Shown here: in pieces, positions 1 to 64,000 of the stretch
Position numbering within the stretch: the first letter of the stretch is position 1
Layout: the number at the start of each line of letters is the position of its first letter
Assembly (NCBI GenBank): GCA_015065325.1
Contig: SVQO01000003.1
Span: forward strand, 1 to 64,000
Direction of reading: 5' to 3'
Source: Oscillospiraceae bacterium
GTDB lineage: Bacteria > Bacillota > Clostridia > Oscillospirales > SIG627
Length of the DNA: 64,000 nucleotides
The notes under the pieces: generated by a model
What the model was told of the DNA's origin: nothing
Databases searched by the model: none
What the model saw: only the letters and a program-made list of their open reading frames with translations
Program-made: the position numbers and the translations under genes

Positions 1-1
1 T

Positions 2-64
2 AAATCCTCCGATTGTTTTTTTCGACTGGCAGGTCGTTTTTATCTTATCACAATCGGAGGATTT
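2..64. other. Long imperfect hairpin with embedded T-run at the window's left edge
   Basis: Bases 2-15 (AAATCCTCCGATTG) are the exact reverse complement of 51-64. The 35-base loop contains a run of seven T and a small inner stem CGAC/GTCG (23-26 with 33-36). A T-run also follows the outer stem at 62-67. It could be the terminator of a gene left of the window, or the end of a small inverted-repeat element. There is no gene upstream in view to decide. Confidence 0.5.
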
Positions 65-88
65 TTTCTCACCGGTTAACCTTTATTG

Positions 89-111
89 AACCACGCGACT
101 ATCGCGTGGTT
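89..111. terminator. Short symmetric hairpin, possible terminator
   Basis: A ten-base stem AACCACGCGA / TCGCGTGGTT closes on a three-base loop (CTA). It is followed by TTCTG on the plus strand and preceded by A/T-rich sequence. The T-tract is weak, so termination is plausible but not certain. It lies between the edge hairpin and the rpsI terminator. Confidence 0.45.
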
Positions 112-124
112 TTCTGTTTACAAG

Positions 125-159
125 AAAACCCCGAAAACCGTGATGGTTTCGGGGTTTTT
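125..159 (-). terminator. Intrinsic terminator of the rplM-rpsI operon
   Basis: A C/G-rich stem (AAAACCCCGAAAACC pairing with GGTTTCGGGGTTTT, one bulged A) lies 23 bases after the rpsI stop. Read on the minus strand the stem is followed by TTTTC. T-rich flanks on both sides mean it could also stop transcription entering from the left. Confidence 0.8.
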
Positions 160-181
160 GTAAACATTGAAATAATACAGA

Positions 182-589
182 TTATCTCTTGGAGAACTGG
201 GAAGCACGACGAGCTGCTTTCAGACCGTACTTCTTTCTTTCCTTCATTCTGGGGTCACGGGTCAAGAAGCCTGCCTTCTTGAGAGCGGGGCGGAATGCTT
301 CAGCATCTGCCTGAAGAAGGGCGCGGGAAATACCGTGACGGATCGCACCTGCCTGACCGGAAACACCACCGCCTGCAACGTTGCAAACGACGTCGAACTT
401 GCCGGTATTACCGGTGAGTTCCAGGGGCTGACGAACGACCAGCTTCAGAGTATCAAGACCAAAGTAGTCGTCAATGTCTCTCTTGTTGATGGTGATCACG
501 CCGGTACCGGGATAAATACGAACACGGGCTACGGAATGCTTTCTTCTGCCGGTGCCGTAGAAATAAGGTTTTGCACTAGTGTAATTCAT
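182..589 (-). CDS. rpsI: 30S ribosomal protein S9
   Basis: Component of the small ribosomal subunit; its basic C-terminal tail reaches toward the P-site tRNA. The 135-residue protein has the family's usual length. It shows the N-terminal [12 protein letters not shown] block, the central [19 protein letters not shown] region and the conserved ending [10 protein letters not shown]. Start ATG at 589 is preceded by an AAAGGAAG-type ribosome binding site. It sits 22 bases downstream of rplM on the same strand, the standard L13-S9 pair, and shares its promoter. The hairpin at 125-159 ends the operon. Confidence 0.98.
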
Positions 590-611
590 CTTCTTCTTCC
601 TTTCTTCTTAA

Positions 612-1040
612 TCAGAACTCGAGGCTGACAGGCTGCTGAGCAGCGTGCTGATGAGCATCACCTGCATAAACCTTCAGACGGAGCAGACTCTTTCTGCCGA
701 TGGTGTTCTTGGGAAGCATACCCTTCACTGCAAGGAAGATTGCCTTCTCGGGGTTCTTGGACATCAGTTCTCTGTAACCGATCTCCTTGAGGCCGCCGAT
801 GTAGCCGGTGTGGTATCTGTACTTCTTCTGTTCCAGCTTCTTGCCGGTGAGAATTGCCTTGTCAGCGTTGATTACAATTACGTATTCGCCGCAGTCAACG
901 TGAGGCGTAAATTCAGGACGGTTCTTTCCGCGGAGAATGGTAGCGGCGGCAGCAGCAACCTTTCCGAGAGGCTTGCCCTGAGCGTCGAGCACGTACCATT
1001 TGCGCTCGATGGTTTCAGCTTTTGCCATAAAAGTGGACAT
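612..1040 (-). CDS. rplM: 50S ribosomal protein L13
   Basis: Early-assembling protein of the large ribosomal subunit. The 142-residue length and the motifs [16 protein letters not shown] near the N-terminus, [16 protein letters not shown] in the middle and [19 protein letters not shown] toward the C-terminus are those of L13. The start at 1040 has a strong GGAGGAAA ribosome binding site seven or so bases upstream; a second in-frame ATG follows four codons later. It is the first gene of the L13-S9 operon. The leader from the predicted transcription start is only about 30 bases, too short for a structured L13 autoregulatory leader. Confidence 0.98.
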
Positions 1041-1075
1041 AGCATTTCCTCCAATATTTCTTAATTTGCCTGTGT

Positions 1076-1104
1076 ATTATAACCTGCACGCAACTCAATG
1101 TCAA
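1076..1104 (-). promoter_or_regulatory. Consensus sigma-A promoter of rplM-rpsI
   Basis: On the minus strand: -35 TTGACA (1099-1104), a 17-base spacer and -10 TATAAT (1076-1081). Both hexamers are perfect consensus, as expected for a ribosomal protein operon. The predicted start of transcription is roughly 30 bases before the rplM ATG. Confidence 0.9.
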
Positions 1105-1225
1105 CACTTTTTCGAAAAGTTTTTCAAAAAACATTTTATTTCCTCGTTTTTTCTCTCGTTTTCTCTCGTTTGCTCACTTTTTCTAACTTCCCGTTACACT
1201 TTTTTAACAATCTTTCGGGTAGAAA

Positions 1226-1250
1226 AAATGCCGCCTTTTCGGCGGCATTT
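1226..1250 (-). terminator. Terminator after the lipoprotein esterase gene
   Basis: Stem AAATGCCGCC / GGCGGCATTT with a five-base loop. On the minus strand it is followed by TTTTTTC. It lies eight bases after the stop of the gene at 1258-2526 and isolates it from the rplM promoter. Confidence 0.9.
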
Positions 1251-1257
1251 TAAATTT

Positions 1258-2526
1258 TTACTTTGTTTGAGAGAATAGCCAGGTAAAGATCTCTTTGTTG
1301 GAATACGTATAGTTCCAAACGTCGTGCTCGTGGTCGGGAAGCTCTGTGTAACGAACCTTCGTACCGCCCAGCTTTTGGATCGCCTCCACCATCTCACGGG
1401 AACCGGAAACGGGGACGGTGGGATCCTTAACGCCGTGAACCGCCCACACGGGCGTATTCAGAAGCGTTTCCGCCGAAGCGGGTGCACCCGCTCCGCACAT
1501 CGGAACCCCCGCGGTGAACAGATCGGGGTGATTCATCAGAAGGTTCCACGTACCGTAGCCGCCCATGGAAAAGCCGGCCACCCAAATTCGCTTTGCATCT
1601 ACGGAATAGCTTTGCTTCATAGACTCAATCAAAGCAACCAACGCAGCAAACTCATTGGATTCGGGAACCTCGGAAAGGTCGTAGCTTCCGTCCTTCCATA
1701 TAATATCCACCCATTTTTCATTTTCCGGGCATTGGGGAACGATCACGATATATTCATCCAAAGTGTAGGCTTGCTCAGAAAACAGCTTCTTTACGAAGGA
1801 AAGAGGCCGCTTGTTGTCCGAGCCGCGGATACCCGCTCCGTGGAGATTGATGAAGATGGGGTATTCCTTCTCTGCAGAGTAATTGGACGGGATATAGTAG
1901 CGGTACAGAAGCGTAGTCCCCTCGTGGCGGAAGGTACCCGCCTCGAAAAAGACGTCGGGATCCAGCTCCTTTTTCCCCTCCCGCAGGTAATCCACGAAGT
2001 TGGTTTGGGAAAGCTGAGAGGTACTGTACTGCATATTTTTCTCGGGAGTAAGGATCAGATCGCCGTTCTTATCGCGAAGGAGAAGCTCCCTTTTGCTATA
2101 CTCCCAAAGATAGCGATAGGAAACGGAGGTTTTTGCCGCAAAGCAGACCTTATCCTCCCCTACCGTAACGGAAAAGTCGAAGGGCGAAGCCAATTTTTTA
2201 TTCGCATCTTCTCCGATGGGACGAATGTTGCCGATGACGATCTCATAACGGCCGTCCCCTTCCTCGGGAGTCTGAATTTCAAGAGACACGCCGTGCTTGA
2301 TATAAATATATCCGTTCAGATTATGAGCAAAGCTCTCCGCATCCTCGGTTCCGTCGTGAACGATGGTAAATTTACTTTCTCTGTTTTTCGCGATCTCCAG
2401 CGTAGTGGATGGTGCCGCATTTTCCGTTACCCGTGCAGTTTGGGGTAAGGCAAGCTCACCGCCGGAGCAGGAAACAAAGGCAACGGACAATACAAGGAAA
2501 AGGAAAGAAATCCAAATCTTTTTCAT
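1258..2526 (-). CDS. Secreted lipoprotein with a C-terminal alpha/beta-hydrolase (esterase) domain
   Basis: A 422-residue exported protein. The N-terminus is a lipoprotein signal (MKKIWIS, hydrophobic core, lipobox ending VSC near residue 20). Residues about 30-180 form an N-terminal domain I do not recognise firmly. Residues about 200-420 are an alpha/beta hydrolase resembling PHB-depolymerase/CE1-like esterases: oxyanion region NLHGAGIRG, nucleophile elbow GFSMGGYG (Ser), a likely acid in HGVKDPTVP and a likely catalytic His in LPDHEHDVW. It probably cleaves ester bonds on dietary or cell-surface polymers outside the membrane; the substrate is not determinable. It lies 21 bases after prmA, so it may be read as the last gene of that transcript, and has its own terminator. 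Confidence 0.82.
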   Translation of the reverse strand: MKKIWISFLFLVLSVAFVSCSGGELALPQTARVTENAAPSTTLEIAKNRESKFTIVHDGTEDAESFAHNLNGYIYIKHGVSLEIQTPEEGDGRYEIVIGNIRPIGEDANKKLASPFDFSVTVGEDKVCFAAKTSVSYRYLWEYSKRELLLRDKNGDLILTPEKNMQYSTSQLSQTNFVDYLREGKKELDPDVFFEAGTFRHEGTTLLYRYYIPSNYSAEKEYPIFINLHGAGIRGSDNKRPLSFVKKLFSEQAYTLDEYIVIVPQCPENEKWVDIIWKDGSYDLSEVPESNEFAALVALIESMKQSYSVDAKRIWVAGFSMGGYGTWNLLMNHPDLFTAGVPMCGAGAPASAETLLNTPVWAVHGVKDPTVPVSGSREMVEAIQKLGGTKVRYTELPDHEHDVWNYTYSNKEIFTWLFSQTK

Positions 2527-2547
2527 TATGCTACTCCTATCGAGAGC

Positions 2548-3495
2548 TTACTTGGTCAGCTCCAGGCATACCCATTCTTCGGAAAGGTGGGAACGCAGAA
2601 GCTTAAAGCCTGCGGCAAGCAGTGCCTCGGTCACTTCCGCTTCACGGGATTCCAAAATGCCCGACGCCAGCAAAATACCGCCCGGCTTCAGGGATGCGAG
2701 CAAAAGGGGCGCCATATCCTTGATGATCTGTGCAACGATATTGGCGCAGATCAGATCATAGCCCTTGCCCATTGCGGAAAGCTTATCCTCCTCAGAAAGA
2801 ACGTTTCCGCAAATCAGAGAAACGTCCTCTAAGGAAATTTCGTTTTTTAAAAGATTTTCTTCGGTGGTGCGGACGGCGGCTTCATCAATATCCACCGCAC
2901 AAAGCTCCCCTGCTCCCAGCTTTTTGGCGCCGATGCCCAAAATACCGGAGCCGCATCCCATATCCAGAACCCGATCCCCGGCTTTCAGATGGGGCTCCAT
3001 AGCTTCCAGACAAAGGCGGGTGGTGGCGTGGGTACCGCTTCCGAAAGCGGCGGCGGGATCAATGCGGATGATCTGCCTGCCGCGTGCTTCCTCGGGCACC
3101 TCCTCCCAGGACGGGAGAATGAATAGCTTTTCGCCTACGGGAAAAGGATAAAAGTACTGCTTCCAACGGGTATCCCAATCACTGTTTTCAACCAAAGTGA
3201 TCTCCCCTGTTACGTCGTCGTATCCGAGCTGAGCACAAACGCCCAGCAGATAATCGCGAATCTCCTTCGCCTTATTTTCCTCGGAAGCGTCGAAATAAAA
3301 CTTGATGGAAGGCGGTGCAGATTCTTTTTCCAGAAGCTCGTCCTCAATGTAGTCACAGAACATTGCTCCCGCATTTTCTACAAGATCCGACAGATCGCAA
3401 ATTTCGAAGGTATCATAGCCCCCTGCAACAAGAAAGGTCGATACAAGATCGACCTTTTCCCGCGGAAGCTTGAATACAAGCTCAATATAATCCAT
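2548..3495 (-). CDS. prmA: Ribosomal protein L11 methyltransferase
   Basis: SAM-dependent methyltransferase that methylates L11. The 315-residue protein has the family's length: an N-terminal substrate-recognition domain, then the characteristic AFGSGTHATTRLCLEA segment, the SAM-binding loop VLDMGCGSGILGIGAKKLG and the CANIVAQII motif IV. The ATG overlaps the upstream gene's stop by one base (TGATG), indicating translational coupling with the small P-loop gene at 3495-3905. In many Clostridia prmA sits near dnaJ/rsmE; here that context is absent. Confidence 0.95.
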   Translation of the reverse strand: MDYIELVFKLPREKVDLVSTFLVAGGYDTFEICDLSDLVENAGAMFCDYIEDELLEKESAPPSIKFYFDASEENKAKEIRDYLLGVCAQLGYDDVTGEITLVENSDWDTRWKQYFYPFPVGEKLFILPSWEEVPEEARGRQIIRIDPAAAFGSGTHATTRLCLEAMEPHLKAGDRVLDMGCGSGILGIGAKKLGAGELCAVDIDEAAVRTTEENLLKNEISLEDVSLICGNVLSEEDKLSAMGKGYDLICANIVAQIIKDMAPLLLASLKPGGILLASGILESREAEVTEALLAAGFKLLRSHLSEEWVCLELTK

Positions 3496-3905
3496 CAGAA
3501 CACGTACTTCTCCAAAGACTTGGGAAGATCAGCCTGATCAATGGAGTTGGTGCAAATGCACTGAACCTCAAACTTTTCGCAAATTGCGTTCAGCTTCTCA
3601 ACAAATGCCTCCCAAGCGGCAATGTCGTCGCCGCAGATCTTGAGTGCAGAGTCGATGAACAGATCCTTCACGTCGTAGTTGGTAGCCAGGATTCCGCATA
3701 CCAAACCGTAAAGCTGCTCAGCTCCTGCTACACCGTAGGTCTCGGTATCAACCAGACGAACCTTGTGATTTACGTCAAAAATAAGTTTATTGGACTTTTC
3801 GATGCAAACAACGTGACCGGGAGAAACCTCCACTGCCTTGTTGGCGAGCTCGATAAGCTGCTTCGTTTTGCCGCTGCCCTTTAAACCGATAATCAATTTC
3901 AACAT
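3495..3905 (-). CDS. Small P-loop ATP-binding protein of unknown function
   Basis: 136 residues from the ATG at 3905 (MLKLIIGLKGSGKTKQ). The glycine loop GLKGSGKT at residues 7-14 is a Walker A motif; LFIDSAL near residue 88 is a plausible Walker B strand. No further domain is visible, and similar small proteins in Clostridia are usually annotated only as ATP-binding. A longer open frame starts at 3968, but the predicted promoter (3959-3987) would start transcription near 3952. That leaves the ATG at 3905 as the best start, with GGAAAGG upstream; an ATG five codons earlier is also possible. Translationally coupled to prmA. Function unknown. Confidence 0.75.
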   Translation of the reverse strand: MLKLIIGLKGSGKTKQLIELANKAVEVSPGHVVCIEKSNKLIFDVNHKVRLVDTETYGVAGAEQLYGLVCGILATNYDVKDLFIDSALKICGDDIAAWEAFVEKLNAICEKFEVQCICTNSIDQADLPKSLEKYVF

Positions 3906-3958
3906 AGTAAAAACCATTCCTTTCCAAGTCCCCTGACGGGAACTATTTATGTGAGAAT

Positions 3959-3987
3959 ATATTACCATATTTTGAACAAATGTGCAA
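3959..3987 (-). promoter_or_regulatory. Promoter of the P-loop gene, prmA and esterase transcript
   Basis: Minus strand: -35 TTGCAC (3982-3987), 17-base spacer, -10 TAATAT (3959-3964). It lies between the end of pgi and the P-loop gene and decides that gene's start codon. Confidence 0.65.
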
Positions 3988-4060
3988 GAGGGTTTTGTTC
4001 ATTTTTGGTAAAAAATGTTCTTTTCGTGAAAACCCCACAAGGGGAAATCCATTTTTTCTA

Positions 4061-5374
4061 TTATTTTGTATAGCCGGGTTTGCCCAAAAGTCGGAACATA
4101 TTCTTCTTATAGGCTTCCACGCCGGGCTGATTGAAGGGATCCACCTCCAGCATATAGCCGCTGATGGCACAGGCAAGCTCGAAGAAATAAACCATATAAC
4201 CGAAGTTGGCTTCGTCAGCGCAGTCAATGGAAAGAACGATGGTGGGAACGCCGCCGTCCTGATGAGCAAGAGCCGTTCCGCGGAAAGCGTTCTTGTTTAC
4301 AAAGTCCATATTCTTGCCTTCCAGATAGCCCAGACCGTCAATATCCGCATCTGCCTTAGGAATGGGAAAATCCACCGCAGGCTTTGCAATTTGCAAGATG
4401 GTCTCAAACATAGTTCTCTCACCCTCCTGCACGTACTGACCAAGAGAGTGGAGGTCACGGGAGTAAATGGCGGAAACGGGGAAAATGCCCTTGCCGTCCT
4501 TACCCTCAGACTCGCCGTAAAGCTGTTTGAGCCACTCGCCCATCAGCTCCATTGCGGGAGAATAGGAAGCATACATTTCAAATTTCTTTCCGTCGCGATA
4601 GAACAGATTACGCAAAGCGGCGTACTTCATACAGATATTCTTTTCAATGTCGTTTTCGGCGAATTCCTTCTTCGCCTCCAAAGCACCTGCCAGCATAGCC
4701 TCTACGTCTGCACCGCTGACGGCGATAGGAAGCAGGCCCACTGCGGTAAGAACCGAATATCTTCCTCCGATATTTCCGGGAACCACGAAGCTCTCGTAGC
4801 CCTCGGCAGTGGCAAATTCTTTGAGGGTTCCGGGCTTTATGTTCTTATCGGTCGTTACGTAAATACGACCCTTTGCTTCCTCTTTGCCATACTTTGCCTC
4901 GATCAGGTCACGGAATACGCGAAAAGCGATGGCGGGCTCGGTGGTGGTACCGGACTTGGAAATAACGTTGATGCAAATATCCTTCCCCTCACAGACCTTC
5001 AGAAGGTCAGCCAGATAATCTCCGTCAACGCTGGTACCCGCAAAATAGATCTCGGGGCCGTCTTTTCTCAGGCTGTTATGGAAATTTCCTTGCAAAAACT
5101 CAATGGCGGCTCGGGCACCAAGGTAGGAACCGCCTATGCCGATCACCACAAACACGTCGCACTTTTTGCGAATGTCTGCGGCGCAAACCTTAATTCTGGC
5201 AAGCTCCTCGCGATCGTAATCCTCGGGAAGAGTAAACCATCCGAGGGGATCCTGTCCCGCTGCGTAATGCGCGCGGACGGTTTCCAGCGCCTTCTGCGCC
5301 TCGGGCACGATTTTTTCATACTTCTCCTTGGTATAAAAAGGAGCAGAAAATTCAGTACTGAGTTGAATAGACAT
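4061..5374 (-). CDS. pgi: Glucose-6-phosphate isomerase
   Basis: Interconverts glucose-6-phosphate and fructose-6-phosphate in glycolysis and gluconeogenesis, in the cytoplasm. The 437-residue length fits the shorter Firmicutes form. Visible signatures are [20 protein letters not shown] (sugar-phosphate isomerase region), [17 protein letters not shown] (SIS phosphate-binding loop), [19 protein letters not shown] and the C-terminal [13 protein letters not shown]-like block (here [14 protein letters not shown]). The start has a TGAGGT ribosome binding site. It is flanked by its own promoter and a weak hairpin with a four-base CCCC/GGGG stem (4033-4044), so it is probably monocistronic. Confidence 0.97.
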
Positions 5375-5407
5375 ACACGTTTACCTCACAAATTATTGTT
5401 AGTTCCT

Positions 5408-5436
5408 ATCATACACCCAAAAAAAGGAAAATACAA
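5408..5436 (-). promoter_or_regulatory. Probable pgi promoter
   Basis: Minus strand: -35 TTGTAT (5431-5436), 17-base spacer, -10 TATGAT (5408-5413), about 30 bases before the pgi ATG. Divergent from the Crp/Fnr promoter at 5475. Confidence 0.6.
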
Positions 5437-5474
5437 GAGAAAATTGACTTTTCCGTGAATTTCGGCAATTTTTA

Positions 5475-5503
5475 TTGACAGATGCAAAAAGAGGTGGTAC
5501 AAT
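5475..5503 (+). promoter_or_regulatory. Promoter of the Crp/Fnr-ABC transporter operon
   Basis: -35 TTGACA (5475-5480), 17-base spacer, -10 TACAAT (5498-5503). The start of transcription falls near 5510, so the Crp/Fnr gene must begin downstream of that, at 5541. Confidence 0.85.
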
Positions 5504-5540
5504 CAATTTGTATCAAATGAGACACTTTTTCGGAGGAACT

Positions 5541-6188
5541 ATGAAGGAAGCTGTGTCGCAGGTTTTGGAGACCTGCCCTTTGTTCCGCGGTTGTGACCGA
5601 AGCAAGATCGAATTGCTTTTGGAACAAAGCCGAGCCCTTCGCTATCCCTTTTCTCCCGGAGATGAATTTTTCACGGAGAACGCGGGAGAGAGAAGAATCG
5701 GCATTCTGCTGTTCGGTGCTCTTACGGTTTACGCCCCCGGTGAAGAAAACACACCTCTGAATCGCTTGAAGCCCGGCGGTCTGTTCGGTGTTTCCGCTCT
5801 GTTCGGAAGTCCCGGAGCAAACACGGTCGTCCGCGCCGAAAGTGAGGGTGAACTGCTGTTTATCGGCGAAGAACAAGCAGAGGTCTTATGGGAGGACAAA
5901 TGCGTCCGAAGCAATTTGATCTCCTTTCTCACGGACCGCATCTGTTTTCTCAACCGAAAGATCGCATCCTTTACCGCAAAGGGTGCTGAGGGGAAGCTGG
6001 TAAGATATCTTTCCCAGTGCGCCGATGCAAGCGGAAAATGCAAGATTGACTCCTCTTTTTCCGAGCTTGCAAAATCTTTGCATCTCGGACGGGCAAGCCT
6101 CTACCGCGCTCTGGATAAATTAGAGACGGAGGGTGTGATCCGCCGCGAGAAAAAAGAGATCCTTCTTCTCTCCCCCGAAACGGTTTAG
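5541..6188 (+). CDS. Crp/Fnr-family transcriptional regulator
   Basis: 215 residues from the ATG at 5541, which has GGAGGAACT directly upstream; an earlier in-frame start at 5475 lies inside the promoter and is rejected. Residues about 10-120 form a cyclic-nucleotide-binding-type beta-roll (ETCPLFRGCDRSKIE, then FSPGDEFFTENAGERRIG and LKPGGLFGVSALFGS). Residues about 145-215 are a winged helix-turn-helix (FSELAKSLHLGRASLYRALD). There is no Fnr-type Cys cluster. It is followed after 47 bases by an ABC importer that it probably controls; the effector is unknown. Confidence 0.88.
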   Translation: MKEAVSQVLETCPLFRGCDRSKIELLLEQSRALRYPFSPGDEFFTENAGERRIGILLFGALTVYAPGEENTPLNRLKPGGLFGVSALFGSPGANTVVRAESEGELLFIGEEQAEVLWEDKCVRSNLISFLTDRICFLNRKIASFTAKGAEGKLVRYLSQCADASGKCKIDSSFSELAKSLHLGRASLYRALDKLETEGVIRREKKEILLLSPETV

Positions 6189-6235
6189 TCATCGCATACA
6201 CAACAAGCTCCGATAAATACAGAAAGGAAAACATT

Positions 6236-7267
6236 ATGAAAAAAATCATCGCTCTCGCCCTTGCTCTTCTGATGCTGCTTCCCCTTTGTGCGTGCAGTGA
6301 AAAGAAGGATGAAACAAAAACCGATGAAAAGGCCGCCGTTCAGGGAGAAAAAGCTGAGTCGGTTGATAACACCACCGTTCGTCTGAAGGCATTGACCGGT
6401 CCTACGGGTATGGGTCTTGCAACCTTGATCCACAATCAAAAGGCAGGCTCCGGCAACAAGGCAAATTACGAGATTGATCTGGTTACCAGCCCCGATCAGA
6501 TCACCGGCCCCGTCATCGGCAATCTCTGCGACATCGCCGCAGTGCCCATTAACCTTGCCGCAATCCTCTATCAGAAATCCGGCGGGAAGATCCAGATCCT
6601 TTGCGCAAACACTCTGGGCGTTCTTTATATGGTAGAAAACGGAAACAGCATTAAAAGCGTTTCCGATCTGAAGGGAAAGACCATTTACGCACCCAACCCC
6701 GGCTCCACTCCCGAGTATATTCTCCGTTACGTTCTGAAGGAAAACGGAATCGATCCCGATAAGGACGTAAAGCTGGAATTCCTTGCGGGCGGTGACGAGG
6801 TTGCCGCAAAGCTTGCCACCACCAAGGGCGCGATCGGCATGCTTCCCGAGCCCAAAAAATCCGCTTTTTTGGATAAGAACACCTCCTTCCGCGTTTGCTT
6901 GGATATGACTGAGGAATGGAACAAGGTAGCAGGCAGCGGAAACACCTTGATCCAGGGTGTGTTCATCGCAAGAAAAGAATTCATCGAGCAGCATCCCCAG
7001 GTGATCAAGAACTTCCTGGACGATTACAACGCAAGTCAGAAAAACGTAAACACCTCCCTGACCGCAGGTGCAAAGCACGTGGTGGAGGCAAAGATCTTGC
7101 CCAGCGAGATCCTGGCGAAAAAGGCAATTCCCGGCTGTAACATCACCTTTATCGAAGGCAAGGAAATGAAAGCTGCCGTTGAAAAATGTCTGCAGGTTCT
7201 CTTTGATGCAGACACCAAGAGCGTAGGCGGCAAGCTCCCCTCCGAAGACATTTATTATGCGCGCTGA
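6236..7267 (+). CDS. ABC transporter substrate-binding lipoprotein (nitrate/sulfonate/thiamine-precursor class)
   Basis: 343 residues. It begins with a lipoprotein signal (MKKIIALALALLMLLPLCAC), anchoring it outside the membrane. The mature part has the TauA/SsuA/ThiY-type fold signature: a loop near PTGMGLATLIHNQ, then SVSDLKGKTIYAPNPGSTPE and LEFLAGGDEVAAKLATTKGA. The family captures nitrate, sulfonates, taurine or thiamine pyrimidine; no metabolic gene nearby tells which. Its 3' end overlaps the permease gene by 11 bases. The RBS is AGAAAGGA. Confidence 0.85.
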   Translation: MKKIIALALALLMLLPLCACSEKKDETKTDEKAAVQGEKAESVDNTTVRLKALTGPTGMGLATLIHNQKAGSGNKANYEIDLVTSPDQITGPVIGNLCDIAAVPINLAAILYQKSGGKIQILCANTLGVLYMVENGNSIKSVSDLKGKTIYAPNPGSTPEYILRYVLKENGIDPDKDVKLEFLAGGDEVAAKLATTKGAIGMLPEPKKSAFLDKNTSFRVCLDMTEEWNKVAGSGNTLIQGVFIARKEFIEQHPQVIKNFLDDYNASQKNVNTSLTAGAKHVVEAKILPSEILAKKAIPGCNITFIEGKEMKAAVEKCLQVLFDADTKSVGGKLPSEDIYYAR

Positions 7268-8054
7268 AGTCGGGCACGCCGAAAATACGAAAGCAACACG
7301 AATTCTGAAAAGGGCGGCGATCACGGTTGTCGCCCTTATTTTCTGGCTTTTCGTATGGTATTACTTTGCAAAAAAGACCGGAAACGAATGGATCCTGCCC
7401 GGTCCCGCGCAAACACTTTCCCGTCTGTGGGAAATGGCAAAAACCTCGGAATTTTACCGCATTATGGGCTTATCCTTCTTGCGGGTATTTCGCGGCTTTC
7501 TGACGGGTATGATCTACGGCTTTGCCTTGGGAACTCTTTCCCATTACATTTACCCGTTCCGTGCTCTGGTATCCCCTATGATGTCGGTCATTCGGGCAAC
7601 CCCCGTTGCTTCCTTCATTCTGGCGGTATATTTTTGGATGACTACCGACGAGATCCCTACCTTTATCAGCATCCTGATGGTTTTGCCTATCGTATGGCAA
7701 AACACCGTTTTGGGCTTTGAGAAAAAGGATCCGAAGCTGGACGAAATGGCAAAAGCATTTCGGATCTCCCCCATCCGCGCCTTTTTGAGAATCGACCTTC
7801 CGCAGATCCTCTCTTATACCTTAAGTGCGGGAAAAACCGCTCTGGGGCTTGCCTGGAAGGCAGGGGTGGCTGCGGAGGTGCTTGCTTCCACGAAAGACTC
7901 GGTAGGCTTTGAAATTTACAACTCAAAATATACCGTGGAAACCATTGATCTGTACGCCTGGACCTGCGCCATCATTCTGTTCAGCGTACTGCTTGAAAAG
8001 CTGTTTTCCGCTTTGTTTTCGGGAAGGAGGAAGAAGCATGCTGACCGTGCATGA
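7257..8054 (+). CDS. ABC transporter permease
   Basis: 265-residue inner-membrane component of the same importer. It has several hydrophobic segments, beginning with a helix near residues 20-40 (VALIFWLFVWYYF). The cytoplasmic EAA loop that docks on the ATPase is visible as DEMAKAFRISPIRAFLRIDLP, around residue 165. SVIRATPVASFILAVYFW resembles the SsuC/ThiX permeases. It overlaps the binding-protein gene by 11 bases and the ATPase gene by 17, so all three are translationally coupled. Confidence 0.9.
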   Translation: MRAEVGHAENTKATRILKRAAITVVALIFWLFVWYYFAKKTGNEWILPGPAQTLSRLWEMAKTSEFYRIMGLSFLRVFRGFLTGMIYGFALGTLSHYIYPFRALVSPMMSVIRATPVASFILAVYFWMTTDEIPTFISILMVLPIVWQNTVLGFEKKDPKLDEMAKAFRISPIRAFLRIDLPQILSYTLSAGKTALGLAWKAGVAAEVLASTKDSVGFEIYNSKYTVETIDLYAWTCAIILFSVLLEKLFSALFSGRRKKHADRA

Positions 8055-8592
8055 TCTGTCGAAAGCCTACGATGCCCCCGTGCTGGAGGGCTTCAACTAC
8101 GAATTTCCCGAAAAGGGGTTGGTTTTGATCCGCGGTGCTTCCGGTTGCGGAAAAACCACTCTGCTTCGCATCCTGTCCGGGCTGGAAAAACCTGACGGAG
8201 GCGAAATCCTTTCGGAACGGGAGCTAAAAATCTCCTGCGTATTTCAGGAAGCAAGACTGTCACCTCATCTGACTGCTCTGGAAAACGTTCTTCTGGTGCG
8301 CTCGAAGAAAGACAAAAAGAGAGCTCGGGAATGTCTGGCTCAACTCGGAATGGAAAACGATGCAGGCAAGTATCCCGATGAGCTTTCCGGCGGTATGAGG
8401 CTCCGCGTTTCCATTGCGCGCAGTCTGTATTACGGCGGTGATCTGTATTTGTGGGACGAGCCCACCAAGGAGCTGGATCCCGAAAATCGAAAAAAGGTCA
8501 CTCGCATAATTCAATCTCTTGCCGAAAACGCCTGTGTGGTCGTTGTAACCCACGATCCGGAGCTGTGCTCCGAACGCGAGATCCTTCTTTAA
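8038..8592 (+). CDS. ABC transporter ATP-binding protein
   Basis: 184 residues from the ATG at 8038 (MLTVHDLSKAYDAP), with a GGAAGGAGGAAG ribosome binding site; an earlier in-frame start at 7909 is buried in the permease gene. It has Walker A GASGCGKTTLL, Q-loop VFQEARLSPH, signature SGGMRLRVSIARSL, Walker B LYLWDEP and the H-loop VVVTHD. It is short compared with the usual 240 or so residues of NitT/TauT ATPases, ending soon after the H-loop, but all catalytic motifs are present. It energises the importer encoded just upstream. Confidence 0.93.
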   Translation: MLTVHDLSKAYDAPVLEGFNYEFPEKGLVLIRGASGCGKTTLLRILSGLEKPDGGEILSERELKISCVFQEARLSPHLTALENVLLVRSKKDKKRARECLAQLGMENDAGKYPDELSGGMRLRVSIARSLYYGGDLYLWDEPTKELDPENRKKVTRIIQSLAENACVVVVTHDPELCSEREILL

Positions 8593-8601
8593 GCAGCAAA
8601 A

Positions 8602-8623
8602 AAGCCTGTCCGAAGACAGGCTT
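8602..8623. terminator. Bidirectional terminator
   Basis: Stem AAGCCTGTC / GACAGGCTT with a CGAA loop, followed by TTTTTTC on the plus strand and preceded by an A-run that gives a T-tail on the minus strand. It separates the convergent ABC operon and InlB-repeat gene. Confidence 0.92.
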
Positions 8624-8628
8624 TTTTC

Positions 8629-10164
8629 TTATTTCTTTTTCCGTTTATTCTTTAAGCTTTCAAAGCTCTTCCCAAGCAAATAGCGGTATGAGAGATTTAA
8701 CTGCTCACGCAAAATCACCAGAGTGATCACAACTGCAGAAACCACAAAGATCACGATCAGGATCCCCCAAGGAAATCCGTCGTCCTTCTTTTGATCCGTT
8801 TGTGTAACCACGGGGGTCGGCACGTTTTTCAAAACGAATACCGCGGTCACCTTTACGTCTTCACCGGGAATGATAATTTCGGTTTTTGCCTTCTTGGGAT
8901 CTGACACTGCGCCGTTGACAGTGCATTTCCAATAGGAAAATACGTATCCGTCCAGTGCGACAGCCTCGAGAGAGACCTTATCTCCCATTTCATAGACACC
9001 CTCTTTTGCCTTTGCTTCCCCTCCCTCTGTTTGAGTAACGGTCAAACGATAACCGCCCTTTACGAACACAGCGGAAACAGAACAATCCTCGTCGGGCATG
9101 GTAAAATTGGTATCGGAATCCTCAAATGACTCAAAGGATCCGTTGGCGGAGGAGCATTCCCAATGAGAAAAGGCGTATCCTTCGTTTGGAGTTGCCGTCA
9201 GAGGCACCACGTTTCCGACTCCCACGTTCATCACTCCGGGAACGGGACGAACCGTACCGCCTTCGCTTGCCTTTACCGTAAGACTTCGAATCGAAGATGC
9301 AAAGGTTGCAGTCAGCTCAAAGTCGGATGCGGGACATACTACGGCCGCTTCCTTCTGATCGTAATCCACAAGGGATGCTTCGTTGGTTACGCTCCATCCA
9401 ACGAACACGTGATCCGTGCCCGGGAGTGCGGAAAGCTCCAACACCTCCCCCATCACCACTTCGTATTTACCGGCACTGTTTTTTTCCTTATCCGCGATCC
9501 TTGCTTCACCGTTCCCCACGATCTTCAACGTTACGTAGTAAGTGTTCGGTTCAAATTGGGGAGCAAGGATCACGTTCTTTTCGGGCATTGAAAAGCTGAA
9601 GCTGATCTGCTTTTCCCAGTCTTCCGGAAGCTCGACGCCCTTCAAACCGCCGTTCAAATCCTCCCAACAAACGAAGCGATAGCCTTCATTCCCCCAGGCC
9701 TCCACCGTGACGTTCTTGCCCGGCTCGAAATCCTTATGTCCGAAGTTTCCCATACCGCCGTCGTTTTCTTCAATAGTAACGGTATATTGGTCGTTACTGA
9801 CTGAAAAATACGCTTCGGCGGAAACGTTCTTCTCCGGCATTGCAAAAGAAAGCTTTGCTTCGCGGCGCTGCTGCTCCGTTATTTCGGGAAGCGGCGGTGT
9901 AAACACCCAATGGTCAAACGCATAGCCCTCGCCGGGAATGGCTTCAACCGTGACGGAAGCACCCTTTTTGACGGCAAGCTCCGTGCTTTCCATCGCCTCC
10001 ACCCCGTCGATCTCCACGCGGAAGGAACCGCTGTTTTCGGGATTGACCGAAAAGTCGAGGACAAACTCATCCTCTCCCACTGCTTTTGCGTGCAAGGTAA
10101 ACAGCAAAGCTGATAACAAAGAAGCAATGCAAAGCACAATCGATAATAATCGTTTTGATCTCAA
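8629..10164 (-). CDS. Cell-surface protein with five InlB B-repeat-like domains
   Basis: 511 residues; the start is probably a TTG at 10164 with AAAGGA eight bases upstream. It has an N-terminal signal peptide (basic RSKRLL, then a hydrophobic core to about residue 28) and a single C-terminal membrane helix (GILIVIFVVSAVVITLVI, about 470-488) followed by a basic cytoplasmic tail ending NKRKKK. Between them are five repeats of about 80 residues with the divergent InlB B-repeat pattern (for example GGTVRPV ... VTATPNEGYAFSHWEC and LTVTQTEGGEAKA ... GYVFSYWKC). Such repeats occur in surface adhesins and matrix proteins. The gene is alone between a terminator and the divergent germination gene; its ligand is unknown. 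Confidence 0.85.
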   Translation of the reverse strand: MRSKRLLSIVLCIASLLSALLFTLHAKAVGEDEFVLDFSVNPENSGSFRVEIDGVEAMESTELAVKKGASVTVEAIPGEGYAFDHWVFTPPLPEITEQQRREAKLSFAMPEKNVSAEAYFSVSNDQYTVTIEENDGGMGNFGHKDFEPGKNVTVEAWGNEGYRFVCWEDLNGGLKGVELPEDWEKQISFSFSMPEKNVILAPQFEPNTYYVTLKIVGNGEARIADKEKNSAGKYEVVMGEVLELSALPGTDHVFVGWSVTNEASLVDYDQKEAAVVCPASDFELTATFASSIRSLTVKASEGGTVRPVPGVMNVGVGNVVPLTATPNEGYAFSHWECSSANGSFESFEDSDTNFTMPDEDCSVSAVFVKGGYRLTVTQTEGGEAKAKEGVYEMGDKVSLEAVALDGYVFSYWKCTVNGAVSDPKKAKTEIIIPGEDVKVTAVFVLKNVPTPVVTQTDQKKDDGFPWGILIVIFVVSAVVITLVILREQLNLSYRYLLGKSFESLKNKRKKK

Positions 10165-10185
10165 GTCTTGATTCCTTTCAACTTT

Positions 10186-10215
10186 TGAATAGTCGGTTTC
10201 TGTTCGGTTATACTA
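10186..10215 (+). promoter_or_regulatory. Sigma-G-like forespore promoter
   Basis: TGAATA (10186-10191), a 17-base spacer and TATACTA (10209-10215). The Bacillus sigma-G pattern, from general knowledge, is TGAATA then CATACTA, so only the first -10 base differs. A weaker sigma-A reading (TTGAAT, 18-base spacer, TATACT) also fits. The -10 ends seven bases before the ATG at 10222. Confidence 0.6.
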
Positions 10216-10221
10216 ACGTAT

Positions 10222-11634
10222 ATGGATAAAAACGCTTCATTACAGAAAAAATTGGAAGAACAGCTTCGTGCTGATATCTGCTTTGATCTAAAGCGCCGCC
10301 CTCTGTTATTATGCAACAAAAAAGGCACTTTTACCTATCTGATCGGATTTGCGGATTCCATCTCCGTTGAAGCGATCCTGTCTGCCTTGATGAATAAGGA
10401 GGAAGGCACGCTCCCCGCCTCTCTGCAAGAGTTGTCGGAGGGCACCGTCCCTTTCGGAGGATGCGAGGTAACGAAGGATCCTGCTCTGGCGGCAAGTGAA
10501 GTCCTTCGCGGAAGTGCCGCTCTGACGCTGGAGGGCTACGACGAGATCCTTTTAATGGATATTCGCAGCTTTTCCACCAGACCTCCCGAGGAACCGGAAA
10601 AGGATCGCACGTTGCGCGGGCCTCATATCGGCATGTGCGAAAGTCTCGTTTCCAATCTGACACAGATCCGACGTCTGCTGCGAACGCCCGACCTGCGCAC
10701 GGAAAAATTCATTTTGGGAACGAAAATTCAAAATGAGGTAGCACTGCTTTCCATCAGCGGCAAAGCAGACGAGACTTTTCTGAAAAAGATACGCCAAAAG
10801 CTGCAGAATGCAAAGCTTCCCTGTCTTTCCATGACGCAGGAAACTCTGGCGGGAATTTTGGTTCCCAGAAAAGGAGCGTCTCTGCTTAATCCGTTTCCCA
10901 AGGTACGCTACTGCGAACGTCCCGACATAGTGGCGGCGTCCTTAATGGAAGGAAAGATCGCACTGCTCTGCGATAACACGCCCTCGGTCATCCTCCTTCC
11001 TCAAAGTCTGTTCGACTTTTTTGAGGAATCGGACGATTATTATTTTCCGCCCATTACCGCAAGCTATCTGAGATTGGTTCGAGTACTGATTTTTATTGCC
11101 GCAGTTCTCCTGATCCCCATCTGGCTTTTGGTGGTAAAGGAAAGCAGCCGTTTGCCCCGGGAGCTTCAATTCGTTCTCACGGACAAAAATTACGCAGTTC
11201 CCCTGTTTCTGCAATTTCTCATTATAGAATTTGCCATAGACGGACTGAAAATGGCTTCTCTGAATACACCCAATACCCTATCGGGATCTTTTTCCGTTAT
11301 CGGAGGACTTTTGCTCGGAGAATTTGCCGTAGAGAGCGGCTGGTTCGTTCCCCAGGCCATTCTCTACTCCGCCTTTACGGGCATCGCCAATTTCATTCCA
11401 ACCAACATCGAGCTGGGCTACAGCTTCAAGCTTATCCGGATCACTCTGATCCTTTTGGTGGAGTATCTCGGACTGTTCGGTCTTTTGGGCGGCGTACTCT
11501 TCTGGCTCGCCGTTCTCATCTCCACCAAGGGGGCAGGCGGAAAAAGCTATCTGTATCCTTTTATTCCCTGGGACTCAAAGGGGGTCGCAAGAATTATCCT
11601 GCGTTTTTCTCACGGGAGAGAACAAAAGAAATAG
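10222..11634 (+). CDS. GerA-family spore germination protein (SpoVAF-like)
   Basis: 470-residue membrane protein of the GerAA/SpoVAF family, which acts in spore germination at the inner spore membrane. Residues about 1-280 are the soluble N-terminal domain (ending FPKVRYCERPDIVAASLMEG, then VLLCDNTPSV-like IALLCDNTPSVILLPQSLFD). Residues about 285-450 hold membrane segments with the family's IEFAIDGLKMASLNTP and NTLSGSFSVIGGLLLGEFAV. No GerB/GerC partner or spoVA gene is adjacent, which fits a lone SpoVAF type better than a full receptor operon. The ATG at 10222 has no Shine-Dalgarno and directly follows a sigma-G-like promoter, so the mRNA may be leaderless and forespore-specific. Confidence 0.88.
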   Translation: MDKNASLQKKLEEQLRADICFDLKRRPLLLCNKKGTFTYLIGFADSISVEAILSALMNKEEGTLPASLQELSEGTVPFGGCEVTKDPALAASEVLRGSAALTLEGYDEILLMDIRSFSTRPPEEPEKDRTLRGPHIGMCESLVSNLTQIRRLLRTPDLRTEKFILGTKIQNEVALLSISGKADETFLKKIRQKLQNAKLPCLSMTQETLAGILVPRKGASLLNPFPKVRYCERPDIVAASLMEGKIALLCDNTPSVILLPQSLFDFFEESDDYYFPPITASYLRLVRVLIFIAAVLLIPIWLLVVKESSRLPRELQFVLTDKNYAVPLFLQFLIIEFAIDGLKMASLNTPNTLSGSFSVIGGLLLGEFAVESGWFVPQAILYSAFTGIANFIPTNIELGYSFKLIRITLILLVEYLGLFGLLGGVLFWLAVLISTKGAGGKSYLYPFIPWDSKGVARIILRFSHGREQKK

Positions 11635-11642
11635 ATAAGAAA

Positions 11643-11676
11643 AATTTTGCCGAAAAACAACGTTTTCGGCAAAATT
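11643..11676. terminator. Bidirectional terminator
   Basis: Perfect 14-base stem AATTTTGCCGAAAA / TTTTCGGCAAAATT around a six-base loop, between the convergent germination gene and ispH-S1. The A/T-rich stem ends give a T-tail in both directions. Confidence 0.85.
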
Positions 11677-11696
11677 CTAATGTTATCGATCAATTC

Positions 11697-13712
11697 TTAC
11701 TCAGCGTCGGTTGCTTCGTCCTTATTCTCTACCAGATACTCGGAATTCTCAGCAACGATTGCATCTTCCTCGCCGGCCTCCTCCTGCTCCAGCAGGCTTC
11801 TCATAGAAAGGCTGACTCTGCGGGTTTCGTAGTTGATATCAACAACCTCTACCTGAACCTCATCGCCTACTGCGAGAACCTCAGCGGGATTGGCGATCTT
11901 GCGGTTTGCGATCTGGGAAATATGGATCAGACCGTCGATACCGGGGATCAGCTCGGCAAATGCACCAAAGGTGGTGAGGCTTACGATCTTAACGGTGGCA
12001 ACGTCGCCTGCCTGATATTTCTCGGGAAGGATATTCCAGGGATTGGTATCCTCGGTCTTGTGACCAAGGCTGATCTTGCGGGTCTCGGGATTGATCTCTT
12101 TTACGAAAACGGTGATCTCGTCGCCTACGCTGACAACCTCTGCGGGGCTCTTCAGCTTCTTCCAGGACAGCTCGGTAATATGAACCATACCGTCAACGCC
12201 GCCCAGGTCAACGAATGCACCGTAAGAAGTGATAGACTTAACCTTACCGGTATATACCTTATCTACGGCAACCTCTGCCCAGAACTTCTCCTCCAGAGCC
12301 TTTTTCTCCTCGCGGAGAACCTCACGGATGGAAGCAACTGCTCTCTTCTTCACGGGATCGGTCTCAACGATCTTGAAAGCAACCTCCTGACCCAACATGG
12401 GATCCAGACTTGCACCCTTGGGAGAACCGGTGAGAGAAGCGGGAACAAAGTAGGTCTGGTTCTCGTCGGATACCAGAATACCACCCTTGATCACGCTGCT
12501 TACCTTACCGGAAAGGGTTGCGCCACTCTCGTATGCCTCCTGGATCTTGGACCAGTTTGCACGAACGTCAACTCTCTTCTTGGAGACCTGAACGGTTCCT
12601 TCGGGATCGTTGAACTTCTGAACGAGTACGGTGATTTCATCGCCTACGTGGAAGTTTGCGGCAAGATCGGACTCGCTGTCGGCAACTTCCGAGGAAGGAA
12701 GGATACCGGTATGCTTGATACCGAGATCTACGTGTACCTCATTGGCAAAGACGCTGGTTACAACGCCCGTAACTTCTTCTCCTGTTCTGATAGTTTTGAA
12801 AGTTTGGTTGAGCATTTCCTCAAAGCTCATTTCGTCGTTTTTGATTTCCGACATGGTTTCAATTACCTCCTTGATAACACTGTCCGGAGTAGAGGCTCCC
12901 GCCGAAACCCCGACAGTCATATTCATTTTAATTTTTTCGCGCGGAAGTTCCCGCGCATTTCTGATATGAACGGTATCGCAAATTTCTTTGCTGACCGAAA
13001 CCAGCTTTTTCGTGTTGCTACTGCTCATTCCACCCACGATCACAACCAAATCGCTTTGACCTGCAATGTCACGGACGTCCTTTTGACGGATCTCCGTTAC
13101 GTTACAAATGGTGTCGTAGAACGCGGTATCGGAAAAACACGCCTCAGCATATTCACAGCATTTTTTCCACTCGGACACGCTGTGGGTGGTCTGTGACAGG
13201 AAGACGTGGTAGGTATCACGGGATGCGGTCCTGCCGTACTCCTCAAGTTCATTCAGGCCGGAGATCACCACCACGGGAAAGTTCTTTGCACAGCTGACGA
13301 TGCCGAGGACCTCCGGGTGGTTCGAATCGCCGAGAAGGACGAACACTGCTTCTTTTTTCAAGGAAAGAGCCTTTTCTTCCTCAAGGCGGACGATATTATG
13401 TATTTTTTTTACGAAGGGACAGGTTGCATCCACGCAGGGGATCCCCTTCCGATCAAGCTTTTCCAAAACGGAAAGCGGAACGCCGTGGGTTCGTACGAAC
13501 ACCAGCGCATTCTCCGGAAGAAAATCCAGATCGTCGGTATCGATATTCCGAACACCCCGACGGGCAAGGGACTCGTTAAAATCCTCGTTGTGAATGATAT
13601 GCCCTAAGGTAAATATTTCTTTATCTGCCCGTTGGATCTCCTTTTCCAGCAGATCCACCGCGCGCCGCACGCCAAAGCAAAAGCCCGCATGCTCGGATAG
13701 CAAAATCTTCAT
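11697..13712 (-). CDS. ispH: IspH (HMBPP reductase) fused to four S1 RNA-binding domains
   Basis: 671 residues. Residues 1 to about 285 are 4-hydroxy-3-methylbut-2-enyl diphosphate reductase, the last MEP-pathway enzyme, with Fe-S cysteines in AGFCFGVRRAV, VDATCPFVKKIH and CNVTEIRQKDV. About 305-660 are four S1 OB-fold repeats (starting near GEEVTGVVTSV, SGKVSSVIKGG, YTGKVKSITSYGAFVDLGG and TVKIVSLTTFGAFAELIPG). The last two are most like ribosomal protein S1; the second is the most divergent. This fusion is known in Clostridia. It overlaps plsC by four bases. ispE lies 44 kb away in this window, supplying another MEP enzyme. Confidence 0.95.
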   Translation of the reverse strand: MKILLSEHAGFCFGVRRAVDLLEKEIQRADKEIFTLGHIIHNEDFNESLARRGVRNIDTDDLDFLPENALVFVRTHGVPLSVLEKLDRKGIPCVDATCPFVKKIHNIVRLEEEKALSLKKEAVFVLLGDSNHPEVLGIVSCAKNFPVVVISGLNELEEYGRTASRDTYHVFLSQTTHSVSEWKKCCEYAEACFSDTAFYDTICNVTEIRQKDVRDIAGQSDLVVIVGGMSSSNTKKLVSVSKEICDTVHIRNARELPREKIKMNMTVGVSAGASTPDSVIKEVIETMSEIKNDEMSFEEMLNQTFKTIRTGEEVTGVVTSVFANEVHVDLGIKHTGILPSSEVADSESDLAANFHVGDEITVLVQKFNDPEGTVQVSKKRVDVRANWSKIQEAYESGATLSGKVSSVIKGGILVSDENQTYFVPASLTGSPKGASLDPMLGQEVAFKIVETDPVKKRAVASIREVLREEKKALEEKFWAEVAVDKVYTGKVKSITSYGAFVDLGGVDGMVHITELSWKKLKSPAEVVSVGDEITVFVKEINPETRKISLGHKTEDTNPWNILPEKYQAGDVATVKIVSLTTFGAFAELIPGIDGLIHISQIANRKIANPAEVLAVGDEVQVEVVDINYETRRVSLSMRSLLEQEEAGEEDAIVAENSEYLVENKDEATDAE

Positions 13713-14323
13713 TTCTTTGCCGCTTCTCTCGCCTTTTCCTCAAGCTCACAAATGCGCTCGAAGATGCGATCGGTCACGTACACGGCCTGCTCTTTTTTTC
13801 CCATATCCTCGGGGAAGGAAAACGACTCGATCTCGCCAAAGGCAATATAAGTCTTACGAAAAGGACGAACCTTGTAGTTCTTGGAATAAATGCCAACCGG
13901 AAGTACTCTTACTCCGGACAGGGCGGCCATCATACCTACGCCTGCCTTAAACTCCTCTTTCTTCAGAGGGTGACGCATTCTGGTCCCCTGAGGGAAGATG
14001 GAAAAGATCTTTCCCGCCTTCAGCTCCCTCACTGCCAAGCGCAGCTTTGCAGCGTCACCGCCGTTACGAGACAGAGGAACCACACCGCACCCCTTGACGA
14101 TAGACTTGACGATAGGTCTCTTGAAAAGCTCCTCCTTCGCCATAAAGGTCAAGGGACGGGGCAAGGTAATGGCAAGAAACACGGGATCGAAAAACGAAAT
14201 GTGGTTCGGGCAAACGATAAGCCCCTCCTCGGGAAGCTCTTTGGGAAGGTCCAAAAGCCGAATGGGAAACACAAAACGGATCAAGGGGCCCAAAATCCGC
14301 ACCAATCGTTCGTAAAGGGTCAT
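13709..14323 (-). CDS. plsC: 1-acyl-sn-glycerol-3-phosphate acyltransferase
   Basis: 204 residues from the ATG at 14323, which has GGGAGG just upstream; an in-frame ATG at 14347 lacks that support. It converts lysophosphatidate to phosphatidate at the membrane. The acyltransferase motifs are NHISFFDPVF (HX4D-type, here H-I-S-F-F-D), KEELFKRPIVKSIVKGCG, IFPQGTR and the downstream proline block VLPVGIY. The stop overlaps the ispH start (ATGA), so the pair is translationally coupled, as in other Clostridia where cmk-plsC-ispH cluster; cmk is absent here. Confidence 0.93.
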   Translation of the reverse strand: MTLYERLVRILGPLIRFVFPIRLLDLPKELPEEGLIVCPNHISFFDPVFLAITLPRPLTFMAKEELFKRPIVKSIVKGCGVVPLSRNGGDAAKLRLAVRELKAGKIFSIFPQGTRMRHPLKKEEFKAGVGMMAALSGVRVLPVGIYSKNYKVRPFRKTYIAFGEIESFSFPEDMGKKEQAVYVTDRIFERICELEEKAREAAKK

Positions 14324-14442
14324 AACGCCTCCCACAAAATAAATCAATCATTATTATATAATATGTATTATAAAAAGTCAAGGCACTAACAGAGAGTTTT
14401 TATGAATTTTTCTGCATTTTTTGGAAATTTTCAGCGACAAAA

Positions 14443-14473
14443 GGCGCAGAGAAGATCATTTCTCCTCTGCGCC
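14443..14473 (-). terminator. Terminator of the double-MATE gene
   Basis: On the minus strand a GGCGCAGAG / CTCTGCGCC stem (extended by GAGA/TCTTC pairing) is followed by TTTTG. It lies seven bases after the stop of the 907-residue MATE fusion. Confidence 0.8.
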
Positions 14474-14479
14474 AAGGAT

Positions 14480-17203
14480 TTATACGGAACTCTCCAAAGC
14501 AAGTTTTCGTTCTTCCTTGCCCTTGACCTTATAGAAATAAATACACATCGTGACCGCGCACAGGAACCAGGAAACGGGATACGCAATACAAAGATATCCC
14601 AGCTTTTGCGGCAGGAACGGAAATACCACCAAGGTCCAGATCAGTCTGGGGACACAAACCGAGAGCATATTGGCAAGGGTCGGGCCCGAGGCATGCTTCA
14701 TTCCCCGCAGGCAGCAGTTGGACATATCGGCAACGACGCAGAACAAGTAACCCCAGTTGTTCAGCATCAGCTTGGAAAAGCCCACCTTGATCACTTCCTT
14801 GTCGTCGGTGTAAAGACCAAGGAAAAACGAGGGGAACAGCGTGAATGCCAGGCTGACCAACGAAATAAACACGAGTCCTACGAAAATTCCGCATCGGTAG
14901 CCTTTTTCAATACGCTTGAAGTTTTTCGCTCCGTAATTTTGCCCCGCAAAGCTGACGGCGGCGGTGGCAATGCCCGTGGTAACAACGTGGGCAATGGCAG
15001 AAACGCTTGTGGACGCAGAGGTCGCCGCAACGGAAAGCTTTCCAAGAGAATTAACCGCGGTAACGATAATGACGTTGGAAAAGCTGTAAACAATCCCATT
15101 GAGACCGGAGGGGATACCGACCTTGGTAATATTTCGGATCTCTTTAAAATTCAGACGAAGCTCGGAAATACGCATTTTGTATTCTCCGCTATGCTGAAAC
15201 AGCATATAGAGGATTGCCGCAGCAGACAGATAATGGGCTACGATGGTCGCTATGGCAACGCCCGCAGAATCCAAATGGTAATGAACCACGAACAAAAGGT
15301 TCAAAAGCACGTTGACCACGCCCGTGATCATCAAAACGTACATCGGGCGCTTGGTGTCTCCGTGGGCACGAAGAATTCCCGATCCGAAATTGTAAATAAT
15401 GTTGGCGGGCTGTCCGAGGAAAATGATCCTGATATAGGTAGTGGCCTCCTTCGCAATTTCGGAAGGACAGTTCATCCAATCCAAAAACAGGGGGCTCATC
15501 AACACGCCGATCAGTCCCACGATGACGCCGCAGATCGCCGACAAAGGAATCGCCGTATGGATCAGTCTTCGAAGCCCCTGCTTGTCGTTGGCGCCCACTC
15601 GGTTTGCACACAAAACGGTAGCTCCCGCGGAAATACCGATAAACAAATGCAGGATCAGATTGGTAAGGGAGTTGGTGGCACCCACCGCCGCCAGGGACTT
15701 TACACCGTCCGCAGCAAATTTTCCCACTACGATCATATCCGCGGAATGGTACAGTTGCTGGAGGAGATTTGCAATGCAGAGCGGAAAAGCGAAAATCAAA
15801 AGCTTCTTGAACACGGAGCCGGTGGTCAGATCCATGGTGTTTTTCTTTTTCACCTTCCCGATCTTCTTGTTTCGGGCGATGTAATAGCTCATCATCTGAG
15901 CCACCGCGGAACAGAGCCAGGAAATGGGAAAGCAGATGTAAAGGGAAATGAGATTTTCTTTCATATGAGGGAACACGAAAAGCACCCACGCCACGCGAAC
16001 ACCGCAAATGCAAACGATATTGAGCAGGGTCGGTCCCATGGATTTTCCGAAGCCCCTCTGACAGCCGTTGGCGATCTCCGAGACCGTATAGATCAGATAT
16101 CCCCAACAGGTAATATACATTTTCGGAACGGCAAGGCGGATCACCTCGGGGTTATCCGTATAGAGCCGCAAGAAAACCTCGGGAAACAAAGTCAGAACGA
16201 TATTGGCAGAGATAAACAGAGTTTCAACGATTGCAATGGCACTCCAAAGGCATTTGTCGATACGGTCAAAGCGCTTTGCTCCGTAATTCTGTCCGGAAAA
16301 ACTGATACAAGCAGTGGTAAATGCCGAGGGCAAGGTATATATCAGGGTAGAAACGCTGGTCGCCGCGGCAACGGCGGCAACCGTTGCACTGCCCATGTTG
16401 TTGACCGCAGAGATCACCACCACGTTGGACAGGTTGAATACTATGGCGTTCAGTCCCGCAGGACCGCCTATGCGGATGATCTTCCAAAACTCGTCTTTAT
16501 CAAACGAAAACTCGGAAAGCTGCAAACGGTACTCACCCTCGGGATGGAACAGGAGGTAAAGGGCAACGGCCGCTGAAAGCCACTGAGAAACGATGGTTGC
16601 AATGGCAACGCCTTGAACGTCCATTCCGAAGACGATCACCAGAACCAAATTCAGCGCCACGTTCACAAGCCCCGTTGCCGTCAGAATATACATAGGCCGC
16701 TTGGATTCTCCGTGTGCACGCATGATCGCCGAGCAGGCGTTGTAGATCAAAACGGCAGGCTTGCCAAGGAAAATGATCTGCATATACACCGTCGCCTGAT
16801 CGATCACGTCGGAAGGAGATCCCATCAAAAGCAGAAGCGGACGGCTCAGCACGAGCCCTATGACCGCAACCGCAACACCGCCGATGGCAGAGGAGATCAG
16901 TGCGGTCGTCATCGCCTTGCGTAGACCGCGACGATCCTGCGCACCGTAAAGATTTGCGCAACGGACGCTGGCTCCCGCCGTAAGACCTATAAACAAATTC
17001 AGGATCAAGCTGGTTATGGAGCTGGTGGAGCCTACCGCCGCCAAGGCAGTCGTGGAATTTTCCGCAAATTTTCCCACGACGATCACGTCTGCAGCGTGGT
17101 AAAGCTGTTGGACCAAAGAAGCCAGCCACAAGGGAAAAGCAAATACGAGCAATTTCTTGAAAACCGACCCCTTGGTCAAATCCATGCTGTGTGTGGTTGC
17201 CAT
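14480..17203 (-). CDS. Tandem fusion of two MATE-family efflux transporters
   Basis: 907 residues in one uninterrupted frame, about twice a normal MATE protein (roughly 450). Module 1 starts MATTHSMDLTKGSVFKKLLV and ends near residue 450; module 2 restarts with MDLTTGSVFKKLLIFAFPL at about residue 456. Each has about 12 hydrophobic segments and its own signature (SFSGQNYGAKRFDRID in module 1, SFAGQNYGAKNFKRIE in module 2). The linker is a short basic stretch (IGKVKKKNT). MATE proteins export drugs or metabolites with Na+ or H+. A weak AAGGTG lies about 14 bases before the internal ATG, so internal initiation is possible. The next MATE gene starts only about 30 bases upstream. Confidence 0.9.
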   Translation of the reverse strand: MATTHSMDLTKGSVFKKLLVFAFPLWLASLVQQLYHAADVIVVGKFAENSTTALAAVGSTSSITSLILNLFIGLTAGASVRCANLYGAQDRRGLRKAMTTALISSAIGGVAVAVIGLVLSRPLLLLMGSPSDVIDQATVYMQIIFLGKPAVLIYNACSAIMRAHGESKRPMYILTATGLVNVALNLVLVIVFGMDVQGVAIATIVSQWLSAAVALYLLFHPEGEYRLQLSEFSFDKDEFWKIIRIGGPAGLNAIVFNLSNVVVISAVNNMGSATVAAVAAATSVSTLIYTLPSAFTTACISFSGQNYGAKRFDRIDKCLWSAIAIVETLFISANIVLTLFPEVFLRLYTDNPEVIRLAVPKMYITCWGYLIYTVSEIANGCQRGFGKSMGPTLLNIVCICGVRVAWVLFVFPHMKENLISLYICFPISWLCSAVAQMMSYYIARNKKIGKVKKKNTMDLTTGSVFKKLLIFAFPLCIANLLQQLYHSADMIVVGKFAADGVKSLAAVGATNSLTNLILHLFIGISAGATVLCANRVGANDKQGLRRLIHTAIPLSAICGVIVGLIGVLMSPLFLDWMNCPSEIAKEATTYIRIIFLGQPANIIYNFGSGILRAHGDTKRPMYVLMITGVVNVLLNLLFVVHYHLDSAGVAIATIVAHYLSAAAILYMLFQHSGEYKMRISELRLNFKEIRNITKVGIPSGLNGIVYSFSNVIIVTAVNSLGKLSVAATSASTSVSAIAHVVTTGIATAAVSFAGQNYGAKNFKRIEKGYRCGIFVGLVFISLVSLAFTLFPSFFLGLYTDDKEVIKVGFSKLMLNNWGYLFCVVADMSNCCLRGMKHASGPTLANMLSVCVPRLIWTLVVFPFLPQKLGYLCIAYPVSWFLCAVTMCIYFYKVKGKEERKLALESSV

Positions 17204-17232
17204 AGCATCTCCTTCATCTAATTTTTAAAATT

Positions 17233-18630
17233 TCAAACCGCTTCCCGATTTAGTTTTTTTCTGTAATAGCGGTAACAGAAGAATTGCGCAACACCTGAGA
17301 TCGCCCAGGAGATCGGATAACACCAAAGAAGTATCTTATAGTCGTGCAAAAGCGTTTCAAAGGTAGGATCCGCTCCGCCGATCGCCAAAGCGGGATACGC
17401 GAGGAGCACCCAGATGATACGCGGGACGCAAATGCAAACGACGTTCAAAGCGGAAGGCAAAACGGATTTTCCCATTCCTCTCATACAACCGATACTGAGC
17501 TCCGGAATCACGTAAATCGCGTAGCTTCCGCACAAAATGGCAATACGGGCGGCACCCAGCAAAACCACCGGATCCTCACGGGTAAAAAGACGCATGATCC
17601 ACGGTGCCGAAAAGACCGAAATCACACCGATCACAAGGAACAGTGAGATTGCCATAAGGGTTGCCGTTTTCCAAAGCTTATCGATCCGATCGTATTTTTT
17701 CGCGCCGTAATTCTGCCCCGCAAAGCTGATACAAGCGGTGTAGAAAGCAACCAGCACCTGATAAAGGATGGCATCCACGTTATGAGCCGCGGAATTGGCG
17801 GCAAGGACGTCTTTTCCCAGTTTATTCAGTGCCGCTACGATAATCACGTTGGAAAGACTGAACACCATACTGTTCAATCCGCTGGGGATTCCCACTCCCG
17901 CAATGGGACGAACCGCTTTTCCGAGAGAGAGTTCGGACAAGCGCAGGCGGAATTCCCCGTGAGGAGAAAACAGGATCCAAAGAACGGCGGCTGCGGAGAG
18001 ATAGTAAGATATTACCGTGGCAAGCGCAACGCCGGCAGACTCCATATTGAAGGCGAGAACGAATATGAAATTCAAGATCACGTTGACCAGACCGGAGGTC
18101 ATCAGGATATACATCGGTCGCTTGGTATCTCCGTGAGAACGGAGAATGCCTGCACCGAAGTTATAAAGCAAGCTACCCGGCTGACCAAGGAAAATGATCC
18201 GCATATAAAGTGCCCCCTGCTCCCGCACGACCCCCACCGGAGTACCGGTCAGGGCGAGCAAGTGTTCGGCAAAAATCACACCGAGGATCCCGATCCCGAT
18301 TCCGCAAACTGCGGCAAGCAAAAGGGAGGTGTGCATGGCACGCCGCAATTCCGTCTCTTGTTTTGCCCCGTACAGACGAGCGCAAACCACGTTGGCACCC
18401 ACCGCAAGTCCCAGGAACAAATTCAGACACAAAGCGGTGATAGCAGTGGTGGAGCCAACCGCCGCCATTGCGATCGTAGGCTCATCGGCACAGTTTCCGA
18501 CTACCGCCATATCCGCGGTATGATAAAGCTGTTGAAGCAAATTGGTGAAAATAATGGGGATTGCAAATATCAGCATCTTTTTCAGGACGGAGCCCTGTGT
18601 CAAATCCGTTTTATTTTTTACAGTTGTCAT
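17233..18630 (-). CDS. MATE-family efflux transporter
   Basis: 465 residues, starting MTTVKNKTDLTQGSVLKKML and carrying SFAGQNYGAKKYDRIDKL near residue 295. It has about 12 membrane segments of the MatE domain pair. The N-terminal DLTQGSVLKKMLIFAIP block is shared with all four MATE modules in this cluster, pointing to local duplication. It lies 29 bases upstream of the double MATE gene on the same strand and is probably co-transcribed with it. Substrate unknown. Confidence 0.93.
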   Translation of the reverse strand: MTTVKNKTDLTQGSVLKKMLIFAIPIIFTNLLQQLYHTADMAVVGNCADEPTIAMAAVGSTTAITALCLNLFLGLAVGANVVCARLYGAKQETELRRAMHTSLLLAAVCGIGIGILGVIFAEHLLALTGTPVGVVREQGALYMRIIFLGQPGSLLYNFGAGILRSHGDTKRPMYILMTSGLVNVILNFIFVLAFNMESAGVALATVISYYLSAAAVLWILFSPHGEFRLRLSELSLGKAVRPIAGVGIPSGLNSMVFSLSNVIIVAALNKLGKDVLAANSAAHNVDAILYQVLVAFYTACISFAGQNYGAKKYDRIDKLWKTATLMAISLFLVIGVISVFSAPWIMRLFTREDPVVLLGAARIAILCGSYAIYVIPELSIGCMRGMGKSVLPSALNVVCICVPRIIWVLLAYPALAIGGADPTFETLLHDYKILLWCYPISWAISGVAQFFCYRYYRKKLNREAV

Positions 18631-18722
18631 TCAAAAAAAGCACTCCTTCTCATCGTATTCCCCATTATAGCACAAATTTTGCTTTTTGGGTCGGAAAATT
18701 CGTTTTTATTAAAAAAAGAAAA

Positions 18723-18755
18723 CGCAGTACAAAGGCACACAGCCCTTGCACTGCG
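18723..18755 (-). terminator. Terminator after the third MATE gene
   Basis: On the minus strand the 13-base imperfect stem CGCAGTGCAAGGG / CCTTTGTACTGCG is followed by TTTTCTTTTTTT. It ends the transcript of the 18761-20161 gene, so the other MATE genes need their own promoter. Confidence 0.85.
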
Positions 18756-18760
18756 ATATT

Positions 18761-20161
18761 TTACGTAGATACGGAATCCGCTTCCGCGGCAAAACGCTTC
18801 GCTTCAACTTTTCGGTAATAGAAATAACTGATCGCCTGGGCGATGGCGGAAAGCGCCCAAGAGATCGGATAGCACCAAAGGAGCATCACGTAATTGTAAG
18901 GCTTATCCGCAGTCACCAGTAACGGATAAAAGGCAAGAACCCAAACAATACGGGGAACGCAAATAAAGAACGCGTTCAACACCGTAGGCATCAAGGATTT
19001 TCCCATACCACGACAGCAACCGATCGCCATTTCCGATACGCAATAAAGCACGTAACCGGCGCCCATCATGAACACACGGGAAACGCCGACGGAAACGGCT
19101 GCTTGGTTCTTCGAAAAAATACCCACGAAAAATTGAGGGAACAAAAACAGAAATGCATCTGTCAAAAGGATCAGACCGATGGAAAGGATCGAGCTCCATA
19201 AGAAGAGCTTATCGATCCGCTTCAAATTCTTCGCCCCGTAATTCTGCCCCGAGAAGCTAACGGCGGCGGAATAGAAGGCGGCGATGATCTGGTAGGTCAT
19301 GGTATCCACGTTGGACGCGGCGGTATTCCCCGCAAGGACTATTTTGCCCAGCTCGTTGACTTCCTTCACGATCAACACGTTGGACAGGCTGAAAACGATA
19401 CCGTTCAACCCGCAAGGGACGCCGACTTTTACAATGTCGATCGTTTCTTTTTTCGAAACGCGCAGTTCCTTTACGGTCAATCGGTATTCTCCGTGAGCGT
19501 GGAAAAGAATATAGAGAACCGCCGACGCCGAAAGGTAGAGAGCGACGACCGTAGCGAGAGCCACGCCCGCGGCATCCATTTTTAATCGGATCACGAACAG
19601 AAGATTCAAAAGCACGTTGATCAGACCGGTTGTGATCAGAATATACATAGGCCGCTTGGTATCTCCGTGCGCACGGAGAATTCCAGCACCGAAGTTAAAC
19701 AGCAGACTGGCAGGCTGTCCAAGAAAGACGATCTGCATGTAATCCGTTGCCTGAGGAAGGACTTCGGAAGGAGAATGCATCACTTTATCCAAAAGAAAAG
19801 GGGTGGCGAAATATCCCGCGATGCCGATCACCACACCGCTGACGGCCGCGATGATCAAGCTGCTGTGCATCGTGCGGCGGAGAGACTCATGCTTGCCCGA
19901 GCCGTACAGATTGGCACAAACCACGTTGGCTCCCACTGCAAGACCGAGAAACAAATTGAGAAACAGATTGGTAATGGATGCGGTAGAGCCTACGGCGGCA
20001 AGAGAAATTTCCTTTTCAACCGCATAATTTCCCACCACGTAGGTATCGGCGCACTGGTACAGCTGCTGAAGTAAATTCGCCAGCAAAATGGGGAAAGCAA
20101 AAATCACCAGTTTTTTGACAACCGGTCCCTTGGTCAAGTCTATGGAATGTTTCGCAGCCAC
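18761..20161 (-). CDS. MATE-family efflux transporter
   Basis: 466 residues if translation begins at the GTG at 20161 (MAAKHSIDLTKGPVVKKLV), which has AGAGGTG six bases upstream and mirrors the MATTHSMDLTKG start of the neighbouring MATE. An earlier GTG at 20170 falls inside the ribosome binding site. It carries SFSGQNYGAKNLKRIDKL near residue 290 and about 12 membrane helices. It has its own promoter (20191-20218) and terminator (18723-18755). It is the founding or most upstream copy of the four-module MATE cluster. Substrate unknown. Confidence 0.92.
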   Translation of the reverse strand: MAAKHSIDLTKGPVVKKLVIFAFPILLANLLQQLYQCADTYVVGNYAVEKEISLAAVGSTASITNLFLNLFLGLAVGANVVCANLYGSGKHESLRRTMHSSLIIAAVSGVVIGIAGYFATPFLLDKVMHSPSEVLPQATDYMQIVFLGQPASLLFNFGAGILRAHGDTKRPMYILITTGLINVLLNLLFVIRLKMDAAGVALATVVALYLSASAVLYILFHAHGEYRLTVKELRVSKKETIDIVKVGVPCGLNGIVFSLSNVLIVKEVNELGKIVLAGNTAASNVDTMTYQIIAAFYSAAVSFSGQNYGAKNLKRIDKLFLWSSILSIGLILLTDAFLFLFPQFFVGIFSKNQAAVSVGVSRVFMMGAGYVLYCVSEMAIGCCRGMGKSLMPTVLNAFFICVPRIVWVLAFYPLLVTADKPYNYVMLLWCYPISWALSAIAQAISYFYYRKVEAKRFAAEADSVST

Positions 20162-20190
20162 GCATATCACCTCTGAATAACACTAGTGAG

Positions 20191-20218
20191 ATTTTAGCAC
20201 GAAAAAAGAAAAAATCAA
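20191..20218 (-). promoter_or_regulatory. Promoter of the third MATE gene
   Basis: Minus strand: -35 TTGATT (20213-20218), 16-base spacer, -10 TAAAAT (20191-20196), about 30 bases before the proposed GTG start. Confidence 0.55.
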
Positions 20219-20298
20219 TAGAAACGGCGTGATTTTATAAACTTTTTCCAAACTTTTGGGGAATTTTGTACCGACGGGAACTTTTCCCTGTTTTCGCC

Positions 20299-20327
20299 TT
20301 GACTTTCGTATAAAAGTTTGCTATATT
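20299..20327 (+). promoter_or_regulatory. Promoter of the yicC-rsgA housekeeping operon
   Basis: -35 TTGACT (20299-20304), 17-base spacer, -10 TATATT (20322-20327). It is followed by an A/T-rich leader to the yicC ATG at 20386. No terminator is visible until 31930, so up to twelve genes may be co-transcribed from here. Confidence 0.7.
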
Positions 20328-20385
20328 ATATAATAATATATTTTTATAATGCCTACTTTGTGCACCGAGAAAGTGAGGATTCAAT

Positions 20386-21264
20386 ATGCTGAAAAGTATG
20401 ACCGGTTACGGTCGCTGCTCCGATTGCATCGACGGATTTGAGATCAGCTTCGAGATCCGCAGCGTCAACAACCGTTATCTGGACACCAACATCCGGCTCC
20501 CCAGAATTTACGGATATTTGGAAGAAAAGATCAAAAAAGCCATTCAGAAAAAGGCCGCCCGCGGAAAGGTAGATGCTTTTCTCACCGTGGAACGTCCAGC
20601 CGGAGAAGCCACCGAGATCGTTCTGGACGAGGCGCTTGCCGCTCAGTACGTGGGGGCTCTGCGCAAGATCGCGGAGAATCACGGACTGCGTGACGACATC
20701 TCCGTTTCCTCCGTAGCCAGATTTTCCGACATTTTCTCCAAGAAGGTAAAGGAGGATGATGCCGACGCAGTTTGGAATGCGGTAGAGCCCGTGGTGGAAA
20801 AGGCGTTGGACGCTTTCCTGACCATGCGCGAAAAAGAGGGAGAGAACCTGTTCCGTGATCTGGACGCCCGTCTGGACAGGATGGAGCAGATCCTTGAAAG
20901 CATCAAAGCCCATTCCGCCGAGGCTCTCGGTGAGTATCGGGATAAGCTGGAGGCGAGACTGCAGGAATATCTTGCCGACACGCAGATCGACCAGTCCAGG
21001 CTTCTGACCGAGGTAGGCATCATCGCCGATAAGATCGACACGGGTGAGGAGATCACCCGCCTTGCCAGCCACATTGACCAATTTCGCAAACTGATCCGCC
21101 AGGACACCCCCTCCGGACGCACCATGGATTTTCTGACACAGGAACTGAACCGCGAGGTCAACACCATCGGCTCCAAGTGCTCTCAGCTTGCCGTAACGAG
21201 TCTTGTCATCGACGCCAAAAACGAGATCGAACGCATTCGCGAGCAGATCCAGAACATCGAGTAA
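20386..21264 (+). CDS. yicC: YicC-family endoribonuclease-like protein
   Basis: 292 residues, the full family length. The N-terminal block MLKSMTGYGRC and the segment SVNNRYLDTNIRLP are diagnostic. The C-terminal DUF1732 half includes EITRLASHIDQFRKLI and GRTMDFLTQELNREVNTIGSK. YicC proteins are reported as endoribonucleases. It heads the operon, with a GAGGATT ribosome binding site, and is nine bases from the next gene, the usual yicC-remA-gmk-rpoZ order of Firmicutes. Confidence 0.95.
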   Translation: MLKSMTGYGRCSDCIDGFEISFEIRSVNNRYLDTNIRLPRIYGYLEEKIKKAIQKKAARGKVDAFLTVERPAGEATEIVLDEALAAQYVGALRKIAENHGLRDDISVSSVARFSDIFSKKVKEDDADAVWNAVEPVVEKALDAFLTMREKEGENLFRDLDARLDRMEQILESIKAHSAEALGEYRDKLEARLQEYLADTQIDQSRLLTEVGIIADKIDTGEEITRLASHIDQFRKLIRQDTPSGRTMDFLTQELNREVNTIGSKCSQLAVTSLVIDAKNEIERIREQIQNIE

Positions 21265-21273
21265 GGAGTTTTT

Positions 21274-21513
21274 ATGATCGAGATCGGTTTTGGCAATTAC
21301 GTAGCCTCATCCCGCGTGGTAGCGGTAGCAGGTCCGGAGTCCGCTCCCATTAAGCGCCTTGTTCAGGATGCCAAGGACGCGGGAATCGCAGTGGACGTTA
21401 CCAGCGGTAAGAAAACTCATTCCGTTCTGTTGACCGACAGCGGACACGTCATTTTATCCGTACTGACCCCCGACGAGGTACAAAAGCGCCTTGCCGAAAA
21501 AAGTCAAAAGTAG
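21274..21513 (+). CDS. remA: DUF370/RemA-family regulatory protein
   Basis: 79 residues. The N-terminal part IEIGFGNYVASSRVVAVAGPESAPIKRL matches the RemA/DUF370 family (MLINIGFGNxV type); in Bacillus RemA is a DNA-binding activator of matrix and osmoprotection genes. The position between yicC and gmk is the conserved one. The start has AAGGAG upstream. Whether it regulates matrix genes here is inference. Confidence 0.9.
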   Translation: MIEIGFGNYVASSRVVAVAGPESAPIKRLVQDAKDAGIAVDVTSGKKTHSVLLTDSGHVILSVLTPDEVQKRLAEKSQK

Positions 21514-21525
21514 CAGGAGGTATTT

Positions 21526-22143
21526 ATGAAGCCACAGGTTCTGATCGTTTCCGGCTTCGCAGGCTCGGGTAAGGGAACCGTATTCAAGATCGCAAGCACC
21601 CTTTTCCCCAAGCTAAAGCTCAGCGTATCCATGACGACCCGTGCACCCCGTCCCGGCGAGATTGACGGCGTGCACTATTACTTCGTTACCAAAGAAGAAT
21701 TTCTGAAAACGCTTTCCGCAAACGGATTTTTCGAACACACCGAATATTGCGGCAACTATTACGGCACACCGAAAAAGCAATTTTTCCAAATGGTGGAAGA
21801 AGGCTTTACCCCCGTTTTGGAGATTGAGACGGACGGTGCCCTGCAAGCCATGAAGGAGCTGGACAGCTATGCATCCGTATTCCTGTCCCCGCCCGACTTC
21901 AAAACCCTGGAGGAGCGTCTCCGCGGCAGAGGCACGGAAACAGAGCAGTCCATTCTCCGCCGCCTTTCCACCGCAAAGGAGGAGCTGGAGCTGATACGTG
22001 AATATCAGCATCTGATCGTCAACTATAACGGTCGCTCCGAGGACGCGGCAAAGGCGATCGCCCAGATCGCCGAGACCGGCGAAAGCGACAGCAGCGTGAT
22101 CATTCGTGACAAAGAAGCTTTCATTGAAAACTTCTTGAAATAA
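21526..22143 (+). CDS. gmk: Guanylate kinase
   Basis: Phosphorylates GMP to GDP. The 205-residue protein has the P-loop GFAGSGKGTVF (residues 9-19), the GMP-binding segment SMTTRAPRPGEIDGVHYYFV and the RLRGRGTE lid-type block. RBS GCAGGAGG lies before the ATG at 21526. It is 12 bases from remA and 37 bases before the omega-subunit gene, the usual arrangement gmk-rpoZ. Confidence 0.96.
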   Translation: MKPQVLIVSGFAGSGKGTVFKIASTLFPKLKLSVSMTTRAPRPGEIDGVHYYFVTKEEFLKTLSANGFFEHTEYCGNYYGTPKKQFFQMVEEGFTPVLEIETDGALQAMKELDSYASVFLSPPDFKTLEERLRGRGTETEQSILRRLSTAKEELELIREYQHLIVNYNGRSEDAAKAIAQIAETGESDSSVIIRDKEAFIENFLK

Positions 22144-22180
22144 ACAAAAAACTTTTTTATAAAATTTTGGAGGAACCATT

Positions 22181-22435
22181 ATGATCTATCCGTCTATTGC
22201 AGAACTTTCCGACGAGGGAGTAAACCGCTACGCGCTTTCCATTGCCACTGCAAAGAGCGCAAGAAAAATCACCGACGAGCAGCTGGCAAAGGCTGAGGCA
22301 AACCAGGAAGCCAAGGAGGACAAGTACTCCTCTTATTCTTCCAAGAAGACTGAAGCTCCCGAAAAGCCCGTAAAGGAAGCCATCGGAAAGCTTTACACCA
22401 GAGAGTATAAAGTCATCCTTCCCGACGAGGAATAA
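22181..22435 (+). CDS. rpoZ: DNA-directed RNA polymerase omega subunit
   Basis: 84 residues. MIYPSIAELSDEGVNRYALSI and ATAKSARKI correspond to the omega family's 'P...L......YSLV...AKRARQL' region. The C-terminal half is a charged, lineage-specific tail (ANQEAKEDKYSSYSS). The gmk-rpoZ-priA position supports the call. RBS GGAGGAACC. It stabilises the beta-prime subunit during polymerase assembly. Confidence 0.88.
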   Translation: MIYPSIAELSDEGVNRYALSIATAKSARKITDEQLAKAEANQEAKEDKYSSYSSKKTEAPEKPVKEAIGKLYTREYKVILPDEE

Positions 22436-22454
22436 ATTCAAGGGAGCCGAGCAC

Positions 22455-24704
22455 ATGGAAAAGACCCGTATTGCCAAGGTGCGGCTGCTTTCCACCGCAA
22501 AGGCAACGGACAGGATCTTCGATTATCTCTGCCCGTGGGAAATTCCTGTGTTCCGCGGCGCGGTGGTGAAAATTCCGTTTGGAAAAGGCAACCGTGAGAC
22601 CTTCGGCATCGTTCTTGACGTAGCGGAAGAAGTACCCGCCATGCAGTTGAAAAGCATTCTCACCGTATTCCCGCGAGAGATCGGGCTCAGTGAAGAATTG
22701 ATGGAGCTTTGCGACTATTTGCGGGAACAGATCTTCTGCACCTTCGGTGATGCCGCTCGCGCCATTATTCCCTCCCCCGTTTATCAAAAAAAAGCAAAGA
22801 CCGTTCGCATCCTTTCTTTGTCGGAGGGGATCGATCCGGAAACGGCGTTGGAGTCCTTTCGCGGAAAAAACAAAGAAAAATACGTCTCGCTTCTGCGCTA
22901 TCTTTCTTTGACGGACAAAGTGCAGGACAAGCTTTGCAAGGAGCTTTTTGAGCTGGACTCCGCAGGGATCTCTTTTTTGGAAAAGAAGGGGCTGATCCGA
23001 TCCGAGCTTTGTGAAGAAAGCAGGAGCCCCCTGGAAGCCCTGTCGGAGCTGAAGCGGGACGACAAGGAGATTTCCCTCTCCTCTGTCCAGCAGAAAGCGT
23101 TTGAAAAGCTTCGCGTTCTGGCGGACGGAAAAAAGGCGGCGGGTGCACTTTTGCACGGGATTACCGGAAGCGGTAAGACCCAAGTAATGCTTGCCCTTTG
23201 CGACCACGTTTTAAAGCAAGGAAAGACCGTTTTATTCTTGGTGCCCGAGATCGCCCTGACGGGACAAAGTGCACGCATTCTCTTTTCCCGATACGGAGAA
23301 AAGGTTGCCGTGCTTCATTCCGCGCTTTCCGAGGGAGAGCGTCGGGACACCTATATTTCCATCGGACGGGGAGACAAGCCCATCGTGCTGGGAACCCGAA
23401 GTGCCGTGTTTGCTCCCGTTCGAAACCTGGGACTGATCCTGATCGACGAGGAGCAGGACGGAAGCTATAAATCCGACACAGGACTGAAATATCACGCCCG
23501 TGACGTGGCAAGGTTTCGCTGTGCGAAAAACAACGCGCTTTTGCTTCTTGCCTCCGCAACCCCTGACATCGAATCCTATTACAAAGCAGAAAGCGGAAGC
23601 TATACCCTGGTCTCCCTGACGAAGCGCTACGGTTCCGCCACCCTTCCCAAGGTGGAGATCGTGGATCTGCGCCCCGAAAAGCGCCGTGACCCTTCTCTGA
23701 TGCTGGGCAAGCGTCTGCGGGAGGAGATCGCGAAGAATCTGGAAGCAGGCGAACAGACCATTCTGCTGATGAATCGGCGAGGCTATCGCCGCTTCGTATC
23801 CTGTATGGACTGCGGAGAGGTGATCCGCTGTCCGAATTGCAGTGTTTCCATGACCCTGCACAACACTGCCCGACAAAAGCTTTCCTGCCATTACTGCGGC
23901 TATGCCGAGGCAATGCCCGAGGTCTGCCCCCATTGCAATTCCAAGCATTTGGTAGCGCACGGCTTCGGCATTCAACAGCTGGAGGAGGAGCTTTCGCGGG
24001 TATTTCCCGAGGCGCGCCTTTTACGCCTGGATTCAGATACCACCGGCGGCAAAGCTTCCCACGATGAGATTCTGTCCGCCTTCCGAAACAGGCAAGCGGA
24101 CATTCTCATCGGGACCCAAATGGTCGCCAAGGGACATAATTTCCCCTGGGTAACGCTGGTAGGGATCGTAATGGCAGACAGTGCCCTTTACCTCAGCGAT
24201 TACCGAGCACCCGAGCACACCTTCTCCCTTTTGACACAGGTCATCGGTCGTGCCGGCAGAGCAGAGAAAAAAGGACGGGCACTGATCCAGACCCTGAACC
24301 CGCGCCACAACGTTTTTTCCCTGGCATCCGAGCAGGACTACGTGGAATTTTACCGTGGGGAGATCGCCCTGCGCAAGGAATTCACCTTTCCCCCGTTCTG
24401 TCAGATTGCAGTATTTACCATTGCCTGCGAAAATGAGCGCGAGGTGCTTCTGGCATCTAAGGCTTTTTCCGATCGACTTGAAAAAAATCTGTCGGGAGAA
24501 TTTTCCGACGTAAAATTCATCGTTTACGGTCCCTTCGAGGCGCCCGTTTACCGAATGAAAAATATTTACCGCAAGCGTTTTATCATCAAATACAAGAACA
24601 ATCCCCGTTCACGCGCTTTGTTGGATCGACTTCTCACCGAAGAAAGCGACCCGAGAAAGGGCGGTGCCAAGGTCACGCTTGACATCGGACCGGGATTGGT
24701 ATAA
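22455..24704 (+). CDS. priA: Primosomal replication restart helicase
   Basis: 749 residues, typical for PriA, which reloads the replisome at stalled forks. The N-terminal DNA-binding domain includes FDYLCPWEIPVFRGAVVKIP. The helicase core shows Walker A GITGSGKTQVML, the DEEQ box (IDEEQDGSYKSD), motif VPEIALTG and ASATPD. The zinc-binding insertion has paired cysteines: CMDCGEVIRCPNC, CHYCG and CPHC. C-terminal helicase motifs include GTQMVAKGHNFPWVTLVG and TQVIGRAGR. It is 19 bases after rpoZ and nine before def. Confidence 0.97.
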   Translation: MEKTRIAKVRLLSTAKATDRIFDYLCPWEIPVFRGAVVKIPFGKGNRETFGIVLDVAEEVPAMQLKSILTVFPREIGLSEELMELCDYLREQIFCTFGDAARAIIPSPVYQKKAKTVRILSLSEGIDPETALESFRGKNKEKYVSLLRYLSLTDKVQDKLCKELFELDSAGISFLEKKGLIRSELCEESRSPLEALSELKRDDKEISLSSVQQKAFEKLRVLADGKKAAGALLHGITGSGKTQVMLALCDHVLKQGKTVLFLVPEIALTGQSARILFSRYGEKVAVLHSALSEGERRDTYISIGRGDKPIVLGTRSAVFAPVRNLGLILIDEEQDGSYKSDTGLKYHARDVARFRCAKNNALLLLASATPDIESYYKAESGSYTLVSLTKRYGSATLPKVEIVDLRPEKRRDPSLMLGKRLREEIAKNLEAGEQTILLMNRRGYRRFVSCMDCGEVIRCPNCSVSMTLHNTARQKLSCHYCGYAEAMPEVCPHCNSKHLVAHGFGIQQLEEELSRVFPEARLLRLDSDTTGGKASHDEILSAFRNRQADILIGTQMVAKGHNFPWVTLVGIVMADSALYLSDYRAPEHTFSLLTQVIGRAGRAEKKGRALIQTLNPRHNVFSLASEQDYVEFYRGEIALRKEFTFPPFCQIAVFTIACENEREVLLASKAFSDRLEKNLSGEFSDVKFIVYGPFEAPVYRMKNIYRKRFIIKYKNNPRSRALLDRLLTEESDPRKGGAKVTLDIGPGLV

Positions 24705-24713
24705 GGAGTACCA

Positions 24714-25184
24714 ATGGCAATTCTCAACATCGTAAAAGACGGCGACGAAATTCTTCGCAAAAAATCCAAGGATATTGAAAAGATCGACGACAAACTTCTC
24801 ACCTTTATTCAAGATATGAAGGATACCATGGAAAAGGCGGGAGGCGTTGGTCTTGCCGCCGTACAGGTAGGAAAGCTTCGCCGTGTTTTGGTGATCAATA
24901 CCGGTGAGGAGGAACTGACCCTCATCAACCCGAAAATGCTGAAATCCGGCGGAAGCCAGGAGGACCTGGAAGGGTGCCTTTCCTGTCCCGGTCAATGGGG
25001 CATTACCCGCCGCCCCATGAAGGTCGAGGTGGAGACCTTGACCACCGAGGGCAAAAAGGTAAAGGTGAAGGCAGAGGGCTTTCTTGCCAAGGCCATCTGC
25101 CACGAAATGGATCATCTGGAAGGCAAGCTGTTTTACGACGACGCCGTTCGTATGCTGACCCAAGAGGAAATTGAGAATTTATGA
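24714..25184 (+). CDS. def: Peptide deformylase
   Basis: Removes the formyl group from nascent N-terminal methionine. The 156-residue protein has all three metal-site motifs: GVGLAAVQVG (residues 43-52), EGCLSCPG (around residue 86) and HEMDHLEG (around 128-135), with Cys and two His binding the metal. The start has a TAAGGAG ribosome binding site. Its stop overlaps the fmt start by four bases, coupling formylation and deformylation enzymes. Confidence 0.97.
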   Translation: MAILNIVKDGDEILRKKSKDIEKIDDKLLTFIQDMKDTMEKAGGVGLAAVQVGKLRRVLVINTGEEELTLINPKMLKSGGSQEDLEGCLSCPGQWGITRRPMKVEVETLTTEGKKVKVKAEGFLAKAICHEMDHLEGKLFYDDAVRMLTQEEIENL

Positions 25185-26122
25185 GAAATATCGTTTTTAT
25201 GGGCACCGGTCCCTTTGCTTTGGAAGCACTGACGGGTCTGTACGAAAGTCTTTCCGCGGATGACCGCCTGTCCGTTTACACCAAGGAATCAAAAAAGGCA
25301 GGGCGCGGAATGAAGGAAAAGGACGGCCCCGTGGCACTTTACGCCAAGGAAAAGGGACTGCCTCTCTATCAGCCCGCAACTCTGCGCACTCCCGAGGCAC
25401 AGGAGGAATTTGCCGCGATCGGAGCCGATCTTGCCATCGTAGCCTCCTACGGTCTGATTCTTCCCAAGGCGGTGCTGGATACACCCAAGCACGGTTGCAT
25501 CAACATTCACGCCTCTCTCCTTCCCCGTTATCGGGGTGCCGCTCCCATTAACCGTGCAATTATGGACGGAGAAGCACTTACGGGCGTCACTCTGCAGCAA
25601 ATGGACGAAGGTCTGGACACCGGCGATATCCTTTCCATTCGCGAAACTCCCATCGGAGAGACGGAATGTGCAGGAGAGCTTTTCGACCGACTTGCCGTTA
25701 TGGGAAAAGAAATGATGCTGGAGCTTTTGCCCGACGTGTTTGCGGGAACGCTAAAGCCGATCCCTCAAAATCACAACGAATCTACCTACGCCGCAAAGAT
25801 TACCAAGGAAGATCAGAGGGTAGATTTTTCCCGTCCCACCGCCGAGATCCTTGATCGGATCCGCGGTCTATGTCCCATTCCCAGCGCTTTTTGCTACACG
25901 AAAAAAGACGGAAAGCTGCTGAAGCTTCACGAGGCAGAGCGGGCAGACGGAAGCTTTTCCGGAGAAGTTGGTCAAATCGTAGAGGTCAAGCCCCGCGTTG
26001 TAGTCAAAACCTCGGACGGAGCCATTTTTCTGAATGTAATTCAACCCGAGGGAAAAGGTAAAATGAATGCGCGAGACGCCGTCAACGGCAGAAAACTGGA
26101 ACAGGGCGATCTTTTGATATGA
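25181..26122 (+). CDS. fmt: Methionyl-tRNA formyltransferase
   Basis: Formylates initiator Met-tRNA. It is 313 residues: N-terminal formyltransferase domain with INIHASLLPRYRGAAPINRA (the catalytic H and the SLLP hallmark) and MDEGLDTGDIL, then the C-terminal tRNA-binding OB-like domain from about residue 210. Its ends overlap def and rsmB by four bases each, so def-fmt-rsmB form one coupled block. Confidence 0.97.
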   Translation: MRNIVFMGTGPFALEALTGLYESLSADDRLSVYTKESKKAGRGMKEKDGPVALYAKEKGLPLYQPATLRTPEAQEEFAAIGADLAIVASYGLILPKAVLDTPKHGCINIHASLLPRYRGAAPINRAIMDGEALTGVTLQQMDEGLDTGDILSIRETPIGETECAGELFDRLAVMGKEMMLELLPDVFAGTLKPIPQNHNESTYAAKITKEDQRVDFSRPTAEILDRIRGLCPIPSAFCYTKKDGKLLKLHEAERADGSFSGEVGQIVEVKPRVVVKTSDGAIFLNVIQPEGKGKMNARDAVNGRKLEQGDLLI

Positions 26123-27408
26123 GCTCAGCCCGCACGCTTGCCTTCCGCTCCCTGGTTAAAAGCACGAAGGACGGAAAATACTCCAATCTGGAAGCCGGTG
26201 CCACCTTGGGACGAGAAGGGCTTACTTCCGACGAGCGCGCACTGTATACACGGTTATATTTGGGCGTAACGGAAAAGAAGATCACACTGGATTACCTGCT
26301 TTCCCGCATTTCCTCCATCCCTTTGAATGAGGTAGAGACAGCGGTATTGTGCTTGCTGGAGCTTGGCGCATATCAGATCCTTTATATGGACCGCATTCCC
26401 GATCACGCCGCTATTTTCGAGACAGTAGAAATCGGAAAACGGACTTGCCGCGGAGCAACTGCATATCTCAACGCTGTTTTGCGGAAGCTTTCCGCAGAAA
26501 AAGAGGAGATCCTCTCCTATCTGAACCTTCCCGGGAAAAAGGGGCTTTCTCTGCGCTACGGCTATCCGAAATGGATGATCACCCTTTGGCAAAACGCCTA
26601 CGGCAAAGAGCTCTGCGAAAAAATTCTGATCGCGCAAAACACACCGCCTGCCCTAACGCTTCGAATCAACACCGTCAAAACCAGTCTTGAGGATTATTGC
26701 AACGCCCTTGCACGGGAAGGGATCCCCTTCCACAAGAATCCGCTTTGCAAAAACGGGATCACTTTGGAGAAAAATCTGTCCCCCACCTCCCTTTACGGCT
26801 TTGAGGAAGGCTTGTTTTTCGTTCAGGATGCCGCCGCTCAGCACGCAGTTGACAGGCTGGGTGCAAAAGAGGGCGACAACGTACTGGATCTTTGTGCTTC
26901 CCCCGGAGGGAAAAGCTTCGGTGCCGCTATGGATATGAACGGAATCGGAAGCATCCTTTCCTTGGAACTGTACGAAAGCCGCCTTTCCCTTATTCGCGAG
27001 GGTGCTCAGCGCCTCGGGATCGGGATTCTTCGCGCCGAGCAGAACGATTCCTCCCGTCCCAGAGCAGATTTGAGGGAGAGCTTTGACCGTGTGATCTGCG
27101 ACGTTCCCTGCTCCGGCTACGGCACCATTGCCAAAAAGCCGGACATCCGACACAAATCCCCCGGGGAAGCAGAAACACTTCCCGCATTACAGCTTGCTAT
27201 TTTGGAGGCGGGCGGTGCCGCCACGAAAAAAGGCGGCAGGCTGATCTATTCCACCTGCACCTTAAACCCGGCCGAGAACGAGAGAGTCACCGATGCTTTC
27301 CTCCTCGCACATCCCGAATTTATCCGAGTAGGTGAGGCAGAGACCATTTTCCCTGCAGGAGGAGAAAACGACGGCTTTTTCTGTGACCTTTTAGAGAGGT
27401 GCTTATGA
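26119..27408 (+). CDS. rsmB: 16S rRNA (cytosine-967-C5)-methyltransferase
   Basis: 429 residues. Residues about 1-140 are the NusB-like RNA-binding domain (SSARTLAFRSL, NAVLRKLS). The rest is the Rossmann methyltransferase with VLDLCASPGGKSFGAA (SAM loop), CDVPCSGYGTIAKKPDIR (first catalytic-type Cys in PCSG) and STCTLNPAENE (second Cys in TCT). The order fmt-rsmB-rlmN is standard in Firmicutes. It overlaps fmt by four bases, and rlmN begins within its last codons. Confidence 0.95.
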   Translation: MSSARTLAFRSLVKSTKDGKYSNLEAGATLGREGLTSDERALYTRLYLGVTEKKITLDYLLSRISSIPLNEVETAVLCLLELGAYQILYMDRIPDHAAIFETVEIGKRTCRGATAYLNAVLRKLSAEKEEILSYLNLPGKKGLSLRYGYPKWMITLWQNAYGKELCEKILIAQNTPPALTLRINTVKTSLEDYCNALAREGIPFHKNPLCKNGITLEKNLSPTSLYGFEEGLFFVQDAAAQHAVDRLGAKEGDNVLDLCASPGGKSFGAAMDMNGIGSILSLELYESRLSLIREGAQRLGIGILRAEQNDSSRPRADLRESFDRVICDVPCSGYGTIAKKPDIRHKSPGEAETLPALQLAILEAGGAATKKGGRLIYSTCTLNPAENERVTDAFLLAHPEFIRVGEAETIFPAGGENDGFFCDLLERCL

Positions 27409-28463
27409 GCGAAAAAATTGATCTCAGATCCATGCTCCCCGAGGAGCTTCCCGCGCTTTTAAAGGAACACGGGATCGAAGCCTATCGGGCAAAGCAGATC
27501 GTATCCTGGTTGGAAAAAGGCGCAAGAAGCTTTGAGGAAATGACCAATCTCTCCAAAGCGCACCGTGAAAAGCTTTCCGACCTGTTTGAGATTTCCAATA
27601 TGAAAGAAGCGGACCGTCTGGTCTCAAAGATCGACGGTACGCGAAAATATCTGTTCACCCTCCCGGACGGGGAATACGTGGAAAGCGTTTTGCTTTCCTA
27701 TAAGCACGGATACAGCGTTTGTCTTTCCACTCAGGTCGGGTGCAAGATGGGCTGTCGCTTCTGTGCTTCCACCAAAGCAGGCTTTTGCAGAAACTTGTCA
27801 GCGGGAGAGATCCTCCTTCAAATGGTGGAGATCACAAGAGATATGCGCAAGGAGGACGAGAGCTTCCGCATCGGCCACGTGGTTCTGATGGGGATCGGAG
27901 AGCCCTTGGACAACTACGATAACGTGCTTCGCTTTTTGAAGCTTTGCAACCATCCGAATCTGTTCGGCATCGGTTATCGGAACATTTCCCTTTCCACCTG
28001 CGGGCTGATCCCTCAGATCCGAAGGCTGATGCAGGAGGATATTCCTCTGACCCTGTCCATCTCTCTGCACGCGTCCAATGCCGAGTTGCGCTCGGAGCTG
28101 ATGCCCGTGAACCGCACCTATCCGATGGAGGAGCTGCTGCGCACGTGCAAGGAATACACGAAGCATACCGGCAGAAGGATCTCCTTTGAATACGCAGTGA
28201 TCGCAGGGGTCAACGATACCCCGGCACGGGCAAAAGAGCTGATCGGCTTGTTGGGCGGTTGGATGAATCACCTAAATCTCATTCCCGTCAATCCCACAAA
28301 AGAAACGAGCTTCCGTCCCTCCGATAAAAAGAGTATGGAAGCGTTTGTCAAGACCCTGGAAAAAGGGTCTCTGAGCGTTACGGTCCGTCGCACTCTCGGC
28401 ACGGATATCGAAGCCGCCTGCGGTCAGCTTCGCAGAGAAAAACAGATCCTTACAAAGGAGTAA
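27405..28463 (+). CDS. rlmN: 23S rRNA (adenine-2503-C2) methyltransferase, radical SAM
   Basis: 352 residues from the ATG at 27405, with AGAGAGG upstream; a GTG two codons earlier overlaps that site. It methylates A2503 of 23S rRNA and position 37 of some tRNAs. The radical-SAM cluster motif is CKMGCRFCAS (C-x3-C-x2-C). Further signatures are GMGEPLDNYDN-like VLMGIGEPLDNYDNV, LAISLHA-like LSISLHASN and the C-terminal cysteine in IEAACGQLR needed for the methyl-Cys intermediate. The first codons overlap the end of rsmB. Confidence 0.96.
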   Translation: MSEKIDLRSMLPEELPALLKEHGIEAYRAKQIVSWLEKGARSFEEMTNLSKAHREKLSDLFEISNMKEADRLVSKIDGTRKYLFTLPDGEYVESVLLSYKHGYSVCLSTQVGCKMGCRFCASTKAGFCRNLSAGEILLQMVEITRDMRKEDESFRIGHVVLMGIGEPLDNYDNVLRFLKLCNHPNLFGIGYRNISLSTCGLIPQIRRLMQEDIPLTLSISLHASNAELRSELMPVNRTYPMEELLRTCKEYTKHTGRRISFEYAVIAGVNDTPARAKELIGLLGGWMNHLNLIPVNPTKETSFRPSDKKSMEAFVKTLEKGSLSVTVRRTLGTDIEAACGQLRREKQILTKE

Positions 28464-28466
28464 TTT

Positions 28467-29246
28467 ATGCAGTACTACGGTTCCACCGACCAGGGCATCC
28501 GAAGAAGCAACAACCAGGATGCCTTCCTGTTAAAAACCTCGGGCAATCTGCTCATTGCAACCGTCTGCGACGGAATGGGCGGTGCCAACGGCGGCAATAT
28601 CGCCAGCGCCATTGCAGTGGAAACCTACACGAAAAAGCTCGCAAAATACATTACCTCGGCACTGAGCTTCGTGTATCTGGGAGACATTCCCGAATTCGGC
28701 GAGCCCTGCGAGGATTTTCCCGACATTCGCCTGGGCGACTTTATCGCAAAGTCCGTTGACCTTGCCAACGCTTCGGTATATTCCGCATCGGAGCAGGATC
28801 CCGAGCTTTCGGGAATGGGAACGACCTTGACCTCCGCCATCGTAACCCCCAGAGGGGTGGTCACCGCAAACATCGGTGACAGCCGCATTTACTATGCCTG
28901 CGACGGAAAGATCGTCCAGCTGACCAAGGATCACTCTCTGGTACAAAGCTGGATCGACGAAGGCAAGCTCACCCCCGAGGAAGCACAGACCCACCCGAAA
29001 AGAAACATCATTTTAAGAGCGCTGGGTGTAGATGAAAAGATTGAGGCGGACATCGTGGAATTCCCCTACACGGAAGGTTTTTTACTTCTTTGCAGTGACG
29101 GACTTTCGGGCTATTATGACGAAGACTTTTTTCTGCAAACTCTGGAAAGCTCCAGAAGCTGTAAGGATAAGGCAAATCTTTTGATCGAGTACGCAAACCA
29201 TTGCGGCGGCGCCGACAATATTACCGCCGTGGTGATCAAGCTGTAA
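28467..29246 (+). CDS. prpC: PP2C-family serine/threonine phosphatase
   Basis: 259 residues. Metal-binding PP2C motifs: DQGIRRSNNQDAF near the N-terminus, CDGMGGANGG around residue 33, GDSRIYY around 137 and CSDGLSG and GGADNITAVV near the C-terminus. It reverses phosphorylation by the PASTA kinase encoded 15 bases downstream, a conserved pair controlling cell-wall metabolism and dormancy exit. It begins three bases after rlmN. Confidence 0.95.
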   Translation: MQYYGSTDQGIRRSNNQDAFLLKTSGNLLIATVCDGMGGANGGNIASAIAVETYTKKLAKYITSALSFVYLGDIPEFGEPCEDFPDIRLGDFIAKSVDLANASVYSASEQDPELSGMGTTLTSAIVTPRGVVTANIGDSRIYYACDGKIVQLTKDHSLVQSWIDEGKLTPEEAQTHPKRNIILRALGVDEKIEADIVEFPYTEGFLLLCSDGLSGYYDEDFFLQTLESSRSCKDKANLLIEYANHCGGADNITAVVIKL

Positions 29247-29261
29247 GGAAAGGAGAACACA

Positions 29262-30971
29262 ATGGAATCTTCTGAAAACAAATACAAGCATTTGGTCGGA
29301 ACCGTCATCGACGAGCGATACGAGGTCCTCAGCGTCAAGGGAATCGGCGGGATGGCAGTGGTTCTCAAGGCTCGCGATCGGGTCAAAAACCGCATCGTGG
29401 CTATCAAAATGCTGAATGAGAAGCACAGCAACGACTCCGTTTCCGTTCGCAGATTCGTCAATGAATCCCGCGCCATCGCTCTGCTTTCCAACGAGCATAT
29501 CGTGGATATTTACGACGTAGCTTTCACAGGAAAAAGCAAGTATATCGTCATGGAATACATCGACGGTATCACTCTGCGGGAATATATGCGCAGAAACGGC
29601 CCTTTGGGCTTCGAGAAATCCATGGATTTCATTATACAAATACTTTCCGCCCTGCAGCACGCCCACGAAAAAGGCGTCGTGCATCGGGACATCAAGCCGC
29701 AGAATATTATGGTACAGGCGAACGGAAGACTGAAGGTAACCGACTTCGGTATCGCCCAGATCAGCGACAGTGAAAAAGGAAATTCCGGCGTTGCCATGGG
29801 AACGGTATATTATATCTCCCCCGAGCAGGCAAGCGGAAAAGCCACCACGTTTTCTTCCGATATATATTCCGTGGGTATTATGCTGTACGAAATGGCAACG
29901 GGCAAGCTTCCCTTTGAGGGAGACACCCCCCTTTCCATTGCAATGATGCAGGTCAATACCCCCCCTGCACGTCCCTCCAAGATCAATCCTCAGATCCCTC
30001 ACGGTTTGGAGCAGATCATTCTGCGTGCTCTGAACAAGGAGCCGCAGAGCCGTTTTCGCAGTGCAAAATCTATGCTGCGTGCCTGCGATATCATCCGCAA
30101 GGATAAAACGGTAGTCTTCGAGGAAGCTTCCGCCACCCCCGCGCAGGAGCCCGTAACCCCTCCTGAAAAGAAGAGAAAGGTCAAGGCATCTCCTCGCACT
30201 CTGTTCCCCATTATTCTAGGCGTTACCACCGCGTTTCTGCTCGTGCTGACCGTTGCGGGCATTATTCTGATCTCGTCACTGATCCGTATGACCAGCAACG
30301 ACAGCTCTTTGGTAGTCTCTATCCCCGATCTATCGGGAGAATATATCAATGCAGCACGAAAAGCAGAGCTTGCCGAGGACAACATCGAACTAAAAATCGA
30401 AGAAGTCAACAACGACACCTATGCCCCCGGTCAAGTCGTTTCTCAAGAGCCTAAGGGAGGCCAGACCAGAAAAATCACATCCTCGAAGCAAAAGGTTGTA
30501 GTCAAGGTGCAGGTATCTTTGGGCAAAAAGAGCTTCTCGCTGGCGGATTACGTCAACCAGGAGCATCGCGCCGTCCAGCTTCAGCTGGAGGAAAAGGGTG
30601 CCAAGGTAGCCGTTGAGGAGCAGAACGACAGTTCCGTGATCAAGGGTTATATCATCTCCACCGCCCCCGCACCGGGCACCGTGATCAACAGCGGAGATAC
30701 CGTTACCCTTTACGTATCCAAGGGAGCAGCAACCTCATCTGCAAAAATGGTCAACGTGGTAGGAAAATCTGCCGCCGACGCCAGAAGGACACTTCACAAT
30801 AACAACTTCATCATCGGCGAAACGACCTACGAACATTCCGATGCCCCTGAGGGCAACGTCATTCGTCAGAGCATCGCTCCCGGTGCCTCCACCGTACAAG
30901 GACTTGACAAGGTAGATCTGGTCGTCAGTCTCGGCCCCGCACCCACCCCCGAAACGGAAGAAACGCCATGA
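29262..30971 (+). CDS. prkC: Serine/threonine protein kinase with PASTA domains
   Basis: 569-residue membrane kinase. Residues about 15-275: Hanks-type kinase with glycine loop GIGGMAVVLKARD, VAIKML lysine, catalytic HRDIKPQN and DFGIAQ, and SPEQA. Residues about 318-345: single membrane helix (ILGVTTAFLLVLTVAGIILI). Residues about 360-565: three extracellular PASTA repeats, each with a VVSQEP/IISTAPAPG-type core, which bind muropeptides or lipid II. In spore formers PrkC can trigger germination. The downstream rsgA overlaps its stop by four bases, a PrkC substrate in Bacillus. Confidence 0.96.
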   Translation: MESSENKYKHLVGTVIDERYEVLSVKGIGGMAVVLKARDRVKNRIVAIKMLNEKHSNDSVSVRRFVNESRAIALLSNEHIVDIYDVAFTGKSKYIVMEYIDGITLREYMRRNGPLGFEKSMDFIIQILSALQHAHEKGVVHRDIKPQNIMVQANGRLKVTDFGIAQISDSEKGNSGVAMGTVYYISPEQASGKATTFSSDIYSVGIMLYEMATGKLPFEGDTPLSIAMMQVNTPPARPSKINPQIPHGLEQIILRALNKEPQSRFRSAKSMLRACDIIRKDKTVVFEEASATPAQEPVTPPEKKRKVKASPRTLFPIILGVTTAFLLVLTVAGIILISSLIRMTSNDSSLVVSIPDLSGEYINAARKAELAEDNIELKIEEVNNDTYAPGQVVSQEPKGGQTRKITSSKQKVVVKVQVSLGKKSFSLADYVNQEHRAVQLQLEEKGAKVAVEEQNDSSVIKGYIISTAPAPGTVINSGDTVTLYVSKGAATSSAKMVNVVGKSAADARRTLHNNNFIIGETTYEHSDAPEGNVIRQSIAPGASTVQGLDKVDLVVSLGPAPTPETEETP

Positions 30972-31924
30972 AGGCGCAAGGAAGAATCCTGAACCTCAGC
31001 GGCGGTCTTTACACGGTGAAAACGGAGAAGGAATCGGTCTTGTGCTTTGCAAAGGGGTCTTTTCGCAGAAGCGGAATCAGCCCCGTTGCGGGTGATCTGG
31101 TTCGTATCGACACCGAAGAAAAGATCGGTAACAAGGAACTGGAAAAGGGCGCCCGCGGAGTCATCACCGAAATTCTTGCGCGGAAAAACGTCCTGATCCG
31201 CCCTCCCCTTGCCAATCTGGACACTCTCTTTCTGGTCGCGGCAGTAAAGGACCCCGAGCCCGTCCTTCTATCCATCGACAAGCTTCTTGCCATTACCCGT
31301 CACAACGACATTGAAACCGTCTTAGTGTTTACCAAAAAGGAACTGGATCCCAATCGCGCTGAAGAGCTTTGCACGCTTTACCGCAAAGCGGGCTTTGCCG
31401 CTTTCGCCGTTTCGAAGCTTGAGGCCGACGAGACGCGTGCACTTTTGTACCCTTGCATCAAAGGAACCATTTGTGCATTGGCAGGCGCCAGCGGCGTGGG
31501 CAAATCCACTCTCATCAACACCCTGTTCCCGTTTCTTGCCACACAAACGGGCGATCTGAGTGAGAAGACCCAGCGCGGAAAGCATACCACTCGCCAAAGC
31601 ACGCTCTACGGCATTTCCGATCTGTTGGGGCGCGAGGACGACGTGTACGTAGCCGATACCCCCGGCTTCTCCCTGCTGGATTTTGACCGCTTCTTCTTTA
31701 TGGAAAAAGAGGATCTGGCGTTTGCGTTTCCGGAATTCGAGCCCTTACTGGGAAGCTGTAAATATACCAAGTGCTCCCATCAGACCGAGGACGGATGCAG
31801 GATCCTTGCAGAAGTGGAAAATGGAAATATCGCAAAAAGTCGGCACGAAAGTTATCTGACCCTTCTTCGCGAGCTGAATAAAACGAAATCCTGGGAACTG
31901 GATAAAAAGAAAACCCACCGATAA
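30968..31924 (+). CDS. rsgA: Ribosome small-subunit-dependent GTPase A
   Basis: 318-residue circularly permuted GTPase that assists late 30S maturation. N-terminal OB domain (residues 1-65), then G4 (VFTKKEL), G1 GASGVGKSTLIN (around 175), G2/G3 region TTRQSTLYG and DTPGFS, and the C-terminal zinc knuckle CKYTKCSHQTEDGC. The order PP2C-prkC-rsgA is classic for Firmicutes; the usual rpe/thiN genes do not follow. A strong terminator ends the operon six bases downstream. Confidence 0.96.
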   Translation: MKAQGRILNLSGGLYTVKTEKESVLCFAKGSFRRSGISPVAGDLVRIDTEEKIGNKELEKGARGVITEILARKNVLIRPPLANLDTLFLVAAVKDPEPVLLSIDKLLAITRHNDIETVLVFTKKELDPNRAEELCTLYRKAGFAAFAVSKLEADETRALLYPCIKGTICALAGASGVGKSTLINTLFPFLATQTGDLSEKTQRGKHTTRQSTLYGISDLLGREDDVYVADTPGFSLLDFDRFFFMEKEDLAFAFPEFEPLLGSCKYTKCSHQTEDGCRILAEVENGNIAKSRHESYLTLLRELNKTKSWELDKKKTHR

Positions 31925-31929
31925 TAAAA

Positions 31930-31966
31930 AACACCCTTTGCGGTACTACGTGCCGCAAAGGGTGTT
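31930..31966. terminator. Bidirectional terminator between rsgA and a lipoprotein gene
   Basis: Perfect 14-base stem AACACCCTTTGCGG / CCGCAAAGGGTGTT with a nine-base loop. T-tracts occur on both strands (TTTTC on plus; TTTTTTATTA on minus). It serves the two convergent genes. Confidence 0.92.
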
Positions 31967-31987
31967 TTCTTCGGTAAAAGGATGTGA

Positions 31988-33268
31988 TTACGGAGCAGCC
32001 GTGCTGAATACGTCTCCGGGAAAGGACATACAAAGCTCCGTATTCAGGGTAAGCGTATCGGGGTCTTTGATAATAAAATCGATCAGTTTAACGTCGTCTC
32101 CCGCAAAGCCGGAGAAATCCGTTTCCGTCACAAGAAGTTGCACGTGATCCCACAGGATCTGATAGGTTCCTCGGTAGGTTCCCATGCCTGCAGCCAAATT
32201 CTCTACAAAAACGAAGGTTCCGTCTTTATTGAGTACAAGTTTAGGTTCGTATCCCTTGGAAAAATTATCCTTTACCGTGCTGAAATAATGCGTTTCGAGC
32301 CGAACGAGAGAATCCTCTTTCTCTACCTCCACGTCGTATGTCTTAAGTTTATTGAAGGAAAAACCGTCGTAGGAGAATTTTTTATAGGCGGAAAGGAGCA
32401 TTTCGGTTTGGCGAGCTATGGATGCCTTGTCAAATTCTTCACCGTCAACCACTTCCCAGACCAAATTCATATTTTGATTTTCTTTGTAATACGCTTCGTA
32501 TTTCTTTTCGTATTCAGCCTCGGACACTTCTTCGTCGCGGAAGGTATATCCTGTCTTCTCCTCGCTTACGTACTCGAAGGAAAGCTCTTTTTCATACATT
32601 TTCCCGTTTTTCATATAATTTTCGTAAAAGACTTCCCCTGCTTCTCCAAAGGTAACACGGGTATAGTCTGAGAAAATGTAGAACATTTTTCCGTTGGAGC
32701 GGTTCTTTACCAGTTTTCCATCCGACTCGCCGGTCAAGGAATAATCGATGCCTTCCATTTCATCTTCCGTGGCAGGCGCAATGGTTTCAACGGTCAGATT
32801 ATCAAGATCGATCCGAAAATACTTGTTGGTACTAAGGCGCATACTTCCGTCGTTGACGCTGTTGATCAGCTCCAGCACACCGTCAAAATCCAGATCCAGT
32901 AAGCAATAGCCGTAGCCTGCCATCGGGGGAAATTCAGGGTTTTCCATCCAAAGATCCTTGTTTGCCATATAGATCTCCACGGCAGATTCGGGAGAAAGGA
33001 CAGGCTCCTTCACATTCGGCTTTATTCCTGCCGAGGAAAGCTCCTTCGCATCATCGTCTTTCTGATCCTCGGTTTCCGATTTTTCGTTTTTTGCATCCTC
33101 GGAATCTTTTTTGCTCACCTTTTCCTCAGCGCTCACGTCTGCATCAACATCCTCCGCTTCCTCGGTATCGGCAGCCCTTTTTCGGGTGCAACCGGAAAAA
33201 CTCAGAGCAACCAGCATCGCCAGTGCCGCGATTGCAATACAATACAAAAATTTCATCTTCGTTTTCAT
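31988..33268 (-). CDS. Lipoprotein of unknown function
   Basis: 426 residues. The N-terminus is a lipoprotein signal with lipobox FSGC around residue 27, followed by an acidic, low-complexity linker rich in E, D and K (about 30-75) that would hold the domain away from the membrane. The remaining 350 residues include EEDEMEG-type acidic stretches and a C-terminal segment (GTFVFVENLAAGMGTYRGTYQI) resembling small beta-sandwich lipoprotein domains of gut Clostridia. I do not recognise a named family. It is a single gene with its own promoter (33314-33342) and shared terminator. Confidence 0.8.
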   Translation of the reverse strand: MKTKMKFLYCIAIAALAMLVALSFSGCTRKRAADTEEAEDVDADVSAEEKVSKKDSEDAKNEKSETEDQKDDDAKELSSAGIKPNVKEPVLSPESAVEIYMANKDLWMENPEFPPMAGYGYCLLDLDFDGVLELINSVNDGSMRLSTNKYFRIDLDNLTVETIAPATEDEMEGIDYSLTGESDGKLVKNRSNGKMFYIFSDYTRVTFGEAGEVFYENYMKNGKMYEKELSFEYVSEEKTGYTFRDEEVSEAEYEKKYEAYYKENQNMNLVWEVVDGEEFDKASIARQTEMLLSAYKKFSYDGFSFNKLKTYDVEVEKEDSLVRLETHYFSTVKDNFSKGYEPKLVLNKDGTFVFVENLAAGMGTYRGTYQILWDHVQLLVTETDFSGFAGDDVKLIDFIIKDPDTLTLNTELCMSFPGDVFSTAAP

Positions 33269-33313
33269 CTTCGTCTTTCTCTTTCATCGAAATTACCGTT
33301 TCAAGGCAAATAT

Positions 33314-33342
33314 ATTATAACACGAAAACGTCGAAAAGTAAA
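33314..33342 (-). promoter_or_regulatory. Promoter of the lipoprotein gene
   Basis: Minus strand: -35 TTTACT (33337-33342), 17-base spacer, -10 TATAAT (33314-33319), about 45 bases before the start codon. Divergent from the permease promoter 20 bases away. Confidence 0.6.
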
Positions 33343-33360
33343 CTTAAAGAAGAATTTTTG

Positions 33361-33389
33361 TTGACACGAAAAATTTCTTATACTATAAT
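33361..33389 (+). promoter_or_regulatory. Consensus sigma-A promoter of the SLC13-like permease
   Basis: -35 TTGACA (33361-33366), 17-base spacer, -10 TATAAT (33384-33389). It is a perfect match in both hexamers and spacing. The leader is about 30 bases with AGAGGA before the ATG at 33425. Confidence 0.9.
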
Positions 33390-33424
33390 GTCGTGGTTGC
33401 AAATTTCGGAAAGAGGAAAAAAGT

Positions 33425-34531
33425 ATGAAGGTGATACGTTTTTTTAAGAAAAACACGGTTCTGTGCATTGCGGCTTTGGCGGCGATGATCACCGTTTTTT
33501 TGGTTCCGCCCGATCAAGAATACGCGCACTACGTGGATTGGAATACCATCTCCTGTTTGTTTTTGACCCTTGCCGTGGTTTGCGCTCTGCGTAACATTAA
33601 ATTTTTCACCATTCTTGCCAGGCGTTTGGTAATGCTTTCGGGCAATCTGCGCTCACTGTTTCTGCTGTTGGTCGTGATCACCTTTATCGGTTCTATGATC
33701 ATCGCAAACGATATGGCGCTGATCACCTTTCTGCCTCTGGGATATTTTGCCCTTTCGGTGGCAAAAGAAGAAAAATATATGGCGTATCTTTTCGTTTTGC
33801 AAAATATCTCCGCAAATTTGGGAGGGATGCTGACCCCCTTCGGAAATCCCCAAAATCTTTACATTTATTCTTATTTCCATATTCCCACGTTGGAATTTTG
33901 CAGGATCATGTTTCCCGCTTTTGCTTTGGCGGTATCCTTGCTGATATTGGCGTGCCTACCCGTAAAGCCGGTAAAGTTTGCCATCACGGAGGAATTTCCC
34001 GAGAAGCTAAACGGTAAAAAAGCAACTTTGTACGGGATTCTATTTCTCGCCTCGCTTTTGATCGTGTTCCGCGTAATCCCCTTTTGGCTCGGGCTTGCCG
34101 TCATCCCCCTTATTCTCTTTTTTACCGACCGTGACAGCCTTCTGATGGTGGACTACGGTCTCTTGGGGACTTTTTTCTTCTTTTTCATTTTCGCCGGAAA
34201 CGTAGCAAGGATCGACGCAGTCAATCGGGTCATGTCCGAGCTGCTGCAAAAGGATACGCTTCTCGTATCCATATTCAGCTGTCAATTTATCAGTAACGTT
34301 CCCTCCGCCATTCTTCTTTCCCGTTTTACCGAAAACTACGCTCCACTGCTTTTGGGTGTAAACATCGGCGGAACGGGAACTCTGATCGCTTCCCTTGCCA
34401 GCTTGATCACCTTCAGCGAATTTCGTATTCTTCACCCCGAGCAAACGAAAAAATACCTAATCCTGTTCACCGCCATCAACGCGGCATTTCTGATCATTAT
34501 GACCCTTACCGCAAAATTCTTTATGACGTAA
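33425..34531 (+). CDS. SLC13/ArsB-type anion or citrate permease
   Basis: 368 residues, about ten hydrophobic helices. The NTISCLFLTLAVVCALRN region, the ANDMALITFLPLG motif and the second re-entrant block NISANLGGMLTPFGNPQNLY with SNVPSAILLS later are the paired half-repeats of the ion-transporter superfamily (ArsB/NhaD/CitM/SLC13). It is shorter than most citrate transporters. The family moves dicarboxylates, citrate, arsenite or Na+; the substrate cannot be chosen. It stands alone between a consensus promoter and a strong terminator, so it is probably constitutively expressed. Confidence 0.85.
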   Translation: MKVIRFFKKNTVLCIAALAAMITVFLVPPDQEYAHYVDWNTISCLFLTLAVVCALRNIKFFTILARRLVMLSGNLRSLFLLLVVITFIGSMIIANDMALITFLPLGYFALSVAKEEKYMAYLFVLQNISANLGGMLTPFGNPQNLYIYSYFHIPTLEFCRIMFPAFALAVSLLILACLPVKPVKFAITEEFPEKLNGKKATLYGILFLASLLIVFRVIPFWLGLAVIPLILFFTDRDSLLMVDYGLLGTFFFFFIFAGNVARIDAVNRVMSELLQKDTLLVSIFSCQFISNVPSAILLSRFTENYAPLLLGVNIGGTGTLIASLASLITFSEFRILHPEQTKKYLILFTAINAAFLIIMTLTAKFFMT

Positions 34532-34537
34532 AAATTC

Positions 34538-34577
34538 AAAAGGATCCTCTGCAAGAAATCTTGCAGAGGATCCTTTT
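34538..34577. terminator. Bidirectional terminator
   Basis: Long perfect stem AAAAGGATCCTCTGCAAG / CTTGCAGAGGATCCTTTT with a five-base loop. It is T-flanked on both strands and sits between the convergent permease and GH20 genes. Confidence 0.95.
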
Positions 34578-34580
34578 TTA

Positions 34581-35930
34581 TTACTGAGACAGCTCGATCT
34601 GTTCCTTCATCCAGCCTGCATCGGCGTAAGTGTTGCCCTCGAAGCTGAGGTGACGCAAGAGGGTTGCCGTTTCCGTGCGAGGCGGTGCGAATTCCGTCCA
34701 GGGATAGGTAGAGGCGCCGCATTCCTTGGCGCAGTCGAGAATCGTCGCCATCCATTCATTCAACGTATGCCAAGTGGTAAGCATGATACCGTGCATTTGA
34801 TTTTCGGTCAGGGTCTCGACATGTGCACGGTAGTTTTTCTTATCGTACCAGGGAGCCCCCATTACGGCACGTCCACAATCCTTGAGAGAAGTAAGAGAGG
34901 GAATGGGCGTCTCGTAAACGCGATACTGCCAATCTACGAATACGGAGGAAAGGGCGGTAGCATTTCGGATCGCTTCTACCTCGTCCGACTCACCCACGGT
35001 GTAGCAATCCTTAAAAGCGCCTTTTTCCAAAAGCATATCCATCCAAAGCATAGGACGTCTGCCCTCAGCTTCAACTTGTCTTGTCAGCTCTGCCAGATAT
35101 GCGGAAAGCAATTTGCGCCATTCGGCGTTACGGGTAATAAAATACGCCTCGTCGCAACCGATATGCATATAGCTTCCCTCTCCGAACAGCTCGTAAAGCT
35201 CCCTGCGGACCTGTGCAAGCAGTTCCTTCACCTCGTCGGAGGCAATATTCCAAGCCCAACCGTCAGGCGTAAAAAGACGGTGCAAACGAGGATTTTGATC
35301 CAACACCACGTGCTTTCCGCTGCGAACACGGGAGGCGGTGGCGTGCCCCAGCTGATTGAACATAGGAATCGGCTCTATGCCCAATTCTCTGCATTCGCGG
35401 ATCAGCTCACGTGCCATATCCTTTGTAAAGGCGTGGGGCCAGGCGAGCTCCTTCATACAGTCGTACTGAAGCATCCCCCAAAACTCGATCACGATGTGGG
35501 TATATTGACACAGCGCGGAAAGACGGATCAGTTTTTTGATAAAATAAAAATCATTCTCCGGAAAAACGCAAATATGGATCATACGGTTTTCCATTTTATA
35601 CGCGCTTTCCTCCGTGCAGGCGGCAACCTCAAGACCGTCATCCGTCTCCGTGATTTTCATCAAAAGCACGAAAAAGCCACGCATCAGTCCACCGTAGTCC
35701 TTACCCACGATGGCAATACCCTTTTCGGACACACTCAGTACATACTCCTTTCCCTCCCCCAAAACGGGAAGGGGTTCCTCGCCGATTCGAAATGTGGATT
35801 CATCTCCCGATACAAATGAAATCTCGGAAACTCCGAAGGAAAAGCTTTTCCACAGCTTTTTTACCGTATCGTTTTGCATCTTCAAATCGACAACGGCGCT
35901 TACAGTGCTGCCAAAATGAAAGTTTTTCAT
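34581..35930 (-). CDS. GH20-family beta-N-acetylhexosaminidase-like protein
   Basis: 449 residues without signal peptide, so cytoplasmic. Residues about 45-110 resemble the small GH20b alpha/beta domain. From about 115 on there is a TIM barrel: NRMIHICVFPENDFYF, EPIPMFNQLGHA (active-site H in LGHA) and the general-acid pair D260-E261 in MHIGCDEAYF. Most GH20 enzymes have HIGGDE; here the second G is C. It would release terminal GlcNAc/GalNAc from imported oligosaccharides or cell-wall fragments. It is preceded by an AGAGGTG ribosome binding site 12 bases after the QueG-like gene, so it probably belongs to that transcript. Confidence 0.83.
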   Translation of the reverse strand: MKNFHFGSTVSAVVDLKMQNDTVKKLWKSFSFGVSEISFVSGDESTFRIGEEPLPVLGEGKEYVLSVSEKGIAIVGKDYGGLMRGFFVLLMKITETDDGLEVAACTEESAYKMENRMIHICVFPENDFYFIKKLIRLSALCQYTHIVIEFWGMLQYDCMKELAWPHAFTKDMARELIRECRELGIEPIPMFNQLGHATASRVRSGKHVVLDQNPRLHRLFTPDGWAWNIASDEVKELLAQVRRELYELFGEGSYMHIGCDEAYFITRNAEWRKLLSAYLAELTRQVEAEGRRPMLWMDMLLEKGAFKDCYTVGESDEVEAIRNATALSSVFVDWQYRVYETPIPSLTSLKDCGRAVMGAPWYDKKNYRAHVETLTENQMHGIMLTTWHTLNEWMATILDCAKECGASTYPWTEFAPPRTETATLLRHLSFEGNTYADAGWMKEQIELSQ

Positions 35931-35942
35931 CTTTACACCTCT

Positions 35943-37061
35943 TTATTTTTTTTGCTTTTTGTATTCGTTTTTGCGGATTCCGGGATAATGCTTATCCAAA
36001 TACGCCTCACGGTAGGGATTGACACCCTCGGAAGGCTGATCGGGATGCAAGGGCAAGGACCAGCATTCCTTTTTGTAATAGGGGTTTTTGAAGGTCTGCT
36101 CAACTCTGCCCGAGCGCTCCAAAACGTCGTTGCATGCCCGGATACAACCTCTGGCACCGCATATAGCGAAATATCCCGTATGCTCTATAATATAATTGTA
36201 GTAATCCATCACCGCGTGGTTACCGGGCTTTCTGCCCCACTTTGCCCCCGCCAAAGAATATGCGAGGATATACGCTTCCTCTTCCGTCATCTGGGAAGAA
36301 CGGACGTCAAATGCCATATTGGGAAATTCTTTTTTTAAGAAAGGAGAGCATTCATTGTTCATTCCATGATGAGAAAGGGTACATCTGCCCATTTGCACGT
36401 CTCCGTACCAGATCTTCTTTTCTCCGAAATCCACGGTAATTCTGGCACTTTCATCCCGAGGATCGGGAATCGCTCCGCCCGGGCAACGCCTTGCACAAGC
36501 GCCGCAATGCAAACAGAGTGTGCCCGTATCCAAAATGGGATCCGGCTCCAATTCGCAGTCTGTAAAAATCAGACCGAGACGTACACGGGGCCCGTATTTT
36601 TTGGTGAGGAACACCTTGGACCATCCGATCTCACCCAGACCGCAGCCTGCGGCGATCACTCGAATGCTGCACACAATATCGGGAGGAAGCTTTCCTTCAG
36701 CAACCGGCTTTTTTGTCGTTCCGTTTCCTTCGGGAACAGCGGGATAGTGGGCTACCGCCTCCCAACCGCAATCCTCAATGAAGCAGCAAAGCTGATAGGT
36801 CTTCAAGGGACGGAAAAAGGCATTCAACTTGTTATAGGTATAAAAAGTGTAGTTATGCCAATGAGTCCCTTCCTCGATACCGCGATTGGCACCGCGAGGA
36901 ATGGGCATGGCAATGGCGATCACGGATTTTGCCTTTGGAAAATACGTAATGGGACTCATTAAGGCAGGAGCATTTCGAAAACGTTCAATATTGCCCACGG
37001 CAATACAGTCGATGCCCAGCTCCTTTGCCTTCGCCTTCAGAATTTCGGAAGTCAGTTTCAT
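35943..37061 (-). CDS. QueG-like (epoxyqueuosine-reductase-family) Fe-S protein
   Basis: 372 residues. The N-terminal two-thirds has the family's fold signatures: LKAKAKELGIDCIAVGNIER, FPKAKSVIAIAMPIPRG and AAGCGLGEIGWSKVFLTKKYG. The ferredoxin part has CLHCGACARRCPGG (C-x2-C-x2-C-x3-CP) at about residue 190, and a second set of cysteines, CGARGCIRACN, at about 315. True QueG reduces epoxyqueuosine in tRNA with cobalamin; multiple divergent copies like these occur next to regulators in Clostridia and their substrates are unknown. Co-directional with, and overlapping by four bases, a second copy upstream. Confidence 0.8.
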   Translation of the reverse strand: MKLTSEILKAKAKELGIDCIAVGNIERFRNAPALMSPITYFPKAKSVIAIAMPIPRGANRGIEEGTHWHNYTFYTYNKLNAFFRPLKTYQLCCFIEDCGWEAVAHYPAVPEGNGTTKKPVAEGKLPPDIVCSIRVIAAGCGLGEIGWSKVFLTKKYGPRVRLGLIFTDCELEPDPILDTGTLCLHCGACARRCPGGAIPDPRDESARITVDFGEKKIWYGDVQMGRCTLSHHGMNNECSPFLKKEFPNMAFDVRSSQMTEEEAYILAYSLAGAKWGRKPGNHAVMDYYNYIIEHTGYFAICGARGCIRACNDVLERSGRVEQTFKNPYYKKECWSLPLHPDQPSEGVNPYREAYLDKHYPGIRKNEYKKQKK

Positions 37062-37978
37062 TTCTTATGCCCCCGATCTCCGCTTTTGGAAAAAGCACCG
37101 CCCAAAACGTTTGCCTGTTCATCGGAGCGGTCGGCAGCACAGCTCCCCCCGATGCTCCAGGTCTCACCCGTGCGGAACGGATTGGCGAATTTCTTGCTCA
37201 AAGCTCCCTTTTCCTCCAAGACACACATACAGCTTCGGTTGCAGAGAGCAGCAACACGGTCAGGCTTTGCGTCAGGAGAGAACCGATTGGGAACGGCACC
37301 GTTCTGACAAATGCGGCATTTTTCGTAATCGATCTTCCCTACCGTAAAGGATTTTCCGCAGATTTTTACCGTTTCGGTCTCCGTTTTACTGATGGCACCC
37401 AAGGGGCAGGCATCGGCGCACGCCTTGCAAAGGTCGCACACGTTCTCATCAAGAAGCGGAGTGCTTTCCAGTTCCGCGTCGGTCAGAATCATATGAAAAC
37501 GCTGACGTGAACCGAATTCGCGGGAAAACACGAGCCCGTTATAGGAAAGAGTGCACAAGCCGCAGGCGATGGCGGCATAATCAAAATCCGGATAAACGTT
37601 GGGAGCGGGACGCCCTTCGGCAACGGGGACGCCGGCAGGATCGATCTCGCAGGGATTGGGAAACACGGGAACTGCCTCCCATCCGCATTCCTCAATAAAG
37701 TTTGTCAAATTATATGCGGAAAGTGCCAAAAATTCATCCTCCAGCCAGTTCTTCCCGAACAGCTGATAATCTCCGAAATTGGTTCCCTCCTCCACACCGC
37801 GCAAGGAACCTCTGCAGATTCGTTTTCCCACCATGATCACAGTCTTTGCTTCGGGGAAAATGGAAAAAGGATCACATCTGACATCCACCCCTGCAAAGCG
37901 GGAGCGATCGGCAAAGCCGATCAAATCAATCCCTTCCTTGGCAGAAAATTCTTCGATTTTCTTTTTTAGTGTATTCAT
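37058..37978 (-). CDS. Second QueG-like Fe-S protein
   Basis: 306 residues, a shorter paralog of the gene at 35943-37061, which it overlaps by four bases. Shared signatures: EGIDLIGFADRSR, FPEAKTVIMVGKRI, GVEEGTNFGDYQLFG and ACGLCTLSYNGLVFSREFGS. The ferredoxin motif is CDLCKACADACPLGA (about residue 185), and later cysteines appear as CRICQNG and CNRSCMC. The two products may form a heterodimer. The gene faces the AraC regulator at 38121 across a 142-base intergenic region, suggesting direct control. Confidence 0.8.
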   Translation of the reverse strand: MNTLKKKIEEFSAKEGIDLIGFADRSRFAGVDVRCDPFSIFPEAKTVIMVGKRICRGSLRGVEEGTNFGDYQLFGKNWLEDEFLALSAYNLTNFIEECGWEAVPVFPNPCEIDPAGVPVAEGRPAPNVYPDFDYAAIACGLCTLSYNGLVFSREFGSRQRFHMILTDAELESTPLLDENVCDLCKACADACPLGAISKTETETVKICGKSFTVGKIDYEKCRICQNGAVPNRFSPDAKPDRVAALCNRSCMCVLEEKGALSKKFANPFRTGETWSIGGSCAADRSDEQANVLGGAFSKSGDRGHKK

Positions 37979-38074
37979 ACCGATTTCTCCTCTTTATTTT
38001 TTATACTGCCATTATATCTTGACACAAGTTATAATAAAACTCACTTTTTAACGAAAAGGTGGATTTTTCAACGC

Positions 38075-38102
38075 TTGATTTTTCAAATAGATCTGCTATA
38101 AT
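38075..38102 (+). promoter_or_regulatory. Promoter of AraC-family gene 38121
   Basis: -35 TTGATT (38075-38080), 16-base spacer, -10 TATAAT (38097-38102). The start codon with GAGGTGG is 19 bases downstream of the -10. Confidence 0.65.
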
Positions 38103-38120
38103 GGAATTGAGGTGGATAAA

Positions 38121-38861
38121 ATGTTATCAATTCAAAATCCCGTCCTGCACATTGCGGGCATCGAACAGATGCAGTGGAACGGCGGAAGCTTTCACGTTGC
38201 GCCCCGAGACTTTGCCGTATTGGCATACCGCATTAAGGGAGACGCTGTCATCCGTGCCGGAGGAAATACCTATGAAATACAAAGCGGCGACATTCTGTAT
38301 CTCCCGCAAAATATGGCATATTCGGCAAAATACGGCAATACGGATCTGATTGCCATCCACTTCGTCACCGCTCGGGACGACGGAGAGATCAAGGTATATC
38401 CAAAAGCCAAGCAATTATCGCCCTTGTTTCTGCGGGCAAGAGAGATTTGGGAAAAGCGAGAGCCCGGATATACAACCTTTGCCATAGCACAGCTATACAC
38501 GATTCTGGGAAACCTTGAGGAGCTTACGGCAAAAAAGGATTTACCCGCGCACTTTCTCAAAGCTCTCACCTTCATCAATTCTCACTATACCGACAAAAGT
38601 ATAAACGTAGATACGATCTGCTCACGCGCAGGGATGGGAGGCACCACATTCCGTCAGCTCTTTAAAAAGCACTATCACAAAACACCCACGGAATACGTAA
38701 CTCTCTTGAGACTGGAGCATGCAAGAAGCATGATCGCCGGCGGCTCCACCGTAGAGCACGCCGCCTTTGAAAGCGGCTTTTCCGACCCGAAGTATTTTGC
38801 CCGCGTGGTGAAAAAGGTCTTCGGCTGTACTCCCCGCGATTTCAAAAGCTACGGAAAATAG
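38121..38861 (+). CDS. AraC-family transcriptional regulator
   Basis: 246 residues from the ATG at 38121, preceded by TTGAGGTGG; an in-frame GTG at 38112 lies in that site. Residues about 20-90 form a cupin sensor domain (GGNTYEIQSGDILYLPQ). Residues about 150-246 carry the double helix-turn-helix (INVDTICSRAGMGGTTFRQLFKKH and the second, VEHAAFESGFSDPKYFARVVKK). It is divergent from the two QueG-like genes and probably regulates them in response to a small molecule. Confidence 0.9.
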   Translation: MLSIQNPVLHIAGIEQMQWNGGSFHVAPRDFAVLAYRIKGDAVIRAGGNTYEIQSGDILYLPQNMAYSAKYGNTDLIAIHFVTARDDGEIKVYPKAKQLSPLFLRAREIWEKREPGYTTFAIAQLYTILGNLEELTAKKDLPAHFLKALTFINSHYTDKSINVDTICSRAGMGGTTFRQLFKKHYHKTPTEYVTLLRLEHARSMIAGGSTVEHAAFESGFSDPKYFARVVKKVFGCTPRDFKSYGK

Positions 38862-38869
38862 GCTGTCGG

Positions 38870-39682
38870 TCAAAAGGTGATCCCGACATCCTCCTTCTTT
38901 TTGATCTGACGCGGTGTGACCCCTGTGTAACGCTTGAAAAGCTTACCGAAGTATTTAATATCCCGAACCCCCACGGCTTCCGCAACCTCGCTCACGGTAT
39001 ATTCCCCCGTTTTCAGCAGGTGGATCGCCTTTTGGACCCGAAGACGGTTTCGGTATTCCACCGGAGAGACCCCCATGCACTCCGAAAAGCTTTTTCGGAA
39101 GCTTCCCTCCGAAAGACAGCACATTTTCGACAGTTGGGATACGGGAAATTCTCGGTTAAAATTGTGTTGCAGATAGCCCAGCCCCTCTTTGATCTTCAGA
39201 TAATGCTCGTCCAGCTGGGTACGATTGGTTTCTCTGGCAATCTCGCAAAGGAGCTTAAAAGAAAGAGACAGCCTCTCCAGCCAGTCGAAGGGCCCGCTTG
39301 CGTCTGCTTTTGAAGACAGCTCCTCCAGCAAGCCTCGGTAGATCCCATGAGTATCGCAAAACAGGATGGAAGGAGTTTCATCAAAGCGGATCGGATTTTC
39401 ATTGGAGTCGTGGAGCAAGAGGTCCACCACCATAAATTCGGATGACTGCAGCCACTCCGAACGGTAAGCGGTTCCGCCGGGAAGATAGACCAGATCTCCG
39501 TTTCCCGCGCAAAGCTGTCCGTTTTCCAAAAAAAAGGTCGCCTTACCCGTCGTTATATACACGAATCGGTCTATGGGAGAAGGGCGCATTACGTATTGAT
39601 GCCGAGCAGGTACTGCACAGGATTCGATTCGAAGATCGATCAAAGCCAACTGATTGACAGAAGCATGTGCCAAAGCATTCAT
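38870..39682 (-). CDS. AraC-family transcriptional regulator
   Basis: About 270 residues; the start could be the ATG at 39682 or a TTG at 39688 with GAGGTGAT close upstream. The N-terminal cupin (YITTGKATFFLENGQLCAGNG) is followed by the C-terminal AraC DNA-binding domain (FPVSQLSKMCCLSEGSFRKSF; TVSEVAEAVGVRDIKYFGKLFKR; GVTPRQ). It is convergent with the AraC gene at 38121, only eight bases apart, and divergent from the large QueG-like gene at 39850, its likely target. Confidence 0.88.
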   Translation of the reverse strand: MNALAHASVNQLALIDLRIESCAVPARHQYVMRPSPIDRFVYITTGKATFFLENGQLCAGNGDLVYLPGGTAYRSEWLQSSEFMVVDLLLHDSNENPIRFDETPSILFCDTHGIYRGLLEELSSKADASGPFDWLERLSLSFKLLCEIARETNRTQLDEHYLKIKEGLGYLQHNFNREFPVSQLSKMCCLSEGSFRKSFSECMGVSPVEYRNRLRVQKAIHLLKTGEYTVSEVAEAVGVRDIKYFGKLFKRYTGVTPRQIKKKEDVGITF

Positions 39683-39707
39683 TTTCAAATCCGATCACCT
39701 CGTAGAC

Positions 39708-39736
39708 AGTATAGCACCGCCTATTTGGGGTGTCAA
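39708..39736 (-). promoter_or_regulatory. Promoter of AraC-family gene 38870-39682
   Basis: Minus strand: -35 TTGACA (39731-39736), 17-base spacer, -10 TATACT (39708-39713). Confidence 0.8.
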
Positions 39737-39806
39737 CAAGTTCGTCGGCTCCGGACTTTTTTTACGAAAAAAGAATTATTTTGTCCCTTTATTTCCGATC
39801 TCTCCC

Positions 39807-39820
39807 TTGCTATAATGAAA
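39807..39820 (+). promoter_or_regulatory. Weak, probably activator-dependent promoter of the large QueG-like gene
   Basis: A good -10 with an upstream TTGC (TTGCTATAAT) lies about 35 bases before the ATG at 39850, but the base positions 17 upstream give only TTTATT-like sequence. A strong -10 without a -35 is what an AraC-activated promoter often looks like. The divergent AraC gene fits that reading. Confidence 0.4.
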
Positions 39821-39849
39821 GTAGTATCAAATGAAGAAGGAGCGTGACT

Positions 39850-42168
39850 ATGGAAAACAGCCTTACTTTGAAAGTGAAAGAATTTGCCTACCGTCTTGGC
39901 GCAGACCTGGTGGGAATCGCAAATATTGAGCGCTACGCAAACGCCCCAATCAAAATGAGTCCTCAAGGAATCCTGCCCACTGCCAAATCCGTAATCGTTT
40001 GCGCGGTGCATCATCCCGACGCCGCTATTGAGCTGGACGGCGAGATCCATCCGCAGATCATGGGCCCGTACCGCATCCAGTACATTATGAATGACAAGCT
40101 GGACGTGCTTTCCTTCCGAATCGCCAGAATGCTGGACGATCTTGGGTATCAAACCGTTCCCATCGCCAGCTCCAATATCTGGCGTTACCGCGGATACAAG
40201 GAAATGGACGCCACCTTTGCTCCGGATATCAGCCACATTTACAGCGGCGTTTGCGCGGGACTCGGAGAGCTGGGCTGGAACGGTCTTTGCATTACTCCCG
40301 AATACGGCGCACGCAACCGCTTCGTATCCATTATCACGGAAGCAGAGCTTACTCCCACGCCCCTCTACAACGGTCCCAAGCTTTGCGATATGTGCGGAGA
40401 ATGCATTCGCAAATGCCCCACCAACGCGTACCGCAAGGAGGTCAACGGAACCAAGAACGTGGTCGTGGAAGGCAAGGACCATATTTTCTGCAATAAAAAT
40501 CTTTGGCGCTGTGCCTGGGGTGAGCACTTTGATATCGATCTGGATCTTCCCATTCCCGAAAAGGTGGACGAAAAGGTTCTGCTGGAGCACGTGGCAAAGC
40601 ACGGTCTGCGAGGCGGAGAATTCGGCGTATGCTTAAAGGTCTGCCTGCCCAAGCACCTGCGGAATTGGGATGAGAGCTACTGCAAAAAAACGGCGCGCCG
40701 CAAGCGCCACGTGACCCCCTCCGAGCTTCCGGTACACCGCCAGGTCTATGACAAGATCCTGACTCACGCACGCACCTGGGATCTGGACAGTGTTCATTTC
40801 ATTTCCCAAGAAACTCTGTGTGCCGCAGGCATTGATATTACCACCGAGCTCCCCGACGGAATCAGCGCGGTGCTTCTCACCTCCCGATATAGGCTTCCTG
40901 CCGGGGCAAAGATCGATCACGATGGAAGCATGGCGCATATCGAAGGCTTCGACAGCTGCCATAAGACCCGCGCAGACGCTCTTGACAGCTACGGAAGAAT
41001 TGCCCAATTCAACGTAGATTTTACCGAGCTGGACGTTTGCCGCGAATTAGAAACGCTGGGCTATACCGCGCTGCCGAAAACCACGCTGGATCACGAGCCC
41101 TTCCGTGCCCTGTGCGAAATCGCCGAAACGGAAAATACTTACGTCCGCACCTCTCTGGTGCTGACCTCCGCCCCCTTTGAGGATCGCGGTGCTACGGAGC
41201 TTTCCGCCCTTGCACCTGCAAAGAACACCAAAGAGCAGTTGAAGCAGCTTGCAAAGGAAAAAGGTGCCGATCTGTTCGGCGTTGCTTCTGCAAAAACCAT
41301 TGACCAAATCACCGAGCAGCTTCGCTCCATCCGCAAGGACGAGACTCAATTCGTAGTAGAAGACAAAAACACGAGAATGATGCCCTTTGATCCCGTCGTT
41401 ACGGAAGTAAAACGGGAATTTGTCAATATGAAAGATCTGGTACAAGATGCAAAATCCGTGATCGTACTGGGGATGCATTATCCCGAAACGCCTGCCATGA
41501 GAGTCGGAAAGCCGCCTGCAGAATCCGTAGGCCCTTACGTATTTACCCAATATGAGGTCAACCGTCTCACGGGTCATCTTGCCTATTCGATCTGCAGAAG
41601 TCTGAATGCACTGGGCTACGAAGCAGTATATTCGCACAATTTGACCGGAGCCGGTTCAACCGTCGGAAGTCCTCGCGGGCAGTTCAACGACGCCTCTTGC
41701 AACGCGCTGGAAGCCGTTGCCGCAGGTATCGGCAAAATGGCGTTAAACGGCTCGGTGGTCACAGAGGAATACGGAATCCATCAGCGATTCGTTGCCATCG
41801 TCACCAACGCAGATCTGGAAAGTGACTCAATTCAGGAAGGTCTTGCCGAGGCTTGCCAAGGCTGTGAAAAATGTCTGACCTCTTGTCCTACGGGTGCACT
41901 CCGCAAAGAGCGCCTGACGACGCTTGTTCTGGACGGAAAACGGATCACCTATCTTCCCGTGGATGCTCAACGCTGTGACTGGGCAACCAAGTTTTCCCTC
42001 ACCGCAGAGGAGGGCAATATGTACACGGGCAATTTCACCGACGTTCCCTGCCCCGAAACCGTAACGAAGGAAAACCTTGCCGACGCTCTGCGCAGGCAAG
42101 ACCCCGTCTTTAAATTCCGACCCGTTACCGGTGAAAAATGTATTGTAAACTGTCCCTTGCAAAAATAA
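39850..42168 (+). CDS. Multi-module QueG-like Fe-S protein with three repeats of the family's N-terminal fold
   Basis: 772 residues from the ATG at 39850 (AAGGAG seven bases upstream; a GTG two codons earlier is less likely). Module 1 (about 1-275): LGADLVGIANIERYA, PTAKSVIVCAVHHPD, and ferredoxin CDMCGECIRKCP at residue 179. Module 2 (about 295-450) repeats the same order (ELPDGISAVLLTSRY, CRELETLGYTALPKTTLD, VRTSLVLTSAPFEDR) but has no ferredoxin. Module 3 (about 455-772): KGADLFGVASAKTID, DAKSVIVLGMHYPE, ferredoxin CQGCEKCLTSCP at residue 669 and a Cys pair at the very end (CIVNCP). Its function and substrate are unknown; probably an Fe-S redox enzyme of the QueG/reductive-dehalogenase superfamily. 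It faces an AraC regulator. Confidence 0.82.
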   Translation: MENSLTLKVKEFAYRLGADLVGIANIERYANAPIKMSPQGILPTAKSVIVCAVHHPDAAIELDGEIHPQIMGPYRIQYIMNDKLDVLSFRIARMLDDLGYQTVPIASSNIWRYRGYKEMDATFAPDISHIYSGVCAGLGELGWNGLCITPEYGARNRFVSIITEAELTPTPLYNGPKLCDMCGECIRKCPTNAYRKEVNGTKNVVVEGKDHIFCNKNLWRCAWGEHFDIDLDLPIPEKVDEKVLLEHVAKHGLRGGEFGVCLKVCLPKHLRNWDESYCKKTARRKRHVTPSELPVHRQVYDKILTHARTWDLDSVHFISQETLCAAGIDITTELPDGISAVLLTSRYRLPAGAKIDHDGSMAHIEGFDSCHKTRADALDSYGRIAQFNVDFTELDVCRELETLGYTALPKTTLDHEPFRALCEIAETENTYVRTSLVLTSAPFEDRGATELSALAPAKNTKEQLKQLAKEKGADLFGVASAKTIDQITEQLRSIRKDETQFVVEDKNTRMMPFDPVVTEVKREFVNMKDLVQDAKSVIVLGMHYPETPAMRVGKPPAESVGPYVFTQYEVNRLTGHLAYSICRSLNALGYEAVYSHNLTGAGSTVGSPRGQFNDASCNALEAVAAGIGKMALNGSVVTEEYGIHQRFVAIVTNADLESDSIQEGLAEACQGCEKCLTSCPTGALRKERLTTLVLDGKRITYLPVDAQRCDWATKFSLTAEEGNMYTGNFTDVPCPETVTKENLADALRRQDPVFKFRPVTGEKCIVNCPLQK

Positions 42169-42173
42169 AAGCA

Positions 42174-42200
42174 AACAGCCACACGAAAGCGTGTGGCTGT
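42174..42200. terminator. Terminator after the multi-module QueG-like gene
   Basis: Stem AACAGCCACACG / CGTGTGGCTGTT around AAAG, followed by TTTTATCG. It also sits just past the stop of the convergent AraC gene at 42216 and may serve both. Confidence 0.9.
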
Positions 42201-42215
42201 TTTTATCGCTTCGGA

Positions 42216-43016
42216 TCACTTTTGCTTGTACTGGGAAGGTGTCATCCCCATCTCCTTTTTAAACAAACGGGAAAAATTCTGAGGATCAAGACCCACGGAC
42301 TCGGCGGCTTCCGTTACGGAAAGATCCCGACGGGTCATCAGATCGCAAGCCTTTTGCACTCGAAGACGGGTAAGATAGCGGTGCGGAGGAATCCCCGTTT
42401 TCTCCTTGAAAAACGTGGTAAAATAGCTTCGCTCCAATCCCACCTCGCGGGAAAGACTTTCTACGGTCAGATCCTCGTGATAACGGGTTTCCATAATGCC
42501 CACCGCCTTCTGGACCAATTCGTTTCGGTCCGTTTCGGGAGCCAGTCTTAAAAGTTCTCCCAAAATCCGATAAAGACAGGCTGTCCGTCGGCTTTCGGTC
42601 CCCGGATCCGTTTCCGCATCGATCTCGTGCATTTTTTTCATTTCCCGCGCCAAAACGGGAAAAAGCTTTCGGGAAGCAAAGGGTTTTTCCGAGGTAATTC
42701 CCGCACGGGCAAGGGTGTGGTGCAGGGATAGCCCCAAAGCAACGCAGGAATAGCCGGCTCGGGGATGAACTTCATCAGCAGTATGCGTTACGGCATCTCC
42801 CGGAAAAAGCACGTAAAAATCCCCTTTCCGAATGGCAAACTCGCGTTCATTGATGATCACGGATCCCTTTCCTTCGGTACAGCATTCAAATATATAAACG
42901 TCGCGGATCACGGGACCGAAGCGTGCGCCGGGAGCAAGATCCTCCTCGTGGTGACAGAATAACGCAGTGGGGATATCCGTGTAATTGCGGATGTATTTTT
43001 TGATCTTGACGCTCAT
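42216..43016 (-). CDS. AraC-family transcriptional regulator
   Basis: 266 residues from the ATG at 43016 (MSVKIKKYI), with GAGAGGAG six bases upstream; an in-frame start at 43082 is rejected because it has no ribosome binding site and overlaps the opposite promoter. The N-terminal cupin has GSVIINEREFAIRKGDFYVLFPGDAV. The C-terminal HTH pair is LTVESLSREVGLERSYFTTFFKE and LSVTEAAESVGLDPQNFSRLFKK. It is divergent from the Gfo/Idh/MocA gene. Confidence 0.9.
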   Translation of the reverse strand: MSVKIKKYIRNYTDIPTALFCHHEEDLAPGARFGPVIRDVYIFECCTEGKGSVIINEREFAIRKGDFYVLFPGDAVTHTADEVHPRAGYSCVALGLSLHHTLARAGITSEKPFASRKLFPVLAREMKKMHEIDAETDPGTESRRTACLYRILGELLRLAPETDRNELVQKAVGIMETRYHEDLTVESLSREVGLERSYFTTFFKEKTGIPPHRYLTRLRVQKACDLMTRRDLSVTEAAESVGLDPQNFSRLFKKEMGMTPSQYKQK

Positions 43017-43067
43017 TTTTTCTCCTCTCAATCCAACAAAATGAGGATTTTTTACAACAAAAAGAAC

Positions 43068-43096
43068 TTGACGGATAAACAAATTGATGATACAAT
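43068..43096 (+). promoter_or_regulatory. Promoter of the Gfo/Idh/MocA gene
   Basis: -35 TTGACG (43068-43073), 17-base spacer, -10 TACAAT (43091-43096). It lies in the 114-base divergent region shared with the AraC gene. Confidence 0.8.
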
Positions 43097-43130
43097 CATA
43101 TCACAAAATAACCGAAAGGGGAATACTAAA

Positions 43131-44165
43131 ATGCAAAATAAGATCTACAATATGGCCGTGATCGGTTGCCGCATGGGCGAGCCTCACATCAAAGCGGTTG
43201 TTTCCAACGACAACGCAAACCTGTACGCTGCTTGCGACCTGGACGACACCCTTCTGGCCAGAATCAAAGAAACCTACAAGCCCGAGATTGCTACCAAGGA
43301 TTGGAAAGAGCTGATCAACGATCCCAAGATTGACGCTGTTATCGTTGCAACCCCCGACAAGCTTCACTTGGAAATGACCGAAGCCTTCCTGATGGCAGGC
43401 AAGGACGTTCTTTGCGAAAAGCCCATGGCTCTGACTATGGAAGAGTGCGAAGCAATGATGCGTGCCGAAAAGAAGAGCGGCAGAACTCTGATGGTAGGTC
43501 AGGTTTCCCGTTTTGCTCCCGCTTTTGCTAAGGCTAAGAAGATGATCGACGACGGTCTGATCGGCGAGTTGTTCTTCGTAGAGTCCGAGTATGCTCACGA
43601 TTACAGCAAGGCTCGCGGCTATCAGGATTGGAGAGTTGATCCCGACAGACACGCTGTCATCGGCGGCGGCTGCCACGCAATCGACCTTCTCCGCTGGATC
43701 GCGGGTAACCCCACCGAGGTTTATGCTCTGTCCAACCGCAAGTGTCTGACCGATTGGCCCGTTGACGACTGCTCCATCGCAGTTATGAAGTTCCCGAACA
43801 ACGTAAACGGTAAGGTTCTCACCTCCATCGGTTGTAAGAGAAACTACACCATGAGAAGCGTATTCTACGGAACCAAGGGTACCATCATCTGCGACAACAA
43901 GAACAGCTACCTCACCTTCTTTACCGGCGAAGAAAAGCATCCTTGCTCCACCAAGGAGTGGTTTACCATTCCTCAGCAGATTCCCGTATCCGTTGCAAAC
44001 CACAACGTTACCTCCGAGCTGAAGATGTTCCTGACCGCACTGATCAACAACGAGCCCGTTGCCATCAGCCCCATGGAAGGTGCCAGCACTGTTGCCGTAT
44101 GCTGCGCAGTAGTTGAGTCCTGCAAGACCGGCATGCCCGTTAAGGTAAAGTATCCTCAGGTTTAA
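43131..44165 (+). CDS. Gfo/Idh/MocA-family NAD(P)-dependent oxidoreductase
   Basis: 344 residues from the ATG at 43131, behind AAAGGGGAA. N-terminal Rossmann domain: MAVIGCRMGEPHIKAV, then ATPDKLHLEMTEAFL and the catalytic-Lys motif CEKPMALT around residue 95. The C-terminal domain includes GGGCHAIDLLRWIAGNP (a conserved His of the family). It probably oxidises a sugar or inositol-type hydroxyl. It is monocistronic, flanked by its own promoter and terminator and facing an AraC regulator. Its codon use (GCT, GTT, CTG) looks more biased than its neighbours, hinting at high expression. Confidence 0.92.
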   Translation: MQNKIYNMAVIGCRMGEPHIKAVVSNDNANLYAACDLDDTLLARIKETYKPEIATKDWKELINDPKIDAVIVATPDKLHLEMTEAFLMAGKDVLCEKPMALTMEECEAMMRAEKKSGRTLMVGQVSRFAPAFAKAKKMIDDGLIGELFFVESEYAHDYSKARGYQDWRVDPDRHAVIGGGCHAIDLLRWIAGNPTEVYALSNRKCLTDWPVDDCSIAVMKFPNNVNGKVLTSIGCKRNYTMRSVFYGTKGTIICDNKNSYLTFFTGEEKHPCSTKEWFTIPQQIPVSVANHNVTSELKMFLTALINNEPVAISPMEGASTVAVCCAVVESCKTGMPVKVKYPQV

Positions 44166-44175
44166 TCTGAAATTT

Positions 44176-44204
44176 AAAGCCGTTTTCTTCACGAAAACGG
44201 CTTT
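44176..44204 (+). terminator. Terminator of the Gfo/Idh/MocA gene
   Basis: Stem AAAGCCGTTTTC / GAAAACGGCTTT with loop TTCAC, followed by a further TTTTAT. Ten bases after the stop codon. Confidence 0.93.
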
Positions 44205-44209
44205 TTTTA

Positions 44210-44238
44210 TTGCTATTTTACCCGTCGTGTGATATGAT
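44210..44238 (+). promoter_or_regulatory. Promoter of the aldo/keto reductase-capA operon
   Basis: -35 TTGCTA (44210-44215), 17-base spacer, -10 TATGAT (44233-44238), starting immediately after the preceding terminator. Confidence 0.65.
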
Positions 44239-44265
44239 GGAGAAAAGCAAAATTGGAGGTTTGGT

Positions 44266-45465
44266 ATGATCCGAAACGATTACGGAAGCGCATCTCTTCC
44301 CTTGCTCGGATTCGGCTGTATGCGTTTTCCCGTTATAAAGGGCGGCACTCCTGCGGATATCGATTACGCACAAACGGAGGAGATGATCCGCTACGCCATG
44401 GATAAAGGCGTCAACTATTTCGACACCGCCTATCCCTACCACAACGGTATGAGCGAAACGGTACTTGGAAAAATTCTGAGCCAATATCCCAGAGAGTCTT
44501 ATTTTCTGGCAGATAAATTCCCCGGGCATCAGGTATCCACCACCTACGATCCCAAGGCAGTTTTCGAGCATCAGCTGAAGAAGTGTCAAACCGAGTATTT
44601 CGACTTTTATCTGCTTCACAACGTATTTGAAAATTCCCTGCCCGTCTATCTTGATCCCAAGTGGGGCATTATGGACTATTTCATCGAGCAGAAAAAGCAA
44701 GGGCGTATCCGCCATCTTGGCTTTTCCAGCCACGGCAGTATTGAGGTTATGGAAAAATTTCTCGATCTTTACGGCGAGCATATCGAGTTTTGCCAGATCC
44801 AGCTGAACTATCTGGACTGGACTTTGCAAAACGCCAAGGATAAGGTTGCATTTTTGCGAGAGCGGGGTGTGGACATCTGGGTTATGGAGCCCGTCCGCGG
44901 CGGAAAGCTTGCCACCCTTTCCGATACGGCAAAGGAAAAGCTTGCCGCTTACCGTCCCGACCATTCCCCTGCCGCCTGGGCATTCCGCTTTTTGCAAGAT
45001 ATTCCGGGAGTAAAAATGATCCTGTCGGGAATGAGCAATTTCGATCAGGTAAAGGAAAACATTGACACCTTCGAGGATAAAGCTCCTTTGACCGAAAAGG
45101 AAAGAGAGCTCCTCCTTGATATCGCAGAGACCTTGAAAAGCTCTGTCCCCTGCACTGCTTGCGGATACTGCGTCAAGGGCTGTCCTATGGAGTTGGACAT
45201 TCCCTTTCTGCTCTCCATTTACAACGATCTTCAGGTGGTAAAAACCTTTAACACCTCTATGCGCATTGAATTTCTCCCCGAGAAGAAAAAGCCACACAAC
45301 TGCATTTCCTGCGGAGCTTGCAGTACCATCTGTCCTCAGAAGATCAAAATCCCGGAAACGCTGAACAAATTGAACGAGATCATGAAAGAAATGCCCTCCT
45401 GGGCAAAAATATCAAAAGAGCGCGAAGAGATCGCAAACCGAGAAAGAGAGGCGAATAATCAATGA
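44266..45465 (+). CDS. Aldo/keto reductase with C-terminal 2x[4Fe-4S] ferredoxin domain
   Basis: 399 residues. Residues about 1-270: AKR TIM barrel with FGCMRFPV, DTAYPYHNGMSE (catalytic Asp and Tyr), the Lys in YFLADKFPG and the His in YLLHNVF. Residues about 290-365: two cluster motifs, CTACGYCVKGCPMELDIP and CISCGACSTICPQKIKIP. Such AKR-ferredoxin proteins are common in anaerobes and may couple carbonyl reduction to ferredoxin rather than NADPH; the substrate is unknown. It overlaps the capA gene by four bases. Confidence 0.92.
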   Translation: MIRNDYGSASLPLLGFGCMRFPVIKGGTPADIDYAQTEEMIRYAMDKGVNYFDTAYPYHNGMSETVLGKILSQYPRESYFLADKFPGHQVSTTYDPKAVFEHQLKKCQTEYFDFYLLHNVFENSLPVYLDPKWGIMDYFIEQKKQGRIRHLGFSSHGSIEVMEKFLDLYGEHIEFCQIQLNYLDWTLQNAKDKVAFLRERGVDIWVMEPVRGGKLATLSDTAKEKLAAYRPDHSPAAWAFRFLQDIPGVKMILSGMSNFDQVKENIDTFEDKAPLTEKERELLLDIAETLKSSVPCTACGYCVKGCPMELDIPFLLSIYNDLQVVKTFNTSMRIEFLPEKKKPHNCISCGACSTICPQKIKIPETLNKLNEIMKEMPSWAKISKEREEIANREREANNQ

Positions 45466-46649
45466 AACTGACAGTCATCGGCGATATTATGTGTGAGCCC
45501 TCCATTATGGATGCGGGCAAGCTTTCCGACGGAACCTATTCCTACGACTTCGTATTTGAAAACGCGAAAAGAATTTGGGACAATTCCGACTTTGTGGTCG
45601 GCAACCTGGAATTTCCTCTTGCAGAGGATATGCAGCTGACCAGCGCCTTCGATGTTTTCAACGCTCCTCAGCCCTTCGGGCAGGCAGCCAAGGATGCGGG
45701 ACTGGATCTTGTATCCGTGGTCAACAACCACACGTTGGACCGCGGATGGGAAGGCGCTACCAAAACCATGCGCTACCTGGAGAAGATCGGTCTGCCCTAC
45801 ACAGGAGCCTTTAAGAGCGCCGAGGATCGCAAGGAAGCCTATTACGTAGAACTGGGCGGTGCGAAGATCGCCATTATCGCTTACACCTATTCCACCAACT
45901 GCAAGCTGGAGGAGAAGGACGAAAAAGAGCTGGAGCCTCTGATCAACTACCTCCGTCCCTCCCGCGCACTGACCTATACTCCCGAGGTTCAGGAAAAATT
46001 CAAAACCTGGATCGATAAACTTTTCCCCAAAATGAACAAGAAAAAGCGCAACAAGCTAAAGAAACTTTTGGGAGTCTCCTGCAAGCCCTTTGCGCGGGCG
46101 GACGATCTGGTCGTTCCCGAATGTCAGCGCTTCCTGGATAATCTCAGAAGTGATATCCGCAAAGCAAAGGAAAATGCGGACTTCGTTCTGTTCTACCCCC
46201 ACGTGGGCGGCCAATTCAACGTAGAACCCGGCAAATTCTCCGAGCTGGTATTCCAAACGGCTCTGGAGGAAGAAGTGGACGCCATCTTTGCTTCCCACTC
46301 CCACATCGTTCAGAAGGCTGAGTGGAAGGGCAAAATTCCTTGCGCCTGGTCTATGGGCAACTACAATATGGACTCCACCTCCAAGATCGTAGTAAAAACC
46401 GACTATCCCGAAATCGGTATCATTATGCACCTGTATCTGGACGGAAAGAATATCGAAAAGGTCACCTTCTCTATGACCAAAGCGATATGGGAAGAAGGAA
46501 AATACCGTACCTATCCCGTCTCCGACCTTTACGAAAAGCTTAACGTCAAGGGCAAAGAAAAGCTTTCCGCAGAGGTGCGTGCCGTACTGGAGCGCATCTA
46601 TTCCAAAAAATACGAGGGCGAGCTGTTCCTCGAAGAATATACCCTGTAA
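45462..46649 (+). CDS. CapA-family (PgsA-like) metallophosphatase-fold protein
   Basis: 395 residues. Motifs of the CapA/PGA-synthesis family: TVIGDIMCEPS at the start, GNLEFPLAE, VNNHTLDRGWEG and HVGGQFNVEP with FASHSHIVQ, which form the calcineurin-like metal site. It lacks a signal peptide or membrane anchor, unlike PgsA of the poly-gamma-glutamate system, so it is probably a cytoplasmic enzyme rather than a capsule factor. It is translationally coupled to the AKR gene. Its last 52 bases overlap the convergent small gene at 46598-46930. Confidence 0.88.
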   Translation: MKLTVIGDIMCEPSIMDAGKLSDGTYSYDFVFENAKRIWDNSDFVVGNLEFPLAEDMQLTSAFDVFNAPQPFGQAAKDAGLDLVSVVNNHTLDRGWEGATKTMRYLEKIGLPYTGAFKSAEDRKEAYYVELGGAKIAIIAYTYSTNCKLEEKDEKELEPLINYLRPSRALTYTPEVQEKFKTWIDKLFPKMNKKKRNKLKKLLGVSCKPFARADDLVVPECQRFLDNLRSDIRKAKENADFVLFYPHVGGQFNVEPGKFSELVFQTALEEEVDAIFASHSHIVQKAEWKGKIPCAWSMGNYNMDSTSKIVVKTDYPEIGIIMHLYLDGKNIEKVTFSMTKAIWEEGKYRTYPVSDLYEKLNVKGKEKLSAEVRAVLERIYSKKYEGELFLEEYTL

Positions 46650-46930
46650 TTCATTTTCTCATCTCCGGCGGCGGAAAAATATTCCTCTGCCAATTCTGCC
46701 ATCATTCGCGGCATGGTTTGAGTATCGGCAAGAGTTCGGAGGAACATATCCGCCCGATCTGCCTGTTCTGAGGAAAAAGAGAGTTTAAGGCGGAAAATGG
46801 TATTGCCATTTTCCGCTTCTTCTCCATAGAGACAAACCTCTTTTCCCGCCGCTTTCAGCCAAAACGAGCAGCAGATCACGCCCACGCAAAAGCCGTATTT
46901 CTTGTTCCCTCTCGATTCTTCCGTTATCAA
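46598..46930 (-). CDS. Small protein, possibly DUF6514 family
   Basis: 110 residues, probably TTG-initiated at 46930 with AAAGGAG seven bases upstream. It is cytoplasmic. The pattern KKYGFCVGV ... VCLYGEE ... ADMFLRTLADTQTMPRMMAELAEEYF recalls DUF6514, a small clostridial family with a conserved C-terminal helix; this is from memory and tentative. It has its own promoter (46962-46989). The 3' end runs 52 bases into the antisense of capA, so both transcripts would be complementary there. Function unknown. Confidence 0.6.
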   Translation of the reverse strand: MITEESRGNKKYGFCVGVICCSFWLKAAGKEVCLYGEEAENGNTIFRLKLSFSSEQADRADMFLRTLADTQTMPRMMAELAEEYFSAAGDEKMNYRVYSSRNSSPSYFLE

Positions 46931-46961
46931 GGCATTGCTCCTTTCTTAAATTCCTTGGGAA

Positions 46962-46989
46962 AGTATAGCGCTTTTTTCGGGAAATGCAA
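46962..46989 (-). promoter_or_regulatory. Promoter of the small DUF6514-like gene
   Basis: Minus strand: -35 TTGCAT (46984-46989), 16-base spacer, -10 TATACT (46962-46967), about 32 bases before the TTG start. Confidence 0.65.
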
Positions 46990-47197
46990 GAAGGTCTATA
47001 TCGCAACTTTTGCAAATTTTTGTGCAAATCCAAACTCGCGGTTAACAAGAAAACAAAAATGGAATACTTTTCCATCCATTCCGTCAAAAACATCTGTAAA
47101 TTAAAAATTCTGTAAACAGCTATTTTTTAAAAAACAAGGTGAATTTATCGAAATTTTCACCAATATGATCCCACTTTTCCCCTATTTTTCCCCTTTG

Positions 47198-47226
47198 TTC
47201 ACAAAATCGTTCTTTTTCATTAAAAT
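47198..47226 (+). promoter_or_regulatory. Candidate promoter of the CARF nuclease gene
   Basis: -35 TTCACA (47198-47203), 17-base spacer, -10 TAAAAT (47221-47226). Each hexamer matches consensus at five of six bases. The ATG at 47267 follows with AAAAAGGAG. Confidence 0.55.
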
Positions 47227-47266
47227 CGCACAAATTCTTGGAAAGCCATTCAAAAAGGAGCATTTT

Positions 47267-48469
47267 ATGGCAAAAATATTGATCGAATTTTACTCGGTAA
47301 AAACACCGGAGAATTTGATTTCCCTATTTAACGAAAGATTCGATGAGGTCGTTTTCCTCTGTTCCGCCGAAAAAAGCATTCCCTCTCCGCGCAGAAGGAA
47401 CGCGCTCTCGGAGCAGGTAAAAAAGCTTCTCGGCTTTCCCGCAAGATTTTGCGAGATCAAGCATCTTTCCGTTTCCTCCGCACTGGAAGCGTTGAATTTG
47501 CTCTGGGAGGACGGAAACGAATATTTGATCGATATTACGGGAGGAGACGAAGCGTTTCTTGCCGCCGCGGGAATCTTTACCCAGCAAAAGCTTGAAAGCG
47601 TCAGTCTGCATTATTACGACGTCCCCACCGGTAAGAAGCTGTTTTCCTATCCCGAAAAACAGCAATCCACTCCCCCTTTTCCCCATTACGTTTCCGTACC
47701 CGAGCTTCTCACCTTAAACGGCTCCGCGCCTCTTTCCGCACCTTCTTACGTTTTTACGAGAGGACCGCTTAAGAGGGAAATTCTGCGCCTTTGGAGTGCA
47801 GTCAGAAGCCGTCCCAAGGAATGGAACCGTTTCTGTGCACTGGATCACGATCAGCTCGAAAACAGGCAAAATCTGACCCAAAAGATCCTGGAAAACGATG
47901 CGGGCATCAGCGCGTATCAAACCGTCTCCGCACGTCTGAAAAGCGCAGGCATTTTGACCCATGAAACAAAAAGCAATCGGCGCGGGCGTGAAGTTATGAA
48001 TTTCTCGCTCAAGGTGCCCGAGGAAGCACTCTTTTTGTACGACAAGGCCGGAAATCTGCTGGAAATGTACTGTGCGCTATGTGCTCACGATAGCGGTCTT
48101 TTTCACGACATCCGCGTCGGCGTGATGCTGGACTGGAACGGAACCGTCTCCGCGGGCCGCCTCGTCGATCCAAGAAACGAGGTGGATCTGATCCTGATGC
48201 GGGAAAATCTTCCCATTCTGGCAAGCTGTAAAAATACCGCTCCGCAAAACGAGCACCTTTACGAAATTATGATCATGGCAAAGCACTACGGCGGTTATTT
48301 TGCCACACCTGCGTTGTTTGCTTCGGGGCGGGCAACGGAAACGGTAAAAAAGCGTGCCGATGAAATGGGGATCGTCCTCATCGACGGAATTCGCTTCAAA
48401 ACCCCCGAGCAAATGACTGTGATCATGAAAAACACGTTTTCCGAAAAACTACCTATTTTACAAAAATGA
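47267..48469 (+). CDS. Stand-alone CARF-domain nuclease, Card1/Can2-like (DUF1887)
   Basis: 400 residues from the ATG at 47267 (AAAGGAG upstream). Residues 1 to about 145: Rossmann-like CARF ligand-binding domain with strands KILIEFY and EVVFLCSAE and the glycine motif DITGGDEAF (residues 89-97), where CARF proteins typically have TGGTK. About 165-250: wHTH-like linker (GPLKREILRLW, TVSARLKSAGIL). About 260-400: PD-(D/E)xK-type nuclease with GNLLEMY (E266), GLFHDIRVGVMLDW, NEVDLIL (D307) and SCK (K322). The ExK glutamate position is Ser320. Family members cut DNA or RNA when cyclic oligoadenylate binds; here no cas gene or array is present in 64 kb. Followed after seven bases by an EamA transporter. 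Confidence 0.82.
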   Translation: MAKILIEFYSVKTPENLISLFNERFDEVVFLCSAEKSIPSPRRRNALSEQVKKLLGFPARFCEIKHLSVSSALEALNLLWEDGNEYLIDITGGDEAFLAAAGIFTQQKLESVSLHYYDVPTGKKLFSYPEKQQSTPPFPHYVSVPELLTLNGSAPLSAPSYVFTRGPLKREILRLWSAVRSRPKEWNRFCALDHDQLENRQNLTQKILENDAGISAYQTVSARLKSAGILTHETKSNRRGREVMNFSLKVPEEALFLYDKAGNLLEMYCALCAHDSGLFHDIRVGVMLDWNGTVSAGRLVDPRNEVDLILMRENLPILASCKNTAPQNEHLYEIMIMAKHYGGYFATPALFASGRATETVKKRADEMGIVLIDGIRFKTPEQMTVIMKNTFSEKLPILQK

Positions 48470-48476
48470 GGCGATT

Positions 48477-49355
48477 ATGAAAAAAGGTTATCTTTATTCT
48501 CTTTTAACGGCGATCCTGTTCGTTACGCTGGAGCCCGTTTCCAAGCTGATCGCAGGAGATATCTCCCCCTTTGCCATCACCTTCTGGCGCTTCCTTATCG
48601 GTTCTTTGATCTTGTTGCCCTTTGCCATCCAAAAAATTAAAAAGGATCGGTTGAGGATTTCGGGAAAAGATCTTCTGACCTGCGCGTTGCTTGGTGTTTT
48701 GTTTATTTGCGTCAGTATGGTTTCTCTGCAGGTTGCGGTGAAAGAATCCGCAAATCCTTCTCTGATCGCCATTATTTTTTCCTCTAATTCCGTTTTCACT
48801 TTGCTTTTTGCAGTGCTTTTCAGCAAAGAAAAAATCACGAGGAACAAGCTTCTCGCATTGGTATTCTGCATCACCGGACTCTTGTTCTGTGTTTCCCTGA
48901 AAAAGGGAGCGGAGATCTTTTCGGTGCTCCTGTCTCTCTTTGCTTCCCTGAGCTTTAGCCTTTATACGGCTTTGAGCCAAAAATTTATGACCCGTCTCGG
49001 AAGCGCGGTACAGACCTGCTTCGTTTTCATCCTGGGAAGCGCCGTGCTTCTGGGGGTCCTGATCTGCACCGGCGCAGATATTATTCCGACGTTTCAAGCG
49101 GAAAGTATTTCCATTCTCGTTTATCTGGGTCTTTTCGTTACGGGCGTTGGTTATTACGCGTATTTTAAGGCGATCGAAAAGGGCGGTGCCATCATGGGCA
49201 GCCTTGCCTTTTTCATCAAGCCCGTTCTGACCCCCATCGTCAGCTATTTCGCCAACGATGCGCAGATGGGATGGAACGTTTTCGTCGCGGTAATTTTCGT
49301 TACGGTCGGTTCTCTTTTTGCCATTCTGGAAAGACAAAAGGCAAATAAGAAATAA
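48477..49355 (+). CDS. EamA/DMT-family permease
   Basis: 292 residues with about ten hydrophobic helices arranged as two EamA halves. Signatures: FVTLEPVSKLIAGDISPFAITFWRF-type start (first half), ANPSLIAIIFSSNSVFTLLFA, and GVGYYAYFKAIEKGGAIMGS with FIKPVLTPIVSY in the second half. It probably exports a metabolite or amino acid. It begins seven bases after the CARF nuclease stop with a GAGGCG ribosome binding site, so it is probably co-transcribed; a functional link is not evident. Confidence 0.9.
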   Translation: MKKGYLYSLLTAILFVTLEPVSKLIAGDISPFAITFWRFLIGSLILLPFAIQKIKKDRLRISGKDLLTCALLGVLFICVSMVSLQVAVKESANPSLIAIIFSSNSVFTLLFAVLFSKEKITRNKLLALVFCITGLLFCVSLKKGAEIFSVLLSLFASLSFSLYTALSQKFMTRLGSAVQTCFVFILGSAVLLGVLICTGADIIPTFQAESISILVYLGLFVTGVGYYAYFKAIEKGGAIMGSLAFFIKPVLTPIVSYFANDAQMGWNVFVAVIFVTVGSLFAILERQKANKK

Positions 49356-49377
49356 CCCCACTTTAAAGGAGAATATT

Positions 49378-50142
49378 ATGAGAAGTTATTTGGACATTTC
49401 TTATTCCGCAATGGGTCACCCTTCGCAAAAGCTGGATATTCATCTGCCGGATGAGGGACAATCCTTTCCCGTATTCGTCTATTTTCACGGGGGAGGCTTT
49501 GAACGCGGAGATAAAGGGAATCAAAAGGCTCTTTGTAATCATTTGACCGAACACGGAATCGCTGTGGTTTCTGCAAATTACCGTATGTACCCCGATGCAA
49601 AATACCCTGACTTCATTGAAGATGGTGCCGAGGCAGTCGCATGGGTCAAAAATCATTTTTCCGAATACGCCCGCCTCCAAGACCTGTTCGTAGGTGGCTC
49701 CTCCGCAGGAGGTCATTTGTCTATGATCCTGTGCTTTGACAGGCGCCGCCTGGGCAAACATGGAATTTCGCCGTTGGAGATCGCCGGTTTCCTCCACGAT
49801 GCGGGACAGCCCACCTGCCATTTCAGAATGCTGAAGGAACGCGGCATTGATCCCAAAAGAATCTTGGTCGATGACAGAGCTCCGCTTTACTATGTCGGTC
49901 AGGATGAGGAATACCCCGTAATGAAGTTCATCGTTTCCGATCAGGATATGAAAAACCGATACGAGGAAACGCTTTTGATGATCTCTGTTTTGGAAAATTT
50001 CGGTCACGGTGAACCGAAGGTATCCTTACAGGTGATGCACGGCAAGCACTGCGCTTACGTCAGGGCGTTGGATGAAAACGGCGAAAGCGTTTTCGGTAAG
50101 ATCTGTGCCGAATTTATAGAAAAAAATAAAAAGTCAACCTAA
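49378..50142 (+). CDS. Alpha/beta hydrolase, BD-FAE/HSL-like esterase
   Basis: 254 residues from the ATG at 49378 with AAAGGAG upstream; an in-frame ATG at 49318 lies inside the transporter gene. Oxyanion motif YFHGGGFERG, nucleophile elbow GGSSAGGH (Ser), a likely acid in the SDQDMKNR region and His in VMHGKHCAYV. The tyrosine-rich ANYRMYPDAKYPD segment is typical for HSL/acetyl-esterase types. It has no signal peptide, so it is cytoplasmic. It is the last gene of the CARF-EamA-hydrolase cluster. Confidence 0.88.
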   Translation: MRSYLDISYSAMGHPSQKLDIHLPDEGQSFPVFVYFHGGGFERGDKGNQKALCNHLTEHGIAVVSANYRMYPDAKYPDFIEDGAEAVAWVKNHFSEYARLQDLFVGGSSAGGHLSMILCFDRRRLGKHGISPLEIAGFLHDAGQPTCHFRMLKERGIDPKRILVDDRAPLYYVGQDEEYPVMKFIVSDQDMKNRYEETLLMISVLENFGHGEPKVSLQVMHGKHCAYVRALDENGESVFGKICAEFIEKNKKST

Positions 50143-50148
50143 AAACCA

Positions 50149-50180
50149 AAAAAACATACGATTTTTTTCGTATGTTTTTT
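50149..50180 (+). terminator. Terminator after the hydrolase gene
   Basis: Stem AAAAAACATACGA / TCGTATGTTTTTT, loop of T, eight or so bases after the stop codon. The poly-A/poly-T ends allow function in either direction. Confidence 0.88.
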
Positions 50181-50248
50181 GTTTCTTATTTACATTGAAG
50201 AAAATTTGTGATATACTGATTTTAGTTTTTGCCGAGCGAGAAAAAAAA

Positions 50249-50270
50249 GAAGGCATCTGCTGATGCCTTC
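50249..50270 (-). terminator. Terminator of the tRNA-Arg gene
   Basis: Minus strand: GAAGGCATC / GATGCCTTC stem with a four-base loop followed by eight T. It starts two bases after the encoded CCA end. Confidence 0.95.
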
Positions 50271-50271
50271 C

Positions 50272-50348
50272 TGGCGCGTTGTAAGGGACTCGAACCCCTG
50301 ACCTACTGGTTCGTAGCCAGTCACTCTATCCAGCTGAGCTAACAACGC
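50272..50348 (-). tRNA. tRNA-Arg (anticodon ACG)
   Basis: 77 bases including an encoded 3' CCA. Acceptor stem GCGTTGT / ACAACGC, discriminator G, D-arm TAGCTCAGCTGGATAGAG, anticodon stem-loop ACTGG-CTACGAA-CCAGT (anticodon ACG, normally edited to ICG to read CGU/CGC/CGA), and T-arm AGGGGTTCGAGTCCCTT. Own consensus promoter and terminator, so transcribed alone. Confidence 0.98.
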
Positions 50349-50369
50349 ATGTTCTCTCGAACATTGGCT

Positions 50370-50398
50370 ATCTTATCACATTCGGATTTTTTTGTCAA
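50370..50398 (-). promoter_or_regulatory. Promoter of tRNA-Arg
   Basis: Minus strand: -35 TTGACA (50393-50398), 17-base spacer, -10 TAAGAT (50370-50375). Confidence 0.85.
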
Positions 50399-50437
50399 GA
50401 GTTAAATGCCAAAAAAATCAAAACAAAAAGGAAAAAT

Positions 50438-51772
50438 ATGAGCAATTTTCAACTTCCCCTGCCCATCGAGGTAAAAGAAGCCTTGGAAAAGCTGGGTGAT
50501 GCCGGCCACGAAGCGTGGCTGGTAGGCGGTGTGCGTGATCTGCTTTTGCGCCGTGAGGTGCACGATTGGGATCTTACCACCAGTGCCACCCCGGAGCAGA
50601 TCAAGGCGGTTTTTGCCGATTACAGTTTGAACCTGGTGGGTGAAAAATTCGGAACGGTCACCGTCCATTACGGCGACTGCTTTCTGGACATCACCACCTT
50701 CCGCAAGGAAGGTGAATATAAGGATCATCGCCATCCCGACGGCGTGACCTTCACAAAAAACCTATTCGACGATCTGAAGCGTCGGGACTTTACCATTAAC
50801 GCCATCGTTTATCATCCCGAGAAGGGCTTCCGCGACTTTTTCTGCGGACGTCGGGACTTGAAGAAACGGTGGATCCGCGCCATCGGTGACGCAGACGCCC
50901 GCTTCAATCAGGATGCGGTTCGAATCTTGCGTGCCCTGCGCTTTTCCGCAGTACTCGGCTTTGACATTGAAGAAAAGACGAGGGATGCCATTCACCGTAA
51001 CAAGGAGCTTCTTCTCACTATCGCTCCCGAGCGCATTCTGCCGGAATTCACCCGTATGCTTTGCGGAAGAAACATCCGTTACATTTTAACGGAGTTTTCC
51101 GACGTGATCGGAGTACTCATCCCCGAGATCCTTCCCGCCATCGGTTTTTCTCAACGGTCCCCCTTTCATCAGTACGACGTATGGCAACACAGCGTTCACG
51201 CCGTTGCCTATGCCGACGCCGTTCCGGAGATACGTCTGACCCTCTTTTTCCACGACCTCTCCAAGCCGGGATGTCTGACCGTGGATGAAAACGGACGAGG
51301 CCACTTCTACTCTCATCCGAAGAAAAGCGCCGCTATGGCAAGAGCTATCATGGAGCGGATGAAATTCCCCTCCAAGCAGACCGATCTCGTGTGTCTTTTG
51401 GTGTATTACCACGATTCACACCCCAACTGTGACGCAGACATCAAGCACCTTTTGGGCAACGTTGGCGAAGAAAACTTTTTCCGTTTACTTCGCGTGATGG
51501 AGGCAGACACACTTGCGCACAACAAGTGGACCGTAAAGAAGCGCCTGGGGCAAATTCAGAAGCTGAAGGAATCCGGTGAGCGCATTCTGGCATCAGGAGA
51601 ATGCTACAGTCTGAAAGGACTTGCCATCACGGGAAACGATCTCGCGGAAAAAGGGGTGACCGGTCAAAGGATCGGGGCTCTGCTGCGTCTGGCTTTGCAA
51701 AACGTGATTTTGGGAAAATGGGAAAATCACAAAGAGGTTCTCCTTTGTGAACTAGAGAAAAATAATTGGTAA
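50438..51772 (+). CDS. cca: CCA tRNA nucleotidyltransferase with HD domain
   Basis: 444 residues. Class II nucleotidyltransferase head: EAWLVGGVRDLLLRREVHDWD (GG and the DxD carboxylates), then the template region RRDFTINAIVYHP and the DPxxR-type RFNQDAVRILRALRFSA. Residues about 235-345 contain an HD domain (VWQHSVHAVAYAD, FFHDLSKPGC). It adds or repairs the CCA end of tRNAs. The tRNA-Arg gene next to it encodes its CCA, so the enzyme acts mainly in repair or on other tRNAs. Confidence 0.94.
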   Translation: MSNFQLPLPIEVKEALEKLGDAGHEAWLVGGVRDLLLRREVHDWDLTTSATPEQIKAVFADYSLNLVGEKFGTVTVHYGDCFLDITTFRKEGEYKDHRHPDGVTFTKNLFDDLKRRDFTINAIVYHPEKGFRDFFCGRRDLKKRWIRAIGDADARFNQDAVRILRALRFSAVLGFDIEEKTRDAIHRNKELLLTIAPERILPEFTRMLCGRNIRYILTEFSDVIGVLIPEILPAIGFSQRSPFHQYDVWQHSVHAVAYADAVPEIRLTLFFHDLSKPGCLTVDENGRGHFYSHPKKSAAMARAIMERMKFPSKQTDLVCLLVYYHDSHPNCDADIKHLLGNVGEENFFRLLRVMEADTLAHNKWTVKKRLGQIQKLKESGERILASGECYSLKGLAITGNDLAEKGVTGQRIGALLRLALQNVILGKWENHKEVLLCELEKNNW

Positions 51773-51787
51773 ATTTAAGGAAAGCCA

Positions 51788-51816
51788 TTGACAAAAAAAT
51801 GCTTTCCGATTATAAT
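51788..51816 (+). promoter_or_regulatory. Consensus sigma-A promoter of DUF177-rpmF
   Basis: -35 TTGACA (51788-51793), 17-base spacer, -10 TATAAT (51811-51816). Perfect hexamers and spacing. Confidence 0.9.
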
Positions 51817-51850
51817 AAAATACTGTCGATAGCCTTGAGGAAAAGTAAAA

Positions 51851-52363
51851 ATGATCAACCAAACCGATAACAATTTTCTTGATATTTCCAAGCTTCTCTC
51901 CGGAGAACTTGAAAGCCTACCCTTTGACTTGGGAGAGATTTCCTTCCCTTGCGAGGATGAAGAGATTGCGGTATCATCTTTGCGTTTTTCCGGTCTGGCG
52001 AAGGACATTTCCGGATTCATTCGACTAATCGGCACCATCACAGGCGAGCATTCCGCTCCCTGCGCTCGTTGCCTTGCTCCGGTCGCGCGGACGTTTTCCA
52101 TTGAGATCGATCTCTCCGTGGTTACCGCTCCGACGGAATCCGATGAAGATGTAATTCTCGCGGAAGGGCAAAAAATCGATCTTGGTACGTTCGTCACCGA
52201 AACTGTTCTTCTCAATCTTCCGCTGCGCCTTCTTTGCAGTGAGGATTGCAAGGGGCTCTGCCCCAAGTGCGGAAAGGATCTGAACAAGGGTTCCTGCGAA
52301 TGTGACCATAAGGAAATTGATCCCAGACTTGCGGGTCTCGCGGACTTTTTCAAAGACAAATAA
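51851..52363 (+). CDS. yceD: DUF177/YceD-family protein
   Basis: 170 residues. It has CARCLAPVARTF in the middle and the C-terminal cysteine block LLCSEDCKGLCPKCGKDLNKGSCEC (split here across two CxxC-like pairs), ending in LAGLADFFKDK, all typical of YceD. The family is linked to 23S rRNA accumulation. It is followed after 43 bases by rpmF, the conserved pairing. The short leader has a TTGAGGAAAAG ribosome binding site. Confidence 0.92.
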   Translation: MINQTDNNFLDISKLLSGELESLPFDLGEISFPCEDEEIAVSSLRFSGLAKDISGFIRLIGTITGEHSAPCARCLAPVARTFSIEIDLSVVTAPTESDEDVILAEGQKIDLGTFVTETVLLNLPLRLLCSEDCKGLCPKCGKDLNKGSCECDHKEIDPRLAGLADFFKDK

Positions 52364-52406
52364 GAAACCTTTTACGGTGCAATAAAGAATTGGGAGGTGC
52401 GATGAA

Positions 52407-52589
52407 ATGGCAGTACCGAAGCGTAAAACATCGAAAGCAAGAAAGAATTCCAGACGTTCCAGCGTATGGAAATTGACTCAGCCCGCTCTGGAAAAGTGCC
52501 CTAACTGCGGCGCTTACAATCTCCACAACAGAGTTTGTTCCGAGTGCGGACAGAAGGACGGCAAAGAAGTCATCCAAATCAAAGACTAA
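52407..52589 (+). CDS. rpmF: 50S ribosomal protein L32
   Basis: 60 residues: MAVPKRKTSKARKNSRRS at the start and a zinc ribbon CPNCGAYNLHNRVCSECG with four cysteines, so this is the zinc-binding form. GGGAGGTGCG precedes the ATG. Shares the DUF177 promoter; hairpins 20-130 bases downstream may end the transcript. Confidence 0.97.
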   Translation: MAVPKRKTSKARKNSRRSSVWKLTQPALEKCPNCGAYNLHNRVCSECGQKDGKEVIQIKD

Positions 52590-52610
52590 TTGGCCGAAAA
52601 CTCGTATATC

Positions 52611-52638
52611 AGTCTCCGCTGAGGAATCGGCGGAGACT
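52611..52638 (+). other. Stable hairpin downstream of rpmF
   Basis: Nine-base perfect G/C-rich stem AGTCTCCGC / GCGGAGACT with a ten-base loop, 21 bases after the rpmF stop. No T-tract follows, so it looks more like a 3' stabiliser or part of a larger RNA structure than a terminator. Confidence 0.6.
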
Positions 52639-52661
52639 ATATCTGTATATATGAGGCACAG

Positions 52662-52718
52662 AAAGATATGTCTTTGGCATAGCCGCAAGGCTTAAGTGCC
52701 CGAGATGTATCTTTTTTT
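52662..52718 (+). terminator. Long two-part terminator or attenuator before the DUF512 gene
   Basis: AAAGATATGTC (52662-52672) pairs with GATGTATCTTT (52704-52714) allowing two G-U pairs. Inside are GGCA/TGCC and AGCC/GGCT capped by a GCAA tetraloop. T7 begins at 52712. An alternative fold pairs GGCAC (52655-52659) with GTGCC (52696-52700) around two small hairpins, AAAGA/TCTTT and AGCC/GGCT. It lies 26 bases before the DUF512 start. Confidence 0.6.
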
Positions 52719-52740
52719 CATTTTTTGAAAGGAGGCTGAC

Positions 52741-54066
52741 ATGGTAACGGTCACCGAGGTTGAAAAGCATTCCACTGCGGAAAAAGCGGGTATCCGTGCG
52801 GGAGACGTTTTGCTGAGTATCGATGCGCACCCCATCCGCGATATCCTGGATTACCGTTTTTTTCTGACGGAAGAAACCATCCTGCTGGAGCTGAAGCGGA
52901 ATGAGAAAGTTTTTTCCGTGCAGATCAAAAAGGGTCGCTACGACGATATCGGTCTGGAGTTTGAAACCTTTCTGATGGATCGGAAGCGGCGCTGTGCCAA
53001 CAAGTGCATTTTCTGCTTTATCGACCAAAATCCCTGCGGAATGCGGGAAACGGTGTATTTTAAGGACGACGATACCAGGCTCTCCTTTTTAATGGGTAAC
53101 TACGTAACCCTGACAAACGTGAACGAGGAGGAATTACAGCGGATCGTTCAGATGCGCCTTTCTCCCGTCAACGTTTCCGTTCATACCACAAATCCCGAGT
53201 TGCGCGTAAAAATGCTGGGCAATCCCCGTGCCGCTAAAATTATGGATCAGCTTAAGATCCTTTCCGAAGGCGGCATCGATATCAATTGTCAGATCGTCGC
53301 CTGCCGCGGGATCAACGACGGAGCCGAGCTGGAACGGACCATTTTGGATCTGGAGACCCTGTACCCCGCAGTACAGAGCATTGCCGTAGTCCCCGCAGGG
53401 CTGACGCGGCACCGCGAGGGGCTGACTCCCATCTCTCCCTACGACAAGGAAAGCTCCAAGGAAATTTTAAGGATCGTAGAAACCTACGGCAAGAAATACC
53501 TGGAAAAATACGATCTGCGCTTGGTATATGCGGCGGACGAATTCTACCTTGCCGCAGAAAAAGAACTGCCGAGTGAGGCGGAATACGACGGATATCCTCA
53601 GTTGGATAACGGCGTTGGACTGCTTCGCTGCTCAAGGGAAGAACTTTTGGACGAGATCCGTTACCGCAAGGAGGAAGGACTGTGGGATAAGCTGTCACAA
53701 AAGCCTCTCTCCATCACCCTGCTGACCGGTATGGCGGCAAAGAACTACCTGGAAGAAATCGCAGAGGCGATTATGCAGGCACTCCCCTTTCTGACCCTGC
53801 GCGTCAGAGCAGTAAAAAACCGTTTCTTCGGAGAGACGGTAACGGTAGCGGGACTTCTCTGCGGCTGTGACCTGGTACAGGCCGCAAGGGAAGAAAATCC
53901 CGAGATCCTCTTTATCCCCGCTGTTTCTCTGCGACACGAGAGAGACCTGTTTTTGGACGACTACTCTTTGGAACAGCTGAAAAAGGAAGTAAAGTGTCCC
54001 GTTTATATCATCGAAAACGGGCTTCCGCTGCTGGACCAAATCGAAGAATTATGTAACGGGAGGTAA
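52741..54066 (+). CDS. DUF512 protein: PDZ-like domain plus radical SAM
   Basis: 441 residues. Residues about 1-60 form a PDZ-like domain (HSTAEKAGIRAGDVLLSIDAH split over a beta strand). The radical-SAM-type cysteines are RCANKCIFCFIDQNP (C-x3-C-x2-C, about residue 84), followed by the family block FKDDDTRLSFLMGNYVTLTN and the DUF512 C-terminal domain. Function is not established; the gene is regularly found next to der in Clostridia, as here (three bases apart). RBS GAAAGGAGG. Confidence 0.92.
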   Translation: MVTVTEVEKHSTAEKAGIRAGDVLLSIDAHPIRDILDYRFFLTEETILLELKRNEKVFSVQIKKGRYDDIGLEFETFLMDRKRRCANKCIFCFIDQNPCGMRETVYFKDDDTRLSFLMGNYVTLTNVNEEELQRIVQMRLSPVNVSVHTTNPELRVKMLGNPRAAKIMDQLKILSEGGIDINCQIVACRGINDGAELERTILDLETLYPAVQSIAVVPAGLTRHREGLTPISPYDKESSKEILRIVETYGKKYLEKYDLRLVYAADEFYLAAEKELPSEAEYDGYPQLDNGVGLLRCSREELLDEIRYRKEEGLWDKLSQKPLSITLLTGMAAKNYLEEIAEAIMQALPFLTLRVRAVKNRFFGETVTVAGLLCGCDLVQAAREENPEILFIPAVSLRHERDLFLDDYSLEQLKKEVKCPVYIIENGLPLLDQIEELCNGR

Positions 54067-54069
54067 ATT

Positions 54070-55401
54070 ATGGCAAAACCCGTCATTGCCATCGTTGGCA
54101 GACCCAACGTAGGCAAAAGCACGTTTTTCAATAAGCTTTCCGGCGAACGGATCTCTATCGTAGACGACGTTCCCGGCGTGACCCGGGATCGCATTTATTA
54201 CGAAACCGAATGGTGCGGACGCAAAATGGTGCTGATCGATACCGGCGGTATTGAGCCCAATTCGGGTGATATGATCCTCAGCCACATCGAACAGCAAGCA
54301 CACCTTGCCATGGATGCGGCAGACGTTATTATTTTTATGACTGATATCCGCAGCGGCGTTACTGCGGCGGACCGCGAAATCGCCACCATTCTCAAGCGCA
54401 GCAAAAAGCCCGTGATCCTTGCGGTGAATAAGGTGGACTCCATCGGTGCCCTCCCCGCTGAATTCTATGAATTCTACGAGCTGGGTGTGGAAAACGGTCC
54501 CTTTGCCCTTTCCTCCATTCACGGTACGGGAAGCGGAGATATCCTGGACGAGGTGCTTCGCCTTCTGGGTCCCGCAGATGCGGAGGAAGAGGAGGAGGAT
54601 ATCATCAACGTTGCGGTGATCGGCAAACCCAATTCCGGAAAAAGCAGTTTAATCAACGCCGTTTTGGGCGAAAACCGCGTCATCGTTTCTCCCATTGCAG
54701 GCACTACCCGTGACGCCATCGATACCCGTGTGGAAAACAAGCACGGAGTGTTCAACTTCATTGACACGGCAGGCATTCGACGCGCTTCCAAGATCGACGA
54801 CCGAATCGAGAAGTACAGCGTTCTCCGTGCAAAGCTTGCGGTCGAGCGAAGCGACGTATGCGTGATTATGGTAGATGCCTTCGAGGGAATTACCAGTCAG
54901 GACGCCACCATTGCAGGACTTGCTCACGAGGCGGGAAAAGCCTGCGTGATCTGTATGAACAAATGGGATCTGCCCGACAAGGACAATGATTCCGTCAAAA
55001 ACGCCACCAAAAAAGTATTCGACATTCTTCCCTTTATGCAGTACGCTCCCGTGCTCTTCATTTCCGCAAAGACGGGTCTGCGCATCGACAAGCTCTTTGA
55101 GCACATCAATTACGTCAATATGCAAGCTTCAACCCGCATTTCCACGGGTATGCTCAACGATATGCTCAACGACGCCACCACCCGCGTTCAGCCTCCCAGC
55201 GACAAGGGAAGAAGGCTGAAGATCTACTATATGACACAGGTCAGCGTCAAACCCCCGAAATTCGTGATCTTCTGTAACAGCGAAAAGCTATTCCACTTCA
55301 CCTATCTTCGCTATATTGAGAACTGTCTGCGCGAAACCTTCGGATTTCGCGGAACCCCCATTCAGTTCGTTATTCGTGAAAGAACCAAGGAGGATGCATG
55401 A
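54070..55401 (+). CDS. der: Ribosome-associated GTPase Der (EngA)
   Basis: 443 residues with two tandem GTPase domains: first GRPNVGKSTFFNKL (residues 9 on), DTGGIE, NKVD; second GKPNSGKSSLINAV (around 187), DTAGIRR, NKWD. A C-terminal KH-like domain follows (PPSDKGRRLKIYYMTQ). It is essential for 50S assembly. It is translationally coupled to plsY by a four-base overlap, and follows DUF512 by three bases. Confidence 0.97.
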   Translation: MAKPVIAIVGRPNVGKSTFFNKLSGERISIVDDVPGVTRDRIYYETEWCGRKMVLIDTGGIEPNSGDMILSHIEQQAHLAMDAADVIIFMTDIRSGVTAADREIATILKRSKKPVILAVNKVDSIGALPAEFYEFYELGVENGPFALSSIHGTGSGDILDEVLRLLGPADAEEEEEDIINVAVIGKPNSGKSSLINAVLGENRVIVSPIAGTTRDAIDTRVENKHGVFNFIDTAGIRRASKIDDRIEKYSVLRAKLAVERSDVCVIMVDAFEGITSQDATIAGLAHEAGKACVICMNKWDLPDKDNDSVKNATKKVFDILPFMQYAPVLFISAKTGLRIDKLFEHINYVNMQASTRISTGMLNDMLNDATTRVQPPSDKGRRLKIYYMTQVSVKPPKFVIFCNSEKLFHFTYLRYIENCLRETFGFRGTPIQFVIRERTKEDA

Positions 55402-56105
55402 GATATTTCTTTAACGGTCAGATTACCGAATATGGCTTTTTCGTCAACGACCAGACGACGATGACCCAATATCTGATCATATCCGTTTTGTTTTTCCTCA
55501 TCACCGCAATCGTTCCTTATCTTTTGGGAAGCATCAATTCCGCCATCATCATTTCCAAGAAGATCTACGGCTACGACGTGCGCGACTACGGCTCGGGCAA
55601 TGCCGGAATGACCAATATGTTCCGCTCCTTCGGTAAAAAAGCGGGCTTTCTGACCCTGGGCGGTGACGTCCTGAAGGCCTTGATCTCCGTTGTGTTGGGC
55701 TACGTTTTGCTGGGTGGTGCAGGTCAGTATATGGCAGGCTTCTTCTGTATGCTTGGCCATATGTTTCCCGTTTACTTTAAATTCAAGGGTGGCAAGGGCG
55801 TGATCGTCAGTGCCATTACGATCCTGCTGATCGACCCTTTGGTGTTTGCGGTACTGGTTCTGCTTTTTGCTCTGATGTTTGCCGCAACCCAAATCATCTC
55901 CGCATCCAGTCTGACTGCCGCCTTCTTCTTCCCTTTGGTGGTATATGCCTTTAACCGTCCCTGCAAGATCGAGTATCTCTTCTTTTCCCTGATGATCTCC
56001 TTCTTTGTCATCGCCATGCACAAAGAAAACATTCAGCGTCTTTTGAACAAGACGGAGAAGAAATTCACCATCAAAAAGGACGACAAGAAAAAGGGGAAGA
56101 AATAA
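55398..56105 (+). CDS. plsY: Glycerol-3-phosphate acyltransferase PlsY
   Basis: 235-residue membrane protein using acyl-phosphate to acylate glycerol-3-phosphate. Conserved motifs: YLLGSINSAIIISK, DVRDYGSGNAGMTNMFR (motif 1) , GHMFPVYFKFKGGKGV (motif with phosphate-binding Gly/Lys) and helix segments between. Slightly longer than usual because of an N-terminal extension of about 25 residues and a lysine-rich C-terminal tail (TIKKDDKKKGKK). With plsC at 13.7 kb it supplies both first steps of phospholipid synthesis. Confidence 0.95.
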   Translation: MRYFFNGQITEYGFFVNDQTTMTQYLIISVLFFLITAIVPYLLGSINSAIIISKKIYGYDVRDYGSGNAGMTNMFRSFGKKAGFLTLGGDVLKALISVVLGYVLLGGAGQYMAGFFCMLGHMFPVYFKFKGGKGVIVSAITILLIDPLVFAVLVLLFALMFAATQIISASSLTAAFFFPLVVYAFNRPCKIEYLFFSLMISFFVIAMHKENIQRLLNKTEKKFTIKKDDKKKGKK

Positions 56106-56106
56106 G

Positions 56107-57234
56107 ATGAACACGGTATCCTTTTACTTTGCAAAGGATTACGACCCCCTTCTTTTGAAGGAGATTGTAGAAAAGATCATTGCCGACCACGGCGGATATC
56201 AGCGTCTTTTTGCCAAGGGCAAAAAGGTCGTTATTAAGCCGAATCTCGTTATGAAAAAAAAGCCGGAGGGCGGTGCAACCACCCATCCGGCGCTTTTGGA
56301 GGCGGTCCTTCTTTGCCTGCTTCCCCACACCCGCGACATTACCGTTGCGGAATGCTCGGGAGGTCTGAACACAGAGGCTTTGATGAAGGGCGTCTATCGC
56401 GAAACCGGAATCGAGGAGGTCTGTCAAAAGCACGGGATCCCCATTCACTATCAAATGAACGCCGCGGAGGTATTTCCTCCGGAGCCCATCTCCTGCAGAA
56501 AGCTTGAGGTTCTGGACATTTTCACCACTGCCGACGTATTTATCAACCTTGCGAAAATGAAGACTCACTCACTGACCACGGTAACCGGTGCGGCAAAAAA
56601 TCTGTACGGCGTGATCCCCGGTCTGCGCAAGGTAGAGCACCACGCAAACAACCCGAAGGTGGATGATTTTGCCAAGCTGATCTGCGATATCAACAAGGCA
56701 TTACCCCCGACGCTTTCCATCGTTGACGGCATTCTCGGTATGGAAAAGGACGGTCCCACCGGCGGCGCTCCCAAATGGGCGTACGGTCTGTTGGGAGGGG
56801 TAAACCCCTATGCCATTGACGAAGCAATGTGCCGATTTATGGGCATCGATTCCAAGCTCTCCCCCATTCAGGAGTGTGCAAAGAAACACGGGCTTTTTGA
56901 CGGAGAATACAACCTCACGGGAGATTCCATGGAGGATCACCTCCCCACTCCCTTTATCCTTCCCGACAGCCAAAAGCCCAATCTTCTCCGCGATTTTCTG
57001 GGGATGTACAACGGAAAGCTGTCACGTTTTTTGGCGCCGAAGCCAAAGATCAAAAAATCTCTTTGCATCGGCTGCGGAGAATGCGCACGGCTCTGTCCCA
57101 AGAAGACCATTACGGTCAAGAACGGAAAGGCGAAGATCCATCACAAAAACTGCATCCGTTGCTGGTGCTGTCAGGAAATGTGTCCCAAGAAGGCGGTTCT
57201 GACCCACAGCAATCCCATTATGAAGCTCACCTAA
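56107..57234 (+). CDS. DUF362 protein with C-terminal 2x[4Fe-4S] ferredoxin
   Basis: 375 residues. The DUF362 domain (about 1-290) shows KKVVIKPNLVMKKKPEGGATT, AECSGGLNTEAL and NLAKMKTHSLTTVTGAAKNLYG. The C-terminus has two ferredoxin motifs: CIGCGECARLCPKKTI (about residue 318) and CIRCWCCQEMCPKKAV (about 345). DUF362 proteins are putative Fe-S flavin-linked or redox maturation proteins; the role is unknown. It starts one base after plsY and ends nine before ispE, so it is part of the housekeeping transcript. Confidence 0.9.
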   Translation: MNTVSFYFAKDYDPLLLKEIVEKIIADHGGYQRLFAKGKKVVIKPNLVMKKKPEGGATTHPALLEAVLLCLLPHTRDITVAECSGGLNTEALMKGVYRETGIEEVCQKHGIPIHYQMNAAEVFPPEPISCRKLEVLDIFTTADVFINLAKMKTHSLTTVTGAAKNLYGVIPGLRKVEHHANNPKVDDFAKLICDINKALPPTLSIVDGILGMEKDGPTGGAPKWAYGLLGGVNPYAIDEAMCRFMGIDSKLSPIQECAKKHGLFDGEYNLTGDSMEDHLPTPFILPDSQKPNLLRDFLGMYNGKLSRFLAPKPKIKKSLCIGCGECARLCPKKTITVKNGKAKIHHKNCIRCWCCQEMCPKKAVLTHSNPIMKLT

Positions 57235-57243
57235 GGAGTCTCT

Positions 57244-58092
57244 ATGAAAATCACCCTTTCCGCACCCGCCAAGATCAATCTGACCCTCGGAATTACGGGT
57301 CTGCGCGAGGACGGCTATCACCTTTTGGAAAGCATAATGCAGGCATTGTCTCTTGCAGACACCGTAACGGTAGAGGATATCCCCTGCGGTATCATCCTTT
57401 CCTGTAACAAAAGCCATATCCCCACCGATGAAAGAAATTTGTGCCACAAGGCAGCTCGTAAATATTTTGAGGCGGCGGGAGTTCAGGGTGGTGTAAAGAT
57501 CCATTTGATCAAGTGTATTCCCGACGGCGCGGGAATGGGCGGCGGCTCTTCCGACGCGGCAGCGGTACTGAAGGCAATGCGGGCGCTCTACCCTGCCGAG
57601 GTTGATCTTTTAAAGATTGCATCCTCCATCGGCGCAGATGTCCCCTTCTTCCTCCAAGGAGGAACGATGCTTTGCAGCGGCGTTGGTGAGATTCTGGAGC
57701 CAATCACATTACCGCAAAAAGCAGCTCTGCGCTGCGTGGTAACAAAGCCGGAGAAAGGTCTTTCCACCCCCGAGATCTACAAGCTTTACGATCGCAGCGG
57801 CGTTCCCTTTTCCAAACCTCTTTCCGCCGAAATAAGAGTAAAATTGGAGCAGGGCGACACAGACGCGCTTTTTTCCGTACTGAATAACGATCTGGAACTT
57901 CCCGCAATTTCGGTATTGCCCGAGATCGCGGCAAGAAAAGAAATGCTTCTTTCCATGGGAGCTGACTGCGCTATGATGACAGGCTCGGGCAGTGCCGTAT
58001 TCGGCTTATTCCGCGAGGAAGCGAACGCAAGGGCTTGCCACGGCAAATTGAATGAAAGATCCCTGGAATCGTACTTTTGTACCCTTTTGTGA
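57244..58092 (+). CDS. ispE: 4-diphosphocytidyl-2-C-methyl-D-erythritol kinase
   Basis: 282 residues, GHMP kinase family, MEP pathway. N-terminal APAKINLTLGITGLREDGYH (substrate-binding Lys and Asn), ATP loop PDGAGMGGGSSDAAAVL (around 95) and C-terminal MTGSGSAVFG. Start ATG with AAGGAG. It supplies precursors ultimately used by the IspH-S1 protein encoded at 11.7 kb. Confidence 0.96.
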   Translation: MKITLSAPAKINLTLGITGLREDGYHLLESIMQALSLADTVTVEDIPCGIILSCNKSHIPTDERNLCHKAARKYFEAAGVQGGVKIHLIKCIPDGAGMGGGSSDAAAVLKAMRALYPAEVDLLKIASSIGADVPFFLQGGTMLCSGVGEILEPITLPQKAALRCVVTKPEKGLSTPEIYKLYDRSGVPFSKPLSAEIRVKLEQGDTDALFSVLNNDLELPAISVLPEIAARKEMLLSMGADCAMMTGSGSAVFGLFREEANARACHGKLNERSLESYFCTLL

Positions 58093-58117
58093 TTAAAACG
58101 GAATATAAAAGAACAGA

Positions 58118-58147
58118 ATAGCTTTGCAGAGAAATTTGCGAGGCTAT
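58118..58147 (+). terminator. Possible terminator between ispE and spoIIR
   Basis: ATAGC (58118-58122) pairs with GCTAT (58143-58147), with a weak inner TTTGC/GC(G)A(G)-type pairing, followed by a run of T. The outer stem is only five bases, so termination would be partial at best. Confidence 0.45.
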
Positions 58148-58174
58148 TTTTTTATCGGAAAGGATACATAGTAT

Positions 58175-58792
58175 ATGAAAAGAACTCAACTTTGTGCATT
58201 GATTTTAGCGGGTGGCTCCATTTTCTTTCTTCTTTTGCTTTTACCCTTGAGAAACGCAGGCAATCTCTACGATTCGGTTATTCGCATTCACGTTTTGGCA
58301 AATTCGGATTCCGCTCCCGACCAGGCACGAAAGCTTGCCGTGCGGGACAGCATCCTTTCCTATACGGGACAAAATCTTTCTCTCGGCTCCAGTCAAGCCG
58401 AGGCAAGGGCAGAGCTGGAAAATAATCTGGATGCTCTGGAGCAGGTTGCGCGGGAGACCCTTCGTTCCAAGGGCTGTGATCACAACGTAAAGATCACCAT
58501 TGATGAAGAATACTATCCCACCCGAGAGTACGATACGCTTTCTCTGCCTGCGGGAAAATACCTTTCCCTGCGGGTGCAGATCGGCGCTGCCGAGGGAAAA
58601 AACTGGTGGTGCGTGCTTTTTCCTCCTCTTTGTCTCAGCTCCTCCGTTGATACGGAAGATGCCTTAACGGGAGCAGGAATGGAGGAGGAGAACGCCGCCA
58701 CCCTGGTCAGAGAAGAAAAAAGCTATCGGGTACGCTTCAAATTTTTGGAGCTTTTGGGAAAAACAAAAGAAGCTCTGGGACAGCTTTTTTAA
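58175..58792 (+). CDS. spoIIR: Stage II sporulation protein R
   Basis: 205-residue secreted signalling protein that, made in the forespore, activates SpoIIGA to process pro-sigma-E in the mother cell. N-terminal signal/membrane segment (LCALILAGGSIFFLLLLLP), then the hallmark VIRIHVLANSDSAPDQARKLAVRD and KITIDEEYYPTREYDTLSLPAG, with WWCVLFPPLC late. A direct marker that the organism can form endospores. AAAGGA precedes the start. A sigma-F promoter could not be identified convincingly. Confidence 0.95.
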   Translation: MKRTQLCALILAGGSIFFLLLLLPLRNAGNLYDSVIRIHVLANSDSAPDQARKLAVRDSILSYTGQNLSLGSSQAEARAELENNLDALEQVARETLRSKGCDHNVKITIDEEYYPTREYDTLSLPAGKYLSLRVQIGAAEGKNWWCVLFPPLCLSSSVDTEDALTGAGMEEENAATLVREEKSYRVRFKFLELLGKTKEALGQLF

Positions 58793-58858
58793 AAAAAGAC
58801 TTTTCTTTTTTTCGTCGCCGTGTTATACTGAAGGAAAGTATAAAATCAGGCGGAACGT

Positions 58859-60526
58859 ATGATTAAAAAATTCTTCAAAAAACCGAATTGGGCAAAGTGC
58901 AAAGCCTTTTTTTCGGACCTTGTTAAGAGGTTCCGTACAAAAAAGTGGAAAAAGCCCGATTTTTCGGCCTTGAAAAAGATCAAGCTTCCAAAATGGAAAA
59001 AGCCGAATTTTTCCCGCATAAAGAAAACTCCCATTCCCGCTCCTTTGAAAAAAGCGGGAAAGGCAATCCGTAAGTTTTTCAGCAAAAAAACACTTTCCCG
59101 ACTTTCCGTTGCACTTTGTGCAGTAGCTCTGGGCGGCATTCTGATCCTGTGGGATACAGGTGTGATCAACCTCCCTTTTCTGACCCGCAGAGGACGCAGA
59201 GAGTCCCCCAAGGAAAGTCAAGCAAGCAGCACGACCACCACCGTCAAAAATCAAACGGAAAACGAGCTTCCCGGCGCTTCCCCTGCCGCGGACACCATCC
59301 GTTCTCTTTACGCCTTTGCCGGTGTCAACCTTGCCAAGACTCCCGTAACCGATCTTCCCTATCGCAGTGACAGCATGACTATCACCAAGCAAATTCTTCC
59401 CGCAGGGAATTACACAACTGCCATGGGCTTTGTGGTCAAGAACGAAAACGGAAAAGAGATGCTCTTTACCGCCCCCGACGCGCAGGAAATCCTGGATTCC
59501 GAGGGATACCGTCTGACCCACTACCGAACCCTTGCAGGCGACGCCGTTTTCACCAAAGACGGAACCGAGGGCTATTTTTGCTATGACGGCACAAGCCGCA
59601 CCTTCTTTCCCATTGCCTTTGATCCGAATTTTTACGCACACGCTTCCATCGGCTTTGCCCTCCCGCGTTCTTACGGACAGAGCGACGAGGGAAAGGAGCT
59701 TGTTTTCGAAAACGGTTTGTACGGCTATAAGGGCACTTACGCAGACGGAAATCGAACCAAAAAGTTCACCGTCCCCGCCGTCTATCCCACTGCCTATAAT
59801 TATTCCGAGGGCTTTGCCGTAATGGCGGACGCCGAAGGAAGGGTCACCATTCGCAACGAGCGCGGCGAGGAGGTTTTTACCGAATACGCCTTGATCCTCC
59901 CCGAGAAAAAGGACGAGGAAGCACTTGGCTTTACCTACTTTGACGGAGGCCTTTTACGCGTGATCGTCGCAAGCTACGACGATACCGGAAGCCTGACCTC
60001 TCGCAGAGAAACCATGATCAACACGCTCGGTCAGGAGGTCAGCGTTCCCGCGGGCTACACCGTTGTTTCTCTTCACGAAGGAATTCTTTTGGTAACGGAC
60101 GGAGAATTTTACGGTTACCTTTCCTCCAAGGGTGCCTGGCTTTCCCCTCCCGTATATACTGCCGCTTCTCCCTTCTTCGAGGGCCTTGCCGTAGTAACGA
60201 ACAAGGACGGAAAGACGGGTCTGATCGACTCACAGGGGAAAAGCGTGCTTCCCTGTGCATTTGACCGCATTACGAGCTTTTCCGACGGAAACGCCCTTTG
60301 CTACTCCGAGGAAACGGGCTGGTATCTGCTGACGAAGGTTGCGGGCATTTACTACCACGATCCCGCTTTGGAGGAAACGCCGAATTACACCAAGATCACC
60401 ATTACAAGAGGACCGCAGAACACCTTTGATTACGAGCCCGACGAGATCATTGAGCTTCTGCCGCCGACCAGCACGGTATCACGCACCACCCGCCCCGAAA
60501 ATACGGTCTCACAGGAAGTCAAATAA
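58859..60526 (+). CDS. Membrane-anchored WG-repeat protein with basic N-terminal repeats
   Basis: 555 residues. Residues 1 to about 75 are a very basic cytoplasmic region with a 16-residue direct repeat (KWKKPDFSALKKIKLP, KWKKPNFSRIKKTPIP at about 30-61). One membrane helix follows (LSVALCAVALGGILILW, about 80-97), then a Ser/Thr-rich linker and, from about 290, WG-type repeats (EGFAVMADAEGRVTIRNERG; EGLAVVTNKDGKTGLIDSQG). The C-terminus is acidic then Thr-rich. WG repeats form beta-propeller-like surfaces in adhesins and regulators. Lone gene after spoIIR; function unknown. Confidence 0.85.
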   Translation: MIKKFFKKPNWAKCKAFFSDLVKRFRTKKWKKPDFSALKKIKLPKWKKPNFSRIKKTPIPAPLKKAGKAIRKFFSKKTLSRLSVALCAVALGGILILWDTGVINLPFLTRRGRRESPKESQASSTTTTVKNQTENELPGASPAADTIRSLYAFAGVNLAKTPVTDLPYRSDSMTITKQILPAGNYTTAMGFVVKNENGKEMLFTAPDAQEILDSEGYRLTHYRTLAGDAVFTKDGTEGYFCYDGTSRTFFPIAFDPNFYAHASIGFALPRSYGQSDEGKELVFENGLYGYKGTYADGNRTKKFTVPAVYPTAYNYSEGFAVMADAEGRVTIRNERGEEVFTEYALILPEKKDEEALGFTYFDGGLLRVIVASYDDTGSLTSRRETMINTLGQEVSVPAGYTVVSLHEGILLVTDGEFYGYLSSKGAWLSPPVYTAASPFFEGLAVVTNKDGKTGLIDSQGKSVLPCAFDRITSFSDGNALCYSEETGWYLLTKVAGIYYHDPALEETPNYTKITITRGPQNTFDYEPDEIIELLPPTSTVSRTTRPENTVSQEVK

Positions 60527-60554
60527 AAAAGATGAGCTTTCGCTCATCTTTTTT
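60525..60554. terminator. Bidirectional terminator
   Basis: AAAAAAGATGAGC (60525-60537) pairs with GCTCATCTTTTTT (60542-60554) around TTTC. It overlaps the stop codon of the WG gene on one side and the stop codon of the 47-residue peptide gene on the other. Confidence 0.93.
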
Positions 60555-60696
60555 AATATCCAAGATCCACACTGGGAATTTTAAACGGAATAATGGGTGT
60601 TTCTACTTCATCTTCAGCACCGCCGATGCTGAACGCAAGAATATCGTCAGTATGAAATTGCATCACCAAAAGCGTCGGACTTTCATATTGCTTCAT
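60553..60696 (-). CDS. 47-residue peptide with a YxxPxL motif
   Basis: Starts MKQYESPTLLVMQFHTDDIL and ends IPFKIPSVDLGY. The ATG at 60696 has a textbook ribosome binding site (AGGAGGTG, five bases away) and a promoter (60727-60755), and the stop sits in a bidirectional terminator, so this is a complete monocistronic gene. The N-terminal Y-E-S-P-T-L followed by F...DDIL resembles small clostridial proteins of unknown role. YxxPxL is also the recognition motif of lasso-peptide leaders, but no lasso maturation gene is near. The second half is acidic then hydrophobic with no Cys. Confidence 0.75.
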   Translation of the reverse strand: MKQYESPTLLVMQFHTDDILAFSIGGAEDEVETPIIPFKIPSVDLGY

Positions 60697-60726
60697 AAAA
60701 ACACCTCCTCTCATAATCACCGCAGG

Positions 60727-60755
60727 ATTATATCACAGTTTCGCAAAAAAAGCAA
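60727..60755 (-). promoter_or_regulatory. Promoter of the 47-residue peptide gene
   Basis: Minus strand: -35 TTGCTT (60750-60755), 17-base spacer, -10 TATAAT (60727-60732), about 31 bases before the ATG. Confidence 0.75.
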
Positions 60756-60809
60756 CCGATTTCAAACTTTTACTGAAAAAGTTAACATTTTACACACATA
60801 CTTTCCGAA

Positions 60810-60838
60810 TTGACATTTTATCGGTAGCGTGTTAGAAT
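60810..60838 (+). promoter_or_regulatory. Promoter of the UDP-sugar pyrophosphorylase gene
   Basis: -35 TTGACA (60810-60815), 17-base spacer, -10 TAGAAT (60833-60838), divergent from the peptide promoter. Confidence 0.82.
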
Positions 60839-60864
60839 AGAAAAAAATAACGAAAGGGAACGTT

Positions 60865-62094
60865 ATGAAAAATACAGATCTTTTGAAGCAGTACGGTCAG
60901 GAGCATCTCCTGCGTTTCTACGACGAATTAAGCGAAGACGAACAAAAAAGTCTGATCGAGCAGATCAATCAGGCGGATTTTACTCTGCTGGATGCTTTAC
61001 AGCATAAAGATCAAAACAAAGCAACCGACGACAAAGGAGGCTCTCTCGCTCCTCTGGGCGCTTTGGAGATCGATGAGATCAAGAAAAACAGAGCTGAATA
61101 CGAAGAAAAAGGATTGGAAGCCATTCGTGCAGGCAAGGTCGCTGCTCTTCTCCTTGGCGGCGGTCAAGGCACCAGACTTGGCTTTGACGGACCCAAGGGC
61201 AGCTACAACCTCGGCGTGACCCGTGATTTTTATATTTTCCAGGCGCAGATCAACAATATGCTGGACGTTTGCAAGCAGGCAGGCTGTTACTTCCCTCTGA
61301 TCATTATGACCTCCGATAAAAACGACGTGGAGACCAGAAGATTTTTGAAGGAGAAGAACTATTTCGGCTACCCCGAGGAAAAGATCCGTTTCTTCCGTCA
61401 GGATATGGCTCCCAGTGTGGATTTTAACGGCAAGATCTACCTGGAGGGCAAGGCACAGCTTTCTCTCTCTCCCAACGGAAACGGCGGCTGGTTCAAATCC
61501 CTGGTAAAATCCGGTCTGGATAAGGAGCTGGCAGAATCCGGCGTTGAATTCATCAACGTATTCAGTATGGATAACGTTCTCCAGAGAATTTGCGACCCCG
61601 TATTCATCGGTGCGACCCTCCTTTCCGGCTGCAACTGCGGCGCAAAGGTAGTTGCCAAAAACGCCCCCGGCGAAAAGGTAGGCGCCCTCTGTCTGAAGGA
61701 CGGTCTCCCCACCATCGTGGAATACTACGAAATGGGCGACGAGCTGGCGGCGGAAAAGGATGAAAACGGCAAGCTGAAGTATCGCTTCGGTGTGATCCTC
61801 AATTATCTGTTCAGTCTGAAAAGAATGTATGAGATCGTGGACGGAAAAATGCCCTTACACATCGTAGAGAAAAAGATCCCTTACATTGACGAAAAAGGCG
61901 TTCTCATCAAACCCGAGACTCCCAACGGCTACAAATTCGAATATCTCGCCACCGACACGGTTCGGGATATGCTCTCCTGTCTCTCCTTTGAGGTAGAACG
62001 CGAACGGGAATTTGCCCCCATTAAAAACAAAGAGGGCATCGACTCCGTCGTATCCGCCCGCGAGCTCCTTGCCAAAAACGGCATTATTTGCTAA
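60865..62094 (+). CDS. UDP-sugar pyrophosphorylase, UDPGP/AGX family
   Basis: 409 residues. It carries the UTP-binding loop ALLLGGGQGTRLGFDGPKG (around residue 95), the substrate-specificity region FRQDMAPSVDFNGKI, SLSPNGNGGWF (typical for UDP-GlcNAc/GalNAc pyrophosphorylases) and VFSMDNVLQRICDPVFIG. It makes UDP-GlcNAc or UDP-glucose from the sugar-1-phosphate; the PNGNGG motif favours the N-acetylhexosamine (AGX) group. Its RBS is GAAAGGGAA. Monocistronic apart from the remnant that follows. Confidence 0.9.
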   Translation: MKNTDLLKQYGQEHLLRFYDELSEDEQKSLIEQINQADFTLLDALQHKDQNKATDDKGGSLAPLGALEIDEIKKNRAEYEEKGLEAIRAGKVAALLLGGGQGTRLGFDGPKGSYNLGVTRDFYIFQAQINNMLDVCKQAGCYFPLIIMTSDKNDVETRRFLKEKNYFGYPEEKIRFFRQDMAPSVDFNGKIYLEGKAQLSLSPNGNGGWFKSLVKSGLDKELAESGVEFINVFSMDNVLQRICDPVFIGATLLSGCNCGAKVVAKNAPGEKVGALCLKDGLPTIVEYYEMGDELAAEKDENGKLKYRFGVILNYLFSLKRMYEIVDGKMPLHIVEKKIPYIDEKGVLIKPETPNGYKFEYLATDTVRDMLSCLSFEVEREREFAPIKNKEGIDSVVSARELLAKNGIIC

Positions 62095-62125
62095 TTTTCG
62101 TTTATTAAATTGCATTTACAGGTGA

Positions 62126-62473
62126 AATACGATAAAAAAAGACGCATTCAAAGACTGCTTCAATCTTACCTCCGTCACCATCCCAAGCAGTGTCGTTTCC
62201 ATTACAGACTCTGCATTTGACGGGTGCTATGCGTTAAAGGACGTTCAGTACGGCGGTACAAAGTCTGATTGCAAGAGAATTTCAATCGGCACGTGCAACG
62301 AATCCCTTACCGATGCCACTTGGCACTGCAAGGACGGAAAAGCATCTTTTGGAGAAGAAAAAAACGACTCCCCTATTGTTCTCATCGCAATTATTTCTGT
62401 CGCTACCATTGTTATTCTCGCAGGAGCCATCACGGCTTTTCTCATCATTAAGAAAAAGAAAGCCGCTAAGTAA
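62126..62473 (+). pseudogene. 3' remnant of a BspA-type leucine-rich-repeat surface protein
   Basis: One frame, open after the TGA at 62123-62125 but without a start codon or ribosome binding site, encodes about 115 residues. They read DAFKDCFNLTSVTIPSSVVS (an LRR_5 repeat), then AFDGCYALKDVQYGG, a small Cys-containing segment (TWHCKDGK), a membrane helix (PIVLIAIISVATIVILAGAI) and a basic tail ending KKKKAAK. This is the C-terminal end of a surface protein whose first part is missing. It starts 32 bases after the UDPGP stop, suggesting a deletion fused it here. Confidence 0.72.
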
Positions 62474-62531
62474 ATAAGAAAAAAGGGGACTGTAAAAAAG
62501 CCGGCAAAACAAAGATTTCCCTAAAACAGAA

Positions 62532-62572
62532 AAATGCTATAGAGACACACAGTTTGTGTTTCTATAGCATTT
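62532..62572. terminator. Bidirectional terminator after the LRR remnant
   Basis: 18-base imperfect stem (AAATGCTATAGA... with ...TCTATAGCATTT), loop near 62550-62554, T-rich on both sides (TTCTTTTTCT on plus; TTTTCTG on minus). It sits between the remnant and the convergent LysR gene. Confidence 0.85.
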
Positions 62573-62597
62573 CTTTTTCTATAAAGATTTGGTTCTT

Positions 62598-63536
62598 TTA
62601 ACCTTCCAGCGTTTGGATGGCTTCGTCTTTTGCTTTTTCGATCTCCTCGATGAATCGGCGGTCAATTTCGGTCAAGCGGTAGCCGTTGCGGTAGATCAAG
62701 ACGTCCTTGTAGGACAGAGAAAGACCGCGGACCCGCTTTTGGATCACGTTATGGCGGTCCAAAACGTCCTGAGACAAGGGAGAGACCCACATAAAGGTAT
62801 TGGGAACCTGCCCCAAAAGGTCGTATTGGGTGCCACGCTCGTAGATATAGATTTTCTTATCGGTCAGATCGGAAAACTCCGCTTTCTTCACGTAGGCGAT
62901 CTGAAGCGAAGGAACGTAGGGATCTCCGTGTACGATCTCGATACAGTCCTTGAAATCCTCTCGGGAAAGATTTTCCTTATTTGCAAGAGGGTGAGAACGG
63001 TCCATCAGAGCAACGTATTCGAATTCCCAGATATCACGGTGCTTGAGATCTTTGTCCTCCATCATTTTCAGAAAATAAGACTCGAAGGAGGTCTGATAAC
63101 GAATAATTCCCAAATTGTAATTACTCTGCAAAATATTGTTGATGGCGCGGTAGGAATTGGTCTCTTTATAGTTCAGATCCATTTCCTTGGAGGTATCCAG
63201 CGAATTGACGAGTCTGGTAAAGGCTCTGGTAATATAGCAGGCGCGAGGCGTGGAAATATTAAAACTCTGCTGCTCCGGCTCCGCCTTCTGATAGACTGCC
63301 TCCAGTTCCTCAAGCTTTGACAGGATCTCCTTCGCCTGAAAGAGGAATTCCTCACCCTGAGAGGTGGTCACGATGCCCTTGGAGGTTCTCTTAAAAATAG
63401 TGATCCCCAAGCTTTCCTCCAGCTCCTTGATGGCGCGGGAAAGGTTTGGCTGGCTCATAAACAGGTTGGTTGCCGCTCCCGTAATAGAACGGGTACGCTC
63501 AACCTCTACGGCGTATTTCAAATGGAGTATATTCAA
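62598..63536 (-). CDS. LysR-family transcriptional regulator
   Basis: 312 residues, TTG-initiated at 63536 with AAGGAGG six bases upstream. N-terminal winged HTH: VERTRSITGAATNLFMSQPNLSRAI with LEESLGITIFKRTSKG. The C-terminal effector domain (about 95-300) is present. Its stop lies near a terminator; its start is 23 bases after the typA stop, so it may be co-transcribed with typA. No adjacent divergent target gene, so what it controls is unknown. Confidence 0.92.
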   Translation of the reverse strand: MNILHLKYAVEVERTRSITGAATNLFMSQPNLSRAIKELEESLGITIFKRTSKGIVTTSQGEEFLFQAKEILSKLEELEAVYQKAEPEQQSFNISTPRACYITRAFTRLVNSLDTSKEMDLNYKETNSYRAINNILQSNYNLGIIRYQTSFESYFLKMMEDKDLKHRDIWEFEYVALMDRSHPLANKENLSREDFKDCIEIVHGDPYVPSLQIAYVKKAEFSDLTDKKIYIYERGTQYDLLGQVPNTFMWVSPLSQDVLDRHNVIQKRVRGLSLSYKDVLIYRNGYRLTEIDRRFIEEIEKAKDEAIQTLEG

Positions 63537-63559
63537 AATCGTCCTCCTTTTCGGGTCGC

Positions 63560-64000
63560 TTACGCGTTCTTTTCCTTTGCTTTTGCTTTGGCGCGAAGCT
63601 CGGTATTCAGGATCTTCTTGCGCAGACGAAGGTTCTTGGGCGTTACCTCCAGAAGCTCATCCTCGGCAATAAATTCCATACACTTTTCCAGGCTCATCTG
63701 CCTTGCGGGAGTAATGCGGAGCGCCTCATCCGCACCGGTGGAACGGATAGCGGTCAAGTGCTTTTTCTTACAAACGTTTACTACGATATCACGAACGTCA
63801 GAGGCTTCACCGACGATCATTCCCTCGTAAACGGGCACCTGAACACCGATGAACATTGCACCGCGATCTTGGGCGTTGAACATTCCGTAGGAGGTGGAAA
63901 CACCGTCCTCCCAAGCAACCAGTGATCCGCGGGAACGGGCGGAAAGCCCCGCTTTCATCGGATAATAGCCGTCAAATTCCGTATTAACAACGGCGTTTCC
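63560..64000 (-). CDS. typA: Translational GTPase TypA/BipA, C-terminal part (cut by window edge)
   Basis: Only the last 146 residues are in view; the frame continues beyond base 64000. SYGMFNAQDRGAMFIGVQVPVYEGMIVGE-type sequence (split: GMFNAQDRGAMFIGV and PVYEGMIVGE), NVCKKKHLTAIRSTG, EALRITPARQMSLEKCMEFI and DELLEVTPKNLRLRKKIL are diagnostic for the TypA/BipA C-terminal domain. It binds ribosomes under stress. The lysine/alanine tail (LRAKAKAKEKNA) is typical. Confidence 0.96.
   Translation of the reverse strand, partial: GNAVVNTEFDGYYPMKAGLSARSRGSLVAWEDGVSTSYGMFNAQDRGAMFIGVQVPVYEGMIVGEASDVRDIVVNVCKKKHLTAIRSTGADEALRITPARQMSLEKCMEFIAEDELLEVTPKNLRLRKKILNTELRAKAKAKEKNA

What the first reader, a model, noticed from the sequence alone, without database searches (positions are those of the whole stretch)
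47267..48469. Stand-alone CARF nuclease of the Card1/Can2 (DUF1887) type far from any CRISPR locus
The sequence shows an N-terminal CARF-like domain (ITGGDE in place of TGGTK), a wHTH-like linker and a PD-(D/E)xK nuclease domain. The family's known members are activated by cyclic oligoadenylate made by type III CRISPR complexes. Here there is no Cas10, array or any cas gene within at least 16 kb either side. The ExK glutamate position reads Ser-Cys-Lys (S320-C321-K322). From memory, some Firmicutes members share SCK, which may mark a housekeeping or non-CRISPR subfamily. It may answer a different nucleotide signal or be a repurposed regulator.
Basis: partly seen in the sequence, partly recalled or inferred. 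Interest (0 to 1): 0.75.

Follow-up and report, generated by a model that had tools for sequence, protein, structure and literature searches.

The report
CRISPR-free CARF nuclease, rearranged active site
This is a lone relative of the Card1/Can2 immune nucleases that type III CRISPR switches on, but it belongs to a large Clostridia branch that lives without type III CRISPR, has a rearranged cutting site and an altered sensor pocket, and so probably answers a different, unknown alarm signal.

Summary
Window 47267-48469 encodes a 400-aa CARF + PD-(D/E)xK protein. Its model (pLDDT 87, pTM 0.88) matches VC1899, Can2 and Card1 over nearly full length (Z 28.5, 24.6, 22.5). It is single copy. Cas10, RAMP and Cas1 are not found in its genome (88.7% complete).

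It belongs to an "SCK" branch of DUF1887. All 27 readable proteins of this family in an unbiased Clostridia sample have S-C-K where Can2, VC1899 and Card1 have catalytic E-C-K. In 114 aligned members E266, E305, D307, S320, C321 and K322 never vary. Each has one Glu on the next helix (position 330 or 333) that the E-C-K proteins lack. This suggests a migrated metal ligand, as in CCGG-family restriction enzymes, so probably still a nuclease.

The branch is not linked to type III CRISPR: 0/20 holders in the order, 3/36 in the class, 4/46 in one genus. The cA4-phosphate lysine is acidic here and in 91 of 114.

In an outer clade (not in this window) 32 of 73 loci carry RCK/RyR membrane proteins, a ClpA-FtsH protease, YbjN or RyR genes nearby, suggesting a CRISPR-independent signalling system. 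Ligand and activity are untested. New variant of a known kind.

The parts
47267..48469 (+). SCK-type CARF-PD-(D/E)xK protein gene (400 aa plus stop)
47255..47260 (+). Shine-Dalgarno AAGGAG, 6 nt before the start codon
   Evidence: sequence
47198..47226 (+). possible promoter TTCACA-17-TAAAAT (10 of 12); weak, about 2 such sites expected by chance in the scanned region
47267..47659 (+). CARF domain, residues 1-131
   Evidence: CARF chains align to residues 1-131
47534..47551 (+). ITGGDE, residues 90-95; Can2 K99, which grips a cA4 phosphate, is E95 here
47660..48040 (+). linker subdomain, residues 132-258: helices plus a two-strand hairpin, as in Can2/VC1899
   Evidence: description in PMC7969007
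48041..48445 (+). PD-(D/E)xK nuclease domain, residues 259-393
48062..48064 (+). E266, motif I acidic residue (invariant in 114; by position in the motifs the counterpart of Cdn1 Mg ligand E274, inferred)
48176..48187 (+). N304-E305-V-D307, motif II (Can2 E276/D278)
48224..48232 (+). S320-C321-K322, motif III with Ser in place of the catalytic Glu
48263..48265 (+). E333 on helix 328-345, proposed migrated metal ligand

Best explanation
It is a stand-alone, CRISPR-independent member of an SCK branch of the DUF1887 (CARF4; Card1/Can2/VC1899) family. Proposed mechanism: the protein is a CARF-joined homodimer (inferred from VC1899/Can2). A small ligand binding between the two CARF domains moves the nuclease domains together, and a metal-dependent PD-(D/E)xK site then cuts nucleic acid (inferred from Can2/Card1/Cdn1). 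The site is rearranged: motif III has Ser instead of the catalytic Glu, and a Glu one helix later (E333 here, position 330 in the outer clade) supplies the missing metal ligand, alongside E266, D307 and K322. The pocket is not built for cA4 (K99 is replaced by E95) and the genome has no detectable cOA synthase, so the trigger is probably another signal, perhaps nucleotide-derived, made outside CRISPR. Likely role: a stress or anti-phage effector. Shown here: fold, membership of the branch, residues, absence of type III genes. Inferred: dimer, catalysis, ligand, role.
For: Fold: model pLDDT 87 / pTM 0.88; Foldseek and VIA matches to VC1899, Can2, Card1, Cdn1. Branch: 27/27 readable Clostridia members found with PF09002 are S-C-K, against E-C-K in Can2, VC1899, Card1 and 8bao; the 114 SCK proteins separate from Can2/VC1899 with local support 81. 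Active site: E266, N304, E305, D307, S320, C321, K322 all 114/114; exactly one Glu at 330 (89) or 333 (25); neither in the E-C-K proteins. Cdn1 Mg is held by E274, D310, E323, K325; by position E323 corresponds to S320. CCGG-family enzymes use PDx(21-53)Kx(12-13)E, and BsaWI shifts that acid by about one helical turn. CRISPR independence: RAMPs in 0/20 order holders, 3/36 class holders against 49/355, 4/46 genus holders against 3/22. Pocket: acidic at the K99 position in 91/114. Precedent: VC1899 is an orphan, and its weak RNase activity is not regulated by cA4.
Against: The Glu switch 330/333 needs only one change on the tree, so it is conservation within two groups, not many independent compensations. 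No coordinates were available to measure whether E333 reaches the metal site. VC1899 keeps E-C-K yet is an orphan, so active site and CRISPR independence are not strictly linked. Some members (Clostridiaceae) keep a basic residue at the K99 position and Tyr at the Y118 position, so a cOA-like ligand is possible for them. The window locus itself has no conserved neighbour that points to a signal or a role.
Confidence: 0.6

Rival explanations
1. A nuclease-dead sensor: Ser for Glu inactivated the site and the protein now acts as a ligand-controlled binder or transcription regulator through the linker subdomain and the nuclease fold.
For: The Glu that corresponds to the Cdn1 Mg ligand E323 is lost in all members; VC1899, an orphan relative, has only weak residual RNase activity.
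Against: All other catalytic positions, including K322, are invariant in 114 divergent proteins, and a Glu is always found on the next helix. Dead enzymes usually lose such residues.
Confidence: 0.2
2. A constitutive or housekeeping nuclease in DNA or RNA maintenance, with no infection-linked signal.
For: Near-core and syntenic in one Clostridiaceae genus: 46/68 genomes and shared neighbours. Not found in the plasmid, phage or viral collections searched. Most loci lie among housekeeping genes.
Against: Patchy in the window's order (20/146) and genus (3 of 6, three different loci). It evolves faster than its neighbours in the syntenic genus (48-58% against 63-96% for the Psd, 2Fe-2S and ABC-F neighbours). 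A CARF sensor is retained. RyR/RCK/TIR loci join it in an outer clade.
Confidence: 0.2
3. An ordinary Card1/Can2 effector, cut off from a type III locus that is missing from the draft genome or acts in trans.
For: Same fold and domain order as Card1/Can2; genome 88.7% complete.
Against: RAMPs in 0 of 20 holders in the order, including many above 90% complete; no association in class or genus. E-C-K and TGGTK are both altered.
Confidence: 0.05

Closest known systems
VC1899 (PDB 1XMX), orphan DUF1887 protein of Vibrio cholerae
   Same: Closest fold (Z 28.5); orphan without type III CRISPR; cA4 pocket residues not conserved (PMC7969007).
   Different: Keeps E-C-K; Arg at the K99 position where this protein has Glu; 16% identity.
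Can2 / Card1 / Cdn1 (DUF1887 effectors of type III CRISPR)
   Same: CARF + linker + PD-(D/E)xK, conserved E266, N-E-x-D and K equivalents.
   Different: Motif III Glu replaced by Ser with a Glu on the next helix; cA4 phosphate Lys replaced by Glu; no type III locus.
CCGG-family restriction enzymes (Cfr10I, NgoMIV, BsaWI), permuted PD...K...D/E site
   Same: Catalytic Lys without the adjacent Glu, and the acid supplied from a later helix, 10-14 residues after Lys (PMC4652773, PMC6344858).
   Different: Unrelated in sequence; here the Glu is 8 or 11 residues after Lys; geometry not tested.
PADLOC / CARF-superfamily class CARF4 (CARF_PDDEXK)
   Same: Full-length HMM matches, so sequences of this kind were already within the CARF4 profiles.
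   Different: No text found in the held library separates the SCK branch, its active site or its RyR/RCK neighbours.

Membership tests
DUF1887 / CARF4 CARF-PD-(D/E)xK (Card1/Can2 in the broad sense) | CARF domain plus PD-(D/E)xK domain with the family fold | tested here: met
DUF1887 / CARF4 CARF-PD-(D/E)xK (Card1/Can2 in the broad sense) | Pfam PF09002 match over the curated cut-off | tested here: inconclusive
   window protein 21.1 bits against 26.4; many members of its branch pass
Card1/Can2 in the strict sense | E-C-K motif III | tested here: not met
   S-C-K in the window and 114/114
Card1/Can2 in the strict sense | cA4 contact residues S19, T42, K99, Y118 (Can2) | tested here: not met
   window has S10, S33, E95, Y116 by alignment; the key Lys is acidic
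Card1/Can2 in the strict sense | encoded with, or co-occurring with, type III CRISPR | tested here: not met
Card1/Can2 in the strict sense | nuclease activity switched on by cOA | not testable with these tools
   needs biochemistry
Permuted (PD...K...E) active-site nucleases | catalytic Lys without neighbouring Glu, plus an acid on the following helix | tested here: met
   sequence and predicted helix only
Permuted (PD...K...E) active-site nucleases | that acid coordinates metal in space | not testable with these tools
   no coordinates available; needs a structure

The most novel reading that the evidence does not exclude
SCK CARF nucleases are the effector arm of a CRISPR-independent second-messenger system of Clostridia, in which TIR/RyR/RCK-channel proteins and a ClpA-FtsH protease make, sense or limit a non-cOA nucleotide signal (possibly NAD-derived), and the window protein is a solo member responding to the same kind of signal.
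Probability: 0.25. Interest if true: 0.8.

Novelty: new variant of a known kind. Interest (0 to 1): 0.52.

Why it matters
CARF proteins are read almost entirely through type III CRISPR. A large Clostridia branch, near-core in one genus, that keeps sensor and nuclease but not CRISPR implies another source of CARF ligands. It also gives a natural case of a PD-(D/E)xK site whose Glu appears to have moved to another helix. Both are directly testable on small soluble proteins, and the RyR/RCK/Clp-FtsH loci give candidate partner genes to test.

Tried and rejected
Single-protein genome-contig scan with the window protein found nothing; the profile of nearer relatives did. No match in viral contigs, the phage collection or the plasmid collection, so a viral or plasmid origin is not supported. 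The idea that invariant D289-W290 replaces the missing Glu was dropped: in the wider set D289 is Leu/Val/Glu in several groups. CD-NTase (SMODS) as a signal source: 0 of 20 holders. Cas1 is not enriched among holders (5/20 against 35/126), so the TIR association is not simply a larger accessory genome, though genome size and phylogeny remain confounders. TIR proteins as obligate partners: rejected for the window's genus (none in G004/G005). NCBIfam gave no family. Papers on the 2020 CARF classification, Card1 (PMC7906951) and T. brockii Can2 were not held.

Full report
What is there. The ORF at 47267-48469 is real: 400 aa, with a good ribosome-binding site (AAGGAG, 47255-47260) and a weak promoter-like site upstream. 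It is the only copy in the genome. PADLOC CARF4--CARF_PDDEXK models match it end to end (E 7.4e-22). Pfam Card1_endonuc matches the nuclease part below its cut-off. NCBIfam has no model for it. AlphaFold2 with 55 sequences gives pLDDT 87 and pTM 0.88. The best structural matches are VC1899 (Foldseek E 4.9e-21, Z 28.5), DUF1887/Can2 8bao (27.7), Cdn1 (25.1), Can2 (24.6) and Card1 (22.5), all over nearly the full length.

No type III CRISPR. Cas10 palm (PF22335), RAMP (PF03787) and Cas1 (PF01867) searches find nothing in the window's genome, which is 88.7% complete. In 146 genomes of the order, 20 hold a homologue and none of these has RAMPs; RAMPs occur in only two genomes, neither a holder. 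In a Clostridia sample of 391 genomes, 36 hold a PF09002 protein. RAMPs are in 3 of these 36 against 49 of 355 others (Fisher p 0.45). In one Clostridiaceae genus the gene is single copy in 46 of 68 genomes, with RAMPs in 4 of 46 holders and 3 of 22 non-holders (p 0.67). There it sits in a conserved block. In the window's genus it is found in 3 of 6 species at three unrelated places. So the branch is independent of type III CRISPR, fixed in some lineages and patchy in others.

An altered active site. E-C-K is present in Can2, VC1899, Card1 and 8bao. In Cdn1 the metal is held by E274, D310, E323 and K325 (PMC12825302); by position in the motifs these correspond to E266, D307, S320 and K322 here (inferred). 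Every readable Clostridia protein found with PF09002 (27 of 27) has S-C-K. In an alignment of 114 such proteins E266, N304, E305, D307, S320, C321 and K322 are all invariant. Each protein has exactly one Glu at position 330 (89 proteins) or 333 (25, including the window), one turn apart on helix 328-345. The E-C-K proteins have none at either place. This resembles the CCGG-family restriction enzymes, where the acid has moved to the helix after the Lys strand (PDx21-53Kx12-13E) and can shift by about one turn (BsaWI D175 against NgoMIV E201; PMC4652773, PMC6344858). A caution: on the tree the 330/333 difference is one change, so it is strong conservation in two groups rather than repeated compensation. 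The distance to the metal site was not measured.

An altered pocket. Of the four cA4 contacts shared by Can1 and Can2 (S19, T42, K99, Y118; PMC7969007), the aligned window residues are S10, S33, E95 and Y116. The Lys position is acidic in 91 of 114 proteins, 73 of which carry Arg/Lys at the Y118 position instead; the 8 proteins of the Clostridiaceae type with a basic residue there keep an aromatic residue. VC1899, also an orphan, was reported to have weak residual RNase activity not regulated by cA4. The ligand of the window protein is therefore probably not cA4, but this rests on sequence alone.

Neighbours elsewhere. A profile of nearer relatives found 220 relatives in named genomes (80 kept), nearly all gut Clostridia MAGs. 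Of 73 loci whose genes could be called, 32 have one or more of four partner families within four genes: RCK-type membrane proteins (24 loci), a 1,150-aa fusion of a ClpA-like AAA+ module with an FtsH-like AAA/M41 protease (21), small RyR proteins (11) and YbjN-like proteins (10). Directly adjacent partners are on the same strand in 31 of 31 cases against 70 of 113 other neighbours (p 4e-6), usually with short gaps. The label changes 15-25 times on the tree, so the association is repeatedly gained or lost rather than inherited synteny. The membrane partner models as a helical membrane domain followed by a TrkA/RCK gating ring (closest 4j9v TrkA, then Slo channels), with a RyR-like C-terminal motif seen by eye. 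TIR proteins occur in some loci. RyR (7/20 against 7/126) and TIR (16/20 against 31/126) are enriched in genomes that hold the CARF gene, but genome size and kinship were only partly controlled. The module also exists without the CARF gene (L186). None of it is beside the window gene, and RyR is absent from its genome.

Interpretation. The most likely account is a ligand-switched, metal-dependent nuclease of a CRISPR-independent branch, with a rearranged catalytic Glu and a pocket tuned to something other than cA4. A dead-enzyme sensor and a constitutive housekeeping nuclease remain open. It works like Card1/Can2 in architecture. It is not filed as Card1/Can2 in the strict sense, because motif III, the cA4 contacts and the type III link were tested and not met.

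Novelty. Orphan DUF1887 proteins are known (VC1899; also CARF genes outside CRISPR noted in PMC4012209), and PADLOC's CARF4 profiles already cover these sequences. The S-C-K branch, its helix-borne Glu, its independence of type III CRISPR across Clostridia and its RyR/RCK/ClpA-FtsH neighbourhoods were not found described in the held papers, a limited library.

Noticed in passing
L047:2302-13122: Ten-kilobase locus: two YbjN-like genes, SCK CARF nuclease, RCK membrane protein, ClpA-FtsH fusion protease, second RCK-type membrane protein, RyR protein; a candidate uncharacterised signalling or defence system.
   Followed up: partly
L186:4567-12431: The same TIR-RyR-RCK-ClpA/FtsH-RCK module in a genome without any CARF homologue (G041).
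   Followed up: partly
L178:7575-9318 and L179:8549-10265: A macrodomain-like gene overlaps or abuts the CARF nuclease gene in two genomes of different genera, a hint at an ADP-ribose link.
   Followed up: no
L169:677-1936: CARF nuclease beside a type III locus in a Clostridia genome with TGGTK in CARF but S-C-T in motif III and a Glu on the next helix: another altered active site.
   Followed up: partly
L181-L185 (own genome contigs C23, C34, C8, C33, C31): Eight TIR matches in the window's genome; the proteins read look like an N-terminal zinc ribbon and repeat region followed by a TIR domain, several in tandem, none near the window gene.
   Followed up: partly
window 14480-20170 (-): Tandem MATE-type transporter genes, one of them a 907-aa ORF holding two complete MATE-like halves.
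   Followed up: partly
window 35943-42168: Run of QueG-like iron-sulphur proteins, one a 774-aa double-length protein (39844-42168), interleaved with AraC-type regulators.
   Followed up: no
L170, L171, L175: In the syntenic Clostridiaceae genus the CARF nuclease diverges faster (48-58% identity) than its Psd, 2Fe-2S and ABC-F neighbours (63-96%).
   Followed up: partly
L094:11261-12154 and similar: PrsW-type intramembrane protease genes next to the CARF gene in several loci.
   Followed up: no
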